Shown: piece by piece, positions 1 to 64,000 of the stretch
How positions within the stretch are numbered: position 1 is the first letter of the stretch
Layout: the number at the start of each line of letters is the position of its first letter
Assembly (NCBI GenBank): GCA_030550395.1
Contig: JAUQPL010000001.1
Span: forward strand, 131,795 to 195,794
DNA from: Bacteroidota bacterium
Lineage (GTDB): Bacteria > Bacteroidota > Ignavibacteria > Kapaibacteriales > HRBIN21
Length of the DNA: 64,000 nt
Direction: 5' to 3'
The notes under the pieces: generated by a model
What the model saw: only the letters and a program-made list of their open reading frames with translations
Database searches by the model: none
What the model was told of the DNA's origin: nothing
Made by a program: the position numbers and the translations under genes

Positions 1-1
1 G

Positions 2-67
2 CACGAGAAGGAAGCAAAACACGTCAAGAAGCACAAGAAGGAAGCTGAGGAGGTGAAGAAACCGTAA
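2..67 (+). CDS. C-terminal tail of a Lys/Glu/His-rich protein (5' end outside window)
   Basis: Only the last 21 codons are visible, reading in frame to a TAA at 65-67. The tail is almost entirely Lys, Glu, His, Ala and Val, with the pattern HxKEA / KKHKKEAEE, so it is highly charged and probably disordered or helical. Such tails occur on DNA- or RNA-binding proteins, but nothing in the visible part identifies a family. A strong intrinsic terminator follows 23 bases after the stop, which supports this being the genuine end of a transcription unit. Confidence 0.55.
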   Translation, partial: HEKEAKHVKKHKKEAEEVKKP

Positions 68-90
68 TCCCACCGGATGGAAGAGAGTGT

Positions 91-126
91 GGGCACCGGA
101 GGAACTCTCCGGTGCCCATCTTTTTT
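91..126 (+). terminator. Rho-independent terminator
   Basis: A perfect 11-bp stem (91-101 paired with 107-117, GGGCACCGGAG / CTCCGGTGCCC) with a 5-base loop is followed by ATC and a run of six T. It sits between the stop of the Lys-rich gene and the start of the cystathionine beta-synthase gene, so it ends the upstream transcript. Confidence 0.9.
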
Positions 127-188
127 CTCCATCCTTGCAGGGGGCAAAGTACCTATATTCGTGGTGGTGCAAGCAGCGTGGGAATGCC

Positions 189-1550
189 ATGCGCTACTAC
201 GACTCTATTCTGCAGCTCATTGGAAAGACACCGTTGATCAAGTTACAGCGTGTAACAGCAGGGATTTCCGCTACTATCTTGGTCAAATTAGAGAGCCGCA
301 ATCCTGGTGGCTCAGTGAAGGACCGGATTGGTATTGCCATGATTGAAGCAGCTGAACGGGAAGGGATCCTTCGCCCTGGTATGCTCATTGTAGAACCGAC
401 CAGTGGAAATACAGGCATTGGGTTAGCTCTGGCTGCCCGCCTCAAGGGCTATCAATGCCTGTTTGTCATGACCGATAAGGCCTCACAAGAGCGAATCCGC
501 TATCTGCGAGCTCTTGGCGCTGATGTGCTGATTGTCCCATCGGCTGTCGGCCCGAGCTCGCCGGACTACTACGTCAACGTGGCTCGGAGATTAGCAGAGG
601 AGCTACCCAACGCTGTCATGCTCAATCAATACGATAACCCCGCTAATCCTGCCATTCACGAGCAAACGACCGGACCCGAGATTTGGGAGGATACGGAAGG
701 ACGTGTCACTCACTTCGTCGCCGGTGTTGGCACCGGAGGGACCCTCACGGGGGTTGCCCGCTTTTTGAAGCGAATGAATCCCGCCATCCGGATTGTCGCA
801 GCCGATCCCGTCGGCTCCGTTATCAAAGGCTATAAAGAAACCGGTCGGGTTGGGCAAGCCCTTCCCTACTTGGTGGAAGGCATTGGGCAGGAGCGGATTC
901 CCGCAAACCTGGATATTAACCTCGTTGACGAAGTCATCAGCATCAGCGATCGGGAGTCCTTCTTGATGGCACGGCGTCTGGCGCGGGAGGAGGGTATTTT
1001 CTGTGGTGGCTCCTCTGGAACGAACGTAGCAGCGGCACTGCATGTTGCTCGCCTTTTGCCTCCGGAGGCAGTCGTGGTGACTCTCATCTGTGATACAGGC
1101 GAGCGCTATCTCAGCAAACACCATTCCGAAGAGTGGCTGCGTCAGCATCATCTGTTGGATATTGGGGACTTCTCCCTCAAGACTATACTGGAGAGCAAGC
1201 TCACTCGTGGACGCGCACCGGCTATTGTTTCTATCCCGCCTACGGCTGCTGTCCACGAGGCATTGCAGCAGATGAGTACATACGAGTTTTCTCAGCTGCC
1301 GGTCCTTGAGGACCGTAAGGTCATTGGCACTGTCCGGGAAGGTCGCCTCCTAAAGGCGCTATTGGATGATCCAACGGCCACTCATAAACCTGTTGCGGAA
1401 TTTCTGGATTCCCCCATGCCCATTGTGGATGCGCACACGTCTATTCAGGAAGGTATTGACATTTTGCGGGAGCATCCCGCTATCGTGCTGGTGGAATTCG
1501 GGCGTCCTATTGGTGTTATCACCCGCCACGATGTCCTGGAGTATCTCTAA
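189..1550 (+). CDS. cbs: cystathionine beta-synthase (PLP enzyme with C-terminal CBS-domain pair)
   Basis: This 453-residue protein is a fold-type II PLP enzyme that should condense serine (or O-acetylserine) with homocysteine or sulfide in transsulfuration. The PLP lysine lies in NPGGSVKDR (Lys44), followed by PTSGNTGIG and the phosphate-binding GTGGTLTG. After about residue 330 come two CBS motifs, the regulatory module that binds adenosyl ligands in other members and that simple cysteine synthases lack. That length and domain order fit cystathionine beta-synthase rather than CysK, though substrate choice cannot be read from sequence. The frame is open upstream to 87, but that would run through the terminator hairpin; the ATG at 189 matches the usual N-terminus. 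A TATATTCG element at 154-161 resembles the promoter motif seen elsewhere in the window. Confidence 0.85.
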   Translation: MRYYDSILQLIGKTPLIKLQRVTAGISATILVKLESRNPGGSVKDRIGIAMIEAAEREGILRPGMLIVEPTSGNTGIGLALAARLKGYQCLFVMTDKASQERIRYLRALGADVLIVPSAVGPSSPDYYVNVARRLAEELPNAVMLNQYDNPANPAIHEQTTGPEIWEDTEGRVTHFVAGVGTGGTLTGVARFLKRMNPAIRIVAADPVGSVIKGYKETGRVGQALPYLVEGIGQERIPANLDINLVDEVISISDRESFLMARRLAREEGIFCGGSSGTNVAAALHVARLLPPEAVVVTLICDTGERYLSKHHSEEWLRQHHLLDIGDFSLKTILESKLTRGRAPAIVSIPPTAAVHEALQQMSTYEFSQLPVLEDRKVIGTVREGRLLKALLDDPTATHKPVAEFLDSPMPIVDAHTSIQEGIDILREHPAIVLVEFGRPIGVITRHDVLEYL

Positions 1551-1577
1551 CATCACCACAGGGCCAGGGGGTACGCC

Positions 1578-1585
1578 TAATTTTG
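1578..1585 (+). promoter_or_regulatory. TAnnTTTG promoter -7 element upstream of the SDR gene
   Basis: TAATTTTG, an exact match to the Bacteroidota -7 consensus TAnnTTTG, lies 28 bases before the ATG at 1614. No convincing -33 element is visible. Confidence 0.5.
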
Positions 1586-1613
1586 TACTGACACTACTTG
1601 CACTAGGGCGAGC

Positions 1614-2600
1614 ATGAAGGCATTGGTGACAGGAGCCACTGGCTTCATCGGGAGTCACCTTGTGGATGCTCTTTTAGAGCGTGGTATAGAGGTTCGCTGT
1701 ATCGTGCGGCGGCAAAGCAACCGAAGGTGGCTTGCAGGGAAGCCGATTGAGCTGGTAGAGGCTTCCCTGACGGAACCGGCTTCCTTGCCGGCGGCTGTTA
1801 AAGGCGTGGATGTTATCTACCATGTGGCAGGACTCATCGCTGCCCGGAGCATGGCGGAGTTCATGCGTGGGAATCGGGATGCGACGATGAACCTGCTACA
1901 GGCAGCGCTCCGATATGCTCCCAATCTCCAGCGCTTTCTGTTCCTCAGTAGCTTGGCGGCTGTGGGACCTGCCCCTTCTCTGAGTGAGCCGGTAACAGAG
2001 GAGACTCCCTACCACCCTTTGACGGCTTATGGCAAGAGCAAACGGGCAGCCGAGGAAGCTGTGCTAGCTGTGGCCGAGCAACTACCGGTCACGATCGTGC
2101 GCCCTCCAGCCGTATATGGACCTCGGGATGCTGCAACACTGCCCTTTTTCCGGAGTGTTCGGCTGGGGATTGCTCCGCTTATTGGGTTTCGGGACAAGTA
2201 CCTGAGCTTAATCCATGTTCGTGACCTGGTGCGTGGCATTCTGTTGGCAGCGGAGGCACAACGTGCCATTGGGCGCGTGTACTTCATCAGCTCTGAGGAG
2301 TACTACACTTGGGAACAGTTGGCAGAGGTGGCGCGCATCGCTGTTGGTCGGCGTCGGGTCTGGCGCCTTCGAATTCCCCATGGCATTGTCATGGGCATTG
2401 CCAGCATTGCAGAAGTGGCGGGCTGGTTTACTCGGCGTCCTCCTGTGTTCGACTTTGAGAAAGGGCGTGATATCGTGCAATCCTATTGGATCTGCTCTCC
2501 CGAGCGTGCCCGTAAGGAGCTGGGCTATCGCCAAACGGTAGGACTTGTGGAAGGTATGAGGGAGACCGTGGCATGGTATCGGGAGCATGGGTGGCTGTAG
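1614..2600 (+). CDS. NAD(P)-dependent epimerase/reductase (extended SDR)
   Basis: This 328-residue protein begins with a Rossmann dinucleotide-binding motif, TGATGFIGSHL, within the first 20 residues. It carries the short-chain dehydrogenase YxxxK active-site pair in YGKSK at about residue 142, preceded by the catalytic serine region LSSLAAVG. It belongs to the extended SDR group that includes dihydroflavonol-4-reductase-like and HpnA-like enzymes acting on nucleotide sugars or isoprenoid/steroid-type substrates; the substrate cannot be named. The start is supported by the glycine motif at the usual distance from Met1. Only 3 bases separate it from the next gene, so the two are probably co-transcribed. 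Confidence 0.85.
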   Translation: MKALVTGATGFIGSHLVDALLERGIEVRCIVRRQSNRRWLAGKPIELVEASLTEPASLPAAVKGVDVIYHVAGLIAARSMAEFMRGNRDATMNLLQAALRYAPNLQRFLFLSSLAAVGPAPSLSEPVTEETPYHPLTAYGKSKRAAEEAVLAVAEQLPVTIVRPPAVYGPRDAATLPFFRSVRLGIAPLIGFRDKYLSLIHVRDLVRGILLAAEAQRAIGRVYFISSEEYYTWEQLAEVARIAVGRRRVWRLRIPHGIVMGIASIAEVAGWFTRRPPVFDFEKGRDIVQSYWICSPERARKELGYRQTVGLVEGMRETVAWYREHGWL

Positions 2601-2603
2601 GCA

Positions 2604-5105
2604 ATGCTGGGACGGACTCTGTTTGCGCTGTCTCTGACAGTTATTCTTGCTGTGCTCCTGTTGGGTGTTGGTGGATGGCTCAGCATACGTCGCTCCTTGC
2701 CTCCGGAGTTTGAGTTTCATCGGGCCGCTGTCAGGGATACGGTCACTGTTTGGCGTGATTCCTTTGCTATTCCGACAATTCTTGCCTCAAACTCCCTTGA
2801 TGCTTTTTTTGCCTTAGGATACCTCCACGCTCAAGACCGGCTCTGGCAGATGGATCTTGCCCGTCGGATTGCGGCCGGACGCGTGGCGGAGATTCTTGGC
2901 AAGGAAGCCTTGCCGTTAGATTTGCTTATGCGGGCTTTGGACTTGCAGTCGATGGCACGTCGCCTCTGGGATAGCTTACATCCCCTGTCGCGGAGGATCC
3001 TACAGCGCTATGCTGAAGGAGTGAATTTCTGGTTACGTCATCATCGGGGAAATCTGCCCCCGGAGTTCCTGTTGCTGGGCTATACACCCGAGGATTGGGA
3101 TGAGCTCCATTCGTTGTCCATTGCGCGCCTGATGGCTTTTGACCTAGCCTTCTGTTTCTGGAGTGACATTGCAATGGGGGCACTAGCTGAGGAACTGGGC
3201 GAGCGTGCTCGGGAGCTTTTGCCGGGTTATCCCCCTTCAGCCCCCACGGTCGTGGACGAGCTGTTCTCGGTCCCCTCCCCTATCCCTCCGGACACAGGGC
3301 TGATCTCAAAGGAGTTGAATGTTCCTCCAATACCACCGGGATTCCGCGCATGGGCGTTGGCGGCGATAAGCCCTCTCCGTTCCTTCCTTGGACGGACATC
3401 GGGACAGGGGAGCAATGCATGGGCGGTGCGAACAGCTACGGGAGCTGTGTTGGCAAATGATCCTCATCTGCTGCTGGGACTTCCGGCTCGGTGGTACCCG
3501 GTCTCCATTGTTTCACCAGAGTATGAAGTAGCAGGGCTCACTCTGCCGGGGCTTCCGCTGGCTATCATTGGTCGGAATCGGTTTGTAGCCTGGGGGGTTA
3601 CCAACTTAATGGCAGACGAATCGGATTTCTTCATTGAGCGAATTGACAGTCTCAACCCGCTGCGGTATTGGGATGGCGTCCAATGGCGCCGCTTTCAGCG
3701 TTGGAGGGATACCATCCGCATCCGTGGGAGTCCCTCTGTGGTGGTTGAATTTCTCCGCTCCCGTAATGGTCCGGTAATCTCGGCGTATCATCTCTTTGCT
3801 GCTCCACGGTTTCTCTTCCGCCATTCTGTGGTGGATACAGCAGCACATCCGTTCCTGCGTCGCTATCGGCTGAGTTACCGGTGGGCGGCGGCAGAACGTT
3901 GCAGCGATGAGGTTTTAGCAGCATATCGGTTTGGACGTGCTCGTTCCTGGGAGCAATTCCATCAGGCGCTCCAGACATGGGGCGCTCCAACTCTCTGCTT
4001 TGTCTATGCTGACTACCGAGGAACCGTTGCAGTCCAAGCGGCAGGATACCTCCCACGGCGGGACACAACGTTGCCGGAAAGCGTGTGGGCATTTCCCCTG
4101 CCTGGATGGGAGCCTCGTTACCAGTGGGCAGGGGTGTTGTCGGCGGGGGAGCTCCCTAGGCTGCTCAATCCTCGACACGGATTTGTCGTCAGTGCGAATC
4201 AGAAATTTTCTCGCAATCTCACACTACCGCTGTCCTACATCTGGGAACCCCCTTCTCGGGCAGAGCGCTTGACAGAGCTATTGCTCCAGCGAGGGCTCTC
4301 ATACACCCTATCGGATGCCGAACGCATGCAGTCAGACGTGCTCTCTCCCTACGCCCGGCGGATGATGAGCGTTTTGATGCCTCTCTTGGATCGCTTTCCG
4401 CATCGGAGCCCGTCAGAGCAGCGCGCTTTGCAGCACTTGCGTAACTGGAATGCCGTCTTTGACCGCCAATCTGTAGGTGCTACACTCTATTCAGTCTTGC
4501 TCCAACGCCTATTAGCCAATAGCTTCGGCGTGCATCTTTCCGAGAGAGCATTGCGGGAGTACCTTTTCCTCAGTAACCTTGCCCTGCGTCGTTTGGCGGA
4601 ACTCGTTCATGAACCTAACTCCCCATGGTTTGATAACCCCCGAACGCCAGAGAGAGAGAGCTTGACGGAGGTCCTTCACCGAAGCTTGCGGGAGGCTCTG
4701 GATACTTTGCGTCAGCGCTTTGGCGAAGCGCCGGAACAGTGGCACTACGCAAGGCTACACACGCTGCGGCTTGAGCATCCATTGGGATTGCATCCACTGC
4801 TGCGTCCTCTTTTCTGCCGCGGACCCTATCCTTCTGCTGGGGCTCCGACGACAGTCAATACCGGCGAATGGCATTTGTGGAGACCGTTTGAGCAAGCTTT
4901 GGGAGCCTCCGCTCGTTTTGCTGCAGATGTTGGAGACACAAAGTGGTCTGTTGTGCTTCCCGGAGGGATTTCGGGCAATTTCCTAAGCCCTCACTATGGG
5001 GACCAAGTTCCTCTATGGCTCTATGGCGGAGCAATCCGTCGCTCTATGGGGATTCCTCCGACTGGGCGACGAAGCCTTGTCTTTGCACCAGGGGCTGTGC
5101 ATTAG
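2604..5105 (+). CDS. penicillin acylase family protein (Ntn hydrolase), membrane-anchored
   Basis: The 833-residue protein opens with an uncleaved-looking hydrophobic segment (about residues 5-25), which would place it in the periplasm. The penicillin-acylase pattern is complete: an alpha-subunit region, a linker of about 50 residues, then GSNAWAV, where Ser270 would become the N-terminal nucleophile of the beta subunit after autocleavage. NDPHLLLGLP further on is also typical of the family. Known members hydrolyse amides such as beta-lactams, acyl-homoserine lactones or cyclic amides; substrate here is unknown. It follows the SDR gene with 3 bases between and may share a transcript with it. 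Confidence 0.88.
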   Translation: MLGRTLFALSLTVILAVLLLGVGGWLSIRRSLPPEFEFHRAAVRDTVTVWRDSFAIPTILASNSLDAFFALGYLHAQDRLWQMDLARRIAAGRVAEILGKEALPLDLLMRALDLQSMARRLWDSLHPLSRRILQRYAEGVNFWLRHHRGNLPPEFLLLGYTPEDWDELHSLSIARLMAFDLAFCFWSDIAMGALAEELGERARELLPGYPPSAPTVVDELFSVPSPIPPDTGLISKELNVPPIPPGFRAWALAAISPLRSFLGRTSGQGSNAWAVRTATGAVLANDPHLLLGLPARWYPVSIVSPEYEVAGLTLPGLPLAIIGRNRFVAWGVTNLMADESDFFIERIDSLNPLRYWDGVQWRRFQRWRDTIRIRGSPSVVVEFLRSRNGPVISAYHLFAAPRFLFRHSVVDTAAHPFLRRYRLSYRWAAAERCSDEVLAAYRFGRARSWEQFHQALQTWGAPTLCFVYADYRGTVAVQAAGYLPRRDTTLPESVWAFPLPGWEPRYQWAGVLSAGELPRLLNPRHGFVVSANQKFSRNLTLPLSYIWEPPSRAERLTELLLQRGLSYTLSDAERMQSDVLSPYARRMMSVLMPLLDRFPHRSPSEQRALQHLRNWNAVFDRQSVGATLYSVLLQRLLANSFGVHLSERALREYLFLSNLALRRLAELVHEPNSPWFDNPRTPERESLTEVLHRSLREALDTLRQRFGEAPEQWHYARLHTLRLEHPLGLHPLLRPLFCRGPYPSAGAPTTVNTGEWHLWRPFEQALGASARFAADVGDTKWSVVLPGGISGNFLSPHYGDQVPLWLYGGAIRRSMGIPPTGRRSLVFAPGAVH

Positions 5106-5116
5106 GGTGGAGTCTG

Positions 5117-5124
5117 TAGTTTTG
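5117..5124 (+). promoter_or_regulatory. TAnnTTTG promoter -7 element upstream of purF
   Basis: TAGTTTTG matches TAnnTTTG exactly and ends 30 bases before the GTG start of purF at 5154. Confidence 0.5.
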
Positions 5125-5153
5125 CAATGGTCTGACTACAGTGGTCTTGAGCT

Positions 5154-6644
5154 GTGGACGGAGAAGTCCGAGCAGCTTGTGCTGTTGTGGGGGTCTATAA
5201 TCACCCACAGGCAGCAACGATTGCTTACTACTGCTTGCATGCACTGCAGCATCGTGGACAAGAGGCCACTGGTATCGTATCATCATACTGGGATGAGCAG
5301 AAGCGGCGACGGCGCTTCGTTAGCTATAAAGGAGAAGGCTTGGTCTTGGAAGTGTTCACTCCCGAAGTCTTGCAGAATGTTCTGTGGGGGGATGCTGCTA
5401 TTGGGCACAACCGATACTCTACAACGGGGAGTCCTTCACCGGCCAACATTCAGCCTTTCCATATCACCTACCGCATGGGCAACATTGCGTTGGCACACAA
5501 CGGGAATCTGGTCACGACGCGTACACTCCGCCGCCGCTTACAGGAGGAAGGAGCCATTTTCCAAAGCACTACCGATAGTGAGCTCTTTCTGCACCTTATT
5601 GCCCGAAGCCGTCAGCCGACCCAGATAGAGCAAATCCGGGAAGCTCTTCGCCTGGCGCGCGGGGCTTACTCTCTGGTGATACTAACAGACACGGCTCTTT
5701 TGGCTGCCCGTGATCCCTGGGGTTTTCGTCCTCTGGTCGTTGGACGCCTCCCGATACACCATAACGGGCAGTACGCTTATGTAGTCGCCTCGGAAACATG
5801 CGCTTTTGATCTCATCGGCGCTGAATACATCCGGGATGTCCAGCGCAATGAGCTGCTTGTCATTGATGAAGAGGTTGTCCGAACCGGACAGCTAAAGAGC
5901 TACTCGATTGTGGACGATCCACCCCCGACAGCACGCCATTGCATCTTTGAGTTTATTTACTTCTCCCGCCCTGATAGTTTCATCTTCGGACACAGTGTGG
6001 ACAAAATTCGCCGTAAACTTGGCAAGAGCCTGGCTGAGGAAAGCCCCGTGGTGGCAGATTCCGCTGACGATCCCGTCATCGTCATTTCCGTCCCAGACAG
6101 CGGAAATACCGCAGCTATTGGATATGCCCATGTCAATGCTGCAGCGGGTATTCCCACGCGTTTTGACATTGGGCTGATCCGGAGCCATTACGTTGGACGC
6201 ACCTTTATTGCCCCTGAACAGAACCAACGCGAGCTTAAGGTCAAGACGAAATTCAACATCGTCCGAGGAGTTCTGCGTGGGAGGAAGGTAGTAGTTGTAG
6301 ACGATTCCATCGTACGGGGCACGACTTCCAAAGCCTTAGTTCAGCTTCTGCGCCAAGCTGAGCCGAAGGAGTTACATCTCCGTATAACCGCTCCACCAAT
6401 CCGCTATCCCTGTCGTTACGGTATGGATTTCCCCAGCGCCGACGAGCTTATTGCAAACCATTATACCACGGAGGAGGAAATCGGACAGGCCCTGGGCGTA
6501 GACTCACTCCACTACCTCTCCCTTGACAAGCTTATCCTCTCTGCCCCACACGACCCCGGGGTAGGATATTGCACGGCATGCTTTACTGGTGACTATCCCC
6601 TGCCGGCAGAATCTGAGCTACACAAGCAAGTGGCTGAAGAATAA
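5154..6644 (+). CDS. purF: amidophosphoribosyltransferase
   Basis: PurF transfers ammonia from glutamine to PRPP, the first committed step of purine synthesis. The 496-residue protein has the N-terminal Ntn glutaminase domain, with Cys9 in ACAVVGVY as the nucleophile exposed after removal of an eight-residue propeptide, followed by LQHRGQEA. The phosphoribosyltransferase PRPP loop is VVVVDDSIVRGTT at about residue 380, and CTACFTGDYP near the end is typical of bacterial PurF. The start is forced: a TGA in frame at 5148-5150 leaves the GTG at 5154 as the only suitable codon before Cys9. It stands alone, with no other purine gene in the window. Confidence 0.95.
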   Translation: MDGEVRAACAVVGVYNHPQAATIAYYCLHALQHRGQEATGIVSSYWDEQKRRRRFVSYKGEGLVLEVFTPEVLQNVLWGDAAIGHNRYSTTGSPSPANIQPFHITYRMGNIALAHNGNLVTTRTLRRRLQEEGAIFQSTTDSELFLHLIARSRQPTQIEQIREALRLARGAYSLVILTDTALLAARDPWGFRPLVVGRLPIHHNGQYAYVVASETCAFDLIGAEYIRDVQRNELLVIDEEVVRTGQLKSYSIVDDPPPTARHCIFEFIYFSRPDSFIFGHSVDKIRRKLGKSLAEESPVVADSADDPVIVISVPDSGNTAAIGYAHVNAAAGIPTRFDIGLIRSHYVGRTFIAPEQNQRELKVKTKFNIVRGVLRGRKVVVVDDSIVRGTTSKALVQLLRQAEPKELHLRITAPPIRYPCRYGMDFPSADELIANHYTTEEEIGQALGVDSLHYLSLDKLILSAPHDPGVGYCTACFTGDYPLPAESELHKQVAEE

Positions 6645-6683
6645 ATCCTTACGGACGTCTCCTCCAGTAAGGAGTAGAAGGCT

Positions 6684-6851
6684 CTATTCCAAGTTCTCTG
6701 GCGCGGCTAAGCCAGGGTGAGTGCCGACCGATTGAGCACGTAGCCCGTGTTTGCTCTCCAAGGATATGCTGAGGAGGATTTCACGATTCTTTACCTCTGG
6801 CTGAGAAAGCTGCTCTAGCAGCACAATCACAGGGACATCCATACGGCGCAT
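6684..6851 (-). CDS. putative small protein (55 aa) downstream of fliO
   Basis: Twelve bases after the fliO stop, an ATG at 6851 opens a 55-residue frame ending in TAG at 6684-6686. The predicted protein begins MRRMDVPVIVLLEQLSQPEV and is polar and weakly acidic, with no membrane segment and no motif I recognise. No Shine-Dalgarno sequence precedes it, and a second ATG lies at 6842. Its position directly behind fliO, on the same strand, is the main reason to list it. It could be chance open frame in the 219-base gap between the convergent fliO and purF genes. Confidence 0.3.
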   Translation of the reverse strand: MRRMDVPVIVLLEQLSQPEVKNREILLSISLESKHGLRAQSVGTHPGLAAPENLE

Positions 6852-6863
6852 CGGATGCGGAGG

Positions 6864-7202
6864 CTACGGCGATGAAGGAGAACGGCGGGACTGTAACAGG
6901 TGGATAACGGGATGAGAGGCAACCGCGGTCGGAACATGTGCCTCCCATTCGTCTACGGTATACTCGCGCAGCATGGTCACCGTATGTTCGGTCACGCCGA
7001 GTAAGAATACTTTCTCTCCGACCTGAACTGCGTATACCATAGCCTTGGGAGGAAGCGGTAGGCGAGCTACGATAGAAAACGGGATACTTCCTCTGCTCGC
7101 CCCACCTAAAGCCCATCGGCGGATCCCGTACGCTGCAATCACAAGCACGGTGAGGAATCCAAAGAGCAGGAGCAGCGTCCGGAGCAGAACCCAGCCCTCC
7201 AT
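6864..7202 (-). CDS. fliO: flagellar biosynthesis protein FliO-like
   Basis: A 112-residue protein with one N-terminal transmembrane helix (about residues 7-27) followed by a small soluble domain containing IVARLPLPPKAMVYAVQVGEKVFLLGVTE, the beta-rich pattern of FliO. FliO helps assemble the FliP-FliQ-FliR export gate of the flagellar type III apparatus. The assignment leans on position as well, since FliO is poorly conserved: it lies 3 bases after fliN in the usual FliM-FliN-FliO order. Unusually, fliP, fliQ and fliR do not follow; the operon ends here. Confidence 0.75.
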   Translation of the reverse strand: MEGWVLLRTLLLLFGFLTVLVIAAYGIRRWALGGASRGSIPFSIVARLPLPPKAMVYAVQVGEKVFLLGVTEHTVTMLREYTVDEWEAHVPTAVASHPVIHLLQSRRSPSSP

Positions 7203-7205
7203 ATC

Positions 7206-7616
7206 TTACCTCCGAAGTCCCTGTAGCCGTTCGGCAGGCTCTACCAGCGTTGTGATTCGTATACCGAAATGCTTGTCAATGACCACTACTTCTCCTTCGG
7301 CGATCTTCTTCCCATTGACCAGGACGTCGACTGGGTCAGTGATGAGCCGGTCAAACTCAATGACGGAGCCTCGTCCCAAGCGAAGAATGTCGCGGATGTA
7401 CATTGTCGTCCGACCCAATTCGACGGAGACTGGAAGTTGGATGCTGAAGAGCAGTTCCAGCTTAGGATCGTAGAGCAACTGTTGTGCCTCGGCTTCAGTG
7501 GGCTCGCTTCCACTGGAAGGCTGTGGCCCAGAAGATTCTTCTGGGAGCTCTACTCCTTGCGCCACTGTTGGTTCAAACTCTGTTTCTTGAGTTTGTGGAG
7601 CTTCTTGCTCGGCCAT
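7206..7616 (-). CDS. fliN: flagellar motor switch protein FliN
   Basis: A 136-residue protein with an acidic, Glu/Gln/Pro-rich N-terminal half and a C-terminal SpoA/FliN domain: LLFSIQLPVSVELGRTTM, then GSVIEFDRLITDPVDVLVNG and GEVVVIDKHFGIRIT. These are the signature stretches of FliN, a component of the cytoplasmic C-ring that sets motor direction. A GTG at 7625 is in frame, but the ATG at 7616 is preferred because the ribosome-binding site AAGGAG (7625-7630) lies eight bases before it and would overlap the GTG. Confidence 0.92.
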   Translation of the reverse strand: MAEQEAPQTQETEFEPTVAQGVELPEESSGPQPSSGSEPTEAEAQQLLYDPKLELLFSIQLPVSVELGRTTMYIRDILRLGRGSVIEFDRLITDPVDVLVNGKKIAEGEVVVIDKHFGIRITTLVEPAERLQGLRR

Positions 7617-7637
7617 TGCCGTCACTCCTTGCCTAAC

Positions 7638-8630
7638 TTAGCTGATTTCCTCCGGTTGTATCGTTCGGATAATCTGAACGGCTCGGCGTCCTGCAACACT
7701 TCCCGGACGGACCCACAGTTTGGGCTGTCCTTCTATGGACAGGGGGAGCAAATCGTTCAGCTGCGTGGACAAGCGCAACACATCTCCAACACGCAGATTC
7801 AGAAGTTCTGCTACCGTTAGCGTTGCTGTGCCTAGCTCTACAGAAATCTGAAGCGGGATCGTATGTAAGTGCTTTTGGATGGTCCAGGTATTGAGGCGCT
7901 GCTGCTCTGGATTGGTTGTGTGAGTAATCCGTTGACGCTCCAAGCGGAGTAGAACATCTTCCAAGGCAAAGGTAGGATAGCATAGACTCATCACGTACGA
8001 GTGAATACCAATTGTCACCTGCATGCTGATGACGGCAACGATCTCTGAGGCAGAAGCGATTTGGACGAAGTCGGGTTCTGTTTCCATTCGGAGGAGGCGA
8101 AACTGCATTACTGCCGTTGGGCTCCAGCTTTCCTCCAGAGCCCGTAGCATATGCTCAACAACTCCTTTGAGCACGGCTTGCTCGATGGGGGTAATTGAAC
8201 GTGCTTTCGGCGGCGGAGCCACTCCCTCACCACCAAGGAGACGTTCCACAATAACGAGGGCTAACTGCGGGCTTAACTCTAGGATGACCTGCCGTTGTGG
8301 CTCCTCTCCAAGCTCTACAATATAGAGACATCCCGGCCGCGGCAGCGAGAGCAAGTATTCTGAATAAAACAGCTGGTCAACAGAAGTCACGCTGATGGAG
8401 GCTAACGCTTGTAGTCTTGAGAGCAAATAGTAAGCAACTGTTTCTGCAAAGGACTCATGGATAGACTGCAGTGATCGGAGCTGAACTTTTGAGATGCGAT
8501 TGGGTCGTCGAAAATCGTACGGCAGAACTTGCTTCGGGGTTTCCCGAAGCAAACTGTCAACCTCTACTGTTCCACTAGAGATCCCAGACAAAAGGGCATC
8601 AATTTCCTGTTGACTTAACGGCTGCGGCAT
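7638..8630 (-). CDS. fliM: flagellar motor switch protein FliM
   Basis: The 330-residue protein begins with LSQQEIDALLSG, the FliM N-terminal motif that in other bacteria binds phosphorylated CheY. A CheC-like middle domain follows (LLGGEGVAPPPKARSITPIEQAVL, here the family's conserved GGxG and LTxIEqxV elements), and the C-terminal SpoA domain contains VELGTATLTVAELLNLRVGDVL. FliM links the MS-ring to FliN in the C-ring. It lies between fliL (14 bases) and fliN in an operon, as expected. The presence of a CheY-binding motif implies chemotactic control. Confidence 0.95.
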   Translation of the reverse strand: MPQPLSQQEIDALLSGISSGTVEVDSLLRETPKQVLPYDFRRPNRISKVQLRSLQSIHESFAETVAYYLLSRLQALASISVTSVDQLFYSEYLLSLPRPGCLYIVELGEEPQRQVILELSPQLALVIVERLLGGEGVAPPPKARSITPIEQAVLKGVVEHMLRALEESWSPTAVMQFRLLRMETEPDFVQIASASEIVAVISMQVTIGIHSYVMSLCYPTFALEDVLLRLERQRITHTTNPEQQRLNTWTIQKHLHTIPLQISVELGTATLTVAELLNLRVGDVLRLSTQLNDLLPLSIEGQPKLWVRPGSVAGRRAVQIIRTIQPEEIS

Positions 8631-8644
8631 CCCAGCAGACGGTC

Positions 8645-9145
8645 CTATTGGATGACAAACTTGGAGAAGTAAACGTTCTGTAAACGTATCCCGGGCAATG
8701 TCTGCTCCAACTCCTTTCGGATGCGGACACGGAGAGTGTCACGAATCCCTGCACTCTGCAGTTCTTCAATAGAGTACGAGGACACAATCGACATAACTCT
8801 GTCCCGCACAGGAATCATAAGCTCCTGACGGAGCTGCTCTCCCTGCTTTGGATTTTCAACTTCCAGGCCAAGTGCAACCAAGACATAGCGCGAGGAACTT
8901 CCTCGGGGGTTTACTACCAGGTCCTCAACTGGCACAATAACGCCCCGAGGAACAGTAGGATTAGTAGAGGTATCCTCCTTATGAGGCTTGGACACCTCTG
9001 GAGAGTCTTGTGGCGAAGACAGGAAAAGCCGGAATGCAATGAGTAATAACCCCACCTGGAGTACAATAGCACCGATGACGAGAGCGACAACTACCGGAAG
9101 GCTTATCCCCTTCTTCCCATTGCTTTTGGTCTCTACATCTGCCAT
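8645..9145 (-). CDS. fliL: flagellar basal body-associated protein FliL
   Basis: This 166-residue protein has a short Lys-rich cytoplasmic start, one transmembrane helix at about residues 18-42, and a periplasmic FliL domain containing VEDLVVNPRGSSSRYVLVALGLEV and, near the end, the repeated DTLRVRIRKEL pattern. FliL associates with stators at the flagellar basal body and stabilises motor torque. It is the first gene of the flagellar block and follows ugd with a 30-base gap, so transcription probably comes from further upstream. Confidence 0.9.
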   Translation of the reverse strand: MADVETKSNGKKGISLPVVVALVIGAIVLQVGLLLIAFRLFLSSPQDSPEVSKPHKEDTSTNPTVPRGVIVPVEDLVVNPRGSSSRYVLVALGLEVENPKQGEQLRQELMIPVRDRVMSIVSSYSIEELQSAGIRDTLRVRIRKELEQTLPGIRLQNVYFSKFVIQ

Positions 9146-9175
9146 GGAGCTCTGCCCTTACGCTGTGCGCATACA

Positions 9176-10546
9176 TTATCGGACATTTTCATCCGCCCTC
9201 AAGTCGGGAACCGGGTATACGGAAGCTCGTCCGACGCTATGGTACTCAAAGCCTCGCTGCTGCATTTCGTCCGGAGCAAAAAGATTGCGTCCGTCAAAGA
9301 TGATGGCTTGCCGAAGAATCTGCCGCAGGTAAGCAAAATCGGGATTGCGGAATTCTGCCCATTCTGTGGCAATAATGATGGCATCGGCTCCCTCAGCGCA
9401 TTCATAGGGGGAAGTAGCATAGATTAGCTTCTCCGCATAGCGGCCCCGAAGATTGGGGAGAGCCCTAGGGTCGTACACACGAATGCGCGCTCCGCTGCTT
9501 AGCAAGGCTTCAATAATCCGCAGGGCTGGTGCTTCTCGGATATCATCCGTATTGGGTTTGAAGGCAGCACCCCAGAGGGCGAAATCCATGTCGGCAAGCT
9601 GCCCCGTAAAGCGATTCCGGATTTTCTGGATGAAACGCTGTATCTGTGCTGCGTTTACTCGCTCTGCAGCTGGAATAATTTGGAGAGTGACCCCCGTTTG
9701 TTGAGCTGCCCGCGTTAGGGCACGGACGTCTTTCGGAAGACAGCTGCCGCCGTAGCCGAGTCCCGGGAAGAGATACCGCTTCCCGATTCGACTGTCTGAA
9801 CCAATCCCTAAACGCACTTGCTCAATATCGGCACCAATTGCCTCGCAATACGCTGAAAGCTCATTCATAAATGAGATGCGGAGCGCCAGAAACGCATTTG
9901 CCGCATACTTTGTCAGTTCAGCGCTTGTTTCATCCATTACGTAGATTGGGTTGCCCGTGCGAACGAAGGGTTCATAAAGTTCTCGAAGTACCTTTATCGC
10001 CCATGAATTGCGGGTCCCGATAATAACACGCTCTGGTTTCATGAAGTTCTCCACCGCTGAGCCCTCGCTGAGGAACTCAGGGTTGTGAGCAACGACAATA
10101 GAAACTTCTGGCAGCTCCTGCTGGAAGAATTCTGCTAACTGTCGTGTGGTACCGGGTGGAACAGTACTCTTTGTGACAATAAGCCTCCGATCAGGGGGTG
10201 GAGTTTGACGAAAGATGGACACAACCTGCTGGGCGACATCAAAAAGATGATGTACATCGGCTGAACCATCCTCATTAGGTGGTGTAGGAAGGCAAAGCAT
10301 GATAATCTCGCTCCTCTGTATGGCTTCTGAAAGCTCTGTGGTGAAATGGATGTGCCTCTTGCGAATATTCTCTCTCAGCAGAGCTTCAACACCAGGCTCG
10401 TAAAAAGGGGGTTCTTGTCCCTGCTGCAGGCGCTGGATTTTCTCCGCATCTATGTCGACGCAAATGACCTCATTGCCGGTTTCTGCGAAGCAGAGACCGG
10501 TGACTAGCCCAACGTAGCCGGTACCGACAATAGTGATTCGGTACAT
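9176..10546 (-). CDS. ugd: UDP-glucose 6-dehydrogenase
   Basis: Converts UDP-glucose to UDP-glucuronate for surface polysaccharides. The 456-residue protein has the NAD-binding ITIVGTGYVGLVTG at the N-terminus, STVPPGTTR, NPEFLSEGSA, and the active-site GYGGSCLPKD with the thiohemiacetal-forming Cys269. The arrangement and length are standard for the UDP-glucose/GDP-mannose dehydrogenase family, and the KPERVIIG motif favours UDP-glucose. It sits between tonB and fliL in a long minus-strand operon, which is an odd location; the polysaccharide cluster is 20 kb away. It may be a different UDP-sugar dehydrogenase of the same family. Confidence 0.88.
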   Translation of the reverse strand: MYRITIVGTGYVGLVTGLCFAETGNEVICVDIDAEKIQRLQQGQEPPFYEPGVEALLRENIRKRHIHFTTELSEAIQRSEIIMLCLPTPPNEDGSADVHHLFDVAQQVVSIFRQTPPPDRRLIVTKSTVPPGTTRQLAEFFQQELPEVSIVVAHNPEFLSEGSAVENFMKPERVIIGTRNSWAIKVLRELYEPFVRTGNPIYVMDETSAELTKYAANAFLALRISFMNELSAYCEAIGADIEQVRLGIGSDSRIGKRYLFPGLGYGGSCLPKDVRALTRAAQQTGVTLQIIPAAERVNAAQIQRFIQKIRNRFTGQLADMDFALWGAAFKPNTDDIREAPALRIIEALLSSGARIRVYDPRALPNLRGRYAEKLIYATSPYECAEGADAIIIATEWAEFRNPDFAYLRQILRQAIIFDGRNLFAPDEMQQRGFEYHSVGRASVYPVPDLRADENVR

Positions 10547-10567
10547 ATGCGACTCTGCTTCCTTACC

Positions 10568-11341
10568 CTACTGCAGTTGGAATGTGAAGGTGATGATTCC
10601 GACCATCTCTGTGGGTGTTGGGAGAGGATTGAAGCGCCACTGGCGGAGCGCTTCTATAGCTGCTCGTTCTAATACGGGATCGCTTCGCTGGATGGGGATG
10701 ATGTTACTCACACTTCCGTCAGGAAGGACAATAAAGCGAAGGCGAATTTTCCCTGCTACATTATAGCCGCGTGGATACTGAGGGAGCACTTTGTAGATAA
10801 CGGCGCGGTTACCTCCCCCGCCCCATTCTATGCTAAACCCTGAACCTTTTCCGGAACCTCCTCCTTGCTTACCCAGCCCGCTCCCCTGGGAGGAGCCCGT
10901 CCAAGTTCCTTGAGCTTGATTCCTTTCCAAGTCTAAAGAGTCTGGAGTGTTCATTGCTTTAACTGGGACTTCAGTCGCTGGGGTAGGGATTGCAGGTATC
11001 GTCTCCAACGATGAAGCAAGACGGGAACGTGGCGAGCTTCGCCGATCCACTCTGGCATCTTCTAAGGCATTTCTGTTCCTTGCCCGATACGGCGAGCCCT
11101 CGAGGGTAAGATTGCCGCCAGCAGGTTTCTCGCTTGTGCCCCAGCCGAGGGTGAGAAGTTCAACAGGAATTGCTTGGGGAAGGCTTTGGGGAAGTGGCTC
11201 GGGGGACCAGTGCACGTGGAGCATAAAGAGGAGAAACAAAAGATGCAGGGATACAGATAGCAGAAAACCCCGTGCGACAAACCGATCCCAAGGGATTCGG
11301 AGATGGATGCGTAAGTGGATGTCACCGTGGTCGCGCCACAT
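10568..11341 (-). CDS. tonB: TonB-family energy transducer
   Basis: A 257-residue protein with a single N-terminal membrane anchor (about 24-43), a long Pro/Gly/Ser-rich periplasmic spacer (with GGGSGKGSGF), and a C-terminal TonB domain from about residue 175 (VLPQYPRGYNVAGKIRLRF, then VLERAAIEALRQWRFNP). TonB couples the inner-membrane proton motive force to outer-membrane transporters. Its ATG directly follows the stop of the SPOR gene with no intervening base, and an outer-membrane barrel lies two genes upstream, which suggests a dedicated partner. ExbB and ExbD are not in the window. Confidence 0.88.
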   Translation of the reverse strand: MWRDHGDIHLRIHLRIPWDRFVARGFLLSVSLHLLFLLFMLHVHWSPEPLPQSLPQAIPVELLTLGWGTSEKPAGGNLTLEGSPYRARNRNALEDARVDRRSSPRSRLASSLETIPAIPTPATEVPVKAMNTPDSLDLERNQAQGTWTGSSQGSGLGKQGGGSGKGSGFSIEWGGGGNRAVIYKVLPQYPRGYNVAGKIRLRFIVLPDGSVSNIIPIQRSDPVLERAAIEALRQWRFNPLPTPTEMVGIITFTFQLQ

Positions 11342-12349
11342 CTACTGTACCCGTATAATCCATGCGTTTGAAAAGCCAGCACTCAACGCTGCTTCCTCCG
11401 CCTGAAGACGACTATTGTAGGGACCAAAGCGTACCCGCCACCACGTTTGTCCACGAATCTGGGCTGGAGTGACATAAACATTGGAAAAGCCGCGGCGTCG
11501 TAGTTGCTCTACTACTTCTGAAGCATCTGCCTGGGATAACGAGGCATAGACTTGAACGACAAAGAGAGGAGCAGACTGTCCTGTCGGTGTCGGTGTTGGA
11601 GTGGTGCTGTAGCTTAGGAGAGGAGCCTTAGGTTCGGCAGGATGGGTTGTGGTGTGGGGTTGTTTTGTTTGGGTGGTGGTTGTTTGGGTGTTTGGGGTGT
11701 CTTGCAATAATGGTAATTGCGACAGCCACAAGGGTTCTATCTCCCTCGCACTCCGAAACGGAGAACTCGCAGAAGCTTTCCTCCCCTCCTCCTGGACGGA
11801 CTCCCTATGCTTTTTCTCGCCCCGCGCTACTTGGGTTTCCCCCTTCTTGCTCCAATACCAGAAGATTCCTCCCCCGACGGCCATGAGCAAAATGAACAGA
11901 ATAAGCCTAGTCACAATACGCTTGCCTCCCTCTTCTTTTCTGTCCGCTCTGTCCGCCTTCTCTCCCTGTACCTCTTCTATGGGAAGCGGTTTTCTCTCAC
12001 CTTCGACCTCCTCTATTGGAACAGTCGGATGAAGCGGGAAACAGTCAAGATCAATTTCCATCACCGCTCCTGTTGACGGTATCTCTGCCTGACTTTTGGC
12101 CTTAGTTTCCACGCTCTCATCCCGCCGGGGATAAGTCCGTGGACGCCGTAGTTCCTCCTGGACGATCCTTCTGATTTCTTCCCACTCTGTTTCAGTTTCC
12201 TCTTTCAGATTTTCCTCCAACGAAGCTTGTCTACTGCTCCACGGAAGCTGCATGGGATAAGAGTGCTTCTGTAGCAGGAACGTATCCCAATCTTCTGCTA
12301 CTTCGAAGCCGGTCTTCTCTTCAGGAAGCAGCTCTTCTGTCATTACCAT
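11342..12349 (-). CDS. SPOR-domain membrane protein
   Basis: The 335-residue protein has a Glu-rich cytoplasmic half, one transmembrane helix at about 146-166, a Thr/Pro/Gln-rich spacer including a TQTTTTQTKQ stretch, and a C-terminal SPOR domain (about 262-335: FVVQVYASLSQADASEVVEQL and WWRVRFGPYNSRLQAEEA). SPOR domains bind denuded peptidoglycan glycan strands, usually at division sites. Its start overlaps the barrel gene's stop by 7 bases; a second in-frame ATG lies at 12343. The position suggests linking envelope and peptidoglycan, but no specific role can be assigned. Confidence 0.85.
   Translation of the reverse strand: MVMTEELLPEEKTGFEVAEDWDTFLLQKHSYPMQLPWSSRQASLEENLKEETETEWEEIRRIVQEELRRPRTYPRRDESVETKAKSQAEIPSTGAVMEIDLDCFPLHPTVPIEEVEGERKPLPIEEVQGEKADRADRKEEGGKRIVTRLILFILLMAVGGGIFWYWSKKGETQVARGEKKHRESVQEEGRKASASSPFRSAREIEPLWLSQLPLLQDTPNTQTTTTQTKQPHTTTHPAEPKAPLLSYSTTPTPTPTGQSAPLFVVQVYASLSQADASEVVEQLRRRGFSNVYVTPAQIRGQTWWRVRFGPYNSRLQAEEAALSAGFSNAWIIRVQ
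11644..11697 (+). repeat. G/T-rich low-complexity tract with five G-runs
   Basis: The strand opposite the SPOR gene's Thr-rich spacer carries G-runs of three or four at 11644, 11656, 11671, 11686 and 11694, separated by T-rich spacers. It follows from Thr/Gln/Pro codons, but could also fold as a long-loop G-quadruplex. Confidence 0.5.
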
Positions 12350-13902
12350 AGAAGACGTGCCGTTACACTAATAAAGACTCCACGCTCCGGGTATCCCTCC
12401 CAATACACAATTTCTCTGTTAAGCATATTGTCCGCCATCAAGACTAACAACAACTTTTCTGAAAACGCATACTGGAGCTCACCCCACAGACGGAGATATC
12501 CCGACAACCATCCTTCACCCATCCATCGGGAGCCAACAAGCTCCATGCCAAACGAACTCCATACTCCCTGCCTCCATTGGTGTTCATACTGAACACTGGC
12601 AGAGAAAGGAACATAGTATGGAACCGGGTGCTGTCCATCCGCTGTTGCTCGCCCTACCTGAAGGTGGATACCAAGGTAATCACTTCCCGAAGCTATCCGA
12701 TAAAGGGCATCTACGGTTGCCTCCACCGCCGTCAAAAGAGGCAGCCATAGCCGGAATCCGACACTATCGCGCTGCCAACTCCACCAACGGGCTACTGAAC
12801 GAAAACGGAAAGCCGGTTCAATATTCCACCGAAGGCTCGGGGTCCATATGACCGCGGCACGTACTCCAATCCGATCGTGCGGCGTTAGGGGAACACTCTC
12901 TAAAGAAGCGTATGGATTCTGCTGTAAAAGCTCCCGGATCCCTCTGTCTTCTAACCGGGACCATACTGTGACCAGAACTCTACCCGTCGGGACAAAAGCA
13001 TACTGAAAAGTCCCCTCCCCCGTAGGCACCAAAAATCCCGAACCCGTGTACGTCCGTGCCACTTGTAATCCTATAATCGTGCGGATAGTAAACGGTACCT
13101 TTCCCCATAACAAGGGAAGTGCAAACTCACCAACGGTCTGGCTCCTTTCGCCCCATAAGCGAACGTCCATACGAGCATAAACCCCCACTGCGGGTAGCTC
13201 CGCACTCGGATAAAGAGCCCATGTTCGGAGACTCAAATGCTGTTCACTCTGCCCCCGCATTTCCTGAGACAAGGAGAGCACGTTCAGCCCAGCAGCCAAG
13301 CTGTAATCCAAGCGCTCCATACGTCCGTCCAGTTGTGCTGCTGTTCTGAGAGTCCATAAGGAGCGTTGGGGTGCGGAAGGATCCCCAAAGAGGCGATAGC
13401 GTCTCCAGTGCGTAGCGGTAGTCGCCTCCCCATATACCCCTTGAAACCACAGACCATCTGGCAGATGAAAGCGGAGATGAGCAAGTACACCGATGCCAAT
13501 AGAGTCAGCATAGCGTCGGTGCCCTTGTGTTGCTTCTGCAAAAGCCATGCAGTTCAGAGCCGCTCTCCCCCATCCCCATCGCCGATATCCCCGAACCCCG
13601 ACCGTCGAGTATTGTCCTATGCTCCCTTCTAGCATACTGCGGACAGCCACCGGGACAGGTATCCTTGCCGGGAAGGGAGGTAAAGGGAAGAAATCCACAA
13701 GCATGTGCTTATTGAGGGGATTGAGGGTATCCAAAACGGGATTCGGCAAAGGCTGTGGAGGTCGTGCCTGCTGCTTCGTGCCCCCGGGGATATGTCGTTC
13801 TTCCTGACCAACGATCACTACTTCCGGTAGCTCCAAGGGCGAGGGAGTCTGCCCCGACGCGCAGAATAGAGACGCAAGGCAGATCAACAGGAACCTTCTC
13901 AT
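12343..13902 (-). CDS. outer-membrane beta-barrel protein with a TonB-box-like N-terminus
   Basis: This 519-residue protein has a Sec signal peptide (MRRFLLICLASLFCASGQ), then a TonB-box-like stretch LPEVVIVGQ at about residues 24-32, and a long region of alternating aromatic strands with turns. It ends ISVTARLLW, a terminal aromatic residue typical of barrels folded by the BAM complex, and the last 40 residues (LLVLMADNMLNREIVYWEGYPERGV) resemble the ends of TonB-dependent receptors. A normal plug domain is not visible and the length is short for a full receptor. It overlaps the TPR gene by 4 bases and the SPOR gene by 7. Substrate is unknown. Confidence 0.7.
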   Translation of the reverse strand: MRRFLLICLASLFCASGQTPSPLELPEVVIVGQEERHIPGGTKQQARPPQPLPNPVLDTLNPLNKHMLVDFFPLPPFPARIPVPVAVRSMLEGSIGQYSTVGVRGYRRWGWGRAALNCMAFAEATQGHRRYADSIGIGVLAHLRFHLPDGLWFQGVYGEATTATHWRRYRLFGDPSAPQRSLWTLRTAAQLDGRMERLDYSLAAGLNVLSLSQEMRGQSEQHLSLRTWALYPSAELPAVGVYARMDVRLWGERSQTVGEFALPLLWGKVPFTIRTIIGLQVARTYTGSGFLVPTGEGTFQYAFVPTGRVLVTVWSRLEDRGIRELLQQNPYASLESVPLTPHDRIGVRAAVIWTPSLRWNIEPAFRFRSVARWWSWQRDSVGFRLWLPLLTAVEATVDALYRIASGSDYLGIHLQVGRATADGQHPVPYYVPFSASVQYEHQWRQGVWSSFGMELVGSRWMGEGWLSGYLRLWGELQYAFSEKLLLVLMADNMLNREIVYWEGYPERGVFISVTARLLW

Positions 13903-16900
13903 GGTTGTCTCCCAGACAGGCGTCGCAACCGACTCTGGGCAGTGCGTCCGTACTCATCTTGCGGACGAAGAGCTATGACAAGGCGGTACACTTCTATAGC
14001 GGCTTTTGGGTTATTCATTCGTTCGTAGCATTCGCCAGCCTGGAGGAGGCTGAGTGGGTTCCATGGTTCGGCGTTGGTGTGGTTTTGGTAGAGGGTTTGG
14101 AATGCAATAACGGCACTATCACACCGCCCTTCCCGCATCCAAGCTTCCCCGATATAGTATAGCGCCTCTGCTCCCATATCGCCTCCCCTATACACCAAAG
14201 GGAGAAGAATCGCCCGCACGGAGTCATACCGTTGCCGCGCTCGCCAGTACATCGCTATTTGATAGCGAGCCTGAGCAGCAAATTCTGTGTCTGCACCCTG
14301 CTGCAGTAAGGAACGCCATCTTTCCAGAGCGACGGCTGTGTCTCCCCGCAGCATGGCTAATATGCCCCGCTGGTAGAGCGCTTCTGCTGCCTGGGCACTA
14401 TCTCCATGATGCTCAACCTGTCTGTACAAGCTATCAGCAATCAGAGGGTTCAAGCGCGCTTGTTCACGGGCAAGCTCAAGAGTACTTTGTATCGTATACC
14501 ACTGCTTCGGATACCGACGATGGAGCTCTGCACTAATCCGAGCCGCTTCTTCCACGTGTCCAAGTGCTAGTGCACTCCGGAATGCCCAATAGAGCGCTTC
14601 TACAGTGCGCTCACTGTAAGGGTACCGTTGAGCGAATTCCATGTACTCTTGGAGAGCTGTATCATATCGCTGCCGCAGGAACATCAATTCTGCCCGTTTC
14701 AGACGTGCCTCTTCCTCCAATCGCGTTGCCGGATAACGGCGCTTGACCGTATCTAGCCATCGCTCTGCCTCTTCCGCTCGCCCCAGAGCCATAAGGCAAT
14801 ACTGCACACTTTTGACCGCTTCTGCAGCAAACAGACTGTTGGGAAAACGCTCGATCACCATCTGGTATGCCGTCAACGCATCCTCCCAGCGCTCCATGTT
14901 GTAGTAAGCATTGCCGATAACAAACCAAGTCCGAGCAGCCAGCGATGAGGTTGGGTGCAATTGCAACAGATTACGGAAGCGCACGATAGACTCTTCATAG
15001 CGTTGTTGCTGAAATGCAAGCCATCCCAGAAAATAGAAGCCCTCTTCTACTAAAGACGAGCGCGGATACGTTTGAACAAAGTAGCGAAAAGCTTGTTCAG
15101 CTTTGTCATACTCCCCCAACCGGTAAAGGACATAGCCATATTGATAAGCTGCATACTCGCCTTCGGGGGTTGACGGGAAGCGCTTTGCTAATTCCCAATA
15201 ATCCTGAGCAGCTTGCCGGTATTGTCGCAGTAGATAGAGAGCATCAGCTTTGCGTAGCAACGCCTCGGCAGCATACGGCGTATGGGGAAACTCTGTCAGT
15301 AAGCGCTCAAACCAGAATACGGCTCGCTCCATTTGCTGAGTCCGGAAAGCACACCAAGCTGTTCCATAGAGTGCCTCTTCACGGCGCGGGCTATTGGGAT
15401 AGCGAAGCAGAAGGCGCTCGTAAGTCTGGGTTGCCTGGGTAAAGTTCCCCACACGGTACTGTGCTTCCCCTAACCAAAAGAGTATCTCGTCAGGCTGCAG
15501 AGCTTCCGCCAATCGCTCCCCTGTTAGCTTCTCCAGAATCTGCAAGGCCTCCGCTGGACGGTTCAGCATACAGAGGGTTGTAGCTGCTCCTAAGAGAGCA
15601 TACTCCTCATATCGCCCTCGCTGTGGAAGGACAGTTGCAGCAGCCTGTCGGAGAAGCTGCTCCACCATGCGGAAAGTTCGGAGCGCCTCGTCCCATTGCT
15701 GCAACTGTTGATATGTACTGCCCAGAAGCAGTAGGATCTGCACCATCGTCCCCACGTCAGTGGCATCCCGAAGGGCTTGTTCCAAGGTCAGTCGAGCATT
15801 GGTATATTGCTTTCTCTCGTAGTCAATTTGGCCCAACTCCAACAACACCTTGGCTGTATAAGGAAACTCCGGACGAAGACTCAGCTCTAGCAGTTCTTGG
15901 CGTGCAGCCGCAGTATCTCCACGGGTTTTCAGTGCAAGAGCTCCATAAAGACTGGCCAATGCTTTAACCGTCTGGTTAGGGCTGTCCCGGAGTTCCCTCA
16001 AGCGCTGGAGAGCTTCTTCCACATTACCTGTCCGCAGAGCAATCCAAGCCTGCTGGAGCCGCGCCCGTTCTGCCAATCGTCCATGGGGGTAACGTTCCAA
16101 CAGATGCTCATACTCTTGTCGTGCCGCCTCCCACTGCCCACGCTGGAGATAAGCTTCCGCACGGACGAAGAAGAATTCTTCCCACGAAAGCTCCTCAACT
16201 GAAAGAGGTTCACACCACGACGGTCGCCCCCCTGAGGAAAAGCGCTCCAAAAGAAGCTGAAGCTCCTCGGTCAAGCGAAGGGCTGAGGCAAAATCTTGAA
16301 GCCACAATCTCAAATATGCCTCACGGGAAATTGCAGAGGGAGTTGCAGTGTGACAGGGATACCGCTTTCGCAGCTCAGCGAGTAACTGCACAGCTTGCCG
16401 ATACTCATGACGCATCTCCGCAAGGAGTGCCCGGAATAGAAGAACTTCGTCTGCATGTCGAGAGGCAGGATATACCTGAAAGTAGCGTGCAGCAACGGAG
16501 TCGGCTTGTAGATATCGCGCCCGGTGGAGGAGTGCCAACAGGTACCAGTATTCGACCTCCTGTCCTACAGCCTGGCGCAGAGTACTATCAGGAAGGGTTG
16601 TCACCATTAGCGCTAGCGTTGAATCCCAACAGTGTTGGGCCTCCTCATAATCGCGAAGCATGAAAGCCGCAATCCCTGCCCACTTCCAAAACCACAGGCG
16701 CAGCGGGGATAAAGGCTCATGGGCCAGCACTGTGCGGAGCTCCCGAAGAGCTAATTCCCAATACCCCTGCCCCATAAGGCTACGGGCTCGCTCCAGATAC
16801 GCAAATTCCCGAACGGAGACTGGAATTGCTTCGACCGTCCGTGCCCATTGCTCTGCCTGCCAGAATAAATTGTGCGCTTCCGCGTATACAATCCTCCCCA

Positions 16901-17000
16901 AGCGCTCCACCGCATCGGTGGGTCCTCCCCTTAAAAACTGTGCCTGCACCTGCAGAAAACAAAGGACCATACCGACAAGGAAGATATGCAGGAAATGCAT
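13899..17000 (-). CDS. large periplasmic TPR-repeat protein
   Basis: A 1033-residue protein made almost entirely of tetratricopeptide repeats, recognisable by repeated A..YE.L..RYP / LGE..Y..G.Y..A patterns (for example AEEGFYFLGWLAFQQQRYEES-type units) from about residue 60 to the end. TPR arrays are protein-interaction scaffolds; the repeats resemble those of YbgF/BamD-type envelope proteins. The frame is open to 17066, but the ATG at 17000 is preferred because it gives a clean signal peptide (MHFLHIFLVGMVLCFLQVQAQ). It is the first gene of the long minus-strand operon and overlaps the barrel gene by 4 bases, so the two probably act together. Confidence 0.8.
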   Translation of the reverse strand: MHFLHIFLVGMVLCFLQVQAQFLRGGPTDAVERLGRIVYAEAHNLFWQAEQWARTVEAIPVSVREFAYLERARSLMGQGYWELALRELRTVLAHEPLSPLRLWFWKWAGIAAFMLRDYEEAQHCWDSTLALMVTTLPDSTLRQAVGQEVEYWYLLALLHRARYLQADSVAARYFQVYPASRHADEVLLFRALLAEMRHEYRQAVQLLAELRKRYPCHTATPSAISREAYLRLWLQDFASALRLTEELQLLLERFSSGGRPSWCEPLSVEELSWEEFFFVRAEAYLQRGQWEAARQEYEHLLERYPHGRLAERARLQQAWIALRTGNVEEALQRLRELRDSPNQTVKALASLYGALALKTRGDTAAARQELLELSLRPEFPYTAKVLLELGQIDYERKQYTNARLTLEQALRDATDVGTMVQILLLLGSTYQQLQQWDEALRTFRMVEQLLRQAAATVLPQRGRYEEYALLGAATTLCMLNRPAEALQILEKLTGERLAEALQPDEILFWLGEAQYRVGNFTQATQTYERLLLRYPNSPRREEALYGTAWCAFRTQQMERAVFWFERLLTEFPHTPYAAEALLRKADALYLLRQYRQAAQDYWELAKRFPSTPEGEYAAYQYGYVLYRLGEYDKAEQAFRYFVQTYPRSSLVEEGFYFLGWLAFQQQRYEESIVRFRNLLQLHPTSSLAARTWFVIGNAYYNMERWEDALTAYQMVIERFPNSLFAAEAVKSVQYCLMALGRAEEAERWLDTVKRRYPATRLEEEARLKRAELMFLRQRYDTALQEYMEFAQRYPYSERTVEALYWAFRSALALGHVEEAARISAELHRRYPKQWYTIQSTLELAREQARLNPLIADSLYRQVEHHGDSAQAAEALYQRGILAMLRGDTAVALERWRSLLQQGADTEFAAQARYQIAMYWRARQRYDSVRAILLPLVYRGGDMGAEALYYIGEAWMREGRCDSAVIAFQTLYQNHTNAEPWNPLSLLQAGECYERMNNPKAAIEVYRLVIALRPQDEYGRTAQSRLRRLSGRQP

Positions 17001-17028
17001 GTCTTGGATGCAGGCTTTTCCAACCACG

Positions 17029-17035
17029 CAAATTA
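17029..17035 (-). promoter_or_regulatory. TAATTTG promoter-like element upstream of the TPR gene
   Basis: TAATTTG, one base shorter than the TAnnTTTG element found elsewhere, lies 28 bases before the chosen ATG at 17000, in the 130-base divergent space with lon. Confidence 0.3.
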
Positions 17036-17130
17036 CAAAGTTCCGGGAAGGCGCCACAAGGTGCAATGCAGCTTACCGGCGCGGCGTCTATACTCTGTGC
17101 TTGTTCTCACAGTGGTACCTTCCCCTTTCC

Positions 17131-19686
17131 ATGGCGCAGACTCTTGAAGAGATCTTCGTTGGCGAAACAACCGAACCAGCACTGAAACCTTCTGAGATCC
17201 CCAAACCCTTACCCGTGCTTCCACTTCGCGACGTGGTCATTTATCCCTTTATGCTCTTCCCTGTCATTGTCGGACGGCCTGCTTCAGTACGGGCAATTGC
17301 GAAGGCGGTCGAGCATAAACGTGTCCTCTTTGTCACCGCTCAGCGGGATCCTATGGTGGAAGACCCCGACTTTGATGACCTCTACCCTCATGGAACCGTT
17401 GCTCGCATCTTACAGGTACAGCGACTTCCCAACCAGCCCCTTCTGAAAGTGCTTGTTGAAGGACTATACCATGCCCGCCTCCGACAACCCTTCCACAAGG
17501 GAGAGTATATGGAGGCTAACATCCGTCTCATCCGCCCACGCATCCCTAAGGACGATCCGGAATTTCGAGCGATGGTTCACCGCGCTGCTGAGCTCTTCCA
17601 CGAGTACTTGCAAATCTCACAGCAGCCTCATGAAATCTGGCTTACTTACGAAAACTTAAACAATCCGGTCCACCGCCTCTACTACGCTGCCGCGCACATC
17701 CAGCAAAACCTTGAGGTCAAGCAACGCATCTTAGAAAAAGAACACCTCAAAGACCAGTACTTTGAGCTACTGGGCATCCTAACGACTGAGGTAGAGATCC
17801 GGCGCCTCGTACAGCGTATAGACCAGCAAGTCCACGACGCTATCTTGCAGGCCCAACGACGCTACATCATTCAAGAGCAGATCCGCGCCTTGCAACGGGA
17901 ATTAGGCGAAGAAGAAGAAGAGGTCATCCCGGAACTGGCTGCTCTCCGGGAAGCCATTGAACGAGCTCAGATGCCTGACCACGTTCGTGCAAAGGCTTAC
18001 GAGGAATTGGAGCGCCTCCGAAAGACTCCGCCAATTTCACCAGAATTCTCTGTCAATCGGACATATCTGGAGTGGCTCGTCTCCCTCCCTTGGACGCAGC
18101 GAACGGAGGACAATTTAGACATTGAGCATGTCCGCCGTGTCTTGGACGAGGAGCACTACGACCTGGAACGTCCCAAAGAGCGGATTTTAGAATACCTTGC
18201 CGTAGCCCGGCTGAAAGGATTGGTACGGTCACAAATCCTCTGTTTCGTTGGTCCCCCTGGAGTTGGGAAGAGCTCCCTTGCCCGCTCTATCGCCCGAGCC
18301 TTGGGACGCCGCTTTGTACGGATTTCGTTGGGAGGTGTCCGTGATGAGGCGGAAATCCGAGGGCACCGCCGCACCTACGTTGGTGCCATGCCGGGGAAGA
18401 TCATCCAGGCAATGAAGCGCGCTGGAACCATTAACCCTGTCATCCTTCTGGATGAGGTAGACAAGATGTCGGTGGATTTTCGCGGCGATCCCTCCTCAGC
18501 TCTGCTGGAAGTACTGGATCCCGAACAGAACCATGCCTTCAATGACCACTACCTGGAAGTGGACTATGACCTATCCCACGTCTTCTTCATCGCAACTGCT
18601 AATGTTCTGTACGATATTCCACTGCCTCTCCTAGACCGCATGGAAGTTATTGAGCTTCACAGCTACTTGGACGATGAGAAGCTGGAGATTGCAAAGCGTC
18701 ATATCCTGCCCAAGCTACGCCGCGAGTATGGCATGGAAGGAGTCTCTATAGAGGTGACCAACGATGCCATCCTCCGGGTTATCCGCCAATACACCAGGGA
18801 AGCCGGTGTCCGCAACCTTGAACGGCAGCTGGCCACAATTCTCCGAAAGATTGCTCGCCAGCTGGTAGAGAATTTTACCACTCCGGAAGACCCCTCGGGA
18901 ACAGCGGAGCCTCTCATGGAGTCCCCCGACTTCCAAGCCTATGTCCAGCAACATCGCATTACTATCACAGCCGACAGTATCCCACAGTATCTCAAAGCCC
19001 CAATCTACACGGAGCATTATAAGGACTTCCGCGACAAAGTCGGCATCGCTTTAGGTCTAGCCTGGACAAGTGTCGGCGGCGAACTACTTCCTGTTGAAGC
19101 AACGCTTATGCCCGGCACAGAAAAGCTGACCTTGACAGGCAAACTGGGCGAAGTAATGAAGGAATCCGCAATGGCGGCTGTCTCTTATGTCCGTTCCAAC
19201 GCCTCTCGTTTTGGGATTGACCCGGAGTTTGCCCGAGGCAAGGAAATCCATATTCACGTTCCCGAGGGAGCAATTCCGAAAGATGGTCCTTCGGCAGGGC
19301 TAACGATAACGATAGCCCTCCTCTCCGCTGCCTCCGGTCGTCCAGTAAGAGGCGATGTGGCAATGACGGGGGAGATTACCCTCCACGGTGACGTTCTCCC
19401 TGTTGGTGGATTGGCAGAAAAACTGTTGGCCGCTAAGCGTGTCGGTATCACCACGATTATTCTTCCCAAGGAAAATGAAAAAGACCTCACAACCCTACGC
19501 CCCAGTATTCTGGAGGGACTACAACTACACCTGATTGAGCGTATTGAGCAAGCTCTCCCCTTGGTATTCCGTACTCCGCCCCTTACCCTTGAGACAGGCG
19601 GAGAATCTTTATCCTCTACTGTGCTTCCGGAAGGGGATTCTGAAGCTGAGGACGGGTCCGCACTGGCATCAAAGGTGCCGGGGTAA
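17131..19686 (+). CDS. lon: ATP-dependent protease Lon
   Basis: An 851-residue cytosolic protease. The N-terminal LON substrate-binding domain begins around PLPVLPLRDVVIYPFMLFP; the AAA+ module has Walker A GPPGVGKSS and Walker B VILLDEVDK; the C-terminal domain has the catalytic serine in PKDGPSAGLTI and the lysine partner in GGLAEKLLAAKR. Lon degrades misfolded and short-lived regulatory proteins. The open frame extends back to 16660, but that part is antisense to the TPR gene; the ATG at 17131 gives the family's normal N-terminus. The 3' end overlaps rodZ on the other strand by 71 bases. Confidence 0.96.
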   Translation: MAQTLEEIFVGETTEPALKPSEIPKPLPVLPLRDVVIYPFMLFPVIVGRPASVRAIAKAVEHKRVLFVTAQRDPMVEDPDFDDLYPHGTVARILQVQRLPNQPLLKVLVEGLYHARLRQPFHKGEYMEANIRLIRPRIPKDDPEFRAMVHRAAELFHEYLQISQQPHEIWLTYENLNNPVHRLYYAAAHIQQNLEVKQRILEKEHLKDQYFELLGILTTEVEIRRLVQRIDQQVHDAILQAQRRYIIQEQIRALQRELGEEEEEVIPELAALREAIERAQMPDHVRAKAYEELERLRKTPPISPEFSVNRTYLEWLVSLPWTQRTEDNLDIEHVRRVLDEEHYDLERPKERILEYLAVARLKGLVRSQILCFVGPPGVGKSSLARSIARALGRRFVRISLGGVRDEAEIRGHRRTYVGAMPGKIIQAMKRAGTINPVILLDEVDKMSVDFRGDPSSALLEVLDPEQNHAFNDHYLEVDYDLSHVFFIATANVLYDIPLPLLDRMEVIELHSYLDDEKLEIAKRHILPKLRREYGMEGVSIEVTNDAILRVIRQYTREAGVRNLERQLATILRKIARQLVENFTTPEDPSGTAEPLMESPDFQAYVQQHRITITADSIPQYLKAPIYTEHYKDFRDKVGIALGLAWTSVGGELLPVEATLMPGTEKLTLTGKLGEVMKESAMAAVSYVRSNASRFGIDPEFARGKEIHIHVPEGAIPKDGPSAGLTITIALLSAASGRPVRGDVAMTGEITLHGDVLPVGGLAEKLLAAKRVGITTIILPKENEKDLTTLRPSILEGLQLHLIERIEQALPLVFRTPPLTLETGGESLSSTVLPEGDSEAEDGSALASKVPG

Positions 19687-20491
19687 TCACAGGTGATGGG
19701 GATAGCGTGTTTTGCTTTTCCGCCTGTCTTCGCCTACTTAAAAGAGTATCCCTGGACGGCGCTAATTCTGCAGAGGTCCATATTCGTTCTTTCTCAATCC
19801 GTACCGACCGAACTACAGCTTTGCGAGGCCCCAACGGAGAGAGCATTTCCCCATCGCGCCACAACTCTATCCCACCAGCGTTCCCCACGGAAAGTAAGAC
19901 AGCCCGGTGTACTTTCCACTCTCGCTCCTGTCCTGGGTATAAAACGAGCTGCTCACTTTGCTTTCCATCCACAATCACGCTGATCCAGACCGTATCCCGA
20001 GCCCGAGCCCGCAGTCTCCAAACTGTATCCTGTGGCTGGAATTGTTTCTGCTCTCCAGGCTTGCCCTGCATTACCACAACCTCTGTTACTTTAGACGGTT
20101 CGGGAGCTGGTTGAGGGCGGAGGAAGAAGTAGTATATAACCGCTACCGACGCGCCAACCAGTCCTCCATAGATCAACGCCTGTGCAACGTGAACGGAAGC
20201 CTGGTACCGAGTTTGCCCTGAAGAATACTTTACCACTTGTTGTTGCCAGACCCGTGTATCCCTTCCAAAACGTTGGTCACAGAGTTGACGTAATTCCTCC
20301 TCTGGAATCCCTAAAAACTGCCCGTATCGGCGAGCAAATTGGCGCATATAGACCGGTGGTAATTCTCCAGGCTCGTCTGCTTCTAAGGCCTCCAGGATGG
20401 GTAAGCGGATTTTGAGTTTTTGGCTAATTTCGCTCAGTTCTATACCAAGTTCGTAGCGCCGCTGACGTAGACGCTCTCCCAGAGTAACCAT
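19616..20491 (-). CDS. rodZ: RodZ-like helix-turn-helix membrane protein
   Basis: A 291-residue protein with an N-terminal helix-turn-helix of RodZ type (LGERLRQRRYELGIELSEIS at residues 4-23, LPPVYMRQFARRYGQFLGI), a single transmembrane helix at about 102-124, and a beta-rich periplasmic domain (DTVWISVIVDGKQSEQLVLYPGQ) matching DUF4115. RodZ links MreB filaments to the cell-wall elongation machinery in rods. The last roughly 40 residues are a Pro/Arg/Gln-rich tail, partly encoded opposite the end of lon. A TAAATTG sequence at 20522-20528 could be its promoter. Confidence 0.85.
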   Translation of the reverse strand: MVTLGERLRQRRYELGIELSEISQKLKIRLPILEALEADEPGELPPVYMRQFARRYGQFLGIPEEELRQLCDQRFGRDTRVWQQQVVKYSSGQTRYQASVHVAQALIYGGLVGASVAVIYYFFLRPQPAPEPSKVTEVVVMQGKPGEQKQFQPQDTVWRLRARARDTVWISVIVDGKQSEQLVLYPGQEREWKVHRAVLLSVGNAGGIELWRDGEMLSPLGPRKAVVRSVRIEKERIWTSAELAPSRDTLLSRRRQAEKQNTLSPSPVITPAPLMPVRTRPQLQNPLPEAQ

Positions 20492-20598
20492 AAAGATGCT
20501 CTCCCTTTATTTGCGAGGCGACAATTTACGAAAGAAGTGTGTTTGCTCCCCCAGGAAGCAGGGACGGTGGATATGTGATTTTTTCTTCCGTTTTTCCT

Positions 20599-21954
20599 AT
20601 GCGTTCCTCCATTCGCATTGCATCTGGACAAGGGTTCTGGGGTGATTGGTTGTTAGCTCCAGTCCTCCAGGTCGCGCGAGGTCCCATAGACTACCTGGTG
20701 ATGGATTACTTGGCTGAGGTCACGATGTCTATCTTACAAAAGCAGCGTCTGCGGGATCCTCAGCTAGGTTACGCCCGTGACCTCATTACCGTCTTTCGGG
20801 ATATTGCCCCTTTCCTACGTGAACGCCCGATCCGGCTCATTACTAACGGTGGCGGCATGAATCCTCTTGCCGCTGCCGAGCAATTGGTAAGCGTTGCCCG
20901 TCAGTTAGAACTCCGGGGATTCCGTATTGGGGTCGTCCTTGGTGATGACCTTATGCCCCGTATTGATGAACTCCTGGAATCCGGCTATGAATTCCCGCAC
21001 TTAGAAACCGGACAACCTCTGCGGGAAATCCGCGATCGTCTGCTCAGTGCAAACGTCTATTTTGGGGCTTTGCCCATCGTGGAAGCCCTCCGCCAAGGAG
21101 CCCAGGTAGTCGTAACGGGACGGACCACTGATACTGGCCTCACCCTCGCTCCTATGATTTACGAGTTCGGATGGAGCGAACAAGACTATGATCTCTTGGC
21201 CGCGGGAGTCATTGCCGGACACATCTTAGAATGCGGAGCCCAAGCCAGTGGAGGAAACTTCTTGGGCAACTGGGAAGCAATAGATCTTGTTGAGCCAGGA
21301 TTCCCCATCGTAGAAGCCTACCCTGACGGAACTTTTGTGGTCACAAAGCACGAGGGTACTGGCGGAATCGTTACCCGCGAGACCGTGACCGAACAACTCT
21401 TGTACGAAATTGGAGACCCCCGGGAATACATTACTCCTGAATGCATCGCTGACTTCACCAGCATCCAATTAGAAGACTTAGGAGCGAATCGGGTTCGTGT
21501 CTTCGGTGCCCGCGGACGCCCCCCAACTCCTTATTATAAGGTTTCAGCGACCTACAGTGCCGGTTACATGGCTGTTGGAACCTTGGTGTACTCTGCCCCC
21601 AATGCCCTCGAACGCGCCCGACAAGCTGATTTCATCTTACGCGAACGTCTGCGGCGCTTGGGATTAACGTTTGAAGAAATCCGCACGGAGTTCGTCGGCT
21701 ATAACGCCTGCCATGGTCCGCTAGCAAAGCCAATAGACCCCAACGAGGTCATGCTCCGTGTTGCTGTACGTGCGGCTGATTATGTGACGGTTGATCGCTT
21801 CACGCGTGAAATAGCACCCCTCATCCTTACAGGTCCACCTGGAGTCACAGGATTTTCCGGTGGACGCCCAAAGCCCAGCGAAGTCGTTGCCTACTTTCCT
21901 ACCCTGATCCCGAAGGAGCTAGTACAACCAGAAATCCACATCCTGGAGGTATGA
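20599..21954 (+). CDS. AtuA family protein (DUF1446)
   Basis: The 451-residue protein opens RIASGQGFWGDWLLAPVLQ and continues DYLVMDYLAEVTM, the signature of the DUF1446/AtuA family. AtuA itself is encoded with acyclic-terpene (citronellol/geraniol) degradation genes in pseudomonads, but its reaction is not established and the family occurs widely. The frame is open from 20539, but the ATG at 20599 fits the family N-terminus. Its end overlaps the next gene (ATGA), so they are translationally coupled. No other terpene-degradation gene is seen. Confidence 0.85.
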   Translation: MRSSIRIASGQGFWGDWLLAPVLQVARGPIDYLVMDYLAEVTMSILQKQRLRDPQLGYARDLITVFRDIAPFLRERPIRLITNGGGMNPLAAAEQLVSVARQLELRGFRIGVVLGDDLMPRIDELLESGYEFPHLETGQPLREIRDRLLSANVYFGALPIVEALRQGAQVVVTGRTTDTGLTLAPMIYEFGWSEQDYDLLAAGVIAGHILECGAQASGGNFLGNWEAIDLVEPGFPIVEAYPDGTFVVTKHEGTGGIVTRETVTEQLLYEIGDPREYITPECIADFTSIQLEDLGANRVRVFGARGRPPTPYYKVSATYSAGYMAVGTLVYSAPNALERARQADFILRERLRRLGLTFEEIRTEFVGYNACHGPLAKPIDPNEVMLRVAVRAADYVTVDRFTREIAPLILTGPPGVTGFSGGRPKPSEVVAYFPTLIPKELVQPEIHILEV

Positions 21955-23006
21955 CCTGCCCTTATGCGCCCCGGAGCTTCCGACATTTCTTCCTGGTCCT
22001 TCTGGATGCCGCCTTGATAACCATTCCCATGGCAAGATTAACTGCCTACCCACTTCCGCTGATGGAACATTCCGATAGCACCCATTCTACTGCTTACCCA
22101 ACATCCTCTTCCTCTCCTCCACCACTTCGCACGGTGATACTTTATCCCTCCATGCTCACCTTTGGAGGCTATCCTCGGGTTACTCTCACAGGGGACATCT
22201 CCATTACCTACCGTTCACCTTCCACTTGGACCTTGACAGCTATAGGAGCTGCCTATGCTGGGACTTTGATTGCTGTTCACCTCATACAGCATAACGCTTG
22301 GTGGAAAGTGCCTGGTCCCTTCCAAGTAGTGGAAGATTGGAACTACGCTCTCCAAGTAGATAAAGCAGGGCATATCTATGGCGGCTACCTTATGTCATAC
22401 CTCGGAGGCGAATTCCTCCTAGCCGCAGGTATGGACATTCGCGCAGCGGCTACGTGGGGAGCGCTGTTGGGACTACTCTACCAGACCTACGTAGAAGTGG
22501 AAGACGGTTTCAGCCGCGACTGGGGTTTTAGCCCAACCGATGCTGCCGCAAATTTTATCGGAGCTTATTGGTACTTAGCGCAGCATTATTGCCGTCCCCT
22601 CCAGGCTTTCCAACCTCGATGGCAATATATTCCTGCCCGCTGGACTGGGGATCTCCCACGTCGCCATAGTGGGACGTTTATCGACGACTACAATAGCTCA
22701 ACATTCTGGCTGGCCATAGACGTGTACCAGCTGCTTCCTGCGGAATGGCAGCGCTACTATCCACCTTGGCTCATGGTGGCGCTCGGATACGGTGTCCGCA
22801 ATGTTGACACAGAGCTCCCGAAGACCCGTCGCATGATGCTCGGTATAGACTATAACCTCCGTTTGCTTCTGCCCGACGGTCCCCCGATCTGGAAGTGGCT
22901 CCGTCAAAGCCTTGCCCTTCTGAAGCTCCCTGCCCCCGCTATTGAGCTTGGTCCTCATCCCCCGCGGCTCTTCTTACTCTATCCCTTCCGACCCCGTTTG
23001 AGGTAG
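21951..23006 (+). CDS. DUF2279 family membrane-associated protein
   Basis: A 351-residue protein with a hydrophobic N-terminal region and then the DUF2279 pattern: HNAWW, VDKAGHIYGGYLMS, GLLYQTYVEVEDGF and WGFSPTDAAANFIG. The family is uncharacterised and appears as a periplasmic or membrane-associated protein in Bacteroidota. Several hydrophobic stretches (for example LTAIGAAYAGTLIAVHL and TWGALLGLLYQTYV) suggest membrane contact. It starts within the stop of the AtuA-family gene. The function is unknown. Confidence 0.7.
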   Translation: MTCPYAPRSFRHFFLVLLDAALITIPMARLTAYPLPLMEHSDSTHSTAYPTSSSSPPPLRTVILYPSMLTFGGYPRVTLTGDISITYRSPSTWTLTAIGAAYAGTLIAVHLIQHNAWWKVPGPFQVVEDWNYALQVDKAGHIYGGYLMSYLGGEFLLAAGMDIRAAATWGALLGLLYQTYVEVEDGFSRDWGFSPTDAAANFIGAYWYLAQHYCRPLQAFQPRWQYIPARWTGDLPRRHSGTFIDDYNSSTFWLAIDVYQLLPAEWQRYYPPWLMVALGYGVRNVDTELPKTRRMMLGIDYNLRLLLPDGPPIWKWLRQSLALLKLPAPAIELGPHPPRLFLLYPFRPRLR

Positions 23007-23044
23007 TCTTTACGAAACCGGATATCGTGCGCTCCTCTCCGACG

Positions 23045-23052
23045 TATTTTTG
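23045..23052 (+). promoter_or_regulatory. TAnnTTTG promoter -7 element upstream of the nuoE-like gene
   Basis: TATTTTTG is an exact TAnnTTTG match ending 33 bases before the ATG at 23086, in the 79-base gap after the DUF2279 gene. It suggests the redox trio has its own promoter. Confidence 0.5.
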
Positions 23053-23085
23053 CGCTTGCCAGTAGAAACGCTTACACACACAGTA

Positions 23086-23619
23086 ATGAGCGAACTCTTC
23101 ACACCTGAGGAATTACAAGAGGTCGAACATCTCAAATCCCTATACCCCGAGCCTCAAGCAGCACTCTTGCCCGTGCTGTGGATGGTCCAACGGAAGTACG
23201 GCTGGATTTCATTGGATGCTATTCGCGCCGTAGCGGAATTGCTCCGTCTCCCGTATGCCCATGTCCTGGGCGTTGTTCGCTTCTATACCATGTTCCACAC
23301 CGAGCCCATGGGACGCTATCACATCCAGGTCTGTACCAACATCTCATGTATGCTCCGGGGAGGGGAGCAAATACTGACCTTTCTTTCACAAAAACTTGGT
23401 ATTGGGCACAAACAGCGAACCCCTGACGGAGTATTTTCATTGGAAGAGGTAGAGTGCATGGGAGCTTGTGGTGGAGCTCCCATGATCGCTATCAACGAGG
23501 ACTACTACGAAAACATCACCGTGGAGCAAGTCAATGAGCTCTTAGAACGCCTGCGCCTAAGCGCTCAGAATAGTTCCCATACCGAGGGGAACGGTACCAA
23601 TGGGCATCCCACGCCGTGA
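23086..23619 (+). CDS. nuoE: NuoE-like [2Fe-2S] subunit (24-kDa NADH:quinone oxidoreductase type)
   Basis: A 177-residue thioredoxin-like [2Fe-2S] protein with the four cluster ligands Cys83, Cys88, Cys124 and Cys128 in VCTNISCM and VECMGACGGAP, and the family's helical start (LLPVLWMVQRKYGWIS) and RFYTMF motif. NuoE normally passes electrons beside NuoF, which binds NADH. Here no nuoF or nuoG follows; instead the gene runs by a 20-base overlap into a Rieske protein. The frame is open to a TTG at 23050, but the ATG at 23086 gives the normal start. It may serve complex I genes elsewhere or a formate/NAD hydrogenase-type complex. Confidence 0.88.
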   Translation: MSELFTPEELQEVEHLKSLYPEPQAALLPVLWMVQRKYGWISLDAIRAVAELLRLPYAHVLGVVRFYTMFHTEPMGRYHIQVCTNISCMLRGGEQILTFLSQKLGIGHKQRTPDGVFSLEEVECMGACGGAPMIAINEDYYENITVEQVNELLERLRLSAQNSSHTEGNGTNGHPTP

Positions 23620-24343
23620 ATTCTTACGGCAACTTACTGCTGCAACAACGGTTGCTTTTGTGCCTTCCGCGTTACTGCAGCTCTTCGGTTCTCCTTCCCA
23701 GTCACCTCGTGTACCGTGCCGCCGCTTCCTTATCCGACTGAGTGAATACCCCGCACTCCAAGCGATAGAAGGCTCGGTCAAAATCTCCGTCCCTAATCCT
23801 GACGGCAGCATCTATCTACGATTGATTGTCACTCGCATCGCTGCTGATAGTTTCGCTGCCGTTGACGACATCTGTACCCATGCTGGATGCCTAGTAGGCA
23901 CATATCGGAAGGACCTCCGAGCGCTTCCTTGCCCGTGTCATGGTGCCCTATTCCGCCCTACGGGGGAAGTCATCTCGGGACCAGCGTCGCGTCCACTCCA
24001 ACGCTTCCCAACTTTCTATACTCCTGGCAGCGATGTGCTTGAGGTAGAGCTCCCCGCTCCCTCTTCCCTGCCTTACTTTCCTTCTGTATCGCTCGCAGTG
24101 CTTTCCAACCCTGCCACCGACTGGCTTGAGATTCTGGTAACTGCCCCTGCGCCTGGTCCCCTCCGCTTCCGCATCTTCACCCTCCAAGGACATCAGGTGC
24201 TAGAGTGGCAACAAGAACTTCCTAAGGATCAGCCCCTCCGGATCCGATACCCGTTAACGCATTTTGCACCAGGTTCGTATTGGCTTCAAGTGAGCATTCC
24301 CGGACAAGGATCCTCCGTGCAGCGCTTCATAATACTCCGCTAA
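23600..24343 (+). CDS. secreted Rieske [2Fe-2S] protein with Tat-like signal and T9SS sorting domain
   Basis: The 247-residue protein has three parts. Residues 1-30 contain PRREFLRQL followed by a mild hydrophobic stretch, a good twin-arginine signal. Residues 45-150 are a Rieske domain with CTHAGC (Cys92, His94, Cys97) and CPCHGA (Cys111, Cys113, His114), so both cluster ligand pairs and the disulfide cysteines are present. Residues about 163-247 match a type A T9SS C-terminal domain (SNPATDWLEILV, FRIFTLQGHQVLEWQ, FAPGSYWLQVSIPG). This predicts a folded redox protein carried to the cell surface. It overlaps nuoE by 20 bases and precedes a haem-motif lipoprotein by 3. Rieske proteins of bc complexes have a membrane anchor and no such tail. 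Confidence 0.88.
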   Translation: MGIPRREFLRQLTAATTVAFVPSALLQLFGSPSQSPRVPCRRFLIRLSEYPALQAIEGSVKISVPNPDGSIYLRLIVTRIAADSFAAVDDICTHAGCLVGTYRKDLRALPCPCHGALFRPTGEVISGPASRPLQRFPTFYTPGSDVLEVELPAPSSLPYFPSVSLAVLSNPATDWLEILVTAPAPGPLRFRIFTLQGHQVLEWQQELPKDQPLRIRYPLTHFAPGSYWLQVSIPGQGSSVQRFIILR

Positions 24344-24346
24344 AAC

Positions 24347-25786
24347 ATGCGGTTGCGTGTGCCAATATTCCTGCTCTTTGCCCTCCTTATCGGGGGAGGA
24401 TGCGAACAAACGGGGCTAGATGATTTTGGCACCGCATCCCCCTTTGAGCTATCCCCGTCCGTGGCTGACTTCGGTCAAGTCCGCTTAGGGCAGACAGCAA
24501 CTCTCTGGCTCCGTATTCGAAATCGCACTGATTCCGTTCTCGTTTTGGCTCCCGCTATTATTGGGAATGATCGTCCCGCTTTCCGTCTCCTTCGCCAGCC
24601 TGATAGAGCTCTTCTACCCGGGGCGTTAGACAGCCTACTGCTAAGTTTTACGCCGTCGGAAGCCCGTCTCTATCAGGCAACACTTCTTCTCGGCGACGAT
24701 CACCCTGTTGAGGTCCCCCTCCGGGGTATAGGGGTCATTGAGGGACGCCTTCAGCTCATCGCAGCTATTGCAGAAACTCCACCAACAATTGACGGTGTTC
24801 CCGACGACCCAGTCTGGCGGGTTGCATCTCCACTCTCCCTAACTCTTCACCAGGTAGAACCGAACTCCCCGGATACACGCACTATTACTGCAAGCATCCG
24901 TGCAGCCTCAGACGATGAATTCCTGTATCTGCTCGTGGAAGTCGAGGATCCGACTCCCCACCAAACCCCGAATCTCTTCCGCTTCCGCGGGGGCGACCCC
25001 GCCTCAGAAGCAAATTGGTCTCTCAGTACTGAAGGGCAGGACGGCATTGGTCTTATCTTCCCCATCAGTATGCCGGGGGACATAGAGGGTGACCAGGCAA
25101 ACCAAACATTTGAGACCGTGGGTTGCGCTGTCACATGCCATTCAGCCCGAAGTGTTACCATCTATGAAGGCGGGAGCTATCCTACCACCGGGCGCATAGA
25201 CATCTGGTACTGGAAAGCCGGCACCACCAATCCCCAAGGATATGCCGATGATTACGTTGCCGAGGGGCGCAATGGCTCTAACTTCCCCGAAGAGCGCCGA
25301 GGCGATGCCGGCAATAGGTTTGAGGAACCCAATTTCCCGCCTCATGGGGCTGGTCCTGTGCTTCCTGTGAACATGGCCGGAGGAGACAATGGTGGCTTAG
25401 ACCCCCGTCTTTTCCTTTGGTATCTCACGGCTGTCCCCTTCAATCCCCGAGCCCGAAACCCTGCTACCGGACGTCCATGGACTGCCGGTGACGTCGTCCC
25501 AGGCTGGCTTCTCCGAACTCAGAGCTCTCCCTTTGCCAGCCGAGGGGATATTATCGCTCGCGGTCGTCACGCCAACGGACGCTGGAGTGTTGAATTCCGA
25601 CGTCGCCTGAATACTGGCAAATCCGATGATGCCCTTTTTGCCCGAGGACGTTCCCTCCCGTTCAGTCTGGCCTACTTTGACAATAGCCGTAAATACGCTC
25701 CCTTTGAATACGCAGCTCTCCCAGCGCCTCCACGCCCAGATCATTTCGGACCGATCCCACCCGTTATCTGGCTGCTTATACCCTAG
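24347..25786 (+). CDS. lipoprotein with ASH-like domain and ethylbenzene-dehydrogenase-like haem domain (CX3CH)
   Basis: A 479-residue lipoprotein: signal with lipobox LIGGGC (Cys19). Residues about 32-130 form an immunoglobulin-like 'choice-of-anchor'/ASH-type domain (SPSVADFGQVRLGQTATL). From about 140 the sequence follows the haem-binding ethylbenzene-dehydrogenase-related family (PPTIDGVPDDPVWRVA, DEFLYLLVEVED, QDGIGLIFP). Within it, GCAVTCHSA gives Cys260, Cys264 and His265, a CX3CH motif that could bind a c-type haem, rather than the usual CXXCH. Such domains often take part in periplasmic or surface electron transfer. It follows the Rieske gene by 3 bases. The haem assignment is inference. 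Confidence 0.75.
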   Translation: MRLRVPIFLLFALLIGGGCEQTGLDDFGTASPFELSPSVADFGQVRLGQTATLWLRIRNRTDSVLVLAPAIIGNDRPAFRLLRQPDRALLPGALDSLLLSFTPSEARLYQATLLLGDDHPVEVPLRGIGVIEGRLQLIAAIAETPPTIDGVPDDPVWRVASPLSLTLHQVEPNSPDTRTITASIRAASDDEFLYLLVEVEDPTPHQTPNLFRFRGGDPASEANWSLSTEGQDGIGLIFPISMPGDIEGDQANQTFETVGCAVTCHSARSVTIYEGGSYPTTGRIDIWYWKAGTTNPQGYADDYVAEGRNGSNFPEERRGDAGNRFEEPNFPPHGAGPVLPVNMAGGDNGGLDPRLFLWYLTAVPFNPRARNPATGRPWTAGDVVPGWLLRTQSSPFASRGDIIARGRHANGRWSVEFRRRLNTGKSDDALFARGRSLPFSLAYFDNSRKYAPFEYAALPAPPRPDHFGPIPPVIWLLIP

Positions 25787-25868
25787 CTCTGTGTTTGCGG
25801 TGTTTTCGCTACTTTGCATTCCCTAATTTCTGACAAATCCGTATGTCCCACGACACTCTGTGCTGGCC

Positions 25869-27224
25869 ATGCTCAAGACGCTAGAATATGCCACCGTGCA
25901 GAACGGTTATGCTGTCGTTCAGAACGGTCTGACATACCTATCTGGCTTCGGGAATGAGTTTGCAACGGAAGCTCTTCCGGGTGCTTTGCCCAAAGGACAA
26001 AACTCCCCCCAACGCTGTCCCTACGGTCTGTACAACGAGCAGATCAACGGTACCCCCTTTACGGCTCCCCGCTTGCTGAACCGCCGGACATGGTTATACC
26101 GAATTCGCCCCTCCGTTGTCCACCCTCCCTTCCGTCCTATCCACCATCCCACGTGGAAAAGCACGCCCTTCACTGAGGTTCCACCTCCACCCACCCAGCT
26201 GCGCTGGAGCCCTCTCCCGATCCCGGATACACCCACCGACTTCCTCGATGGCATCACCACATATGCCGGGAATGGGAACCTGAGTACCCAGACGGGATGT
26301 GCTATCCATCTTTACGCAGCTAACCGCTCTATGGAGAACCGGTACTTCTACAACGCTGACGGTGAACTCCTCATCGTCCCTCAACTGGGACGCCTTCGCA
26401 TCCATACGGAAATGGGCATCATGGAGGTTGCCCCCGGGGAGATCGCTGTCATTCAGCGGGGTATCAAGTTCCGTGTTGAACTCCCTGATGGACAAGCTCG
26501 CGGCTACATTTGTGAAAATTACGGGGCTCTCTTCCGCCTTCCCGACTTAGGTCCTATCGGTGCAAACGGATTGGCCAATCCTCGCTTCTTCCTTACCCCA
26601 GTAGCTGCCTATGAAGACAAGGAAGAAGAATGCGAGCTCATCGCTAAGTTCCAAGGGAATTTCTGGGCAACGACTTTAGATCATTCTCCACTGGACGTGG
26701 TAGCATGGGCTGGAAACTATGCCCCCTACAAGTATGACCTGCGCACGTTTATGTGCATCAACACGGTTTCCTTTGACCACTGCGATCCCTCCATCTACAC
26801 GGTTCTAACCTCGCCGTCGGAGATCCCGGGAACCGCAAACGTGGATTTCGTCATCTTCCCTGAGCGTTGGAGCGTTGCTGAACACACATTCCGTCCGCCA
26901 TGGTTCCACCGTAACTTCATGAGCGAGTTCATGGGGCTTATCTTTGGCAAATACGACGCGAAAGAAGAGGGATTCCTCCCCGGTGGCGCCAGCTTGCACA
27001 ATTCCATGTCCGGGCACGGTCCTGATACTGCAACATTTGAGAAAGCCATCTCTGCCGAACTCAAGCCAGAATACCTTGGCAATACCCTGGCTTTCATGTT
27101 TGAAACACGTTTCGTCTGTTGTCCTACTCGATGGGCGCTGGAAACACCTTTGCTCCAGAAAGACTACTACAAAGCCTGGGAGGGTCTACGTCGTCGGTTT
27201 GATCCGACAAACCCAAACGGATAG
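25869..27224 (+). CDS. hmgA: homogentisate 1,2-dioxygenase
   Basis: HmgA opens the ring of homogentisate with O2 in tyrosine and phenylalanine degradation, forming maleylacetoacetate. The 451-residue protein matches the family throughout: [19 protein letters not shown] near the start, [19 protein letters not shown], and the non-haem iron site [14 protein letters not shown] (His347, Glu353) with His383 in SGHGPD. A GTG at 25860 is in frame, but the ATG at 25869 is preferred. It stands alone, followed by an intrinsic terminator; the later pathway genes are not in the window. It indicates aerobic metabolism. Confidence 0.96.
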
Positions 27225-27251
27225 AAGGTAGAGCGTTCAGGCCGGATTTTA

Positions 27252-27278
27252 GGGCTCCCGTCGCAGGGGAGCCCTTTT
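27252..27278 (+). terminator. Rho-independent terminator after hmgA
   Basis: An 8-bp GC-rich stem (GGGCTCCC 27252-27259 paired with GGGAGCCC 27267-27274) with a 7-base loop is followed by TTTT. It lies 28 bases past the hmgA stop, in the gap with the convergent lipB. Confidence 0.85.
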
Positions 27279-27321
27279 CATTTGTACCTCCAGCATAGGC
27301 AACATCTCTTTCCGACGCCTC

Positions 27322-27951
27322 TCATAGAAAATGAGCGCGGAAAATCGTGATGCAACGTTTTTTGACCTCCTCCATGGGAACCTCTCTCTGAAGTTCCTGC
27401 GACATTGAAGTAACCCCCCTATCGGCAATTCCGCAGGGCACAATGTAGCTAAACTCCTCCAGCCGATTGTTTACGTTCAGGGCAAATCCATGCCAGCTCA
27501 CCCACCGGGTAAGATGGAGACCGATAGCACAAATTTTACGCTCCCCGGAAACCCACACCCCTGTCAGCCCAGGAATCCGATGTGCAGCAATGTCGAAATC
27601 CGCCAGGAGCTCAATGATACACTGCTCCAGCTCCCGTACAAACCAATGGACATCTTCTCGGTAGTCCGAAAGCCGGATAATAGGATACCCTACAAGCTGT
27701 CCAGGATTATGGAGCGTGACGTCGCCTCCCCGCTCTACCTCAAAGACGGGAATACCACGCTCATGGAGCTGCGGAAGCGGGAGCACAATATGGCGCCATG
27801 TTCCAGACCGTCCGATAGTAATGACCGTTGGATGTTCACACAGTACCAATGTGTTGGGAGCCTCCTTTCGCAAGACACGAGCAAGAAGCTGCTTTTGCCG
27901 ATTCCATGCCTCCTCGTATGGGATACAGCCCCAATCTTCCACTTGCAGCAT
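27322..27951 (-). CDS. lipB: octanoyltransferase (lipoyl(octanoyl) transferase)
   Basis: LipB moves octanoate from acyl-carrier protein to the lipoyl domains of 2-oxoacid dehydrogenases and the glycine cleavage H protein. The 209-residue protein has the family motifs GRSGTWRHI, the substrate-site RGGDVTLHNPGQLVGYPI, the acid/base lysine in GERKICAIGL, and the catalytic cysteine in IVPCGIADRGVTS. A GTG two codons upstream (27957) is possible, but the ATG at 27951 has an AGAG ribosome-binding site at the right distance. It begins 12 bases after dut. The ligase-side enzyme LipA is not seen. Confidence 0.94.
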   Translation of the reverse strand: MLQVEDWGCIPYEEAWNRQKQLLARVLRKEAPNTLVLCEHPTVITIGRSGTWRHIVLPLPQLHERGIPVFEVERGGDVTLHNPGQLVGYPIIRLSDYREDVHWFVRELEQCIIELLADFDIAAHRIPGLTGVWVSGERKICAIGLHLTRWVSWHGFALNVNNRLEEFSYIVPCGIADRGVTSMSQELQREVPMEEVKKRCITIFRAHFL

Positions 27952-27963
27952 GGACACTCTGCG

Positions 27964-28422
27964 TTAACGCATGTCGCTGATCCCTGTACTCCCAAATCCC
28001 GCTGTTCCCCGCTCGCTTGGCGGCAGCTCCTGTACAAGCTCCCACGTTACCCGCTCATAGCGAGTGACAACAAGCTGAGCAATCCGGTCCCCCCTCCGGA
28101 TCCAGAAACTCTGCTTGCCAAAGTTTGCCAGAATGATGCGGATTTCTCCGCGATAGTCACTGTCAATCGTTCCTGGAGCGTTCAGTGCGAAGACCCCGTA
28201 TTGCGCGGCCAATCCACTCCGGGAACGCACCTGACACTCATATCCTGGGGGCAAAGCAATAGCCAGGGATGTTGGCACAAGTACAATCCCGCCTGGAGGC
28301 AGTTCCATCGGCTCATGGACGGCAGCGTATACGTCCATTCCTGCAGAACCGCTCGTTGCATAGCTTGGTAATGGAAGGTCGGCAAATGCTGGATCCGTGC
28401 GCCGAACTGGTACCCGCAACAT
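27964..28422 (-). CDS. dut: deoxyuridine 5'-triphosphate nucleotidohydrolase (dUTPase)
   Basis: A 152-residue trimeric-type dUTPase that hydrolyses dUTP to dUMP and keeps uracil out of DNA. All five motifs are in order: SAGMDVYA, RSRSGLA, GTIDSDYRGEI, GDRIAQLVV, and the C-terminal glycine-rich RGTAGFGSTG. The length is normal. It starts 7 bases after the acyl-CoA dehydrogenase gene stop and precedes lipB closely, so the three form a small operon of unrelated metabolic genes. Confidence 0.95.
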   Translation of the reverse strand: MLRVPVRRTDPAFADLPLPSYATSGSAGMDVYAAVHEPMELPPGGIVLVPTSLAIALPPGYECQVRSRSGLAAQYGVFALNAPGTIDSDYRGEIRIILANFGKQSFWIRRGDRIAQLVVTRYERVTWELVQELPPSERGTAGFGSTGISDMR

Positions 28423-28429
28423 TGCCGCC

Positions 28430-29608
28430 TCAATTTGTCACCGGCTGAGGTGATGCATAACCGACTTCCCGCAGTAGCTCACGAGCAATAATGATGTGCT
28501 GAATCTCTGAGGTTCCCTCGTAAATCTCGGTAATCTTGGCATCGCGCAGGTAGCGCTCTACCTTGTACTCGCGCACATACCCATAGCCACCGTGGATTTG
28601 GATTGCCTCCAGTGCCAGTTGTACAGCCGTCTGGGAAGCAAAGAGTTTTGCATGCGATGCCGCCTTGATATACCGCTCTCCCCGATCACGGAGCCATGCA
28701 GCCTTGAGGAGCAGCAGCCGTGCAGCTTCCAACCTGACAGACATATCGGCCAGCTTCATTTGGATAGCTTGATGCTCACAGATAGGCTTACCAAACGTTT
28801 TGCGTTGCTGTGAATAAGCCAAGGCAGCTTCAAAAGCCGCCTCAGCGATACCAACTGCTTGGGCAGCTATTCCAATGCGCCCTCCATTCAAAGTGTTCAT
28901 CGCAATCCGAAAGCCCTCGCCAATATCCCCGAGGACATTACTGTCAGGAACAAACACATTGGTCAAGCCGATAGAGCACGTATCACTGGAGCGAATGCCG
29001 AGTTTATCTTCTTTCTTCCCCGGAACAAATCCCTCCGTTCCCCGTTCAATTAAAAAGGCTGTAATTCCCCGATGCCCCTTCGTACGATCTGTTTGGGCAA
29101 AAACCACGTACAGATCTGCCGTCGTACCGTTGGTAATCCAGTTCTTCGTGCCATTGAGAATCCATCCCCCATCTCCCCGTACCGCCAGCGTGCTTTGTCG
29201 AGTCGCATCTGACCCCGCTTCAGGCTCGCTAAGGCAGAAAGCACCGAGTTTACGTCCCGTAGCTAAATCCCGCAGGTAACGCTCTTTCTGTTCAGTTGTA
29301 CCGTACGTCTCCAGAGGCCAGCAAACCAAAGAGTTGTTGACCGACATAATGACCCCCACACTGGCGTCTGCTTTGGAAACCTCTACCAAAGCCAGAACGT
29401 AGCTTATGGTGTCCAGCCCACTCCCACCCCACTCCGGAGCCACCATCATCCCCATAAATCCAAGTTCCCCAAGCTTGCGAACAATCTCATGGGGAAATTC
29501 CCCTGTTTTGTCTCGCTCTATTGCTGTCGGCTCAATTTCAGACTGGGCAAAGTCGCGCGCTGTCTGCTGAATGAGCCGTTGCTCCTCACTTAACTCCAAG
29601 CTGAACAT
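28430..29608 (-). CDS. acyl-CoA dehydrogenase (short/branched-chain type)
   Basis: A 392-residue FAD enzyme for the alpha-beta oxidation of acyl-CoA in fatty-acid or amino-acid breakdown. It contains the FAD motifs CLSEPEAGSDA (about residue 125) and RKTFGKPI, the NWITNGTTADLYVV stretch, and near the C-terminus IQIHGGYGYVREYKVERYLRDA followed by YEGTSEIQ, in which Glu364 is the expected catalytic base. That position matches short-chain and branched-chain enzymes. The electron-transfer flavoprotein is not in the window. A TAATTTG element, using the stop codon of the upstream asparagine synthetase gene, lies 36 bases before the ATG. Confidence 0.93.
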   Translation of the reverse strand: MFSLELSEEQRLIQQTARDFAQSEIEPTAIERDKTGEFPHEIVRKLGELGFMGMMVAPEWGGSGLDTISYVLALVEVSKADASVGVIMSVNNSLVCWPLETYGTTEQKERYLRDLATGRKLGAFCLSEPEAGSDATRQSTLAVRGDGGWILNGTKNWITNGTTADLYVVFAQTDRTKGHRGITAFLIERGTEGFVPGKKEDKLGIRSSDTCSIGLTNVFVPDSNVLGDIGEGFRIAMNTLNGGRIGIAAQAVGIAEAAFEAALAYSQQRKTFGKPICEHQAIQMKLADMSVRLEAARLLLLKAAWLRDRGERYIKAASHAKLFASQTAVQLALEAIQIHGGYGYVREYKVERYLRDAKITEIYEGTSEIQHIIIARELLREVGYASPQPVTN

Positions 29609-29644
29609 CCCTAACTCCGCAAGAGACCAACCTCTTTACAGTGC

Positions 29645-29651
29645 CAAATTA
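29645..29651 (-). promoter_or_regulatory. TAATTTG promoter-like element before the acyl-CoA dehydrogenase gene
   Basis: TAATTTG, a one-base-shorter form of TAnnTTTG, overlaps the TAA stop of the upstream gene and lies 36 bases before the ATG at 29608. Confidence 0.3.
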
Positions 29652-31616
29652 CGAAATCTCAACTCGGAGAACTTCCTCCGCAACCCCATCATGGAGGGTC
29701 CGATCCAGCCATAAAGCGAGCCACTCCGCTATTACCAGACATCCCCACAGCAAATGAGCATGGTTAGCTTGCCCACGACGATGTTCTTCAAGAAGACGCA
29801 GCACCTCGCTTGCGTTGAGATACTCCGCATGCGGCCCCTTCTGTTCAGTATACCACCATCGGAGACGCTCTCCCAACTCCCCCGCCATCCAAGAAATCAG
29901 AGGGGTTGCAAAAGGTGCCTTCGGGCGATAGATAACCGTGCGCGGCAGATATGCCTCCGCAGCCCGCTTGAGAAGATACTTCTGTCGCAACCCACCGATC
30001 CGGTAACGATCCGGAAGATGGAAAGCAAACTCGACAAGTTCTACATCCAACAGAGGGGGACGTGTCTCTACCGCTACGGCCATAGCGGCTTTATCGGAGT
30101 AAAGAAGGTTCAGCCCCGTCAGGAAGAGCTTGGTATCCAAATATGTCAATTGCGTAACTGGTGAAGCCCCACGCACTCGTTCAGCAAGTTCATGGTAACG
30201 GCGGATAGGGTACAACTCTTCGTAAGAAGGCAACGGTCGACGCCATAGTCGGCGCAACTGCTCCGGTGGACAATAGGCAAAACCATAAATGAAGGCCTCC
30301 AATGGAGACAACCGAAGCGGTACCAGCATCCTCCTAATCCACCGCAATGGACGGATACGAGAACGAATCCATCCTGAAGGGAATGCCCCTAATAGTGGCT
30401 CCACCACTCTTGTTCGGAACCAGCGAGGCAAGCGATGGTAGTGGTAGAGCATCAGTGTTGCCAATTGCTTCCGATAGCCAGCAAAGACTTCATCCCCTCC
30501 CATGCCGCTTAGCAGCACCGTAGTCCCATGCTGCTTAGCATGACGAGCAATCAAATAGGTGTTAATTGCTGCTCCGTCAGCAAGTGGATCATCTAAATGC
30601 CATAGAACCTTCGGCAGCAAACGATTGATGTTCGGGCGAATGCGGATTTGCCGATGGTTTGTCCGTACCTGTTCAGCAACAAGGCGGGCATAGGCCGGAT
30701 CATTCGGCTGTACCTCTATACGCCGATCCTCCGGCGTAAAAGCAATCGTATAGGTAGCGATCTCCGCCTCTGGCGCTGCTCGACGCATAAGCGCCACAAC
30801 AAGTGAAGAATCAACCCCACCTGAGAGAAAGGCCCCCACAGGAACATCCGCAATCATCTGCCGTGCAACCGCTCGCTCCAAGAGTTCCCGCAAGTGGGCA
30901 ACATACTCCTCTTCCCGCCGATACCGTAAGCATTCCTCCGGTGCTGGATGCGGAACATCCCAGTATTGCCGGATTTGGAATTCCTCCCCCCGCACGTACG
31001 CATAATGTCCGGCTGGGAGCTTGAAGATCCCTTTGAATCCCGTCTTCGGCTCAGGAACCCAAAGGAAGATAAGTGTGCTCAGGAGCGCATCTTCATCCGG
31101 TTCCGCAGAAACCTCCGGGAGAACGAGAAGAGCCTTTGCCTCCGAAGCAAAGGCAAACAGCCCCTCTTTCCATACGTAATACAGCGGCTTAATCCCCAAC
31201 TGGTCACGGGCTAAGAAAAGCTCTCTTCGCTCCACATCGTAGATAGCAAAAGCGAACATTCCCAGAAAGCGCGATAAGCATCCTGCTCCCCATTCATCGT
31301 AAGCAGCTAAGACAACCTCCGTATCCGTCTGTGAGCGGAAGCGATAGCCCAGCGCTTCCAATTCAAAACGCAGCTGACGGAAATTATAAATTTCGCCATT
31401 GTAGGTAATCCACCGCGTTCCGCTATGATTCACCATTGGCTGGTGTCCTGCCGAGGTCAAATCCAAAATAGCTAAACGACGGTGTGCTAACCCTACCCGA
31501 TGTTCAGGAAACCACTGGATCCCCCAATCATCAGGCCCCCGATGTGCCAAACGCCTTAGCATATGCTCCAGAATTTGGGGGGATCCGCCACCAACAATGC
31601 CGGCAATACCGCACAT
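29649..31616 (-). CDS. asnB: asparagine synthetase (glutamine-hydrolysing), polysaccharide-cluster type
   Basis: A 655-residue amidotransferase. Cys2 (MCGIAGIVGG) is the glutaminase nucleophile; LAHRGPDDWG and HRRLAILDL follow; the synthetase domain has the PP-loop SGGVDSSLVV at about residue 265 and SGMGGDEVFAGY. In most bacteria AsnB makes asparagine, but copies inside polysaccharide clusters are thought to amidate sugar carboxylates. This copy is the last gene of a glycan cluster, 3 bases after the polymerase gene, so the second role is plausible; UDP-glucuronate made by ugd would be a suitable acid sugar. This is inference. Confidence 0.9.
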   Translation of the reverse strand: MCGIAGIVGGGSPQILEHMLRRLAHRGPDDWGIQWFPEHRVGLAHRRLAILDLTSAGHQPMVNHSGTRWITYNGEIYNFRQLRFELEALGYRFRSQTDTEVVLAAYDEWGAGCLSRFLGMFAFAIYDVERRELFLARDQLGIKPLYYVWKEGLFAFASEAKALLVLPEVSAEPDEDALLSTLIFLWVPEPKTGFKGIFKLPAGHYAYVRGEEFQIRQYWDVPHPAPEECLRYRREEEYVAHLRELLERAVARQMIADVPVGAFLSGGVDSSLVVALMRRAAPEAEIATYTIAFTPEDRRIEVQPNDPAYARLVAEQVRTNHRQIRIRPNINRLLPKVLWHLDDPLADGAAINTYLIARHAKQHGTTVLLSGMGGDEVFAGYRKQLATLMLYHYHRLPRWFRTRVVEPLLGAFPSGWIRSRIRPLRWIRRMLVPLRLSPLEAFIYGFAYCPPEQLRRLWRRPLPSYEELYPIRRYHELAERVRGASPVTQLTYLDTKLFLTGLNLLYSDKAAMAVAVETRPPLLDVELVEFAFHLPDRYRIGGLRQKYLLKRAAEAYLPRTVIYRPKAPFATPLISWMAGELGERLRWWYTEQKGPHAEYLNASEVLRLLEEHRRGQANHAHLLWGCLVIAEWLALWLDRTLHDGVAEEVLRVEIS

Positions 31617-31619
31617 CTT

Positions 31620-33098
31620 CTACACTGGCTCACCTACCTCTTCTATCTCCTCTCCCTCCAATCCCTCTGCTTCCCTCATGGCACTCCCCACAGCAGCCTT
31701 AGCAGACCAGAAAAGGAGCCACAGGGGGAACACTACCCGAGAGACTTCCCACCAATTGTCAATGAACCCCAGCCCTATCAGATAAACGCTGCCAATGAGC
31801 CCCCCCATCGCTAACGGCAGCGCTGTAGGAGCATAGACCCGCGATAACCGAACCAATTGAAAGGAACGCCGCGCCATGTATCCATAGAGCCCGAAGGCAG
31901 CTATAGCCCCCAAGATGCCTATCTCTGCAACCGATGCCAAGTAACTGGAGTAAGGATTGGCAAAGATATAAGACCCAAAGGCAATTTCCCGCGAAAGCGT
32001 CCCCAAGTATTGCCGACTGATCTCTGTCGTCCATGGTCTTGTGCTCCCAAAAAGCTGTTGGACCACACCTCCTACCCCCTTTCCTTTTTGTTCTGCCGAG
32101 CCTAGCTCTACGCTGAACGTGTAATATGCCCTGCTGATGTAATTACCCGGACCAACCCCAACGAAAAAAGCCCAGGGATTATCCCACAACATCCGTGCCG
32201 TCGCTGGGAAGGCCTGAAACTTTGCATAATGAAGGTAGTCTGTTGGATTCATCAGCAGAAGCAGCAAATCCCCATATCCTAAGTCTCCCCGGGCAGCACG
32301 GGAGGTCACATCGGTAAATCGTTGCTGCGAACGCCCCGCGATCTCCTCCAACGCCTTGTCAATTAGTACTACGCTAATGAAAAGCGCAATGCTACTCAAT
32401 ATAAATCCCCGCATGATACGGCGCCCATAGAGTGCTACCAATGCTACACCATACGCCAGCAAAAAGAATGGGAATCCTGCCCGGAACTGCAGGAGATAGT
32501 AGAGCACAAAAAGAGCCCCTTGAACAACAGCAACGACAATTCGAGGTAGGGAGCGTTGCTCACCGAATCCCAAAAACAGCCCTGCCGCCACAGCGAGAAA
32601 GAAAGAAAATTGATAAGCATTGTTACCGAAAGTTCCCGAAAGCTTATCAGGGTCAGCATAAGCAAGAAACAACGGGAAGTCCCACACAAGAACAACTCCA
32701 AGGTTTAGCAATAACAACACAACGAGCATTTTCCAGACAGCATTAGCAAATGCTTGAGGCTGCGTCACCCACCGACTCAGCGCAAGAAACAGGAGGGGTC
32801 CCCCTGCAAATCCCATCGTGAAAAGCAACACTGCTGGGAGGAAAACTTGATCTGCATTCGCTAAGGTAGAGACTGCAATTGCAAGTAATAAAAGAAAAGC
32901 AAACCGGGCAATCCAACGGTCTTCTTCATCCGCCTCCGCTCCCAGCGCGGGGCGAAACAAGAACCCTAGGACAATAATAACGACGGCAACAGGCATATCC
33001 AGTACGTCCACCCACTTAGGCAAGAGGCGGAGCTTTTCTGTTAGGAAGCGGCTTACGAGAAAGAATCCGATACCGAATAGCACTACTCGTTCAATCAT
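31620..33098 (-). CDS. O-antigen polymerase/ligase-like membrane protein
   Basis: A 492-residue integral membrane protein with about 11 hydrophobic segments and a long periplasmic-looking loop between about residues 270 and 360, the topology of the Wzy/WaaL (O-antigen ligase) family. It ends in a short acidic tail. These enzymes polymerise lipid-linked repeat units or join them to lipid A. The family is recognised by topology rather than motif, so polymerase or ligase cannot be separated. The gene overlaps the glycosyltransferase gene before it by 4 bases and is 3 bases from asnB, so it is tightly coupled in the glycan operon. Confidence 0.75.
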   Translation of the reverse strand: MIERVVLFGIGFFLVSRFLTEKLRLLPKWVDVLDMPVAVVIIVLGFLFRPALGAEADEEDRWIARFAFLLLLAIAVSTLANADQVFLPAVLLFTMGFAGGPLLFLALSRWVTQPQAFANAVWKMLVVLLLLNLGVVLVWDFPLFLAYADPDKLSGTFGNNAYQFSFFLAVAAGLFLGFGEQRSLPRIVVAVVQGALFVLYYLLQFRAGFPFFLLAYGVALVALYGRRIMRGFILSSIALFISVVLIDKALEEIAGRSQQRFTDVTSRAARGDLGYGDLLLLLMNPTDYLHYAKFQAFPATARMLWDNPWAFFVGVGPGNYISRAYYTFSVELGSAEQKGKGVGGVVQQLFGSTRPWTTEISRQYLGTLSREIAFGSYIFANPYSSYLASVAEIGILGAIAAFGLYGYMARRSFQLVRLSRVYAPTALPLAMGGLIGSVYLIGLGFIDNWWEVSRVVFPLWLLFWSAKAAVGSAMREAEGLEGEEIEEVGEPV

Positions 33099-34282
33099 CT
33101 TCTCGTAGCAGCTTCATAGACTACCGCCTGCACTTCACTTTCTAACCAGGGAAGAATTCGGTCAACTGTATAATTGTCTGCCACATACTGCTGATTTCGC
33201 TCCCCCACTTCCCTCAACCACTCTGGGTGTTGAAGACACTCACGCAAAACTTTGACAAGACATCCCTCATCACCTACAGGAACAAGCCTGCCGTGAACCC
33301 CATCAACAATAACCTCCCCCAGAGCCCCAACACGAGTAACAACAACCGGTAATCCCACTGCCATCGCTTCCAAAACAGCCATGGAAAACCCCTCACTGTA
33401 TGAGGGTAGCACGAATACGTCCGCTTCCGCCATATACTTGTGAACACCTGCCGGAGAGACGATTCCTAAAAGGCGTACATTGTGCCTACAAGCTTCCCGT
33501 AGGAACTGGTCAATCTCCGCCTCAATCTCCACAGAGTGTTCATCGTAATATCGCTGCCACTCCGCGGGAAGAAAACTCCGAGCAACTTGTGGATGAGAAA
33601 TCCGGGTTCCAATCACCCACAATTCTACAGGGAACTCCATACAAAGCTGTTGATATGCTCGTGCCAATTCCCGGAAACCCTTAGCAAAGGCAATATGTCC
33701 AACGAAGAGAAGCCGATATGGCATCTGCTCTGCTACTTTCCGCCGCCGTTCTGGAATCTCCGCCAGAGAAATCCCGTTCGGGAGTACACGAAGCCGCCCC
33801 CACGGAACCAAATGAGCAAACTGCCATTGCAATCCCTTACTCTGGACGAAAACTCGCTGCACGAGCCCCAATATCTTCTCAATAAACCACTGACGCCACC
33901 GTGATTGACATTGATAAAAGCTCTGAAAATTTCCCCCGCGGTACTGTATCAGCACTTGACTCCCCGCTATTCGAGCACTAACTATCATCACGCTGTCCCG
34001 TAGGAATCCCACCCAACTAGAAGAAAGGAGGAGAAAAACAGCCCTCGGGCGCCAGCGCCAAAGAGCCCACCAATACTGCCACCATACCCGAATAAACGCC
34101 CATATCCCTCGCCAGTCCAAACGTCCTTTCTCAGCATTACTTCGCCGTATCGTTGTTCGGACATGTATGAGTCGGACTTGCTCTGACTTCCAGTTCCGAA
34201 TCAAAAGCTCCATCCCTATCTCCGGTCCCGCATACGGTGGCGGCGTCGGCACAGCAGCTAAGAGCCGAATTACTTTATCCAT
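33095..34282 (-). CDS. glycosyltransferase family 4 (GT-B fold)
   Basis: A 395-residue cytosolic or membrane-associated transferase. The N-terminus has the GT4-type opening AAVPTPPPYAGPEIGMELL; the C-terminal half has VLPSYSEGFSMAVLEAMAVGLPVVVTRVGALGEV, the nucleotide-sugar-binding EX7E motif region of GT4 enzymes. It should add one sugar to a lipid-linked glycan; donor and acceptor are unknown. The open frame begins at 34339, but the ATG at 34282 gives the usual N-terminus and reduces overlap with the upstream gene to 13 bases. Confidence 0.88.
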   Translation of the reverse strand: MDKVIRLLAAVPTPPPYAGPEIGMELLIRNWKSEQVRLIHVRTTIRRSNAEKGRLDWRGIWAFIRVWWQYWWALWRWRPRAVFLLLSSSWVGFLRDSVMIVSARIAGSQVLIQYRGGNFQSFYQCQSRWRQWFIEKILGLVQRVFVQSKGLQWQFAHLVPWGRLRVLPNGISLAEIPERRRKVAEQMPYRLLFVGHIAFAKGFRELARAYQQLCMEFPVELWVIGTRISHPQVARSFLPAEWQRYYDEHSVEIEAEIDQFLREACRHNVRLLGIVSPAGVHKYMAEADVFVLPSYSEGFSMAVLEAMAVGLPVVVTRVGALGEVIVDGVHGRLVPVGDEGCLVKVLRECLQHPEWLREVGERNQQYVADNYTVDRILPWLESEVQAVVYEAATRR

Positions 34283-36120
34283 TTCAATCCTGGCAGCGAG
34301 CGCATAACAAACGTAACCACTCCACCTCCATCTCGCCACACACCGAGCAGAGGAATACGCCGACGCTCATTCAGATGCCGTTGCAGAAAGGCGACTCTCT
34401 CCTCTAACTCCTCCACCTTCTCCTCCAGCTCCTCCTGGACAAGTTCCCCTCCATATTCAGGATTGCTGTCTGCTTGCAGCTGACTAAGATGCCACCGCAC
34501 CCCCTCAAGCTCTTCCCTTATTTCCTCCAGCTGCTGATAGAGCTCCACGGAATCCTCCCAAGCACAGAAAGAGGCTATCTGCTGCAAAATCCGCAGAATC
34601 TTTTCCTCCTCATATCCAGGCAGCTTCTGGCGCAGAGCTATCTCCGAACGATGCGGCATAACAATCATCGGGTCCAATATAAGGCGTCCCCGTGACCCCG
34701 GTCGAGCTAGTTCAGAAAGAGCATCGTGTAAGTTGCTGTCCCACTCAAGTCTGCCTAAAGGATACTGCAGCACGCGGGCTTGAGTTGGATACAGCCAGTT
34801 GAGTGCCAAGGTTTGGTGAAAATCTGCAGCAATAACTATGTCCTCGGGCTGCAAGTGTAGCCGATACCGCTTGTTCACGCTGTAAATCTCGTTGTCTGGC
34901 GAACGATAGAGCCAAATAACAGGTACCGTCGCTACCGCTATTCCCAGCCCTGCTAAGCCCCATAAACACTTCTCCATGGAAGAGCGAGAATCTGAGAGCA
35001 GCAATGCAACCAAAGGAACCGACCACAGCCAAAACTCGTTGGAACTCGGTTCCCACAGAACCGCCAATACCAGCAGCACGCCTCCCCACCCTATCAGGCT
35101 CCAATAGCTCCATCGCCCACGAAGCTTTACATGCCACCGCTTCGCTTGAATAAGCAGAAGTATCCCAACTAGTACCACGCCTACTATCCCCATGCCACCG
35201 AGAATTCCTGCAATTTCCGGCGGGAGATGCCGCAGCAAGAAACGGTCATCTAGCAATAGCTTCAGTGTGTACCGAGATTCCACCCATTCGCTCACTGTCC
35301 CCAACCGGACAAAGTACTCCGGGAAAGTCCATGAGCGCACCAGTCCCACAAGAGCATAAAGCGGTGTTAGAACTTGGAGCTTCTCGTAAGGTGTGAACTG
35401 CATATGTGCTGTATACCCTCGTACAAAGCCCCAGAATGAAGAATATTCTTGCTGCCCTAAAAAGGCGATTATGTAAGAGACACCTGCAAGCCCGGAGGTG
35501 GTTGTAAGGAAAGTGATGGCGGCTTTTGTTTGCTTGTTTAAGAGAAGAACGCATGTTGCAATAACGGCAAAAACGAAATAGCTCTGATGACATAGTCCTG
35601 CTACCCACGTTGCTACAACAGCTATCCCAATCCATCCCCACTTTCCCGAACACTGGAAGTTTTCCACTGCTATCCCTGCCCAGATCACCGCAGCAATACC
35701 AGGTATGTAAAAATCCGGCACAATGCTATATGCCCAAAACCCATAGCTTACCATTGCCAATACCGTAGCCGCGGCTACTGCCCATCGCCGCTTGAACCAC
35801 AACCATGCTAAATACCCGATTCCAAGGCACCCAACCAAACTCATTCCTGATACAAAGATCCGCACCAACCCCAGCGTTCTGCCGAAATCCTCTTCCCTTA
35901 CCCACCCGAGCCAAGCATTCACCGTTGCCAGGAATCCAATAATAAGGTGGTGCGGATGTGTCTGCCCCTGATGCACACGCACAACAAATGGCAACGAATC
36001 ATCAGCGTAGAGAAAATTCCAACTTTGTCCAATAGCCAAGACAAAAGCCCAGCCGATTGTCAGCCCTCCTGTAAGAAGCCTCGGAAACCGTGAAGGATCA
36101 CCTATAGCTAGCCTTCCCAT
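34270..36120 (-). CDS. multi-spanning GT-C-like membrane protein with C-terminal coiled coil
   Basis: The 616-residue protein has about nine or ten transmembrane helices over residues 20-400. Right after the first helix comes ADDSLPFVVRVHQGQTHPHHL, an acidic pair and histidines where GT-C glycosyltransferases keep their catalytic loop, so a lipid-linked-sugar transferase is likely but unproven. Residues about 522-586 are Glu/Leu-rich heptads (EELEEKVEELEERVAFLQ), a clear coiled coil, which is unusual for the fold and suggests oligomerisation or a partner. It overlaps both neighbouring glycosyltransferase genes by 13 bases. Confidence 0.65.
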   Translation of the reverse strand: MGRLAIGDPSRFPRLLTGGLTIGWAFVLAIGQSWNFLYADDSLPFVVRVHQGQTHPHHLIIGFLATVNAWLGWVREEDFGRTLGLVRIFVSGMSLVGCLGIGYLAWLWFKRRWAVAAATVLAMVSYGFWAYSIVPDFYIPGIAAVIWAGIAVENFQCSGKWGWIGIAVVATWVAGLCHQSYFVFAVIATCVLLLNKQTKAAITFLTTTSGLAGVSYIIAFLGQQEYSSFWGFVRGYTAHMQFTPYEKLQVLTPLYALVGLVRSWTFPEYFVRLGTVSEWVESRYTLKLLLDDRFLLRHLPPEIAGILGGMGIVGVVLVGILLLIQAKRWHVKLRGRWSYWSLIGWGGVLLVLAVLWEPSSNEFWLWSVPLVALLLSDSRSSMEKCLWGLAGLGIAVATVPVIWLYRSPDNEIYSVNKRYRLHLQPEDIVIAADFHQTLALNWLYPTQARVLQYPLGRLEWDSNLHDALSELARPGSRGRLILDPMIVMPHRSEIALRQKLPGYEEEKILRILQQIASFCAWEDSVELYQQLEEIREELEGVRWHLSQLQADSNPEYGGELVQEELEEKVEELEERVAFLQRHLNERRRIPLLGVWRDGGGVVTFVMRSLPGLKWIK

Positions 36121-37334
36121 GTCGGTGGCATCCCAATTGCCGTCAGGATCTCACGAAGAATTGCCTCGTAAGAGAAGCGCCGAGCATTATAAGCGGCAAT
36201 GTGATTTCGCCATTGAATGCGTTGTTCCTCCGGCATTACGCTGAGAAAATTCACAACTTTTTCAAGCGCATTTTCAAATTCATAAGGCTCCTCCCAATAC
36301 CACCCATTAACCCCCTCTTCTAGCAAATGCCGCAGAGATAATCTCCTGGGCAGCAGGAGCGGAAGCCCTGTTCCCATTGCTTCATTTGCAGAAATCGCTA
36401 TCTGCATCCAAATCCCCACATCCGCCCCAGCCGCAAACTGACGCACTACGTCTGACGGCTGAAATGGCAAAAGAAGAAAGCGCTCGGGACATGGCTGCTG
36501 TTGAGCTCGCCGTCGAAGCTGACCCTCATAAGCATCCCCCAAGGTTCCAATGAGGATATACCGCACAGGAAACCCACGCCGCTGGAGATATCCAATGGCA
36601 TCAATAATCCGCTCGAGCCCCTTGTGTGGTACCACTCGCGTAACCGTCAAGACTACAACTTCTCCCTGGCAGCTCAACTGCTGACGAACTGCAAGGCGCT
36701 CTTCTGGACGAAACAAAAAAAGGTGACTATCATATCCCAAACTCAATACTCGTGCCTTGGCTTTCAGAATTTCATAATCCCCCTGTTCTTGGCAACAATG
36801 CTTTAACCACTCCAGAGTCCCCGGACTATTACATACCAAAAGCTGGGCACGACGAAAAGCAAGCTGATACAGAGGACGCTTCAAGAGCTCAAATCCTCGA
36901 TCCTGCATCCAGGAAACGATGCGCGCAGGCAGGGAATGACGTTGCCGGTATTCGGCTAACTCGCTGAAAAAACATACTATTGGGACATGCTGCACCTCGG
37001 TTGCTCGTAATACCGGCCCTCCAAACATTTTCCCTATCCCTATCAAAAAAACTGCATCCGGCCCCCATTCCGCAACAGCATCCGCAACGTGAGCTGAGAA
37101 AACAGCGGAACGAAACCGAAAACGCACCGGCAGACGGATGATCTCATACCCCTCCACCGCAACCTCTCTCCCCGCTGGATAAGGAAAACGACGAATACGT
37201 CGTGCACTGGAGGAAACAGCCGTAGAGGTTACCACCCGCACCTTAATCCCTAACCGTGCTAACGTTCGCGCAATCCAAACTTCCTGATATCCAACCTCTG
37301 GCATAAAGTGTCCACACACAACAGCTATCCGCAT
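36108..37334 (-). CDS. glycosyltransferase family 4 (GT-B fold)
   Basis: A 408-residue transferase beginning MRIAVVCGHFMPEVGYQE, the nucleotide-binding first strand of GT4 enzymes, with VTRVVPHKGLERIIDAIGYL at about residue 215 and IAISANEAMGTGLPLLLP in the donor-binding region. It is the first gene of the glycan operon and overlaps the membrane transferase gene by 13 bases. The frame extends to a TTG at 37412, but the added residues do not fit the family, so the ATG at 37334 is chosen. Sugar specificity is unknown. Confidence 0.88.
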   Translation of the reverse strand: MRIAVVCGHFMPEVGYQEVWIARTLARLGIKVRVVTSTAVSSSARRIRRFPYPAGREVAVEGYEIIRLPVRFRFRSAVFSAHVADAVAEWGPDAVFLIGIGKMFGGPVLRATEVQHVPIVCFFSELAEYRQRHSLPARIVSWMQDRGFELLKRPLYQLAFRRAQLLVCNSPGTLEWLKHCCQEQGDYEILKAKARVLSLGYDSHLFLFRPEERLAVRQQLSCQGEVVVLTVTRVVPHKGLERIIDAIGYLQRRGFPVRYILIGTLGDAYEGQLRRRAQQQPCPERFLLLPFQPSDVVRQFAAGADVGIWMQIAISANEAMGTGLPLLLPRRLSLRHLLEEGVNGWYWEEPYEFENALEKVVNFLSVMPEEQRIQWRNHIAAYNARRFSYEAILREILTAIGMPPTWEG

Positions 37335-37447
37335 GTTCGGTAGGAGCTTATCGATAGCCTCAACCTTGTCTCTACCCGCTGCCTCCTCGCCTATCCATCG
37401 TGTATGCCCCAAAAGCTATAAGGATTCTCCCTACCCTTGCCAACTTC

Positions 37448-37669
37448 TTAGTCCTGAAGCTCAAAAATCTTTCGCCGTGTGGTTGCCCCCTTGATCAGAC
37501 GCAAACGTCCTACAGGAACCTGCAGATAGGCTGCTAACAATTCCTGAATCCGCTTATTCGCTTTTCCATCACGTGGAGCCTCACGCACAGCAACCTCAAA
37601 GACGGCATCATCGAGTTTCACTACCCGTTCTCGCTTTGCCTTTGGCTTCGCATGGACTATCAGGAACAT
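37448..37669 (-). CDS. DUF167 (YggU-like) small protein
   Basis: A 73-residue protein with the DUF167 pattern: VHAKPKAKRERVVKLDD, then VREAPRDGKANKRIQELLAAYL and GRLRLIKGATTRRKIFEL. The family is conserved but of unknown function. A longer frame runs upstream but overlaps the end of the SBBP gene; the ATG at 37669 starts 10 bases past that gene's stop and at the family's normal beginning. Confidence 0.88.
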   Translation of the reverse strand: MFLIVHAKPKAKRERVVKLDDAVFEVAVREAPRDGKANKRIQELLAAYLQVPVGRLRLIKGATTRRKIFELQD

Positions 37670-37679
37670 TGCTGCCGCT

Positions 37680-40334
37680 TTACCGCTTGATAAACCAATA
37701 ACAAAAGTATCTCGCAGGCGTTCTGATACGCAAGAAATAAGCTCCTCGTGCCCAGGCCACGACAGGGATTTTGAAAACAAAGTATCCAGGATTCCAGACC
37801 CGTTGAGCAAAGAGACTGCTGCCGAGGAGGTTTACAACCTCTATGAGCAGCTCACCCGATTCCCCTTCAACAACGCCTCGTATTTCCTCTCTCTCTGGGC
37901 TTAGCTCAATGGAGATTCGTGGAGCGCTGCGAATTTCTCGAACAGCAGAACGCACGAAGACATAGGGGTCCGAAACAGAGCTACATCCTCCTATGGTCAC
38001 CTGAACGTAGTAGGTTCCATCACGTGGCGGGACAAATTCCCGGCCCGTAGCACCAGGAATGGGTTGGCGATTCTCATCCAGCCATTGGTTTCCTGTCAGT
38101 GCACTAGAGACCAGCGTGTCGCCACGACGCCCAATCATAGGTTTGGGCGGACGCGGGAAGAGGTGGACTTGCGCAGAGTTCTGCGAACGCACGGTTCCAC
38201 AATCATTACGGGCTTCCACGGTGTACGTACCCGCTTGCCAGACGCGGACAATGGTATCCCGAGCCCATGGCAGAGCCGTATCGTTGCGGAACCATACGTA
38301 ACGAACTCCCGCTTCACCCGAGATGCGTAACTCTACAGTATCCCCCTCACAGAGGCGAATCTCTCCGGAAGGAGTAAGGAGAGGACGTCGCGGAAGCGGT
38401 CGTACCGTAATAGAGAAGCTCTGCCTTGCTCGGAGGCTACCGCATTCATTGTAAGCTTCTACTGTATACTTTCCCGATTCCATCGCGGCATACATCGTGG
38501 CGTCTCCCGCCACGACCGTAGAATCACGCCACCATCGGTAGTGAACTCCTGGCTGGGGATTAATCACGTACAGGAGCGCCCGACGTCCTTCGCAAAATTC
38601 CGTCTCCCCATCTACTGCAAGCTGTGGTTCAAGAGGACGTTGCTGCGCTGGTACCGGCATTCCATTGTCGTTGCTATAAGCAATGGGCTTGGTTGCTGCA
38701 ATCCGGACCCGATATTGTCCGCCTGGGGGGAGGAATGGGATAAAAACCTGGAAAGATGTGTCCGAACGGGCTTGCAGCGAATCTAACTGCTGCGGTGTCC
38801 GGAAGCTCGCTCCCGCATCAGAAAGCTCAATGATGAACGTGTTATCTACAGCAAACTCCCCGCCCCGGACATTCCACCGCAGCTGGAGGACATCTCCCGT
38901 GCAGAGGACCGAATCAGGCAGTGCTTCTAGCTCAATACTGAGCAGATATCCTCCCAGGCGAAGGATAGCTCCATCATTCAGCCCCGCCAGAGTAGGTTGA
39001 AAGGCATTGGCGGTAACCGGGAAATCTGTACTTCCAGTAACTCCAACAACTGCAACATTCCCTGCACTATCAACAGCCGCGGCAAATGGTTGGTCTGTCC
39101 CCGTTCCTCCATAGAGCAAGCTCCATTGTGGCATCCCCGTCCGGTGGAGTTTCAGCACAAACTTATCTTCACCCCCACTGAGAGATTGTCCTGTCCCGAG
39201 GATGGGAAAATCGCCGCTAGAGGTTTTGCCAACAACGTACAGATTCCCAACCGGATCCGCCGTACAGCTAATTGCTCCATCTGCTTCACTTCCTCCAAAG
39301 AAAGTCGCCCATCGGAATTCCCCCGCAGCGGTAAGCTGCACGATAAAAGCGTCAGAAGCCCCGCCTGCATGGTATGGCTGCCAGACAGGGCTGACTCGTA
39401 TATTCCCACTAGCCGTTGTTCCAACAACCACTATATGTCGGTCTACTGTTACCGCAATGCCATAAGCACGATCGTTATCCGAACCACCGTAATAGGTTGA
39501 CCAATTCAGATTCCCGAACGCTGTAAAACTTGCCACAAAAGCTTCAATGCCTCCTTTTGATGTTCGCTGCATTGCATTGCGCACTGGGAAATTAGGGCTT
39601 GTGGTTTCACCACAGATATAGAGGGTGCGTCGGCTGTCTACTCCAACGCCGTATGCGTAATCAGGTGCTGTACCCCCCAAGTACGTCGCCCACACCCGCG
39701 CCCCATCAGGGCGCAGTTGCACAAGGAAAGCATCGGTGTACCCTGCTAACATAGGCTGAACAGCATTAGAGGTTATGGGAAAATCCGTACTGGAGGTATA
39801 ACCCGTCACCGCAATAAAGCCCTGATTATCGACAGCAATGGCCGTAGCAACGTCATCACCTCCTCCCCCGTAATAGGTTGCCCACAATCGCTGTCCATCG
39901 GAGGAGAATTTGGCTATGAAAGCATCCGTACCCCCTCTTTTGGTACTCTGAAAAGCGCCTGCCACGGGAAAATCACTACTGGCTGTTACTCCAACAACGT
40001 AGAGATTCCCCTCCCGATCAACCCCAACTCCAAGAGCGCGATCGTTGTCGCTACCACCAAAGTAGGTTGCCCAGAGAAGGGAGTTTGTGGGACTGAACTT
40101 TGCAATAACGGCATCTTCTCCCCCCGCCTTTGTACCTTGCCACGCGTTGAGCACTGGGAAATTTACCCCCCACGTCCATCCGACGACGATAAGGCTACCA
40201 TCGACTGCAATAGCAGTAGATCGAATTTCATCCTGTGCTGTTGACCCAAGGTACGTAGCCCATTCCACCGTTGGTTGTGCCCGAATGCCGACCATCGCCC
40301 CCAGCACTCCCAATATCCAGCGGCGTATCCTCAT
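37680..40334 (-). CDS. secreted SBBP-repeat (beta-propeller) protein with Ig-like domains and T9SS sorting domain
   Basis: An 884-residue protein with a signal peptide (ending near residue 20), then seven SBBP repeats of about 62 residues up to about residue 460, each of the form WATYxGGSxxDxAxGxAVDxxGNLYVVGxTxSxDFPV, expected to fold as a propeller. Four Ig/PKD-like domains follow, two with a CEG...CG cysteine pair likely to form disulfides. The last 80 residues (LLIEVVNLLGSSLFAQRV, ARGAYFLRIRTPARYFCYWFI) are a T9SS type A sorting domain. It is a probable cell-surface or adhesin-like protein; ligand unknown. A GTG one codon upstream is also possible. It follows tRNA-Arg(UCG) by 23 bases. Confidence 0.88.
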   Translation of the reverse strand: MRIRRWILGVLGAMVGIRAQPTVEWATYLGSTAQDEIRSTAIAVDGSLIVVGWTWGVNFPVLNAWQGTKAGGEDAVIAKFSPTNSLLWATYFGGSDNDRALGVGVDREGNLYVVGVTASSDFPVAGAFQSTKRGGTDAFIAKFSSDGQRLWATYYGGGGDDVATAIAVDNQGFIAVTGYTSSTDFPITSNAVQPMLAGYTDAFLVQLRPDGARVWATYLGGTAPDYAYGVGVDSRRTLYICGETTSPNFPVRNAMQRTSKGGIEAFVASFTAFGNLNWSTYYGGSDNDRAYGIAVTVDRHIVVVGTTASGNIRVSPVWQPYHAGGASDAFIVQLTAAGEFRWATFFGGSEADGAISCTADPVGNLYVVGKTSSGDFPILGTGQSLSGGEDKFVLKLHRTGMPQWSLLYGGTGTDQPFAAAVDSAGNVAVVGVTGSTDFPVTANAFQPTLAGLNDGAILRLGGYLLSIELEALPDSVLCTGDVLQLRWNVRGGEFAVDNTFIIELSDAGASFRTPQQLDSLQARSDTSFQVFIPFLPPGGQYRVRIAATKPIAYSNDNGMPVPAQQRPLEPQLAVDGETEFCEGRRALLYVINPQPGVHYRWWRDSTVVAGDATMYAAMESGKYTVEAYNECGSLRARQSFSITVRPLPRRPLLTPSGEIRLCEGDTVELRISGEAGVRYVWFRNDTALPWARDTIVRVWQAGTYTVEARNDCGTVRSQNSAQVHLFPRPPKPMIGRRGDTLVSSALTGNQWLDENRQPIPGATGREFVPPRDGTYYVQVTIGGCSSVSDPYVFVRSAVREIRSAPRISIELSPEREEIRGVVEGESGELLIEVVNLLGSSLFAQRVWNPGYFVFKIPVVAWARGAYFLRIRTPARYFCYWFIKR

Positions 40335-40357
40335 CACTCCCTACCCCTCTCCATCTG

Positions 40358-40430
40358 CGCGCCCGGCAGGACTCGAACCCGCAACCCCCAGATCCGAAGT
40401 CTGGTGCTCTTTCCATTGAGCTACGGGCGC
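40358..40430 (-). tRNA. tRNA-Arg (anticodon UCG)
   Basis: A 73-base cloverleaf without encoded CCA: 7-bp acceptor GCGCCCG/CGGGCGC, D stem GCTC/GAGC, anticodon stem CCAGA/TCTGG with loop CTTCGGA (anticodon at 40396-40398), and T arm GCGGG-TTCGAGT-CCTGC. Anticodon UCG reads CGN-type arginine codons. It lies 16 bases after the rqcH stop and 23 before the SBBP gene, and a TAAATTTG promoter element sits 11 bases upstream. Confidence 0.95.
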
Positions 40431-40441
40431 ATTAACGTGTG

Positions 40442-40449
40442 CAAATTTA
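40442..40449 (-). promoter_or_regulatory. TAnnTTTG promoter -7 element before tRNA-Arg(UCG)
   Basis: TAAATTTG overlaps the TAA stop of rqcH and ends 11 bases before the tRNA 5' end, which is about where transcription would start. A CTGACA lies 21 bases further upstream and could act as a -33 element. Confidence 0.5.
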
Positions 40450-42069
40450 CCGGTTTTTCACCCCCGGTGCTGTCAGTCGGACCCAAACGATCTCCTCTCG
40501 CTCCAGGCGAACAGCTCCTGGAACCCCTTTGACTTTTCGGACATACTTCCGCCACGTATAAGACACGGCAACCATAGCCGTTGTTCGTGCTGTCGAATAG
40601 TAAGCCACGATTGCGGCTGCTTGTTGTAGAATATTTGGCGGTGGAAGTTCCCCTTTTCGCCCTCCCCGAAGAATTCCATGGGCTCCTGGACTCCCCCGAA
40701 CATGGAGGAACAAATCATGAGGACGAGCAAAACCAAAGGTTAGAGCGTCGTTGCTGAAAGCATCCTTGCCCACATACAGGACAAATCCTCGTCCCAAAGG
40801 AAAGACACGTGCCCGCTGCCCTTGCTGGATAGGAACTTCACGCAGAGGAAATCGCTCGTCCAGCCGACGGGCTATATCCCGAAGCTGATGCCTCAGGGTA
40901 GCCTGCTCCAGTTGCTGTTGCATGTGCTGGAGTTCCGCCTGCAGTTGCTGGAGTTGGGGTAAGCAGCTCTGGGCATAGCGGAGAGAGGTCTCCATTCGAC
41001 GGGCTTGCTGGAAGTAATGTTCGGCGTTCTCCCGAATCGTCCATGCTGGATTTAGCAAGATACGCTGAAGATTTCCCCACCAATCCTGTACCTCCAGTTG
41101 CTCAAGGCCGCGCTGACAAAGATCGGGCTGAGACAGCAACAAACTTCCCCACAGTCGGTAGAGCTCAACACGGGTAGCATGGCGCAAATGCACCTCTATA
41201 TCTGCAAGGCGCTTTCCTACCTGTCGTTGATACCGCTGGAGACGCTTCTGAAGCTCTGTGCGCTCTCGTTGGAACTCTTCAAATCGAAGGGTATGCCGTA
41301 CTCTCTCCGCTACTGCCTCATGAAGAGAGAGAAATGCGGCAATGCAATCTGGATACTCTCGCAGGGGAATAAGCGACAGCAGAGGAGGTCCTTGCGGACG
41401 CCGCAGTAACAAAGCTGTACTGCTCTGGGCTATCTCTTGGAGAAGGTGGTGTGCCTCGGCCTCTACCTTGCTTCTCTCTGCTCCGGACAGTTGTGCTAAG
41501 GGTATCTCTGGCTCCACGCCACAGCGGTAGCATACCTCGCGAGCATAGAAGGTACCCAATTGGTAAGCACTTCGAGCTAATGCCTGGTAAAGAGGCGTCT
41601 GAGCATCAAAGGTTTTCCAATCGGGAAGGTATCGGGGCCTGCAAAGTTGTTCGTATGGAGTCTGTGCCTTACTCAGGCAGGAACGTACCGTACCATCAGC
41701 TGCAATAGAGAAGGCCCCACTCTGGGACGTCCCGAAGAGCAACAACACCAACCGATCCCCCGTGTGGAAAAGCCACTCTATCCAGCGTTCTATAGGATGA
41801 AGTGTGAGCGCACGAAGTTCTGCTCCCCACAATTCCTCACCCCATGGTCTTGCTGTCTCTAACTCAGCCCAATACGGCGGACGACGGAAGAAGGTTGTCA
41901 ATCCCGGACGGAGCCAGATATCAATGATGACGGTCTCTTGCGAAGAATTGGAGACCTCAAGTACCAATCCCTGCCGTGGGTACTGTAATAAGCGCAACAC
42001 TCGGGAATGGACAAGCTCAGGGGCAATCTCACGCACTAAACGGGAAAGTGTAGCATGATGGGCAATCAT
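40447..42069 (-). CDS. rqcH: NFACT family protein, RqcH-like (ribosome quality control)
   Basis: A 540-residue NFACT protein. In other bacteria RqcH binds stalled 50S-peptidyl-tRNA and adds C-terminal alanine tails that target the chain for degradation. The N-terminus (LSRLVREIAPELVHSRVLRLLQYPRQGLVLEV) matches the NFACT-N domain; a coiled coil lies at about 270-420; the C-terminal NFACT-R domain has HDLFLHVRGSPGAHGIL. The ATG at 42069 is only 4 bases from the 3' end of the preceding tRNA and has no ribosome-binding site, so processed mRNA would be nearly leaderless. It is framed by two arginine tRNA genes. Some homologues are called fibronectin-binding FbpA. Confidence 0.88.
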   Translation of the reverse strand: MIAHHATLSRLVREIAPELVHSRVLRLLQYPRQGLVLEVSNSSQETVIIDIWLRPGLTTFFRRPPYWAELETARPWGEELWGAELRALTLHPIERWIEWLFHTGDRLVLLLFGTSQSGAFSIAADGTVRSCLSKAQTPYEQLCRPRYLPDWKTFDAQTPLYQALARSAYQLGTFYAREVCYRCGVEPEIPLAQLSGAERSKVEAEAHHLLQEIAQSSTALLLRRPQGPPLLSLIPLREYPDCIAAFLSLHEAVAERVRHTLRFEEFQRERTELQKRLQRYQRQVGKRLADIEVHLRHATRVELYRLWGSLLLSQPDLCQRGLEQLEVQDWWGNLQRILLNPAWTIRENAEHYFQQARRMETSLRYAQSCLPQLQQLQAELQHMQQQLEQATLRHQLRDIARRLDERFPLREVPIQQGQRARVFPLGRGFVLYVGKDAFSNDALTFGFARPHDLFLHVRGSPGAHGILRGGRKGELPPPNILQQAAAIVAYYSTARTTAMVAVSYTWRKYVRKVKGVPGAVRLEREEIVWVRLTAPGVKNR

Positions 42070-42073
42070 AGGG

Positions 42074-42147
42074 CGCGCCCGGCAGGATTTGAACCTGCGA
42101 CCCTCGGCTTAGAAGGCCGATGCTCTATCCCGCTGAGCTACGGGCGC
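42074..42147 (-). tRNA. tRNA-Arg (anticodon UCU)
   Basis: A 74-base cloverleaf without encoded CCA: acceptor GCGCCCG/CGGGCGC, D stem GCTC/GAGC, anticodon stem TCGGC/GCCGA with loop CTTCTAA, and T arm GCAGG-TTCAAAT-CCTGC. Anticodon UCU reads AGA/AGG. Its first base directly follows the TAA stop of the ppiD-like gene, and its last base is 4 bases before the rqcH ATG. Its acceptor stem is identical to that of the other arginine tRNA. Confidence 0.95.
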
Positions 42148-44322
42148 TTAGAACTCCCGATAGAACTTGCTGCGACGATCTTCTATCGCTGCCCTATCCC
42201 GAATGGCCGTGTACCAATAGTAGTACGCCGATGCTTTCGCCGTATTGTAGAGACGGCGGTACAATTCCACAAACTGTCGCTGCTCCATTTTCTTCGGGTC
42301 AGCAACTTCACGCTTGACCACCTGGACGATGAAATAGGCCCGCTCCCCCCGAATCGGTGGTGCAATGACCCCTATGGGCACTCGATACGCCATTGCCGTC
42401 ACAATCGGATCGTTGCCATACCCTTGTAGGAACCCATTGTCCTTGACCATCGTCGCCGTCTGAACCTGAACAGTAGAATCTATTGCCGCGATACGGGCAA
42501 GAATATCCGCCCCCTTAAGGCGCTGATAAACCTTCTCTACATGGCCTCGCAGCACATCTAGCTTCTTGATCCGTCGCACCCGTTCCGTAATTTCCGCCCG
42601 CACGTCGCTGAGCGGCTTATAACCTGGCTTCCGCTCGTCTACTACTTGAGCAACGACAACGCCATAGGGGCGGAGTTCCATAGGATCGGAAACAGTCCCG
42701 ATAGAATTATTGAAGGCAAATTCTGTCAAGGCTCGGGAACCAAGAACAGGGGTTGTAGCCTCAAAAAAGGCAGTCTCAACAGCATTGCGCTTGAGGCGGC
42801 GTGCCAGCGTATCGAAAGGAATTCCTTTCTGTACCTGCTGCTTGAAGCTATAGGCTTCTCGAAAGATTTGATTCCGCCCAGCCGTTCCCAGCGTCACACT
42901 CAATTCAATCTCACTGTAGGCAATACGTTCATCCGACTTTGCATGGACGGCAATAATATGGAAGCCGAACGGGCTCTCTACTGGACCGACGATACTGCCC
43001 GGCTCTGCAGCAAAGGCAGCCTCCTCAAATGGTTTGACCATCCGTCCCCGAGGGAACCATCCAAGGTCCCCACCCCGCTCTGCAGATGCCCGATCTTGGG
43101 AGTACTGACGTGCCAGTTGAGCAAAATCCTCACCAGCTCGAACCCGCCGTAACAGCTTCTGGGCTTCCGAACGAGCGCTGTCCTTATTGGAGCCAAAGCC
43201 GATAAGGATATGACTGGCGTGCACAACCGGCGTATCCCCCTTCTCCCGCTGGTCTACTCGGAAGAAGTAAAATTTCCCTGCTAGCTCTACCGGTCCAATC
43301 ACCGCGCCAACGGGCTTCCCGAGCAAATATGCAGTACGCTGAGGATCGATAGATGCCACCGAAGTTAACCCAACTGACCGTCCCTGGTATTCCGCCATCA
43401 GGAGGGAGAAAACCGAATCTCTTTGTTCTTCGGCAACGGACTCCAATTGACGTTGAATCCGGTCTAAGCGCTTTCGGAAAGCTGCCGTATCTTGTGACGT
43501 AGGCTCCAGAGGGAAAATTACGTACTTGAGCTTTCGCATCGGCTTCTTCTGGCGAAACATCTCCCGGTTCTTCTCATAGTAACGCTCTATGTCTGTCTCC
43601 GCCACCGTTATATCCCGGTCAGGCACACGGTCAATCGAATAAGCAACGTAATGAACTTCTGCTGAACTATTCTCAACACTGTACTGCCGGCGCAGATAGC
43701 TGGGCGAGACGATGCTGCCGATGGCATGGACCAAGGAACGCATGTGTTCGCGAGTGCGGCTCTGCCGCAGGAAATCCTCTATTCGCAACAAGTCCCTCTT
43801 CCATCGCTCCACGACTTCTATGGGATCCACCCCACTATTCGGGTCAACGTAATCGGCCAATCGCTCCGGCTGCGTCACCAGCTCAACGTACCGTTCACGG
43901 TGGAAGCGTCCTGCAGAGTCCGTAAAAGGCTGCTTCATGTAATCAGGAGGATTGTCCAGGAGGATATCCAACAACTCCTCACGAGTAACAGGGAAAGCAA
44001 CTTTCGTTGCTTCCTGTCGGAGCAGAATCTCCTCCACCATTATATCCCAGAGGCTCTGGCGAATTCCCGCCTCATCAATACTGACCTCCTCTCCCGCTGA
44101 CCGCCGCTGTTGCTCCAATTGCTGCTCAAGCCGCTCATTGAAATCCACATAGCGGATCTGCTCATCATTGACCTCCCCAATGACAGCCGTAGCAGGATTC
44201 TCCCCCACCTGGAGTACACGCTGAATATCGGCGTCTGTGGCTACCATAAAGCCAATGAAGACAATGGCAAAAAGCGCTAATAGATACGGGGAAACTTCCC
44301 GCATGCGCGAGATAACACCCAT
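42148..44322 (-). CDS. ppiD: PpiD/SurA-like peptidyl-prolyl isomerase
   Basis: A 724-residue periplasmic folding factor anchored by one N-terminal helix (about 12-30). A SurA-N-like chaperone region follows, then a parvulin rotamase domain in the middle (VVHASHILIGFG, ARQYSQDRASAERGGDLGWFPRGRMVKPFEEAAF, GPVESPFGFHIIAVH), and a second long helical region. This is the PpiD architecture, which helps outer-membrane and secreted proteins fold on leaving the Sec channel. Its TAA stop immediately precedes the first base of tRNA-Arg(UCU). A TAAGTTTG element lies 36 bases before its ATG. Confidence 0.9.
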   Translation of the reverse strand: MGVISRMREVSPYLLALFAIVFIGFMVATDADIQRVLQVGENPATAVIGEVNDEQIRYVDFNERLEQQLEQQRRSAGEEVSIDEAGIRQSLWDIMVEEILLRQEATKVAFPVTREELLDILLDNPPDYMKQPFTDSAGRFHRERYVELVTQPERLADYVDPNSGVDPIEVVERWKRDLLRIEDFLRQSRTREHMRSLVHAIGSIVSPSYLRRQYSVENSSAEVHYVAYSIDRVPDRDITVAETDIERYYEKNREMFRQKKPMRKLKYVIFPLEPTSQDTAAFRKRLDRIQRQLESVAEEQRDSVFSLLMAEYQGRSVGLTSVASIDPQRTAYLLGKPVGAVIGPVELAGKFYFFRVDQREKGDTPVVHASHILIGFGSNKDSARSEAQKLLRRVRAGEDFAQLARQYSQDRASAERGGDLGWFPRGRMVKPFEEAAFAAEPGSIVGPVESPFGFHIIAVHAKSDERIAYSEIELSVTLGTAGRNQIFREAYSFKQQVQKGIPFDTLARRLKRNAVETAFFEATTPVLGSRALTEFAFNNSIGTVSDPMELRPYGVVVAQVVDERKPGYKPLSDVRAEITERVRRIKKLDVLRGHVEKVYQRLKGADILARIAAIDSTVQVQTATMVKDNGFLQGYGNDPIVTAMAYRVPIGVIAPPIRGERAYFIVQVVKREVADPKKMEQRQFVELYRRLYNTAKASAYYYWYTAIRDRAAIEDRRSKFYREF

Positions 44323-44358
44323 TTTCCCGCTCTACCACAGTCGGACTTGTAAAGTGTA

Positions 44359-44366
44359 CAAACTTA
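44359..44366 (-). promoter_or_regulatory. TAnnTTTG promoter -7 element before the ppiD-like gene
   Basis: TAAGTTTG exactly matches TAnnTTTG and ends 36 bases before the ATG at 44322. It would drive ppiD, both arginine tRNAs and rqcH. Confidence 0.5.
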
Positions 44367-44559
44367 CAAAGCCCTCCGAGACAGGGAAGCCTATGTCTCT
44401 TTTGGAAGCCGCAACCAAGGACTGTCCTATCACGACAATAGCGCTCTGCATGTCTACGAACACGTTGCAAGGAACTGCAAAGCAAGAGCAGCGATGCTGT
44501 TATCGTCTTTGTCTGCATCTCCAACCTCAACGCTTGTGTGGGAGAGCAAGGAAAGGACG

Positions 44560-45438
44560 ATGCTGCAGATAGGGCGCTTCCAAATAGACGTCGTGGAAAC
44601 AGGTCGTTTCGGCTTAGATGGAGGAGCAATGTTCGGGGTTGTTCCCAAGCCTCTCTGGGAACGGGCTTACCATCCTGCCGATGCAGCCAACCGAATTCCC
44701 ATGGCAGCCCGTGCACTGCTGATCCGATGGGATAACGGTACTGTACTGGTTGATACGGGAAACGGCACTAAGATGCCCGAGAAACAACGCCAGATTTATG
44801 CCTTAGACATGTCGCGCTACTCTTTACAGAGTTCACTCCATCGGCTAGGAGTGCAGCCGGAAGAGATCACCGCCGTGATCCTTACCCATTTGCACTTTGA
44901 CCATGCAGGCGGTAGCACTCGCTACGACGAACATGGCGACATTGTCCCCACCTTCCCCAATGCCCGATACTACGTCCAACGGGATCACCTCCTCTGGGCA
45001 CAACAGCCTACGGAGAAAGACCGCGCTTCGTTTATACCTGAAGACTTTCAACCCTTAGCAGCCGCCGGTTTGCTGGAAAGTCTCGATGGCGAAGGGGAGC
45101 TCTATCCCGGCATCCATCTCTTTGTGGTGCATGGACACACACGAGCAATGCAGCTGGTGCTTGTAGAAGATGCAGGGCAGCACCTTCTCTACTGTGCCGA
45201 CCTCTGTCCGACGGCAGCCCATGTAGCGTATCCGTACATCATGGCATATGACAATTTCCCACTCACAACCCTGGAGGAAAAGAAACGCCTCTTTCCTCGA
45301 GCCTACGAAGAAGGCTGGCTCCTCTGCTTTGAGCACGACGCCTTCGTCCAGGCAGCTTTCCTCCAGCCAACATCCAAAGGATTTACAATCGGCAAGCCCG
45401 TGACGATCACCGAGTATGAGGAGAAGAAGCCGGAGTAA
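44560..45438 (+). CDS. MBL-fold metallo-hydrolase
   Basis: A 292-residue metallo-beta-lactamase-fold hydrolase with the metal site THLHFDHAGG (His110, His112, Asp114, His115), a further histidine in VVHGHTRAMQ and an aspartate in YCADL. The FGVVPKPLWERAYHPADAANRI opening is seen in the AHL-lactonase-like/YtnP branch, but substrate cannot be assigned. The frame extends to 44494, but the ATG at 44560 has AAGGA at the right distance. The 3' end overlaps ruvC on the other strand by 32 bases. The 237-base space upstream, shared with ppiD, holds only the ppiD promoter element. Confidence 0.88.
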   Translation: MLQIGRFQIDVVETGRFGLDGGAMFGVVPKPLWERAYHPADAANRIPMAARALLIRWDNGTVLVDTGNGTKMPEKQRQIYALDMSRYSLQSSLHRLGVQPEEITAVILTHLHFDHAGGSTRYDEHGDIVPTFPNARYYVQRDHLLWAQQPTEKDRASFIPEDFQPLAAAGLLESLDGEGELYPGIHLFVVHGHTRAMQLVLVEDAGQHLLYCADLCPTAAHVAYPYIMAYDNFPLTTLEEKKRLFPRAYEEGWLLCFEHDAFVQAAFLQPTSKGFTIGKPVTITEYEEKKPE

Positions 45439-45976
45439 GAATCCGCTCTGGAAAGCGCTGTAGGAAGGCTTTCCACGTACGAGGTGCTGGCTCTCTCCCG
45501 GAATGGAGGCGGCGGAAAGCGTGGCAGAGGGCCACAGCCAAGGCGTCTGAGCTATCGTAAAAACGAGCGGAGAATTCAATCCCTAGGAGAGCCCCTACCA
45601 TATACCGCACCTGTTCTTTCGTTGCGTTTCCATGTCCAGTAACCCCCTGTTTTACCGCCCGAGGGGCATACTCTGCAACGGGAATTCCTTCCAGGGCAAG
45701 AGTAAGGAGAGCAACTCCTCGAGCCTGTGCCAACTTTGCTAAGGATTGGGCGTTGCGGGCATAGAAAGTACTTTCCACAGCTGCTTCGTCCGGCTTACAG
45801 TGCCGCAGGATACGGTGCAGTTCCTTGAAAAGAAAGCGGAGTCGCTCGGGAAGGGACTCCCCTCCTCGGTGAAGCTCTATAACACCGTAATCAACGACCT
45901 GGAGTTGTCCGCACTGCCATACTACAATCCCGTAACCGCAACGGACACTACCAGGATCAATTCCAACAATGCGCAT
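45407..45976 (-). CDS. ruvC: crossover junction endodeoxyribonuclease RuvC
   Basis: RuvC cuts Holliday junctions in recombination and repair. The 189-residue protein has all four catalytic acids: Asp7 (GIDPGS), Glu68 (VESTFYARN), Asp141 and Asp144 (YDSSDALAVALCHAF), and the family's GHGNATKEQV. The frame is open to 46024 but the ATG at 45976 is the normal start, 4 bases after the yebC stop. The yebC-ruvC order is common in bacteria. RuvA and RuvB are not in the window. Confidence 0.96.
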   Translation of the reverse strand: MRIVGIDPGSVRCGYGIVVWQCGQLQVVDYGVIELHRGGESLPERLRFLFKELHRILRHCKPDEAAVESTFYARNAQSLAKLAQARGVALLTLALEGIPVAEYAPRAVKQGVTGHGNATKEQVRYMVGALLGIEFSARFYDSSDALAVALCHAFRRLHSGREPAPRTWKAFLQRFPERILTPASSPHTR

Positions 45977-45980
45977 CAGC

Positions 45981-46742
45981 TCAAGCGTGCTGTAGCTCTT
46001 CCAGCAAGGCGTCGTCCATCTCAAAGTTGGAGTAGATGTTCTGGACGTCGTCCAATTCTTCGATGGTTTCCAAGAATTTCAAAAGGCGCTCCGCCTGCTC
46101 GCGCGTTGTAATCTGTACAGTGCTCTTCGGCAGCCATTCCAGCTTGGCTTCCCGGACTTGGAGCCCGCGATTGGTGAAAAACTGCCGGCACTGTGCCAAG
46201 ACTGAGGGAGCACAGTAGACGATATAGTTTGCATCTGCCCGGGTAACATCATCGGCACCCGCTTCCAGCACATATTCCAGCATCTGTTCCTCGGATACAC
46301 GCTCGCCTTCAACATAGAGCACTCCCCGGCGCTCAAAGTTCCAGAGCACGGAACCGCTTTCGCCTAAGCTTCCTCCTAGGCGGGTCAGAGTTGAGCGGAG
46401 CTGCGAGACCGTTCGGTTGCGGTTGTCTGTGGCTACTTCAATGATCAAAGCAACTCCAAAGGGACCATACCCTTCGTAGAGAATTTCCTCAAGTTGTCCC
46501 CCTTCGCCTTGGAGCTCCCCTGTACCTCGCATGATTGCACGCCGAATATTTTCCATCGGCATATTCTCTGCGCGAGCATTCTCTATCGCCAGACGCAGCC
46601 GTGGATTTGCCTCTGGATCTCCTCCCCCTAGGCGGGCAGCAATTGTTATCTCCCGCGCCAATCGGGTAAAGAGCCTTCCTCGGCGGGCATCCACAACCGC
46701 CTTCCGATAGCGAATATTGGCCCATTTGCTATGACCTGCCAT
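45981..46742 (-). CDS. yebC: YebC/PmpR family protein (TACO1-like)
   Basis: A 253-residue protein starting AGHSKWANIRYRKAVVDARRG, the defining YebC N-terminus, followed by NPRLRLAIENARAENMPMENIRRAI and EGYGPFGVALIIEVATDNRNRT. Members act in transcriptional regulation or as translation factors relieving ribosome stalling at proline-rich stretches. The frame is open to 46778 but the ATG at 46742 is the family start. A TAAATTTG element 40 bases upstream, overlapping the stop of the preceding gene, gives a likely promoter for yebC-ruvC. Confidence 0.95.
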   Translation of the reverse strand: MAGHSKWANIRYRKAVVDARRGRLFTRLAREITIAARLGGGDPEANPRLRLAIENARAENMPMENIRRAIMRGTGELQGEGGQLEEILYEGYGPFGVALIIEVATDNRNRTVSQLRSTLTRLGGSLGESGSVLWNFERRGVLYVEGERVSEEQMLEYVLEAGADDVTRADANYIVYCAPSVLAQCRQFFTNRGLQVREAKLEWLPKSTVQITTREQAERLLKFLETIEELDDVQNIYSNFEMDDALLEELQHA

Positions 46743-46782
46743 TGCTCTGTCTGCGAAGCGGTGAGACCACACCTGCAACGCG

Positions 46783-46790
46783 CAAATTTA
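46783..46790 (-). promoter_or_regulatory. TAnnTTTG promoter -7 element before yebC
   Basis: TAAATTTG exactly matches the motif, overlaps the TAA stop of the upstream ATP-grasp-like gene, and ends 40 bases before the yebC ATG. Confidence 0.5.
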
Positions 46791-48002
46791 CAGTTTCCCT
46801 TCGGCTCCCTCTTCGCCGAAGAGACAGCCTGAGGAACCCGCCCACGGCATATCGTTATAGCGAACCCCCATCATTGCTGCTCTCCCTGTCCGCGCTAACG
46901 ACATCACAGGACACGGCTCTTCCCATTCGGGAAGCCACACCAACATGACCCGTAACTCCACGTGATTCATCCCAACCGGGGTATACACGCACGGGGCATA
47001 GGGTACCCGCTCTTGGAGGACGTAGAAAGGTCGTTCCGCCTCCGGAATCATCTCCAAATACTCTCTGGTCGGTTGCAAAATCACTCCTTTGCCAGCAAAG
47101 GAAAAAAGGGGTTTCAGAACGTATCCATCCGCGTGCTCGGGCAGCTCCGAAAGCTCCGACAGGCGATATGCCCGTGGTACCGTTGGGTGGCGCAAGTAGG
47201 GCAAAGCAAACTTGCTCATTCGGAAGTACCAGTTCGGATGCCCCGCCCACTCCACGTCCAACTCCTCGGTCCAGCGAAACGGCAGGCGTACTTTATGTTC
47301 TTCCAACTCGTCTACGATCGCACGATTGAAGATCCGGCGGATCGGTACCCAACGCCCACAGCGCCGCCGGTAGAGCCGATTCCCTTGCTTCCGCAAGCTG
47401 CCAATATGCACAGCTTCAATCCCCAACTGACGTTCCAGCGCCGTAAAGTCTGGACGTGTCTTCTGCTGCTCCGGATGGTAGTCCACTAACACCACTTCCT
47501 CCGGGGCATGGTCTCCCAAGATCGCCCGCTGCAGAATATTCCAATACGCCTCATCAGAGAGTCCGCTGAACGTATATCCCCACTGCTCCCCTAGCTCATA
47601 GATCTCTCGGGCAAGACGGGCATAAAAGTACTGATACCCGAACAGGGAAGGGAATCCCTGCAGTTCTATGAGACGAAGTCCCCACTTCCCCTCAGGCTCT
47701 CCAACGACAGCAAAGTCCACCACCGAAAAGAGTGGTCGATCGGGCTCCTGAGGGACCCGATACGGTGCCGGAATCGCCTCTTCGGATAACCGACGATACT
47801 CCTGCGTCGTGCACTGGAGAACAATCTCCTGTGCTGCCCGCTCTAAAGTCTGTCGGAAGCTCTGCGAGACAAAGATGGGACACTCACAGACTCGGAACTC
47901 AATTCGGCAACGGACCTCTTGCTCCAATGCAGCTCGGAAGCGTTCGTAGCGCTCCGGTGTATAGACCTGCTCAGCAAACCAGCGTTGAACTGCCGGCAGC
48001 AT
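46788..48002 (-). CDS. ATP-grasp-like protein of unknown function
   Basis: A 404-residue soluble protein. Near the C-terminus YVLKPLFSFAGKGVILQP, then FYVLQERVPYAP and HVELRVMLVWLPE resemble the nucleotide- and metal-binding strands of ATP-grasp ligases (lysine, glycine-rich turn, ExR-like acidic strand). The N-terminal part has several cysteines (CRIEFRVCECP). ATP-grasp enzymes join a carboxylate to an amine or thiol, but substrate and family name are not recognised here. It lies 2 bases after the FtsL-like gene. The assignment is a motif-level inference. Confidence 0.5.
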   Translation of the reverse strand: MLPAVQRWFAEQVYTPERYERFRAALEQEVRCRIEFRVCECPIFVSQSFRQTLERAAQEIVLQCTTQEYRRLSEEAIPAPYRVPQEPDRPLFSVVDFAVVGEPEGKWGLRLIELQGFPSLFGYQYFYARLAREIYELGEQWGYTFSGLSDEAYWNILQRAILGDHAPEEVVLVDYHPEQQKTRPDFTALERQLGIEAVHIGSLRKQGNRLYRRRCGRWVPIRRIFNRAIVDELEEHKVRLPFRWTEELDVEWAGHPNWYFRMSKFALPYLRHPTVPRAYRLSELSELPEHADGYVLKPLFSFAGKGVILQPTREYLEMIPEAERPFYVLQERVPYAPCVYTPVGMNHVELRVMLVWLPEWEEPCPVMSLARTGRAAMMGVRYNDMPWAGSSGCLFGEEGAEGKL

Positions 48003-48004
48003 CG

Positions 48005-48331
48005 TTATGGAGCCGTATCCCGTGGTGGAACAACGGAGAGGACAATTGGTGCCAGTTCCAATCCCAAGCGCTGCGCAGCAGGAATAATCCGCTCTGGCGC
48101 CTCCAGCTGTGCCACTCTCTGACGCCGGGCAGCCACAATAGACTCCAACGAGTCACAAGCTCGGCGAAGCACACTAATCTGGCGCAGACGCTCTTCAATA
48201 GCAATGACATTGTGGACGTAGGCCACCAAGAAGATGGCACTGCCCACCACAATCCCTACCAAACTCCACCGTGTCAGCCGCTGTCGCTGGCGGCGTACCG
48301 AGGGGAGTTCGTGGAGCAGCTCACGGCTCAT
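48005..48331 (-). CDS. FtsL/FtsB-like single-pass coiled-coil protein
   Basis: A 108-residue protein with a basic cytoplasmic start (RRQRQRLTRW), one transmembrane helix (about 22-43), a helical heptad-like region, and then LEAPERIIPAAQRLGLE, close to the 'ERIExxAxxxLGL' signature that ends FtsL. FtsL is a divisome component binding FtsB and FtsQ. It is not in a division/cell-wall cluster but overlaps metG (ATGA) and precedes the ATP-grasp-like gene. An unrelated small membrane protein is possible. Confidence 0.6.
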   Translation of the reverse strand: MSRELLHELPSVRRQRQRLTRWSLVGIVVGSAIFLVAYVHNVIAIEERLRQISVLRRACDSLESIVAARRQRVAQLEAPERIIPAAQRLGLELAPIVLSVVPPRDTAP

Positions 48332-50469
48332 CGGACCTCAGCTCCAACGGGTACCTCGGCAACGGGTGCCAATAGCACTGGATCACCCTCAGCCGTAGTT
48401 GCTGCCAACAGCATACCCTGAGACTCGACTCCCCGAATGACCGCTGGCTTCAGCTTGGTTGCAACAACAATTGCCTGTCCAATGAGCTGCTCAGGACGAT
48501 ACCGGTGGGCAATTCCCGCTACAATCTGACGCTGCTCAGAGCCCAGATCCACCTGAAGTCTCAGCAGCTTCCGTGTACCGGCAATCGGCTCCGCTGCTAT
48601 GATGCGTCCAATCCGAAGCCCAAGGCGTTGCAAATCCTCTAATGTCGCATACGTGTTCTCAGCACTAGCTGAGGATTTCATGGCCGTCTCCACAGCATGG
48701 TACAGCTTTGCCCGCTGTCGCTCAATCCGTTCCTCAGGCAACTTCGCAAACAGCAAACAGGGCTCTCCAAGAAGGTGTCCGGGTAGCAGCAGAGGCTGGG
48801 TTGCTCGGCGCCAAAGATCTCCACTCTTTTCCTCTGGGTCACCGACAAAGACAGGGAGTCGAAGCAGCGCATAGAGACGCCGTGCAGCGAAAGGAAGTAC
48901 AGGCGCAAATAATACAGCAAAGGTTCCTGTTGCCTGCGCGCAAATGAAGAGTGCCCGGGCAGCCAATTCTGGCGTATCTCCCACCACTTGCCACGGTGCG
49001 GCATCGTTGAAGAACTTGTTCGCTGCCCGTGCCAATGCCATAGTCTCTGTCACCGCTTCGCGAAAACGGAAACGCTCATACAGCTGCGCAATGTGAGGGG
49101 GTTTTCGGAAAAGCTGCTCAAGGAACGTTCGCTCATCGGGACTCCATCCTTCCCCAAATTGCAATGTTGTTCCCTTCCACGCTCCCTCGGCAAGCTGGCT
49201 CCACTGCTGAAGGAAGTGTTCGGGAACAGTTGGAATACGTCCCTCCCAATATCGGTGGATGAACTGGAGTGTTCGATTCACGAAATTCCCAAAGGCTGCG
49301 ACCAGCTCATTGTTCGTCCGAGCCCCGAAGTCCCGCCAACTAAAGTCCGCATCTCGGGTCTCCGGCAGATTCGCTGCCAAGGTATAGCGAAGCGCATCCA
49401 CGGCGTGCTCCTCTGGAAAATCCGCTAAGAAGTCCCGCACATCGATACTCCAATGCCGGGACTTGGAGAACTTCTGCCCTTCTAAGTTTAGGAACTCATT
49501 TGCCGGAACGTTATCCGGCAGGATGTATCCCCCGTGTGCCATCAGCATCGCGGGGAACATGAGGGTGTGGAAAACAATATTGTCCTTGCCGATAAAAGCA
49601 ATGTAGCGGGTTTTCGGCTCCATCCACCACTGCTGCCAAAGCTCCGGTGTTCCTCTCTGATGGGCCCAGCGTTGGGTGATAGAAATGTACCCTAAAAGAG
49701 CCTCAAACCAGACATAGAGGACCTTCCCCTGAGCCTCAGGTAAGGGAACAGGCACACCCCAATTCAGATCCCGTGTGATCGGGCGATCGGATAACCCCTG
49801 ACGAAGCCAACTCCGGGTCTGTTGGAGAACGTTTTCTTTCCACTGGTCTGCACGTTCCTCAATATAGCGCTCCAACACCTTCTGGAAACGGCTGAGCAGA
49901 AAGTACCAATGCCACGTCCGCCGAACGATCGGTGGCTTTCCAGTAATCAGGCTGCGTGGATTTCGAAGTTCCAGCTGGTTATAGTAGGCTCCACATTGGT
50001 CGCACTGGTCTCCGCGAGCAGCCTCATATCCACAGTAGGGGCATGTCCCTTCAACGTAGCGATCGGGAAGAAAGAGATTTGCCACAGGATCATAGAACTG
50101 CTCTTCCTGACGGGCTTCCAAGTATCCTTTGTGGAGGAGGTCGAGGAAGAAACGCTGAGCGAATTCGTAATGGAGTGGATCGGTCGTCCGCCCGTAGTAG
50201 TCAAAGCTTATCCCTAAGCGAGCAAAGGCTTCAGCGTTTGCCCGATGGTAGTGTTCAACCAATTCCTGCGGAGAAATCCCTTCCTGCTCGGCCGCGATCG
50301 TGATAGGAGCTCCGTGCTCATCGGAACCACAAAGGAAGAGCACTTCGTATCCCCGTAACCGGGCATATCGGGCAAAGAGGTCTGCCGGCAAATATGCTCC
50401 AGCACAGTGTCCGAGGTGGATATAGCCGTTTGCATAAGGCAGAGCTGCCGTGATGAGAATGCGTGCCAT
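48328..50469 (-). CDS. metG: methionyl-tRNA synthetase
   Basis: The 713-residue enzyme charges tRNA-Met. It has the class I signature HLGH (residues 18-21), a zinc knuckle CPYC...CDQC (Cys143, 146, 156, 159), the KMSKS-type loop GQKFSKS, and a C-terminal tRNA-binding EMAPII/OB domain (LRIGRIIAAEPIAGTRKLLRLQVDLG, MLLAATTAEGDP). Domain order and length match bacterial dimeric MetG. It begins 57 bases after rsmI, with a TATTTTTG promoter element in the gap. Confidence 0.97.
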   Translation of the reverse strand: MARILITAALPYANGYIHLGHCAGAYLPADLFARYARLRGYEVLFLCGSDEHGAPITIAAEQEGISPQELVEHYHRANAEAFARLGISFDYYGRTTDPLHYEFAQRFFLDLLHKGYLEARQEEQFYDPVANLFLPDRYVEGTCPYCGYEAARGDQCDQCGAYYNQLELRNPRSLITGKPPIVRRTWHWYFLLSRFQKVLERYIEERADQWKENVLQQTRSWLRQGLSDRPITRDLNWGVPVPLPEAQGKVLYVWFEALLGYISITQRWAHQRGTPELWQQWWMEPKTRYIAFIGKDNIVFHTLMFPAMLMAHGGYILPDNVPANEFLNLEGQKFSKSRHWSIDVRDFLADFPEEHAVDALRYTLAANLPETRDADFSWRDFGARTNNELVAAFGNFVNRTLQFIHRYWEGRIPTVPEHFLQQWSQLAEGAWKGTTLQFGEGWSPDERTFLEQLFRKPPHIAQLYERFRFREAVTETMALARAANKFFNDAAPWQVVGDTPELAARALFICAQATGTFAVLFAPVLPFAARRLYALLRLPVFVGDPEEKSGDLWRRATQPLLLPGHLLGEPCLLFAKLPEERIERQRAKLYHAVETAMKSSASAENTYATLEDLQRLGLRIGRIIAAEPIAGTRKLLRLQVDLGSEQRQIVAGIAHRYRPEQLIGQAIVVATKLKPAVIRGVESQGMLLAATTAEGDPVLLAPVAEVPVGAEVR

Positions 50470-50504
50470 TGAATGCCGTTTGTCCCTTGCAGTAATTACC
50501 GACG

Positions 50505-50512
50505 CAAAAATA
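50505..50512 (-). promoter_or_regulatory. TAnnTTTG promoter -7 element before metG
   Basis: TATTTTTG exactly matches the motif and ends 35 bases before the metG ATG, in the gap after rsmI. Confidence 0.5.
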
Positions 50513-50526
50513 CACTCCCACCTTGG

Positions 50527-51282
50527 CTACCGTCGGTACCGTGACCGCAATGGTTTCCGCTTCCGTCGAACCGCGGTCTCGCTATAGTGAACGGGACGTC
50601 CTTCAAAGCAGAGAACGAATTCACCTCGAAAGCGGCTATGCCGGAAGCGCTCCCACAGCTCGGCAAAGGTTCCGTAGTGATGCGTCTCATAGGGTAGCGT
50701 CAGGTTGCAGGCAAGGTAGGCGTGGCGCTGAGGCATAACAGCCGCAGCATCGGAAAGCAGCTGGCGGAGTCGGTAAGGGGTCTCCAAAAGAACAACCGTG
50801 CGCAACTCTTCGGCTAACGCTTGGAGCTGACGACGACGCTCCTCGGGTTTGCGGCTCAAGAAACCAGCGTAGAGGAACTGATCGGTAGAAAAGCCACTGC
50901 GCACAAGCGCCGTGAGAATACTGGAAGGCCCTGGAACAACAACCAACGGAAGTCCCTCTCGGAGAATCCGTCGGATGAGAAAAGCTCCCGGATCAGCAAT
51001 GACTGGCATTCCAGCATCGGAAATGAGCGCGACATCCTTACCCTGCCGTAAGTATTCCAATACCCGCTCTGTTGCTTCTACTTCGTTATGCTCATTGAGG
51101 CTTTCTAACGGCTTATCAATCCGATGGGCGCGCAGCAGACGAGCCCCTACCTTGAATTCCTCACAGAAAACCACGGAACAGCTTTTGAGCACCCGCAGAG
51201 CCCTCAGGGTAATATCCTCCACGTTCCCAATCGGAGTGCCGACCACGTAGAGAGTACCCGCCTTCACGGGTTGAGCGTCCAT
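50527..51282 (-). CDS. rsmI: 16S rRNA (cytidine-2'-O)-methyltransferase RsmI
   Basis: A 251-residue SAM enzyme of the tetrapyrrole-methylase fold that modifies cytidine 1402 of 16S rRNA. Motifs are typical: GTLYVVGTPIGNVEDITLRAL at the start, LNEHNE, ALISDAGMPVIADPG, and VVPGPSSILTALV. The frame is open to 51327, but the ATG at 51282 gives the family start and overlaps the endonuclease gene by 19 bases. Confidence 0.95.
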   Translation of the reverse strand: MDAQPVKAGTLYVVGTPIGNVEDITLRALRVLKSCSVVFCEEFKVGARLLRAHRIDKPLESLNEHNEVEATERVLEYLRQGKDVALISDAGMPVIADPGAFLIRRILREGLPLVVVPGPSSILTALVRSGFSTDQFLYAGFLSRKPEERRRQLQALAEELRTVVLLETPYRLRQLLSDAAAVMPQRHAYLACNLTLPYETHHYGTFAELWERFRHSRFRGEFVLCFEGRPVHYSETAVRRKRKPLRSRYRR

Positions 51283-52868
51283 GTCCACCACATCTGTTGT
51301 CCTACCTTCAAGCAAAGCAAAAGCCATCCCCGCGGCAGCCGGTGGCGTGGAAGCTGAAGCTCTAACTCCCCAACTTTGGTTTGACGGACAAGGGGCACAA
51401 CTTCTTGCGACTGCCCCAGCAGGGTGTAGATGAACAGTCTTGGAGTTTCCGTCCCCAGCGCTGCGCGCCAGCGTACCGAGAGGATATCCTCTCTGAAATG
51501 GGGAGGCTCCACGGTTGCCCCCGTTGTCGCTGCAATTCGGAAGGTCACCTCTAATGGGCGGACCCCTGCTGCAAAGCGAATCCGGAAGCGAAGTGTCCCG
51601 TCAGAAGCCGGCTTTCCTGACAGCTCAATCGAGATCCATCCAACTCGGCCGGCAGCAATGGAGCTATCGGCACTGAGCCATGTCACGGTAACGCTATCGG
51701 GAAGTACCAGTGGCTCAATTCCTCGCAACTCCACTGACGTCCATCCGGTATTCAGGCAAGCGAGTCGCAACCGCCAGCGGCGCTCCTGTCCTCGGTACTC
51801 CAGAAGTGTGTCGGAGGGCAGCACAACGGGAAGTACAGGTGCATCCGCAGGCCCACCGATCCGGTAGAGGCGTTCAACCAATTGCGGGCGCTCAACGAAA
51901 GGATTAGCTCGTCCCTGTAGCTGGGCAATCCGGCGCGTTCGCTCCCGCTCCCACTCATCCACAGTATCCTGCCAGTGCCATTGGCGCAACAGCGCCTCGT
52001 GTCCTGCAGTGAGGAAACCCGTCATATTCCCATACCGCAGAGCAACGTAAAACAGAGCTCGCGCCGCATCCCCCTTATGGCCATCACGGGGCTCAAAGAC
52101 TTCTCTCCCTACGGAATCAAACCCATACCGGGATCCCCCCAATTCCCATAATATTTGCCGCACAAGACCAAAGGGGAGATTGCTCCGCCGTTCATTCGCC
52201 TCGGCAAGGGTTGGGAAGAGGTGGTGCAAATCACTCAAGGGAGGAAGGGTATCGGCACCGCGGCTACGCGGCCAGGTGTGCTCAACATTGAAAGCCTGCG
52301 GTGGAATTGGTGGTACCCGTGCGGTCTGACCAGTGTAGACACACTCCACCCTTCCCCCACGATTGTGCACCATCCGAAAAACCCAGGAACGGACACTATC
52401 GTATGGGAAAACCGCTTGCGCCCGAACCACCTGCTGAAGGTAGCCGCGCAAAGCCTCGCCCCACAGCCCATTGGTCCCTCGGTAGAGTGAATCGGGATCT
52501 TCAACATAGGCCCGCAGTAGGCAAGGATAGGTCCAGTCGGCCTCGGGACATTGAAGGCGCAACAGTAACAGCCCCTCTGTCGGCACATTGTGCCGGAATG
52601 AGGTACGAACTTCAATGGCTACCTTCCCCCCTGGCGGCACAACCTGTGGTGTTTGAACCGCTACACTGAACCCTCCCCACGCCCATTGATACACCTGTAC
52701 TGACCGCAGTTCTATATCCGCTGCTCCAGTGTTGTGTATCCACACGACCCGACGGTGTTCTTGACCAATTGCAATGGTACCGAAGTCCACCGTGTCTGGC
52801 TCTACCACGACCCCACACCAAAAAGCCCACACTGGGAACGGAAAGGCTATCCAGAAACAGTGACGCAT
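51264..52868 (-). CDS. secreted endonuclease I-type nuclease with T9SS sorting domain
   Basis: A 534-residue secreted protein: signal peptide (MRHCFWIAFPFPVWAFWCG), an ASH/choice-of-anchor domain (VVEPDTVDFGTIAIGQEHRRV), then the endonuclease I domain at about 130-335 with NVEHTWPRSRGA (His197), SDLHHLFPT (His215/216) and ANERRSNLPFG, the metal and catalytic motifs of EndA/NucM enzymes. A second Ig-like domain follows, and the last 80 residues (PRLFIYTLLGQSQEVVPL, LPRGWLLLCLKVGQQMW) resemble a T9SS sorting domain, somewhat degenerate. It should degrade extracellular DNA. An in-frame ATG lies six codons upstream. Confidence 0.85.
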   Translation of the reverse strand: MRHCFWIAFPFPVWAFWCGVVVEPDTVDFGTIAIGQEHRRVVWIHNTGAADIELRSVQVYQWAWGGFSVAVQTPQVVPPGGKVAIEVRTSFRHNVPTEGLLLLRLQCPEADWTYPCLLRAYVEDPDSLYRGTNGLWGEALRGYLQQVVRAQAVFPYDSVRSWVFRMVHNRGGRVECVYTGQTARVPPIPPQAFNVEHTWPRSRGADTLPPLSDLHHLFPTLAEANERRSNLPFGLVRQILWELGGSRYGFDSVGREVFEPRDGHKGDAARALFYVALRYGNMTGFLTAGHEALLRQWHWQDTVDEWERERTRRIAQLQGRANPFVERPQLVERLYRIGGPADAPVLPVVLPSDTLLEYRGQERRWRLRLACLNTGWTSVELRGIEPLVLPDSVTVTWLSADSSIAAGRVGWISIELSGKPASDGTLRFRIRFAAGVRPLEVTFRIAATTGATVEPPHFREDILSVRWRAALGTETPRLFIYTLLGQSQEVVPLVRQTKVGELELQLPRHRLPRGWLLLCLKVGQQMWWTWTLNP

Positions 52869-52973
52869 TCTCCCGTGCTCCGTCAACTGGACAGGCGAAA
52901 TTACAGCACCAGCTACGGCTTCCTACCCTCGGACGCTCATTCGTCTTCTCCTACCACCGTCCAAGCTATCCCG

Positions 52974-53642
52974 ATGGCGCTATCATCCAGAGGGTGGGCC
53001 CCCTTCCTGCGACATCGGCTCCAGAAGCCATTGCCGGGCCACGAAGCCCATCGGCGCATGATGCCACGCTACGAAGGATTAGAACGTCCTCTGCACCCCC
53101 CGGAAGGCTGCCGCACGGCAGCAGTTTTAGTAGCATTTGCAGCCGAATCTGCTGCTCCCCACTGTATTTTGACTCTCCGCAGTTCTCAGCTGGCCTTCCA
53201 TCGTAATGAATGGAGCTTCCCCGGTGGAATGCTCCATGCTGGAGAGAGCCCGCCTGAAGCGGCTCTCCGCGAAGCAGCGGAAGAAATCGGTCTTCGCCCG
53301 GAAAATGTGGAAGTTCTCGGTACCGCAACCCCCCTCTATGTTCCAGCCTCGGACACGGGGATTGTACCTGTAATTGCCGCGTTTACCCAGCAGGAACCTC
53401 TTCAGGCAAATCCTGCTGAAGTGGAAGAAATCCTTCTCCTCTCTCTTGACTGGCTCCGTCAATTGGAGCGGATTACGGCAACGTGGCATCGCAATGGGCA
53501 CACAGTCGTTGTGCCCCTCTGGCATATTCATCCGCGAGTTCCTCTCTGGGGCGCCACAGCAATGATCCTCTCTGAACTCCTCTGGCTCTACGAGGAATTC
53601 CTCTCCGGCGAAGACGCCACCCCATCTGGAGGGGCACCGTAA
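52974..53642 (+). CDS. NUDIX hydrolase, CoA-pyrophosphatase-like
   Basis: A 222-residue hydrolase with the NUDIX box GGMLHAGESPPEAALREAAEEIG and, just before it, ILTLRSSQLAFHRNEWSFPGG, the UPF0035-type stretch that marks CoA and acyl-CoA diphosphatases (NudL). It would cut coenzyme A or its derivatives to phosphopantetheine forms. The frame runs back to 52734 antisense to the endonuclease gene; the ATG at 52974 is the realistic start. It begins 105 bases from the divergent endonuclease gene and lies 33 before porU. Confidence 0.85.
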   Translation: MALSSRGWAPFLRHRLQKPLPGHEAHRRMMPRYEGLERPLHPPEGCRTAAVLVAFAAESAAPHCILTLRSSQLAFHRNEWSFPGGMLHAGESPPEAALREAAEEIGLRPENVEVLGTATPLYVPASDTGIVPVIAAFTQQEPLQANPAEVEEILLLSLDWLRQLERITATWHRNGHTVVVPLWHIHPRVPLWGATAMILSELLWLYEEFLSGEDATPSGGAP

Positions 53643-53675
53643 TATTGCATTCTCGTTAGCAGCAGCATTGGGGTA

Positions 53676-56600
53676 ATGCCGTATTGTGCTCTTCTCCTTC
53701 TTTTAGCATTCCACACGGCAGCCGAAGAACTTCAGCTCCAATGGGAGCGGGCAACTCCGACGGAAGTCCTCCTTTCCGTCCAGCTACCCTCTCCAGTCCT
53801 CACACGGACGGCAGCTGGGGTAGAGCAAGTAGCACCGGCTTCTGCCTGGGCATTTCCGCTTCCTGACATTTCTCTCTATGGCTTTGCCCTTCCTGTAGAC
53901 CTCCCCGAGCAGACCCGCCTTTCTGCAGAAGTCCTACAATGGCAGGAGCTACAACTGGAAGCCCCGCTTGCAACCCGCCCATGCAGAGAATGCCGCACTG
54001 AACCGCTGCCCATCGCTCACCTTGTTAGAATCGGCTCCCTGGGCAACACCTCTATCTCCGTCCTCCGCCTCTTCCCGTATCGCCCAACAGCCGATAGCAA
54101 ACACCTGCGCATTGCCCGACAGCTCCGTATCCGCCTGACAACCCCCACGCCCCTCCCTTCTGACAATCTTCTGATACCCCTGAGTTCCTCAGCAATGCGT
54201 TCATACGGGAAAAGCTCTCAGACTCTCTCCAGCAACGCTGAACCACACCCCATCCCAACCGCTCCCGACGGCTACCAATACAAGCTCATCGTCAACCGTG
54301 AAGGACTCTACAGAGTAACGGCTTCCCAACTTCGTGAGCTTGGGCTCCCACTGGCACAGATCCCTGTGCGTTCCCTTCGCCTATGGAACCGCGGAAGGGA
54401 AGTTCCACTCTACGTTTACGACCGCAACAATAACGGCTTCCTGGAAGAGTATCCCTCCGATCCTGACTACATCGCCTTCTTTGGAGAACCCAATCGGATT
54501 GCTTTTCGGAACCGAGATGGCGATATGTACCGGGACCCAGAAACTGACGACAATGTCTATGTGCTTACCTGGGGTGAAGGGCTCGGACAAAGGATGGTTG
54601 AAGAGACAGGGGATTTACGCATCACAGATCCACGACGGGCAACGGAACTTCGAGGAAAAGCCTTCCTGAGCACCGTCTTGATAGAGCACAACCGCGTGGA
54701 AGAACGCTTCGGAGCAGTAGAAGAATTAGACCGTGATCTTCTCCAGCCCAGCTTCCAAGGCGACCAGCGGTTCTGGGCACGGGTAGCCGCCAATACAAGC
54801 GTGTCACTCCCTGTTTCACTGCCGGCACCCGCTGTGGTTTCAGACCTTCCCGTGACGGTAGAAGTTATGCTCTGCGGCGCTATCAGTCGTCCCCTGCCCT
54901 GTCCTATTCCAGAGCATACGGCAGAAATCTATCTGAACAATCACCGCATCCTGCGCGCCTCATGGTCCGGGGCGCGCCCTTTTCTGGTTCAATCCCCCCG
55001 AGACCAGATTGCTCCGATAAGCCCTGCCATTCTTGTGAACGCGGACAGCAGTACTGTAACTGTGGCAAATATCTTCAACTGCCCAGAAGCAGCCGAACGG
55101 GCCCCCAGTTTTTATGTCAATTGGGTGCGGATCCACTATCCCCGCCTATACAGGGCAACAAACGATGAGCTATGGTTCCGCATTCCACCGGCCTCCCCGC
55201 CCGGAGTCTATACATTCGCTCTGGAGGGCTTCCAAACACCCAACGTTTTGCTCTTCCGAGTCGGGATCTCTCGCATTGTCAACTTCAGCATTGAGCGAGT
55301 TACGCTCCCCTTTGGTGGAGGGACGCGCTATACGGTGCGGTTCCAGACCTATGTGGCCTCATCGGAAGAACTCTTCTACGCCGTTGCTGCTGACAGTACC
55401 TTGACACCCGCCCGAATGGTACGAGATCTCCCCTCGGACCTCGTCAATCCAATAAATAGTGCCGACTACATCATCATTACCCACAAGGGAATTTGGGACC
55501 GACGTTCACCGGCGGCTTCTGCTGCAGAGCATCCCGTCCAACGACTCCTCCGTCTCCGGCAGCAGCAAGGGCTACGTCCCATGGTCGTGGACATTGAGGA
55601 TATCTACGACGAATTCAACAATGGGATTGCCTCCCGAGAGGCTCTCCGCCGCTTTCTCCAGTATGCATGGCAGACCTGGAGTACTGCTCCACGCTATGTC
55701 CTTCTTTTAGGAGCAGCCGATGCCATTCCACCCCAACTGTGGCAGACACGCCGTTGGGGTATGACGCCGACGGACTATCCATATGGCTGCGTGGAGGGAA
55801 TCTACCAAACACCCGTCGGCGCCCTGACCGATGATCCAATAGCAGAAATAGCCGTCGGACGTCTGCCCGTTAAGTCCCTCTCGGAGGCACAGGCGATTGT
55901 CAGCAAAATAGAAGAGTACGAACAGCGCTTTGCCACAGACTTCTTCCAACCCCGTGTGCTGCTGTTGGCCGGTATCAATGGCTTCGCCCAACAGACAGAG
56001 TTACTGGCACAGCGGCTGCCGGACGGGGTCTCGCAACGTCGGCTCTATGTAACACCGGGCACCCCGTATTCAGGACATACAGCGGAGCTCCTCCAATTGT
56101 TCCAGGAAGGTGCTGGCGTTGTGAATTTCCTGGGTCACGGAGGCGGTGGTATCTGGGAGGACGCTGGTCTGCTACGCGATGAGGATGTTGAGCTCCTCCA
56201 GAACCGAGGCCGTTATCCGATCGTCTCCAGCCTGACCTGCTTTACCGGCGCCTTTGAAGAGCAGGCGTACCGTCGGGGACTCTTAACGACCCTGGTGCTT
56301 TCCCGGGGACGAGGTGCCATTGCTGCCTGGGGCAACTCTGGCTTCGGATGGCTGGAGAATAGCTTTTTTCTCTCTACCGCTCTGCTGGAAGCTTTGACAC
56401 GCCTTTCTCCTCGCCCTCTCCGCCTTGGTGACGCCTTCCGCGCCGGGAAGCTCCTCTATGCCAGCCGAGCATACGGCTTGCAGAACGAAATCGTGCTTTC
56501 TATGCTTCTGCAATCTACCCTCATTGGCGATCCAGCGTTATTGCTCCGCATACCGCCCGATACAGTAATACTCCGGCCTGAACGCTGGTCTGTTTATCCA

Positions 56601-58628
56601 GGCGAGCAAATCTCCGTAGAAGCTACACTCCCCTTTCCGTCGGGAACAGCTCGGATCGTGCTTGGGGACAGCTACGGTAACGACCTCACCGGTAGTGAAA
56701 CAACGCTTGCGATTTCCGCAGCTTTGCTCCGTTTCACCATCACAATTCCTCGGGACTACACTGGCTCCACTATTGCCGTCCGGCTCTATACCGTGGACGC
56801 TTCCGGACAACGGGCAGTTACTGGTGGAATTCGGCTTAGTACAGGGGGGGTTCTCTTCGGGGACATCACAACCCTCCCTTCCCCTCCCCAGCCGGGACAA
56901 GCTCTGGCACTGAGCCTGACTTTACATAGCCGCACACCCATCCAGAGTGTAACGGCTTCCGTTAGCCTCCTGTTGCCGGATGGAAGTACACAATCCTTCA
57001 GTGCCTTACCCTGCCAACAATCCAGCCCGGAAACGTACCAGACACAATCCCCACTGCCTGCTGTGTTAATCTTGCCGGGCACGGAAATCCGGGTGCTCTT
57101 CACCGTTGTTCTGGCAGACGGACGGAGTCTTAGCTCTCCATTGACGACTTTCCTGGTGCCTGGAGTTGCTGATCCAGCCGTTGTTACTCCAATTGCAGGG
57201 GATAGCCTTCGCACGGCTCTACCGTGGCTTCGCATGGAACCAACGGCGCAGGGAGCACAGCTCCACGTCCGCCTTTTCAACTGGACAGAGACTCCAGCGG
57301 GGAATGTGCTTGCGCGCCTATGGTATATCCCGCGCACGGGCCCTCCCAACCTTCTGGCAGAACAGCGCCTGAACATACCCGGGAACGGCTCTACTGATTG
57401 GTTTCTTCGCCCTCCCCCTTTCCTGTCTATGACCCGTCTTGCCGTGGAGGTCATCAGCGATAGTCTCTCTCAGGGCGGCGATCGCCTTCGGGCAAATAAC
57501 TATGCTGAGGATAGCCTGGCGCTTGCCTGTTTCTCTCTTCTGCCTGGCATCGGTACGACGGTCGACGGGACCCAAACGGCACCGGTGGGACAGTCTGGGA
57601 TTGCGCTTGCTACTGTTATTCCCTCCCAGGCTCCTTCGGCTCCTCACCTCCTGTGCCTGATGGTACAGAACACAGCCAGAAGTGTCCAACCCAATGTCCA
57701 TTTCGTCCGCCTCCGCGATAGCTCCGCTGCCGTCTCTATTCAGGTTGCCCCGAACACCTCCCTGAGAGCAACCCTCCAACTCTGGTACGACACTCAGGAC
57801 AGCAATCTGAATCATGGAACTCCAGCCATTTACCGGAAGCACACGCGTCTGGACCTCTGGCAACGGCTCCCCAGTCAGCAGATAGGCCCGGGACTTTTGG
57901 AAGCCGAAGTCACACTACCGGGCATCTTTGCTGTCGCAACGACAACGGATCAGCGCCCACCACAAGTCCGCATCACTGCGGAAGGACGGGCTATCCCTGC
58001 CCGGACTGTGCTCTCGGCCAATCCACGCATTGGTATTGTCGGTGTTGATGAAAACGGTATTGCCACAGACACCGCCTCCATCCAGCTTACGCTCAACGGA
58101 CAGCCCGTTCCAGCAACCCAATACACCGTCGTTGATACAGCGCAGACTCCGACAGGGGCCAGCATCAGCTACCGTCCACAACTTACCAGTGGCACCCATA
58201 TCCTGTGCGCAACCGTGGCTGACTGCAATGGTAATCGCAGCGAACGGACCTGCATTCAGTTTGAAGTCTCCACAACCCTTGAGCTCCGCCTTTTGGGGAC
58301 TTTCCCAAACCCCTTCGCCGAAGAAATGTTCGTTGCCTATGAGCTTTTGGGAACCAGTAATGTGGACGAGGTAGAAATCCGCTTCTACACTGCTTCGGGG
58401 CGCTCCATCCGTCGGATGGTATTCCCTACCACATCCCCCACAGAAGCCTTTGGCTTCCTCCGGGGCGGAACTGGTCTTCCGACAGCCCCGGGATACCACG
58501 AAATCTGGTGGGACGGCACCGATGATGAGGGGCGTCCTGTTGCCAATGGGATATACTTTTACCGGCTTCGCGTGCGGGCAGGTGAAACAACTATTGAGCG
58601 GCGTGGTAGTGTGGCGCGTGTTCGCTAA
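53676..58628 (+). CDS. porU: type IX secretion sortase PorU (gingipain-type C25 peptidase)
   Basis: The 1650-residue protein has a signal peptide (cleaved near residue 17), a long N-terminal prodomain-like region, and a C25 caspase-like domain with the catalytic His821 in FLGHGGGGIWED and Cys855 in SLTCFTGAFE. Beta-rich domains follow, ending from about residue 1537 in a FlgD/T9SS-like sorting domain (FPNPFAEEMFVAYELL, GIYFYRLRVRAGETT). PorU removes sorting domains and attaches cargo to surface lipopolysaccharide in other Bacteroidota. Gene order porU-porV supports the assignment over an ordinary secreted gingipain-like protease. It is longer than characterised PorU (about 1150). Confidence 0.88.
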   Translation: MPYCALLLLLAFHTAAEELQLQWERATPTEVLLSVQLPSPVLTRTAAGVEQVAPASAWAFPLPDISLYGFALPVDLPEQTRLSAEVLQWQELQLEAPLATRPCRECRTEPLPIAHLVRIGSLGNTSISVLRLFPYRPTADSKHLRIARQLRIRLTTPTPLPSDNLLIPLSSSAMRSYGKSSQTLSSNAEPHPIPTAPDGYQYKLIVNREGLYRVTASQLRELGLPLAQIPVRSLRLWNRGREVPLYVYDRNNNGFLEEYPSDPDYIAFFGEPNRIAFRNRDGDMYRDPETDDNVYVLTWGEGLGQRMVEETGDLRITDPRRATELRGKAFLSTVLIEHNRVEERFGAVEELDRDLLQPSFQGDQRFWARVAANTSVSLPVSLPAPAVVSDLPVTVEVMLCGAISRPLPCPIPEHTAEIYLNNHRILRASWSGARPFLVQSPRDQIAPISPAILVNADSSTVTVANIFNCPEAAERAPSFYVNWVRIHYPRLYRATNDELWFRIPPASPPGVYTFALEGFQTPNVLLFRVGISRIVNFSIERVTLPFGGGTRYTVRFQTYVASSEELFYAVAADSTLTPARMVRDLPSDLVNPINSADYIIITHKGIWDRRSPAASAAEHPVQRLLRLRQQQGLRPMVVDIEDIYDEFNNGIASREALRRFLQYAWQTWSTAPRYVLLLGAADAIPPQLWQTRRWGMTPTDYPYGCVEGIYQTPVGALTDDPIAEIAVGRLPVKSLSEAQAIVSKIEEYEQRFATDFFQPRVLLLAGINGFAQQTELLAQRLPDGVSQRRLYVTPGTPYSGHTAELLQLFQEGAGVVNFLGHGGGGIWEDAGLLRDEDVELLQNRGRYPIVSSLTCFTGAFEEQAYRRGLLTTLVLSRGRGAIAAWGNSGFGWLENSFFLSTALLEALTRLSPRPLRLGDAFRAGKLLYASRAYGLQNEIVLSMLLQSTLIGDPALLLRIPPDTVILRPERWSVYPGEQISVEATLPFPSGTARIVLGDSYGNDLTGSETTLAISAALLRFTITIPRDYTGSTIAVRLYTVDASGQRAVTGGIRLSTGGVLFGDITTLPSPPQPGQALALSLTLHSRTPIQSVTASVSLLLPDGSTQSFSALPCQQSSPETYQTQSPLPAVLILPGTEIRVLFTVVLADGRSLSSPLTTFLVPGVADPAVVTPIAGDSLRTALPWLRMEPTAQGAQLHVRLFNWTETPAGNVLARLWYIPRTGPPNLLAEQRLNIPGNGSTDWFLRPPPFLSMTRLAVEVISDSLSQGGDRLRANNYAEDSLALACFSLLPGIGTTVDGTQTAPVGQSGIALATVIPSQAPSAPHLLCLMVQNTARSVQPNVHFVRLRDSSAAVSIQVAPNTSLRATLQLWYDTQDSNLNHGTPAIYRKHTRLDLWQRLPSQQIGPGLLEAEVTLPGIFAVATTTDQRPPQVRITAEGRAIPARTVLSANPRIGIVGVDENGIATDTASIQLTLNGQPVPATQYTVVDTAQTPTGASISYRPQLTSGTHILCATVADCNGNRSERTCIQFEVSTTLELRLLGTFPNPFAEEMFVAYELLGTSNVDEVEIRFYTASGRSIRRMVFPTTSPTEAFGFLRGGTGLPTAPGYHEIWWDGTDDEGRPVANGIYFYRLRVRAGETTIERRGSVARVR

Positions 58629-59646
58629 AGGGCTCTTGTGCCTTTTGCCGCTTGCCCTCCGGGCACAGGAGGAGCGCTATGCAGCGGCATTCCTGGAAGT
58701 CCCGCTCGGTGCCCGGGCATTGGGTATGGGAACCGCATTCACCGCTATCGCCGATGACGCCTGGGGGTTCTTCTGGAATCCGGCTGGCACAGGACTTCTG
58801 GCCGAGGAAATTGTGCTCTCGGGGATGTACAGCTCCCAGTATGGCTCCCTCACAGACCCATTGGCACATTTCTTCCACACCGGCGCAGTGTTCCCGCTCT
58901 CCAGACTCCGTATAGCCGCCAACTGGATACGACTGACTGTACCGGATTTACGCCGCTACCCGGACTTGACTCGAGTCCTCTCTCCCCAAGAGCGCGAGGA
59001 GCTGGTTCGGCGGGCTGGTACGGGCGAATTTATCCCCAACGCCGACGATGCAATCTGGTTCACCGTCGCCCAACTGTTTGTTGTTCCAGTAGACTTCGGC
59101 TGGATGCGCTTCACCGTCCCGGTGGAGATTCCCGTCGGGGTAAATCTGAGACTTATCCACGAGCGCATCGCCGAGCATAGTGCCTCCGGAATCGGGGTGG
59201 AGGTAGGGGCAATGGTTCGGCTGAATTTGAAGGATATCACCTTTGACGAGCGCTGGCCACGTCTTGTCCTTGGGGCCTCGGTCCGGGACGTTGGCGGCAC
59301 TCGTCTCCTGTGGACAACCCAGCGCCCTCATCGGATTCCTCCCTCGGGGCGCTGGGGCATTGCTCTGACACAGCCATTAGAGATGTGGCACCTGGAGCTG
59401 ACAGCGGCCTACGACCGCGAAAGCCGTTATGAGGGCTCCTCGCACTTCGGCATAGAAGTGCTCTATCGCCGTAGTTTTGCCCTTCGCCTGGGCTGGCACG
59501 ATAGAGTTCTCACACTGGGCGCTGGTGTTGACGCTGGTTTTTTGATCGCTGACTATGCCTTCATGACGGATTCCGAAGCCCAGTTAGGGAACATCCACCG
59601 GGTCGGGGTCAGTATCCGCGTGCAACGTCTCCTGAGGCAGCTATGA
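58609..59646 (+). CDS. porV: type IX secretion outer-membrane protein PorV
   Basis: A 345-residue outer-membrane barrel of the UPF0164/PorV-PorQ family. The N-terminal signal (MWRVFAKGLLCLLPLALRAQ) leads to LEVPLGARALGMGTAFTAIADDAWGFFWNPAG, the family's hallmark. PorV carries T9SS cargo from the translocon to PorU. The start is a GTG in the end of porU: 58609 is chosen; GTG at 58603 and 58618 are also possible. It overlaps the porU stop by 20 bases, and its stop overlaps the next start, so coupling is tight. Confidence 0.88.
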   Translation: MWRVFAKGLLCLLPLALRAQEERYAAAFLEVPLGARALGMGTAFTAIADDAWGFFWNPAGTGLLAEEIVLSGMYSSQYGSLTDPLAHFFHTGAVFPLSRLRIAANWIRLTVPDLRRYPDLTRVLSPQEREELVRRAGTGEFIPNADDAIWFTVAQLFVVPVDFGWMRFTVPVEIPVGVNLRLIHERIAEHSASGIGVEVGAMVRLNLKDITFDERWPRLVLGASVRDVGGTRLLWTTQRPHRIPPSGRWGIALTQPLEMWHLELTAAYDRESRYEGSSHFGIEVLYRRSFALRLGWHDRVLTLGAGVDAGFLIADYAFMTDSEAQLGNIHRVGVSIRVQRLLRQL

Positions 59647-60407
59647 GGAGAGCTCGGCAGCTATGGATAGTAGCTCTACTGGGCATGAGTTGTGGAACCC
59701 CCACGACCTCTCCCCCGCCTTTTGAGCAAATTCCCCGATGGGTACCTCGTAGCTCTGATACGGCGGCCATTGAGACGGGTATCCGACCCTGGCCCGAAGC
59801 CGCTGCAAATGGCATCGGAGGCATCCGCTTGGAATGGTATGCGCTGAACCCACTGGAAGTTGGCGGATACCGGATTTACCGAACGGATTCAACCGATTCC
59901 TCCGGCACCCCTATCGGATTCCGAGAGTTGGCAACAATTGAGTATGGCACAACAGGGGAGGATACAGCATTGGTAGATCGTGCAGTCACCCATTGGCGGA
60001 CGTACTACTATCGCCTTCACGCACTGGATCGTTCCCCTCAGCGCCGCGAAGGTCCGCCCTCGGAAATTGTTCACTTCGCCCTGGAACCGCCCCCAGTTCC
60101 GGTAGCTCCTATCGGAGCCGTATCTGCGGACTCTGTCGTCTTCCGTTGGCACAGCAATGTCGGCTATGTCGTCATCCGAGTATTTGAAGTGGACTCCACT
60201 GCCCCGGATGTGCCCGGGCGCCCTGTCTGGGTATTCAGCGGGACACCGCTGGATTATTCAAACCCTCGCATCCCCTACAACGTCGATGGTCGGGCAGCTC
60301 CACTCCAGCCGGGGAAGCTCTACCGCTGGCGGATAAGCCGCATAACGCCCGGACGTCCAAATCGCGGTGCTACATCGGTCTGGCAGACTTTTTGGCTCCG
60401 GCCGTGA
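59643..60407 (+). CDS. lipoprotein with fibronectin-III-like fold
   Basis: A 254-residue lipoprotein with a lipobox (LLGMSC, Cys17), a Pro/Thr-rich linker, and two beta-sandwich-like repeats with the fibronectin-III pattern (IRLEWYALNPLEVGGYRIYRT and TYYYRLHALD; then VVFRWHSNVGYVVIRVFEV and LYRWRISRI). Such domains mediate protein or glycan contacts. It overlaps porV by 4 bases and may be an accessory of the T9SS complex. No function is known. Confidence 0.7.
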   Translation: MRRARQLWIVALLGMSCGTPTTSPPPFEQIPRWVPRSSDTAAIETGIRPWPEAAANGIGGIRLEWYALNPLEVGGYRIYRTDSTDSSGTPIGFRELATIEYGTTGEDTALVDRAVTHWRTYYYRLHALDRSPQRREGPPSEIVHFALEPPPVPVAPIGAVSADSVVFRWHSNVGYVVIRVFEVDSTAPDVPGRPVWVFSGTPLDYSNPRIPYNVDGRAAPLQPGKLYRWRISRITPGRPNRGATSVWQTFWLRP

Positions 60408-60437
60408 GCATGTCGCAGTGAAGCTTGTAAGAAAGCC

Positions 60438-60977
60438 ATGTGGTACCTCTTGCTTCCAATTCTGCTGAGTTTCCCTCCATTATGGGCACAACAGCCCCGT
60501 GACCTCTTCGGCACCCAGCGGGAGACCCCCTCTCAGCTTCGTCCACTGCCCTATACAGGACTGGGAGGAGCCGCCTACTATGACCTAAGCTTCGGTACAG
60601 GGCTGACCATCCCCGTCAACCTCTGGGGCTACGTCCGCGTGCCCGGACGATACCTGGTCCCAAGCTCAACAACGTTGGTACAGCTCATCTCCTTTGGGGG
60701 AGGGCCAACCGAATATGCACGGTTGACGGACGTCCGCATTATCCGTGATGTGCGAGTTGACACAACCATCGTTGAACGAGTCCTGGTGTATAACCTGGAG
60801 CTCTATCAACGCAGCGGGGACCCCAGTCAAAATCCCCTGCTCTATCCCGGTGATACGGTCATCGTCCCCGGGGGTGCACTGAGCACGCTGGAGGTCGTCA
60901 TTGGGGTCGTGCGGGATGTGCTACTCATCCTCCAAGCCGCTGTCACACTTGTGCTCTTCTTCCGGGGTGGGCGATGA
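60438..60977 (+). CDS. SLBB-domain polysaccharide-export-like protein
   Basis: A 179-residue protein with a signal peptide (MWYLLLPILLSFPPLWAQ), an SLBB domain (VNLWGYVRVPGRYLVPSSTTLVQLI, then ARLTDVRIIRD and LYPGDTVIVPGG), and a C-terminal hydrophobic segment (about 150-176). SLBB domains occur in Wza-type outer-membrane exporters and bind polysaccharide. It lacks the full PES domain, so a role in export is only suggested. It lies 30 bases after the lipoprotein gene and overlaps the next gene by 4. Confidence 0.75.
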   Translation: MWYLLLPILLSFPPLWAQQPRDLFGTQRETPSQLRPLPYTGLGGAAYYDLSFGTGLTIPVNLWGYVRVPGRYLVPSSTTLVQLISFGGGPTEYARLTDVRIIRDVRVDTTIVERVLVYNLELYQRSGDPSQNPLLYPGDTVIVPGGALSTLEVVIGVVRDVLLILQAAVTLVLFFRGGR

Positions 60978-62272
60978 AAGGGTGGCTTCTCTCGGGCATT
61001 TTTCTTCTCCTTATACTATCGGGCTGTCCCGGTTCTTCTGTGCCCGAGGAGCGGGTGCTCCGCTTCTGGCACTTCTGGAGCGAACCATCTCATCGCGCAG
61101 CTCTCCTCGAGCTCATCGCCGAATTTGAACGCCGCTTCCATTGCCGCGTAGAGCTGACGGAACTGACGTGGAATGAAGGGAAGGCAAAACTCTTAGCCAC
61201 TTTCCACGCTGGTACGCCTCCTGACGTTGTGGAACTGGGTTCCGATTGGGTCGCTCAATTCTCCAGCGCTGGCGTCCTGTGGGCATTCCCATCGGACAGC
61301 ATCTCCTTAGAGCATTTTGTTCCCTTCGCCCATGTGCCCTGCTACTGGAATGACACGCTATATGCCGTCCCATGGGTTGTGGACACTCGTGTGCTGTTTA
61401 TCAACCGAACGGCTCTGCAGCGTGCGGGATTGCCGACAGAGCCGCCGAAGACTTGGGAAGAGCTCTTTCAAGTTGCCCAGGCTCTCCATAACCCACCCGA
61501 GCTGTACGGCTGCGGTGTCAATGGTGCTGATCCTCACCGGCTCTACAAAAAGCTTCTTCCGCTCATTTGGAGCCTCGGCGGCGATGTAGTGGATACAACA
61601 GGTGCTCCCACTCTCACTCACCCTTCCGTTGTTACAGCAGTTGAGTTTTACGCCCGACTATCCCGGGTTGGAATTGTTGAAACTCAACGTCAGCTGGATG
61701 ATCTCTTCCTCCGAGGCAAGCTCGGCTTTTGGATTTCAGGAGCATGGTTAGCGGAGAAACTCCGGCAGCAGCAGCCAGGATGGGAATATTCCACCTCGCT
61801 CTTTCCCGGATGGGCTCCAGGGCAGCCTGGTATAGCCTTTGCCGGCGGCGAATACCTTGCAATTAGCGCTGCTTCGAGCCGGAAAGAGTTAGCTCTCCAG
61901 CTTGTACGCTTTCTGACCGCCGGAGAGCAAGCGGTGCGCTTCTGCCGAAAGGTACCCGAAGCGGGGTTCCCTGCTGACCAGCGTTTTCATTCTGACTCTC
62001 TCCTCCTCCGCATTCCTTACCGGCGCGTCTTTGCCCAACAACTCCGCTATGCCCGGATGACCCCTGTCCATCCCCGTTGGCTGGATATTGAGGCAGCGTT
62101 GGAAAATGCTGTCGTGGAAGCCCTCTACGGAACCCACTCCCCAGCCACCGCACTCCAGCGCGCCCAAGCAAGCCTGCAGCAGATTCTGAAAGGACCTTCT
62201 GCGCTCAACGTCCTCCCTCAGACACCAGCCAGCAGAGCGTTCCCCGCCACTGCCGGGGATCAGGAACCTTGA
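60974..62272 (+). CDS. ABC-type extracellular solute-binding lipoprotein (family 1)
   Basis: A 432-residue lipoprotein with a lipobox (LSGC, Cys18), then the family 1 sugar-binding pattern: VLRFWHFWSEPSHRAALLELIAEFERRF, FHAGTPPDVVELGSDWVAQF, and LYAVPWVVDTRVLFINR. Relatives bind maltose, glycerol-3-phosphate or other oligosaccharides for ABC import. No permease or ATPase follows. Its start overlaps the SLBB gene stop, and its end overlaps sixA on the other strand by 68 bases. It may use a permease elsewhere or act otherwise. Confidence 0.88.
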   Translation: MKGWLLSGIFLLLILSGCPGSSVPEERVLRFWHFWSEPSHRAALLELIAEFERRFHCRVELTELTWNEGKAKLLATFHAGTPPDVVELGSDWVAQFSSAGVLWAFPSDSISLEHFVPFAHVPCYWNDTLYAVPWVVDTRVLFINRTALQRAGLPTEPPKTWEELFQVAQALHNPPELYGCGVNGADPHRLYKKLLPLIWSLGGDVVDTTGAPTLTHPSVVTAVEFYARLSRVGIVETQRQLDDLFLRGKLGFWISGAWLAEKLRQQQPGWEYSTSLFPGWAPGQPGIAFAGGEYLAISAASSRKELALQLVRFLTAGEQAVRFCRKVPEAGFPADQRFHSDSLLLRIPYRRVFAQQLRYARMTPVHPRWLDIEAALENAVVEALYGTHSPATALQRAQASLQQILKGPSALNVLPQTPASRAFPATAGDQEP

Positions 62273-62678
62273 TGCAGCAGATTGCTCCCGCAGGAAACTC
62301 AAACCGAAATCCCGGCGCCCCGCAAAGCTCACCAATCCAGGTGGGCATGCTCGGAGCATGTCCCACCAAGAGAAGTTGGTCGCACTGGCTGAAGGCAACC
62401 AGTAATGCCTGTACGCCGATTACGGAACCCGCCGGCGAAAGGGCAGCATCACTGATGATATCGCGCTGATAGCCCAGCCCTTCCGCTACCAGGCGTGCTG
62501 TCTCCACCGCCCGCCGATAGGGACTGCTGATAATCCACTCCGGCTGTACCCGTAATGATCGGAGCAGAGGAAGAAGCCATTGAACGGACTGCCGTCCTTC
62601 GGGACTAAGTCCCCGCAAGAAATCATCGCCGGTCGCTCCCATCTCTGCAAGAGCATGCCGCATGAAATAAAGGAGCAT
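62205..62678 (-). CDS. sixA: phosphohistidine phosphatase SixA-like
   Basis: A 157-residue member of the histidine phosphatase superfamily: RHA motif with His8 (YFMRHALAEMG), SPYRRAVETARLV, and the second catalytic histidine in LLLVGHAPSMP. The short length and RHA (not RHG) match SixA, which dephosphorylates histidine-phosphotransfer proteins. Its 3' end overlaps the solute-binding-protein gene by 68 bases. Confidence 0.88.
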   Translation of the reverse strand: MLLYFMRHALAEMGATGDDFLRGLSPEGRQSVQWLLPLLRSLRVQPEWIISSPYRRAVETARLVAEGLGYQRDIISDAALSPAGSVIGVQALLVAFSQCDQLLLVGHAPSMPTWIGELCGAPGFRFEFPAGAICCIKVPDPRQWRGTLCWLVSEGGR

Positions 62679-62709
62679 GACTCTCTCCTCATCCCGTGCA
62701 CGCCCGACT

Positions 62710-62725
62710 GCTTATAAAAATAAGC
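62710..62725. repeat. perfect inverted repeat GCTTAT-AAAA-ATAAGC before sixA
   Basis: Six-base arms around an AAAA loop (TTTT on the minus strand) lie in the 47-base gap between the Fe-S gene stop and the sixA ATG. It contains TATTTTTA, close to the promoter motif, but there is no T-run after it, so it is not a standard terminator. Confidence 0.55.
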
Positions 62726-64000
62726 TCAATCCGCTGCCGATGGAGGGTCAGAGGCAGGGAGCCGCTCAGCAATGAGCTCGGCAAGGTCTCGGACACGGAC
62801 GCTGTCGGCTTTGTGCAACGCTTTGACCCCATCTGTCAGCATGGTCATGCAGAATGGGCAATTTACGGCAATGACTTCCGCCCTTGTCTGAAGCAGCTGT
62901 TCTGTCCGTTCAAGATTGACCTTTTTGCCTACCCGCTCTTCCATGAACATACGTCCACCACCGGCACCACAGCAGAAACCGCGATCGGCTGCCTGTTCAG
63001 GTTCCCGCCTCTGCACTCCAGGTAGGAGCTCCAAGATAGCACGAGGTGCCTCGTATTCGCCATTGTAGCGTCCCAGGTAGCAAGAGTCGTGGTATACCAC
63101 CGTCTGAAGCAGAGTCGGGACCGTATCACCGTGCAGCGGAAGGCGTCCTTCCTGAATGAGGCGGCGGAAGTACTGCGTATGGTGGTAGACTTCGTAGGCA
63201 CCGCCGTAGCGAGGATACTCGTTTTTCAGTGTGTTGTAGCAATGTGGACACATCGTCAGGATTGTGCGGATACGGTAGCGGTTGAGCGTCTCCACATTTG
63301 CCCTGATGAGCATATCGGCAAGGTACTCATTCCCCGTCCGGCGCGCAGGGTCGCCCGTGCAGTGCTCTTCCGATCCCAAGATACGGAAGCGCACGCCGGC
63401 CGTCATCAGCACACGGACAATTGCCCGTGCCACCTGCTGAGCCCGCTGGTCATAGCTACCGGCACAACCGACCCAAAAGAGGAGCTCGCAGTCCGAGCTA
63501 TCCTCTGCGAGGGTTTTTACAGGCAATCCTTCTGCCCACGCTGCCCGGTCTGCAGCCGAAAACGCCCACGGAGTTGCGTTGGTCTCTAAGTTCCCATAGG
63601 CCGCCTGGAGCTCCGTGGGGAACTGCGCCTCCATCATGACCAGTCCGCGCCGCAGCTCCACGATGATGGGCACGTGCTCAATCAGAACAGGGCACTCTTC
63701 CATGCAAGCCCCACATGTCGTGCACTGCCACAATGCTTCCGGGGGGATGTAATCCCCAACCAGGCGTTTCTCCAGTACAGCGCGCTCCTCCGCCGTTAGC
63801 TCGCTCCCACGCCGTTGCCTGAGCAGTATCGGCATACGGTCCAGCGTGCGCTGTCGGACGGCAACTACGATTGCCCGGGGATCGAGCACCTTCCCAGTTT
63901 GATTAGCAGGACAGACACTCGTACAACGCCCGCAGTGCGTACAGGAGTAGCTGTCTAGTATGCTCTTCCACGAGAGATGCTCTACATCTGTTGCCCCAAA
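62726..64000 (-). CDS. Fe-S oxidoreductase with two ferredoxin clusters and CCG domains (5' end outside window)
   Basis: At least 424 residues; no stop codon interrupts the frame up to the window edge. The visible N-terminal part has two 4Fe-4S sites, CTHCGRCTSVCP and CTTCGACMEECP, followed by two CCG/cysteine-rich domains (FWVGCAGSYDQ, MCPHCYNTLK, YHDSCYLGRYNG, FCCGAGGGRMF, NCPFCMTML) of the heterodisulfide-reductase HdrD/GlpC type. Such proteins move electrons between dehydrogenases and the quinone pool or thiol substrates. An in-frame GTG at 63889 is not the true start, because the first cluster lies before it. A membrane-spanning N-terminal half may lie outside. Confidence 0.9.
   Translation of the reverse strand, partial: FGATDVEHLSWKSILDSYSCTHCGRCTSVCPANQTGKVLDPRAIVVAVRQRTLDRMPILLRQRRGSELTAEERAVLEKRLVGDYIPPEALWQCTTCGACMEECPVLIEHVPIIVELRRGLVMMEAQFPTELQAAYGNLETNATPWAFSAADRAAWAEGLPVKTLAEDSSDCELLFWVGCAGSYDQRAQQVARAIVRVLMTAGVRFRILGSEEHCTGDPARRTGNEYLADMLIRANVETLNRYRIRTILTMCPHCYNTLKNEYPRYGGAYEVYHHTQYFRRLIQEGRLPLHGDTVPTLLQTVVYHDSCYLGRYNGEYEAPRAILELLPGVQRREPEQAADRGFCCGAGGGRMFMEERVGKKVNLERTEQLLQTRAEVIAVNCPFCMTMLTDGVKALHKADSVRVRDLAELIAERLPASDPPSAAD

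Follow-up and report, generated by a model that had tools for sequence, protein, structure and literature searches.

Whether a protein that would be folded around an iron-sulfur cluster in the cytoplasm can be handed to the type IX secretion system (T9SS) and placed on the cell surface is the question raised by one gene within the 64,000-nucleotide stretch of DNA analysed here (the window). The open reading frame (23600..24343, plus strand) encodes 247 amino acids that combine a predicted twin-arginine (Tat) signal peptide, a Rieske [2Fe-2S] domain, and a C-terminal sorting domain (CTD) of T9SS type A. According to one review (PMC9251779), the T9SS transports folded proteins, and hence a cargo folded before Tat export would be mechanically acceptable to it. 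The cargo of the T9SS is described as Sec-exported (PMC9127263, PMC9251779), and these reviews agree with what the original prediction on this locus had stated. As no account of a Tat-delivered T9SS cargo was found in the open-access literature, the new element, which is the Tat-type N-terminus on a T9SS cargo, is provisionally regarded as novel.

Architecture and the Rieske centre

The gene has a single possible start, the ATG at 23600, because the open frame continues upstream of it without any ATG, GTG, or TTG. The predicted Tat signal peptide spans about residues 1-29 (23600..23686, plus strand, as are all the parts given here), with the arginine pair at residues 5-6 (23612-23617) followed by a weakly hydrophobic stretch, the h-region. 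The Rieske domain spans about residues 41-152 (23720..24055; PF00355, 1.3e-10) and scores 41.5 bits against the Pfam cut-off of 20.3. Its first cluster motif, CTHAGC (residues 92-97, 23873..23890), carries the ligands C92 and H94 and the disulfide partner C97, and the second motif, CPCHG (residues 111-115, 23930..23944), carries the ligands C111 and H114 and the disulfide partner C113. The four ligands are invariant among the 24 aligned homologues, and they are retained even in those homologues from which the disulfide cysteines are absent. In the AlphaFold model, the blocks of the Rieske domain are mostly above 90 pLDDT, and the top Foldseek matches are Rieske proteins. The last 84 residues (164-247, 24089..24340) form the sorting domain, which is seven-stranded in the structure model. 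The three-part order of RR signal, Rieske domain, and T9SS-type tail that the original prediction had described, with complete Rieske motifs after a Tat-like start, is confirmed.

The bc1 Rieske proteins carry a serine and a tyrosine near the second cluster motif. The presence of alanine and phenylalanine in the focal protein instead suggests that its potential may be lower than that of the bc1 proteins. Similar to the known Tat-exported Rieske proteins, such as the bc1/b6f subunits and AioB, the focal protein carries a disulfide-type Rieske domain behind an RR signal. It differs from them in the extra CTD, in the expected cleavage of the signal, and in having no cytochrome b or aioA gene adjacent to its own at the loci examined. 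Two assignments to these systems were rejected. As a cytochrome bc1/b6f Rieske subunit, the protein scores 36.3 bits where one equivalog model requires 97.4 and 43.3 bits where another requires 250, and its gene lies between nuoE and the gene for a lipoprotein with an EB_dh domain. Likewise, as the arsenite oxidase small subunit AioB it scores 22.2 against 95.65 bits, and aioA is not adjacent. Among solved structures, the Rieske domains nearest to it in profile or fold are PetC3 of Synechocystis (5cxm), the Chlorobaculum tepidum Rieske protein (8hn2), and Kuenenia kuste4569 (9rk4), the solved chains of which, unlike the focal protein, are without a T9SS sorting domain.

Every one of the six genomes of the genus has the same domain order. 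Beyond the genus it is found in members of five or more further families, which brings the families of the order to at least six, and in a single genome that does not belong to the class (G151, locus L149). The relatives that bear names are Bacterium HR21, a Candidatus Kapaibacterium MAG, and a Bacteroidota MAG, and they assign the window to the Kapaibacteria group. The Rieske-CTD proteins are a conserved family, and the finding is in this respect broader than the original prediction had stated. In one homologue (L039), several repeat domains separate the Rieske domain from the CTD.

The C-terminal domain

Taken as a single sequence, the focal tail falls below the cut-offs of both curated models, with 20.5 bits against 23 for TIGR04183 and 15.9 bits against 27 for PF18962. 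Therefore, more than a curated-model match is needed to call it a T9SS domain. An own-genome HMM was trained on 19 sorting domains that score over the cut-off, with Rieske proteins excluded. It gives the focal protein 39.7 bits, and among 500 shuffled tails the highest score is 5.1 bits; with the DUF1501 member removed from the model, the focal score is still 37.2 bits. Among the homologues, TIGR04183 (best 2.9e-11) and PF18962 each match 23 of 24. A profile of the family tails, run against PDB sequences, retrieves the solved T9SS sorting domains 8glk and 8glj as its top two matches and Mirolase (8qb1) as the fourth. In a search of the full alignment against 118 genomes of the phylum, many T9SS-type tails are retrieved through the C-terminal part by itself, with about 20 per genome in many cases. 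The CTD glycines and tyrosine are invariant in the family, and the PN motif is present in at least 90% of the homologues. The AlphaFold model of the CTD is a seven-strand sandwich with a mean pLDDT of 93; the number of strands, in this case from a predicted model, equals the seven of the RgpB CTD (PMC4804311). The structure search, in which PorU was among the matches, is not discriminating on its own because the Ig-like fold is common.

The original prediction had set an ordinary Ig-like domain against its own reading of the tail as T9SS type A. A generic Ig-like domain was rejected, as the sequence profile retrieves T9SS CTDs from the PDB, where the solved sorting domains come first, as well as across the phylum. 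A chance motif was also rejected, given the arginine pair in 24 of 24 homologues and a CTD score far over the shuffles. Judged from its sequence, the domain is a T9SS sorting domain and not just a generic Ig-like one, and the match to T9SS type A that was first noticed is borne out by the own-genome HMM, the homologues, and the PDB profile rather than by the curated models on the focal protein. With T9SS type A cargo (TIGR04183/PF18962) it shares the Ig-like sorting domain, the PN motif, the conserved glycines, and the GxY motif, along with a host genome that encodes SprA, PorU, PorV, and many other CTD proteins. It differs from this cargo in having a Tat-like instead of a Sec signal and in being a [2Fe-2S] protein.

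Both export machineries are represented in the genome. Tat translocase genes are present as TatC and two copies of TatA, and the core T9SS outer-membrane genes are present as SprA (715 bits), PorU (728 bits; G000:C14:109377-112628), and PorV. The genome has 43 CTD matches in a search whose first-look filter passed over the focal CTD, and this domain was scored directly. GldM was not detected by TIGR03517 or PF12081, so the T9SS motor here is either divergent or has escaped detection; the TIGR03517 null is not proof of absence, because this model gave no match in the control genomes either. The missing GldM match, together with the sub-threshold scores of the focal CTD on the curated models, would fit a protein that is exported by Tat and then retained in the periplasm for electron transfer there, its CTD decayed or unrecognised. 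Such retention is improbable in view of the invariant CTD glycines and tyrosine, the conserved PN motif, the own-genome score far over the shuffles, and the presence of SprA, PorU, and PorV.

The N-terminal signal

The homologue set used for the signal includes members just 23% identical to the focal protein. Throughout this set (24 of 24) both arginines are invariant and never replaced by lysine, and the flanking residues vary. Phenylalanine at +3 and leucine at +4 are each found in 22 of the 24 homologues, giving RRxFL. The mean KD hydrophobicity of the h-region is 1.76 in the Rieske family. In a comparison set of 13 T9SS cargo proteins of the Sec type, picked by eye among those CTD proteins of this genome that have a readable start, it is higher, at 2.42 (p about 2e-6). 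None of these 13 Sec-type proteins has an RR motif. The canonical Sec signal of T9SS cargo is hence not seen in the focal family, in which the arginine pair is invariant and the h-region is of low hydrophobicity. The Tat model TIGR01409 gives the focal protein 12.7-15.3 bits, below its cut-off of 16.7, and at an E of 0.1 it matches 5 of the 24 homologues; the model is short and insensitive, and its shortfall is thus weak evidence.

Rieske proteins that act outside the cytoplasm are assembled within it and leave it through Tat. This background bears on the proposal that the focal protein leaves through Sec, with an incidental arginine pair and a cluster that is added after export or not bound at all. 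The reviews in which T9SS cargo uses Sec (PMC9127263, PMC9251779) and the sub-threshold Tat score of the focal protein speak for Sec export. It is nevertheless highly unlikely, as it would leave without explanation an arginine pair found in every homologue and in none of the Sec-type CTD proteins, the low hydrophobicity of the h-region, the invariance of all four cluster ligands, and the Tat route taken by other Rieske proteins.

A signal recognised by Tat may also stay in place. Rieske proteins of the bc1 type are inserted by Tat with an uncleaved anchor, and the focal protein could likewise be held at the periplasmic face of the inner membrane, with its C-terminal domain acting as a structural Ig-like extension. 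Such an arrangement would fit the Rieske domain, which in sequence and fold is nearest to bc1/b6f-type and PetC3-like proteins, and the focal sequence, in which no clear signal-peptidase motif or obvious AxA site was found. Several features of the family speak against it and make it rather unlikely. The h-region is short or interrupted by proline or glycine, and the 19-residue hydropathy of 1.15-1.77 is low for a membrane anchor. An alanine or glycine occupies one plausible cleavage position in 23 of 24 homologues, the exception being the focal protein itself, and this conserved position is consistent with signal cleavage. Moreover, the resemblance of the C-terminal domain to T9SS sorting domains lies in the sequence and goes beyond the fold, the bc1/b6f equivalog cut-offs are far off, and the adjacent genes do not include one for cytochrome b.

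The original prediction had named a Sec signal or an uncleaved anchor as the readings that would count against it. With both weighed, the invariant arginines, the short or broken h-region of low hydrophobicity, and the conserved small residue mark the focal signal as predicted Tat rather than Sec.

The RR signal and T9SS tail in a second family

The pairing of an RR signal with a sorting domain is not confined to Rieske proteins. The CTD list of the genome includes a DUF1501 protein that starts with MKRRQFL and ends with a sorting domain. Among 25 DUF1501 proteins from this genome and its relatives, all have a CTD match with a model built without DUF1501, and 24 have RRxF[LI] near the start, the start of the remaining one not being reliably readable. 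Loci with the combination are G000:C14:220922-221641 (L096, L140) and L119-L143. Five more DUF1501 proteins of the order (L114-L118) keep the RR signal without a CTD, which indicates that the CTD is a separate module. The DUF1501 proteins thus share with the focal protein the pairing of RR signal and T9SS tail around an unrelated core domain, and as the pairing recurs on two unrelated cores, coincidence is unlikely.

Gene neighbourhood

The Rieske gene lies in a conserved neighbourhood of putative redox genes. Upstream, a nuoE-like gene (23050..23619, plus strand) encodes a [2Fe-2S] thioredoxin-like protein (PF01257, 2.3e-54) and overlaps the Rieske start by 20 bases; nuoE adjoins the Rieske gene in families f1, f5, and f7. 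Downstream, and beginning three bases past the Rieske stop codon, is a gene (24347..25786, plus strand) for a predicted lipoprotein (Cys19) with choice-of-anchor-D-like and EB_dh domains (PF09459, 1.5e-25). This lipoprotein has a CxxCH heme motif, CAVTCH, at 25124-25141, and its gene adjoins the Rieske gene at the focal-genus loci examined and in genome G020. In another family (L082, L083), the neighbours include two cytochrome-c-peroxidase-like genes as well as genes for a second, RR-bearing Rieske lipoprotein and for a small lipoprotein with a CxxxCH motif. The nuoE, heme-lipoprotein, and cytochrome-c-peroxidase-like neighbours suggest a redox role, with the EB_dh heme lipoprotein as a candidate partner of the Rieske-CTD protein. 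In a third family, the gene 3' of the Rieske gene is rhomboid-like, and hence the redox partner is not fixed.

Proposed export route

The reading we favour, and consider probably correct, is that the protein is exported folded with its cluster by Tat and is then transferred by the T9SS to the surface, where it would act as an electron carrier. The [2Fe-2S] cluster would be inserted in the cytoplasm, where the protein would fold, and the folded protein would be exported by Tat, after which the signal would be removed. The CTD would then direct it through the outer membrane via the T9SS, with SprA and PorV, and the PorU sortase would cut off the CTD, so that the Rieske protein stays on the cell surface or is released. 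At the surface, it would probably exchange single electrons with the neighbouring heme lipoprotein. Of the unusual secretion route that was originally proposed, the T9SS-type tail and the Tat-like signal have held up. The architecture and its conservation, the Tat and core T9SS outer-membrane genes, and the kept gene neighbourhood are observed; the use of Tat, the handover to the T9SS, the surface location, and the redox partner are what we infer.

If this route is correct, the T9SS translocon can take fully folded, cofactor-containing proteins from Tat, and the cargo range of the T9SS widens to metal-cluster redox proteins. It would also suggest that bacteria with a T9SS may position iron-sulfur electron carriers outside the cell. 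A wider proposal, on which our judgement is evenly divided, is that in this order the T9SS routinely accepts Tat-delivered, folded, and cofactor-loaded cargo from two or more protein families that are unrelated to each other (Rieske and DUF1501), and that the resulting surface iron-sulfur centres may serve extracellular electron transfer with surface heme lipoproteins.

Other observations in the window and genome

In addition to the PorU named above, the window encodes at 53676-58625 a PorU-type protein that contains a C25 peptidase domain (PF01364, 4.1e-72) and matches the PorU and PorU2 models below their cut-offs. An Endonuclease I protein whose N-terminal region is Ig-like is encoded at 51267-52886, and an Endonuclease I sorting domain (8glk) is the entry that heads the PDB matches of the Rieske tail profile. 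A beta-propeller (SBBP) protein at 37683-40337 has an end that resembles a T9SS tail.

The genome encodes further proteins with RR signals, among them a superoxide-dismutase-like and a molybdopterin-oxidoreductase-like one; the superoxide-dismutase-like protein (L086, G000:C9:38088) is without a CTD. A second Rieske protein of the genome (L113, 4594-5109; G000:C5:16593-17108) has an RR signal and a lipobox-like cysteine and is likewise without a CTD. Its gene shares a contig stretch with TatC, and a 388-aa protein with an N-terminal CxxCH is encoded close by.

Follow-up and report, generated by a model that had tools for sequence, protein, structure and literature searches.

A tRNA-Arg(UCU) gene between ppiD and rqcH as a putative internal cistron of an mRNA operon in hot-spring Kapabacteria

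Introduction

How is a tRNA gene expressed and released when it occupies almost all of the space between two protein-coding genes? The question is raised by the window, a stretch of 64,000 nucleotides from a Bacteroidota genome of 1.94 Mb in 15 contigs (G000), in which a tRNA-Arg(UCU) gene lies between a ppiD-like gene and rqcH, and a tRNA-Arg(UCG) gene follows rqcH. The initial annotation treated rqcH as nested between the two tRNAs and suggested that a single transcript, once cut by RNase P, would leave a ppiD message ending exactly at its stop codon. Ribosomes stalling on this truncated message were then proposed to tie tRNA processing to the expression of RqcH, a factor acting on the products of stalling. 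We have followed up these proposals by comparing the locus across the genus, the order and the phylum, by scoring promoter-like elements and by examining the identity and the start codon of rqcH.

Results

All features of the locus lie on the minus strand. The ppiD-like gene (42148..44322, minus strand) encodes a membrane-anchored peptidyl-prolyl isomerase of 724 residues with SurA_N_2 and parvulin domains (Pfam; SurA_N_2, 3e-22; Rotamase_3, 1e-36) and ends in a TAA at 42150-42148. Base 42147 is already the first of tRNA-Arg(UCU) (42074..42147, minus strand; ARAGORN and Rfam, 74.6 bits in Rfam), which is the sole copy of its anticodon in the genome. Its discriminator base, G42074, is followed by the four bases CCCT (42070..42073, minus strand) and then by the ATG of rqcH at 42069. 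The rqcH gene (40447..42069, minus strand; 540 residues) has its stop codon at 40449-40447, and tRNA-Arg(UCG) (40358..40430, minus strand; ARAGORN and Rfam, 69.7 bits in Rfam) lies 16 nt further on. The gaps of 0, 4 and 16 nt described in the initial annotation are all present in the sequence. With crude ORF calls, tRNA-Arg(UCU) alone among the genome's 47 tRNAs sits between same-strand genes with no more than 4 nt on either side. Downstream of tRNA-Arg(UCG), a gene for a secreted protein with SBBP beta-propeller repeats (37680..40334, minus strand; domain match) adjoins the block in the genus genomes G002, G004 and G005 as well, and in the 16 kb covered in G001 and G003 nothing matched it. 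In a mechanical ORF list, the last 130 nt or so of the SBBP gene are shared with a DUF167/YggU-like frame (37448-37810, minus strand), which probably begins further downstream than listed.

The rqcH product can be assigned to the RqcH/NFACT (Rqc2/NEMF) family by its domains. Both NFACT_N (5e-30) and NFACT-R (5e-9) are present, and structures of Bacillus subtilis RqcH in the PDB are matched at 3e-31; alanine tailing on the 50S subunit is a predicted activity. The protein differs from the family in a divergent N-terminal domain that the profile barely matches ahead of residue 153, and in the region of the NFACT_N DR motif an E/D-R pair occupies residues 94-95, where the alignment to the B. subtilis protein is not significant. 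In the window's genome no in-frame ATG, GTG, TTG or near-cognate start occurs upstream of the annotated ATG before a stop at -42, so this ATG is the start. RqcH proteins of several other families align with it from residues 1-3 onwards. No canonical start lies inside the tRNA in any of the six genus genomes, the rqcH ATG being found 2-6 nt past it in every case.

These six genomes are the members of the genus in our collection; they are hot-spring Kapabacteria and belong to the sole genus of its family. All six keep the order ppiD, tRNA-Arg(UCU), rqcH, tRNA-Arg(UCG). The gap between the ppiD stop and the tRNA is 0 nt in G000, G003 and G005, 1 nt in G002 and G004, and 6 nt in G001, while that between the tRNA and the rqcH ATG is 4 nt in G000, 5 nt in G003 and G005, 2 nt in G004, 3 nt in G002 and 6 nt in G001. 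Within the genus RqcH (48-56% identity) evolves much faster than the neighbouring PpiD (74-83%). Outside the genus, in flanks of mostly 1.5-2.5 kb, no tRNA was found near any of 94 rqcH loci (24 from the rest of the order and 70 from other parts of the phylum) or near any of 24 ppiD loci, and viral contigs held no relatives. Since the order is present in all six genus genomes and at none of these outside loci, the arrangement is of long standing in the genus and was not seen in the rest of the sample. We rejected a deep tie of the tRNA to either rqcH or ppiD on the basis of the same 94 and 24 loci.

Shared order alone is not special, because gene order is broadly conserved throughout the genus. 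As a control we inspected the whole neighbourhood, which is syntenic (glycosyltransferase-like genes, a metallo-hydrolase-like gene, ruvC-like and yebC-like genes, among others), as well as a second locus, at which tRNA-Arg(CCG) retains the same downstream gene in 6/6 genomes. With nearly all neighbour genes and the second tRNA locus equally conserved, a conserved neighbourhood was discarded as a sign of functional linkage. The tRNA-Arg(CCG) gene (contig C3:51741 of G000) has its own TAATTTTG element; the gene next to it is TPR-like and is 4 nt off in G000, with a visibly wider distance in several relatives. What does exceed chance is the tRNA-Arg(UCU) sandwich itself, on two counts: it is unique in its genome (1/47), and it persists in every genus member (6/6). 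Plain packing would be another account of this, with a compact genome bringing neighbours close, rqcH expression being incidental and the tRNA having no processing role. The small genome and the synteny preserved across the entire block fit such an account, but other tRNAs of this genome have retained promoters of their own, and tRNA-Arg(CCG), although it too lies beside a conserved gene, is visibly further from the next start, at varying distances, in several relatives. We regard packing as possible but rather doubtful, and it differs little in mechanism from the operon explanation developed below.

The -7 promoter element of Bacteroidota has the consensus TAnnTTTG (PMC7366714). An exact match was found within 60 nt upstream of 26/36 leading tRNAs of G000, those at the head of a unit, compared with 0.8% of random 60-mers, and the variant TAnnTTCG accounts for four more, bringing the total with an element to 30/36. 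When scored with a leave-one-out position weight matrix (PWM), trained on the tRNAs of one genome and with a background median of -4.6, 95th percentile of 3.7 and 99th percentile of 7.7, 29/36 leading tRNAs exceeded the 99th percentile. The lowest score of all 36 was that of tRNA-Arg(UCU), which at -10.0 falls under the background median. A missing motif is no proof of a missing promoter, as five other leading tRNAs (Thr-CGU, Ile-GAU, Arg-ACG, Leu-UAG and Ser-UGA) are also without a clear element. The tRNA-Ser(UGA) gene (G000 contig C2:79009-79092) lies 21 nt after a same-strand ORF of 258 residues, with no TAnnTTTG within 300 nt, and may be another case in this genome of a tRNA co-transcribed with an mRNA.

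Strong elements are found on either side of the block. The predicted -7 element of the putative ppiD - tRNA-Arg(UCU) - rqcH unit, TAAGTTTG (44359..44366, minus strand; TAnnTTTG and PWM), is 44 nt upstream of the ppiD ATG, and a TAnnTTTG is present 44-50 nt upstream of this ATG in 6/6 genus genomes, with PWM scores of 13.5-16.5. At the other end, the predicted -7 element of tRNA-Arg(UCG), TAAATTTG in the window (40442..40449, minus strand; motif and PWM), contains the rqcH stop codon as its TAA. In all six genomes the first base of this element, whose sequence is TAAATTTG/TAATTTTG, coincides with that of the rqcH stop (offset 0), 15-19 nt upstream of the tRNA, and the element scores 13.3-15.9. 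Between the ppiD start and rqcH, on the same strand, no promoter-like element was seen: in none of the six genomes do the 3'-terminal 600 nt of ppiD contain an exact TAnnTTTG, and the last 300 nt hold no PWM candidate above the 95th percentile in any of them, the best reaching 3.0. Given this absence inside and the strong elements flanking the block in 6/6 genomes, we infer that ppiD, tRNA-Arg(UCU) and rqcH are probably made as one transcript. To this extent the single transcript of the initial annotation is upheld, by motifs in six genomes; tRNA-Arg(UCG) has to be taken out of it, as its own strong -7 element in 6/6 genomes points to a separate transcription unit, and the picture of two tRNAs nesting rqcH as a unit is lost with it.

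Alternatively, tRNA-Arg(UCU) and rqcH could be transcribed separately from ppiD, by a promoter concealed within the ppiD reading frame and unlike TAnnTTTG. The five other leading tRNAs without the motif must nevertheless be transcribed, the final ppiD codons (KFYREF and the stop) are highly conserved, and an alternative-sigma promoter inside ppiD is possible. However, over these last 300 nt the matrix gave no candidate above the background 95th percentile in the six genomes, and the encoded protein accounts for the conservation of the 3' end. We consider separate transcripts unlikely.

Elsewhere in the order, 17/21 tRNA-Arg(UCU) loci have an exact motif of their own and four a degenerate one, a count that was read by eye and leaves out three genomes of one family (G009, G018 and G025). 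Because 17/21 outside loci have an element, its absence in the genus is a derived state, and tRNA-Arg(UCU) appears to have lost its promoter, or to have moved without one, in the genus lineage. In G009, G018 and G025, which belong to another family of the order, a TAA stands immediately before tRNA-Arg(UCU) (gap 0), and the tRNA has no exact TAnnTTTG; in two of these three genomes the ORF calls make this TAA the end of an unrelated gene. This abutment of mRNA and tRNA is an independent parallel case.

We then considered what excision of the tRNA would leave behind. The CCA of tRNA-Arg(UCU) is not encoded, as is usual for RNase Z substrates, and a gene for RNase Z was found in the genome, which makes the release of a near-leaderless rqcH mRNA plausible. 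The expected 5' leader in the window would be the CCCU spacer. Leaders shorter than 10 nt make up about 3.7% of messages in Bacteroides thetaiotaomicron (PMC7366714), so that an rqcH leader of 2-6 nt would be uncommon but allowed. The organism appears not to use Shine-Dalgarno sites, their frequency in the window being no higher than background by a strict test (1/36 versus 7%) and weakly above it by a loose one (13/36 versus 23%), and we set aside the missing site before rqcH as uninformative. A gain in accessibility of the rqcH AUG through tRNA excision was likewise dropped, since the prediction is not consistent between genomes (0.46 before and 0.66 after excision in G000, 0.37 and 0.35 in G003).

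The proposed stalling depends on the 5' side of the tRNA. An end exactly at the ppiD stop codon is not maintained, as the gap is 0 nt in just 3/6 genomes. RNase P cleavage would in any case leave the stop codon intact; translation of a ppiD message that keeps its stop should still terminate, and such a message would not count as non-stop. In the classic release assay, a bare stop triplet is enough for release factors to act. Non-stop messages are served by tmRNA, which is present in the genome. As terminating ppiD ribosomes would cover the first tRNA bases, it is more likely that translation delays tRNA folding than that tRNA processing stalls translation. RqcH itself is described as indifferent to what obstructed the 50S subunits on which it acts (PMC11633108).

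A quality-control feedback, in which tRNA excision stalls ppiD translation and links rqcH expression to stalling or to tRNA processing, would find some encouragement in the tight geometry kept in six genomes although RqcH is only about half identical, and in the rare Arg codons that tRNA-Arg(UCU) serves (AGA and AGG make up 8% of Arg codons in sampled genes of the window). Rare Arg codons are classic stall sites. Against it are the variable gap of 0-6 nt, the intact ppiD stop codon, the broad synteny that accounts for the conservation, and the abutment of tRNA-Arg(UCU) with an unrelated gene in another family. A circuit of this kind would be expected to keep the arrangement linked to rqcH across lineages, and no tRNA was found near rqcH at any of the 24 loci sampled from the rest of the order or the 70 from other parts of the phylum. 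We judge this feedback highly improbable, and no finding ties the arrangement to quality control itself.

Discussion

Our preferred reading, to which we give a probability of about three in four, is that ppiD, tRNA-Arg(UCU) and rqcH form an operon from which the tRNA is excised by RNase P and RNase Z, with tRNA-Arg(UCG) forming a unit of its own. The tRNA-Arg(UCU) gene, present in a single copy, would then lie as an internal cistron within an mRNA operon, and the whole transcript would come from one promoter about 45 nt upstream of ppiD. Within this transcript the tRNA would fold; RNase P would cut on its 5' side, at or a few nucleotides from the ppiD stop, and RNase Z after the discriminator base, followed by CCA addition. 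The rqcH gene would be translated either from the message with its 2-6 nt leader or from the uncut precursor. The tRNA-Arg(UCG) gene would be transcribed on its own, from the -7 element that includes the rqcH stop codon. As tRNA-Arg(UCU) reads rare AGA/AGG codons, a modest mRNA promoter could suffice for it. The adjacency would have arisen by lineage-specific rearrangement and compaction in a setting of high synteny, and not as a quality-control circuit.

Mixed mRNA-tRNA operons are well known in bacteria, with thrU-tyrU-glyT-thrT-tufB, metY-rimP-nusA and secG-leuU as examples from E. coli; the tRNAs lead in the tufB operon, and the tRNA follows in secG-leuU. The best reading of ppiD - tRNA-Arg(UCU) - rqcH is as a putative new case within this class, which it would resemble in carrying a tRNA gene on a transcript with protein genes, to be freed by processing enzymes. 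It differs in that the tRNA, which has no promoter-like element, is enclosed by coding sequences at distances of 0-6 nt on both sides. The secG-leuU transcript is found in PMC3985628. A literature search for bacterial tRNA-mRNA sandwiches, partial in its coverage, returned mostly plant and mitochondrial papers, which is weak evidence of novelty.

In vertebrate mitochondria, mRNAs are flanked directly by tRNAs and freed by RNase P and RNase Z (PMC8437803). The locus is similar in that the tRNA abuts both coding sequences (0 and 4 nt in the window, 0-6 and 2-6 nt across the six genomes) and a near-leaderless downstream message is expected. In contrast to this punctuation, which extends over a whole genome, a single tRNA in one chromosomal operon is concerned here, the stop codon is complete and the enzymes are bacterial. 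A closer parallel, in which rqcH would be efficiently translated only once RNase Z has removed tRNA-Arg(UCU), so that the tRNA for rare codons and the stall-clearing factor come in a fixed ratio, seems improbable to us.

The tRNA promoters of Kapabacteria are legible from sequence well enough for exceptions to be singled out, and the exception described here would be a natural case of a single-copy, presumably essential tRNA that relies on an mRNA promoter. As excision of this tRNA would yield a near-leaderless message, the locus may serve to test in bacteria whether tRNA processing sets the expression of flanking genes, as is known from mitochondria.
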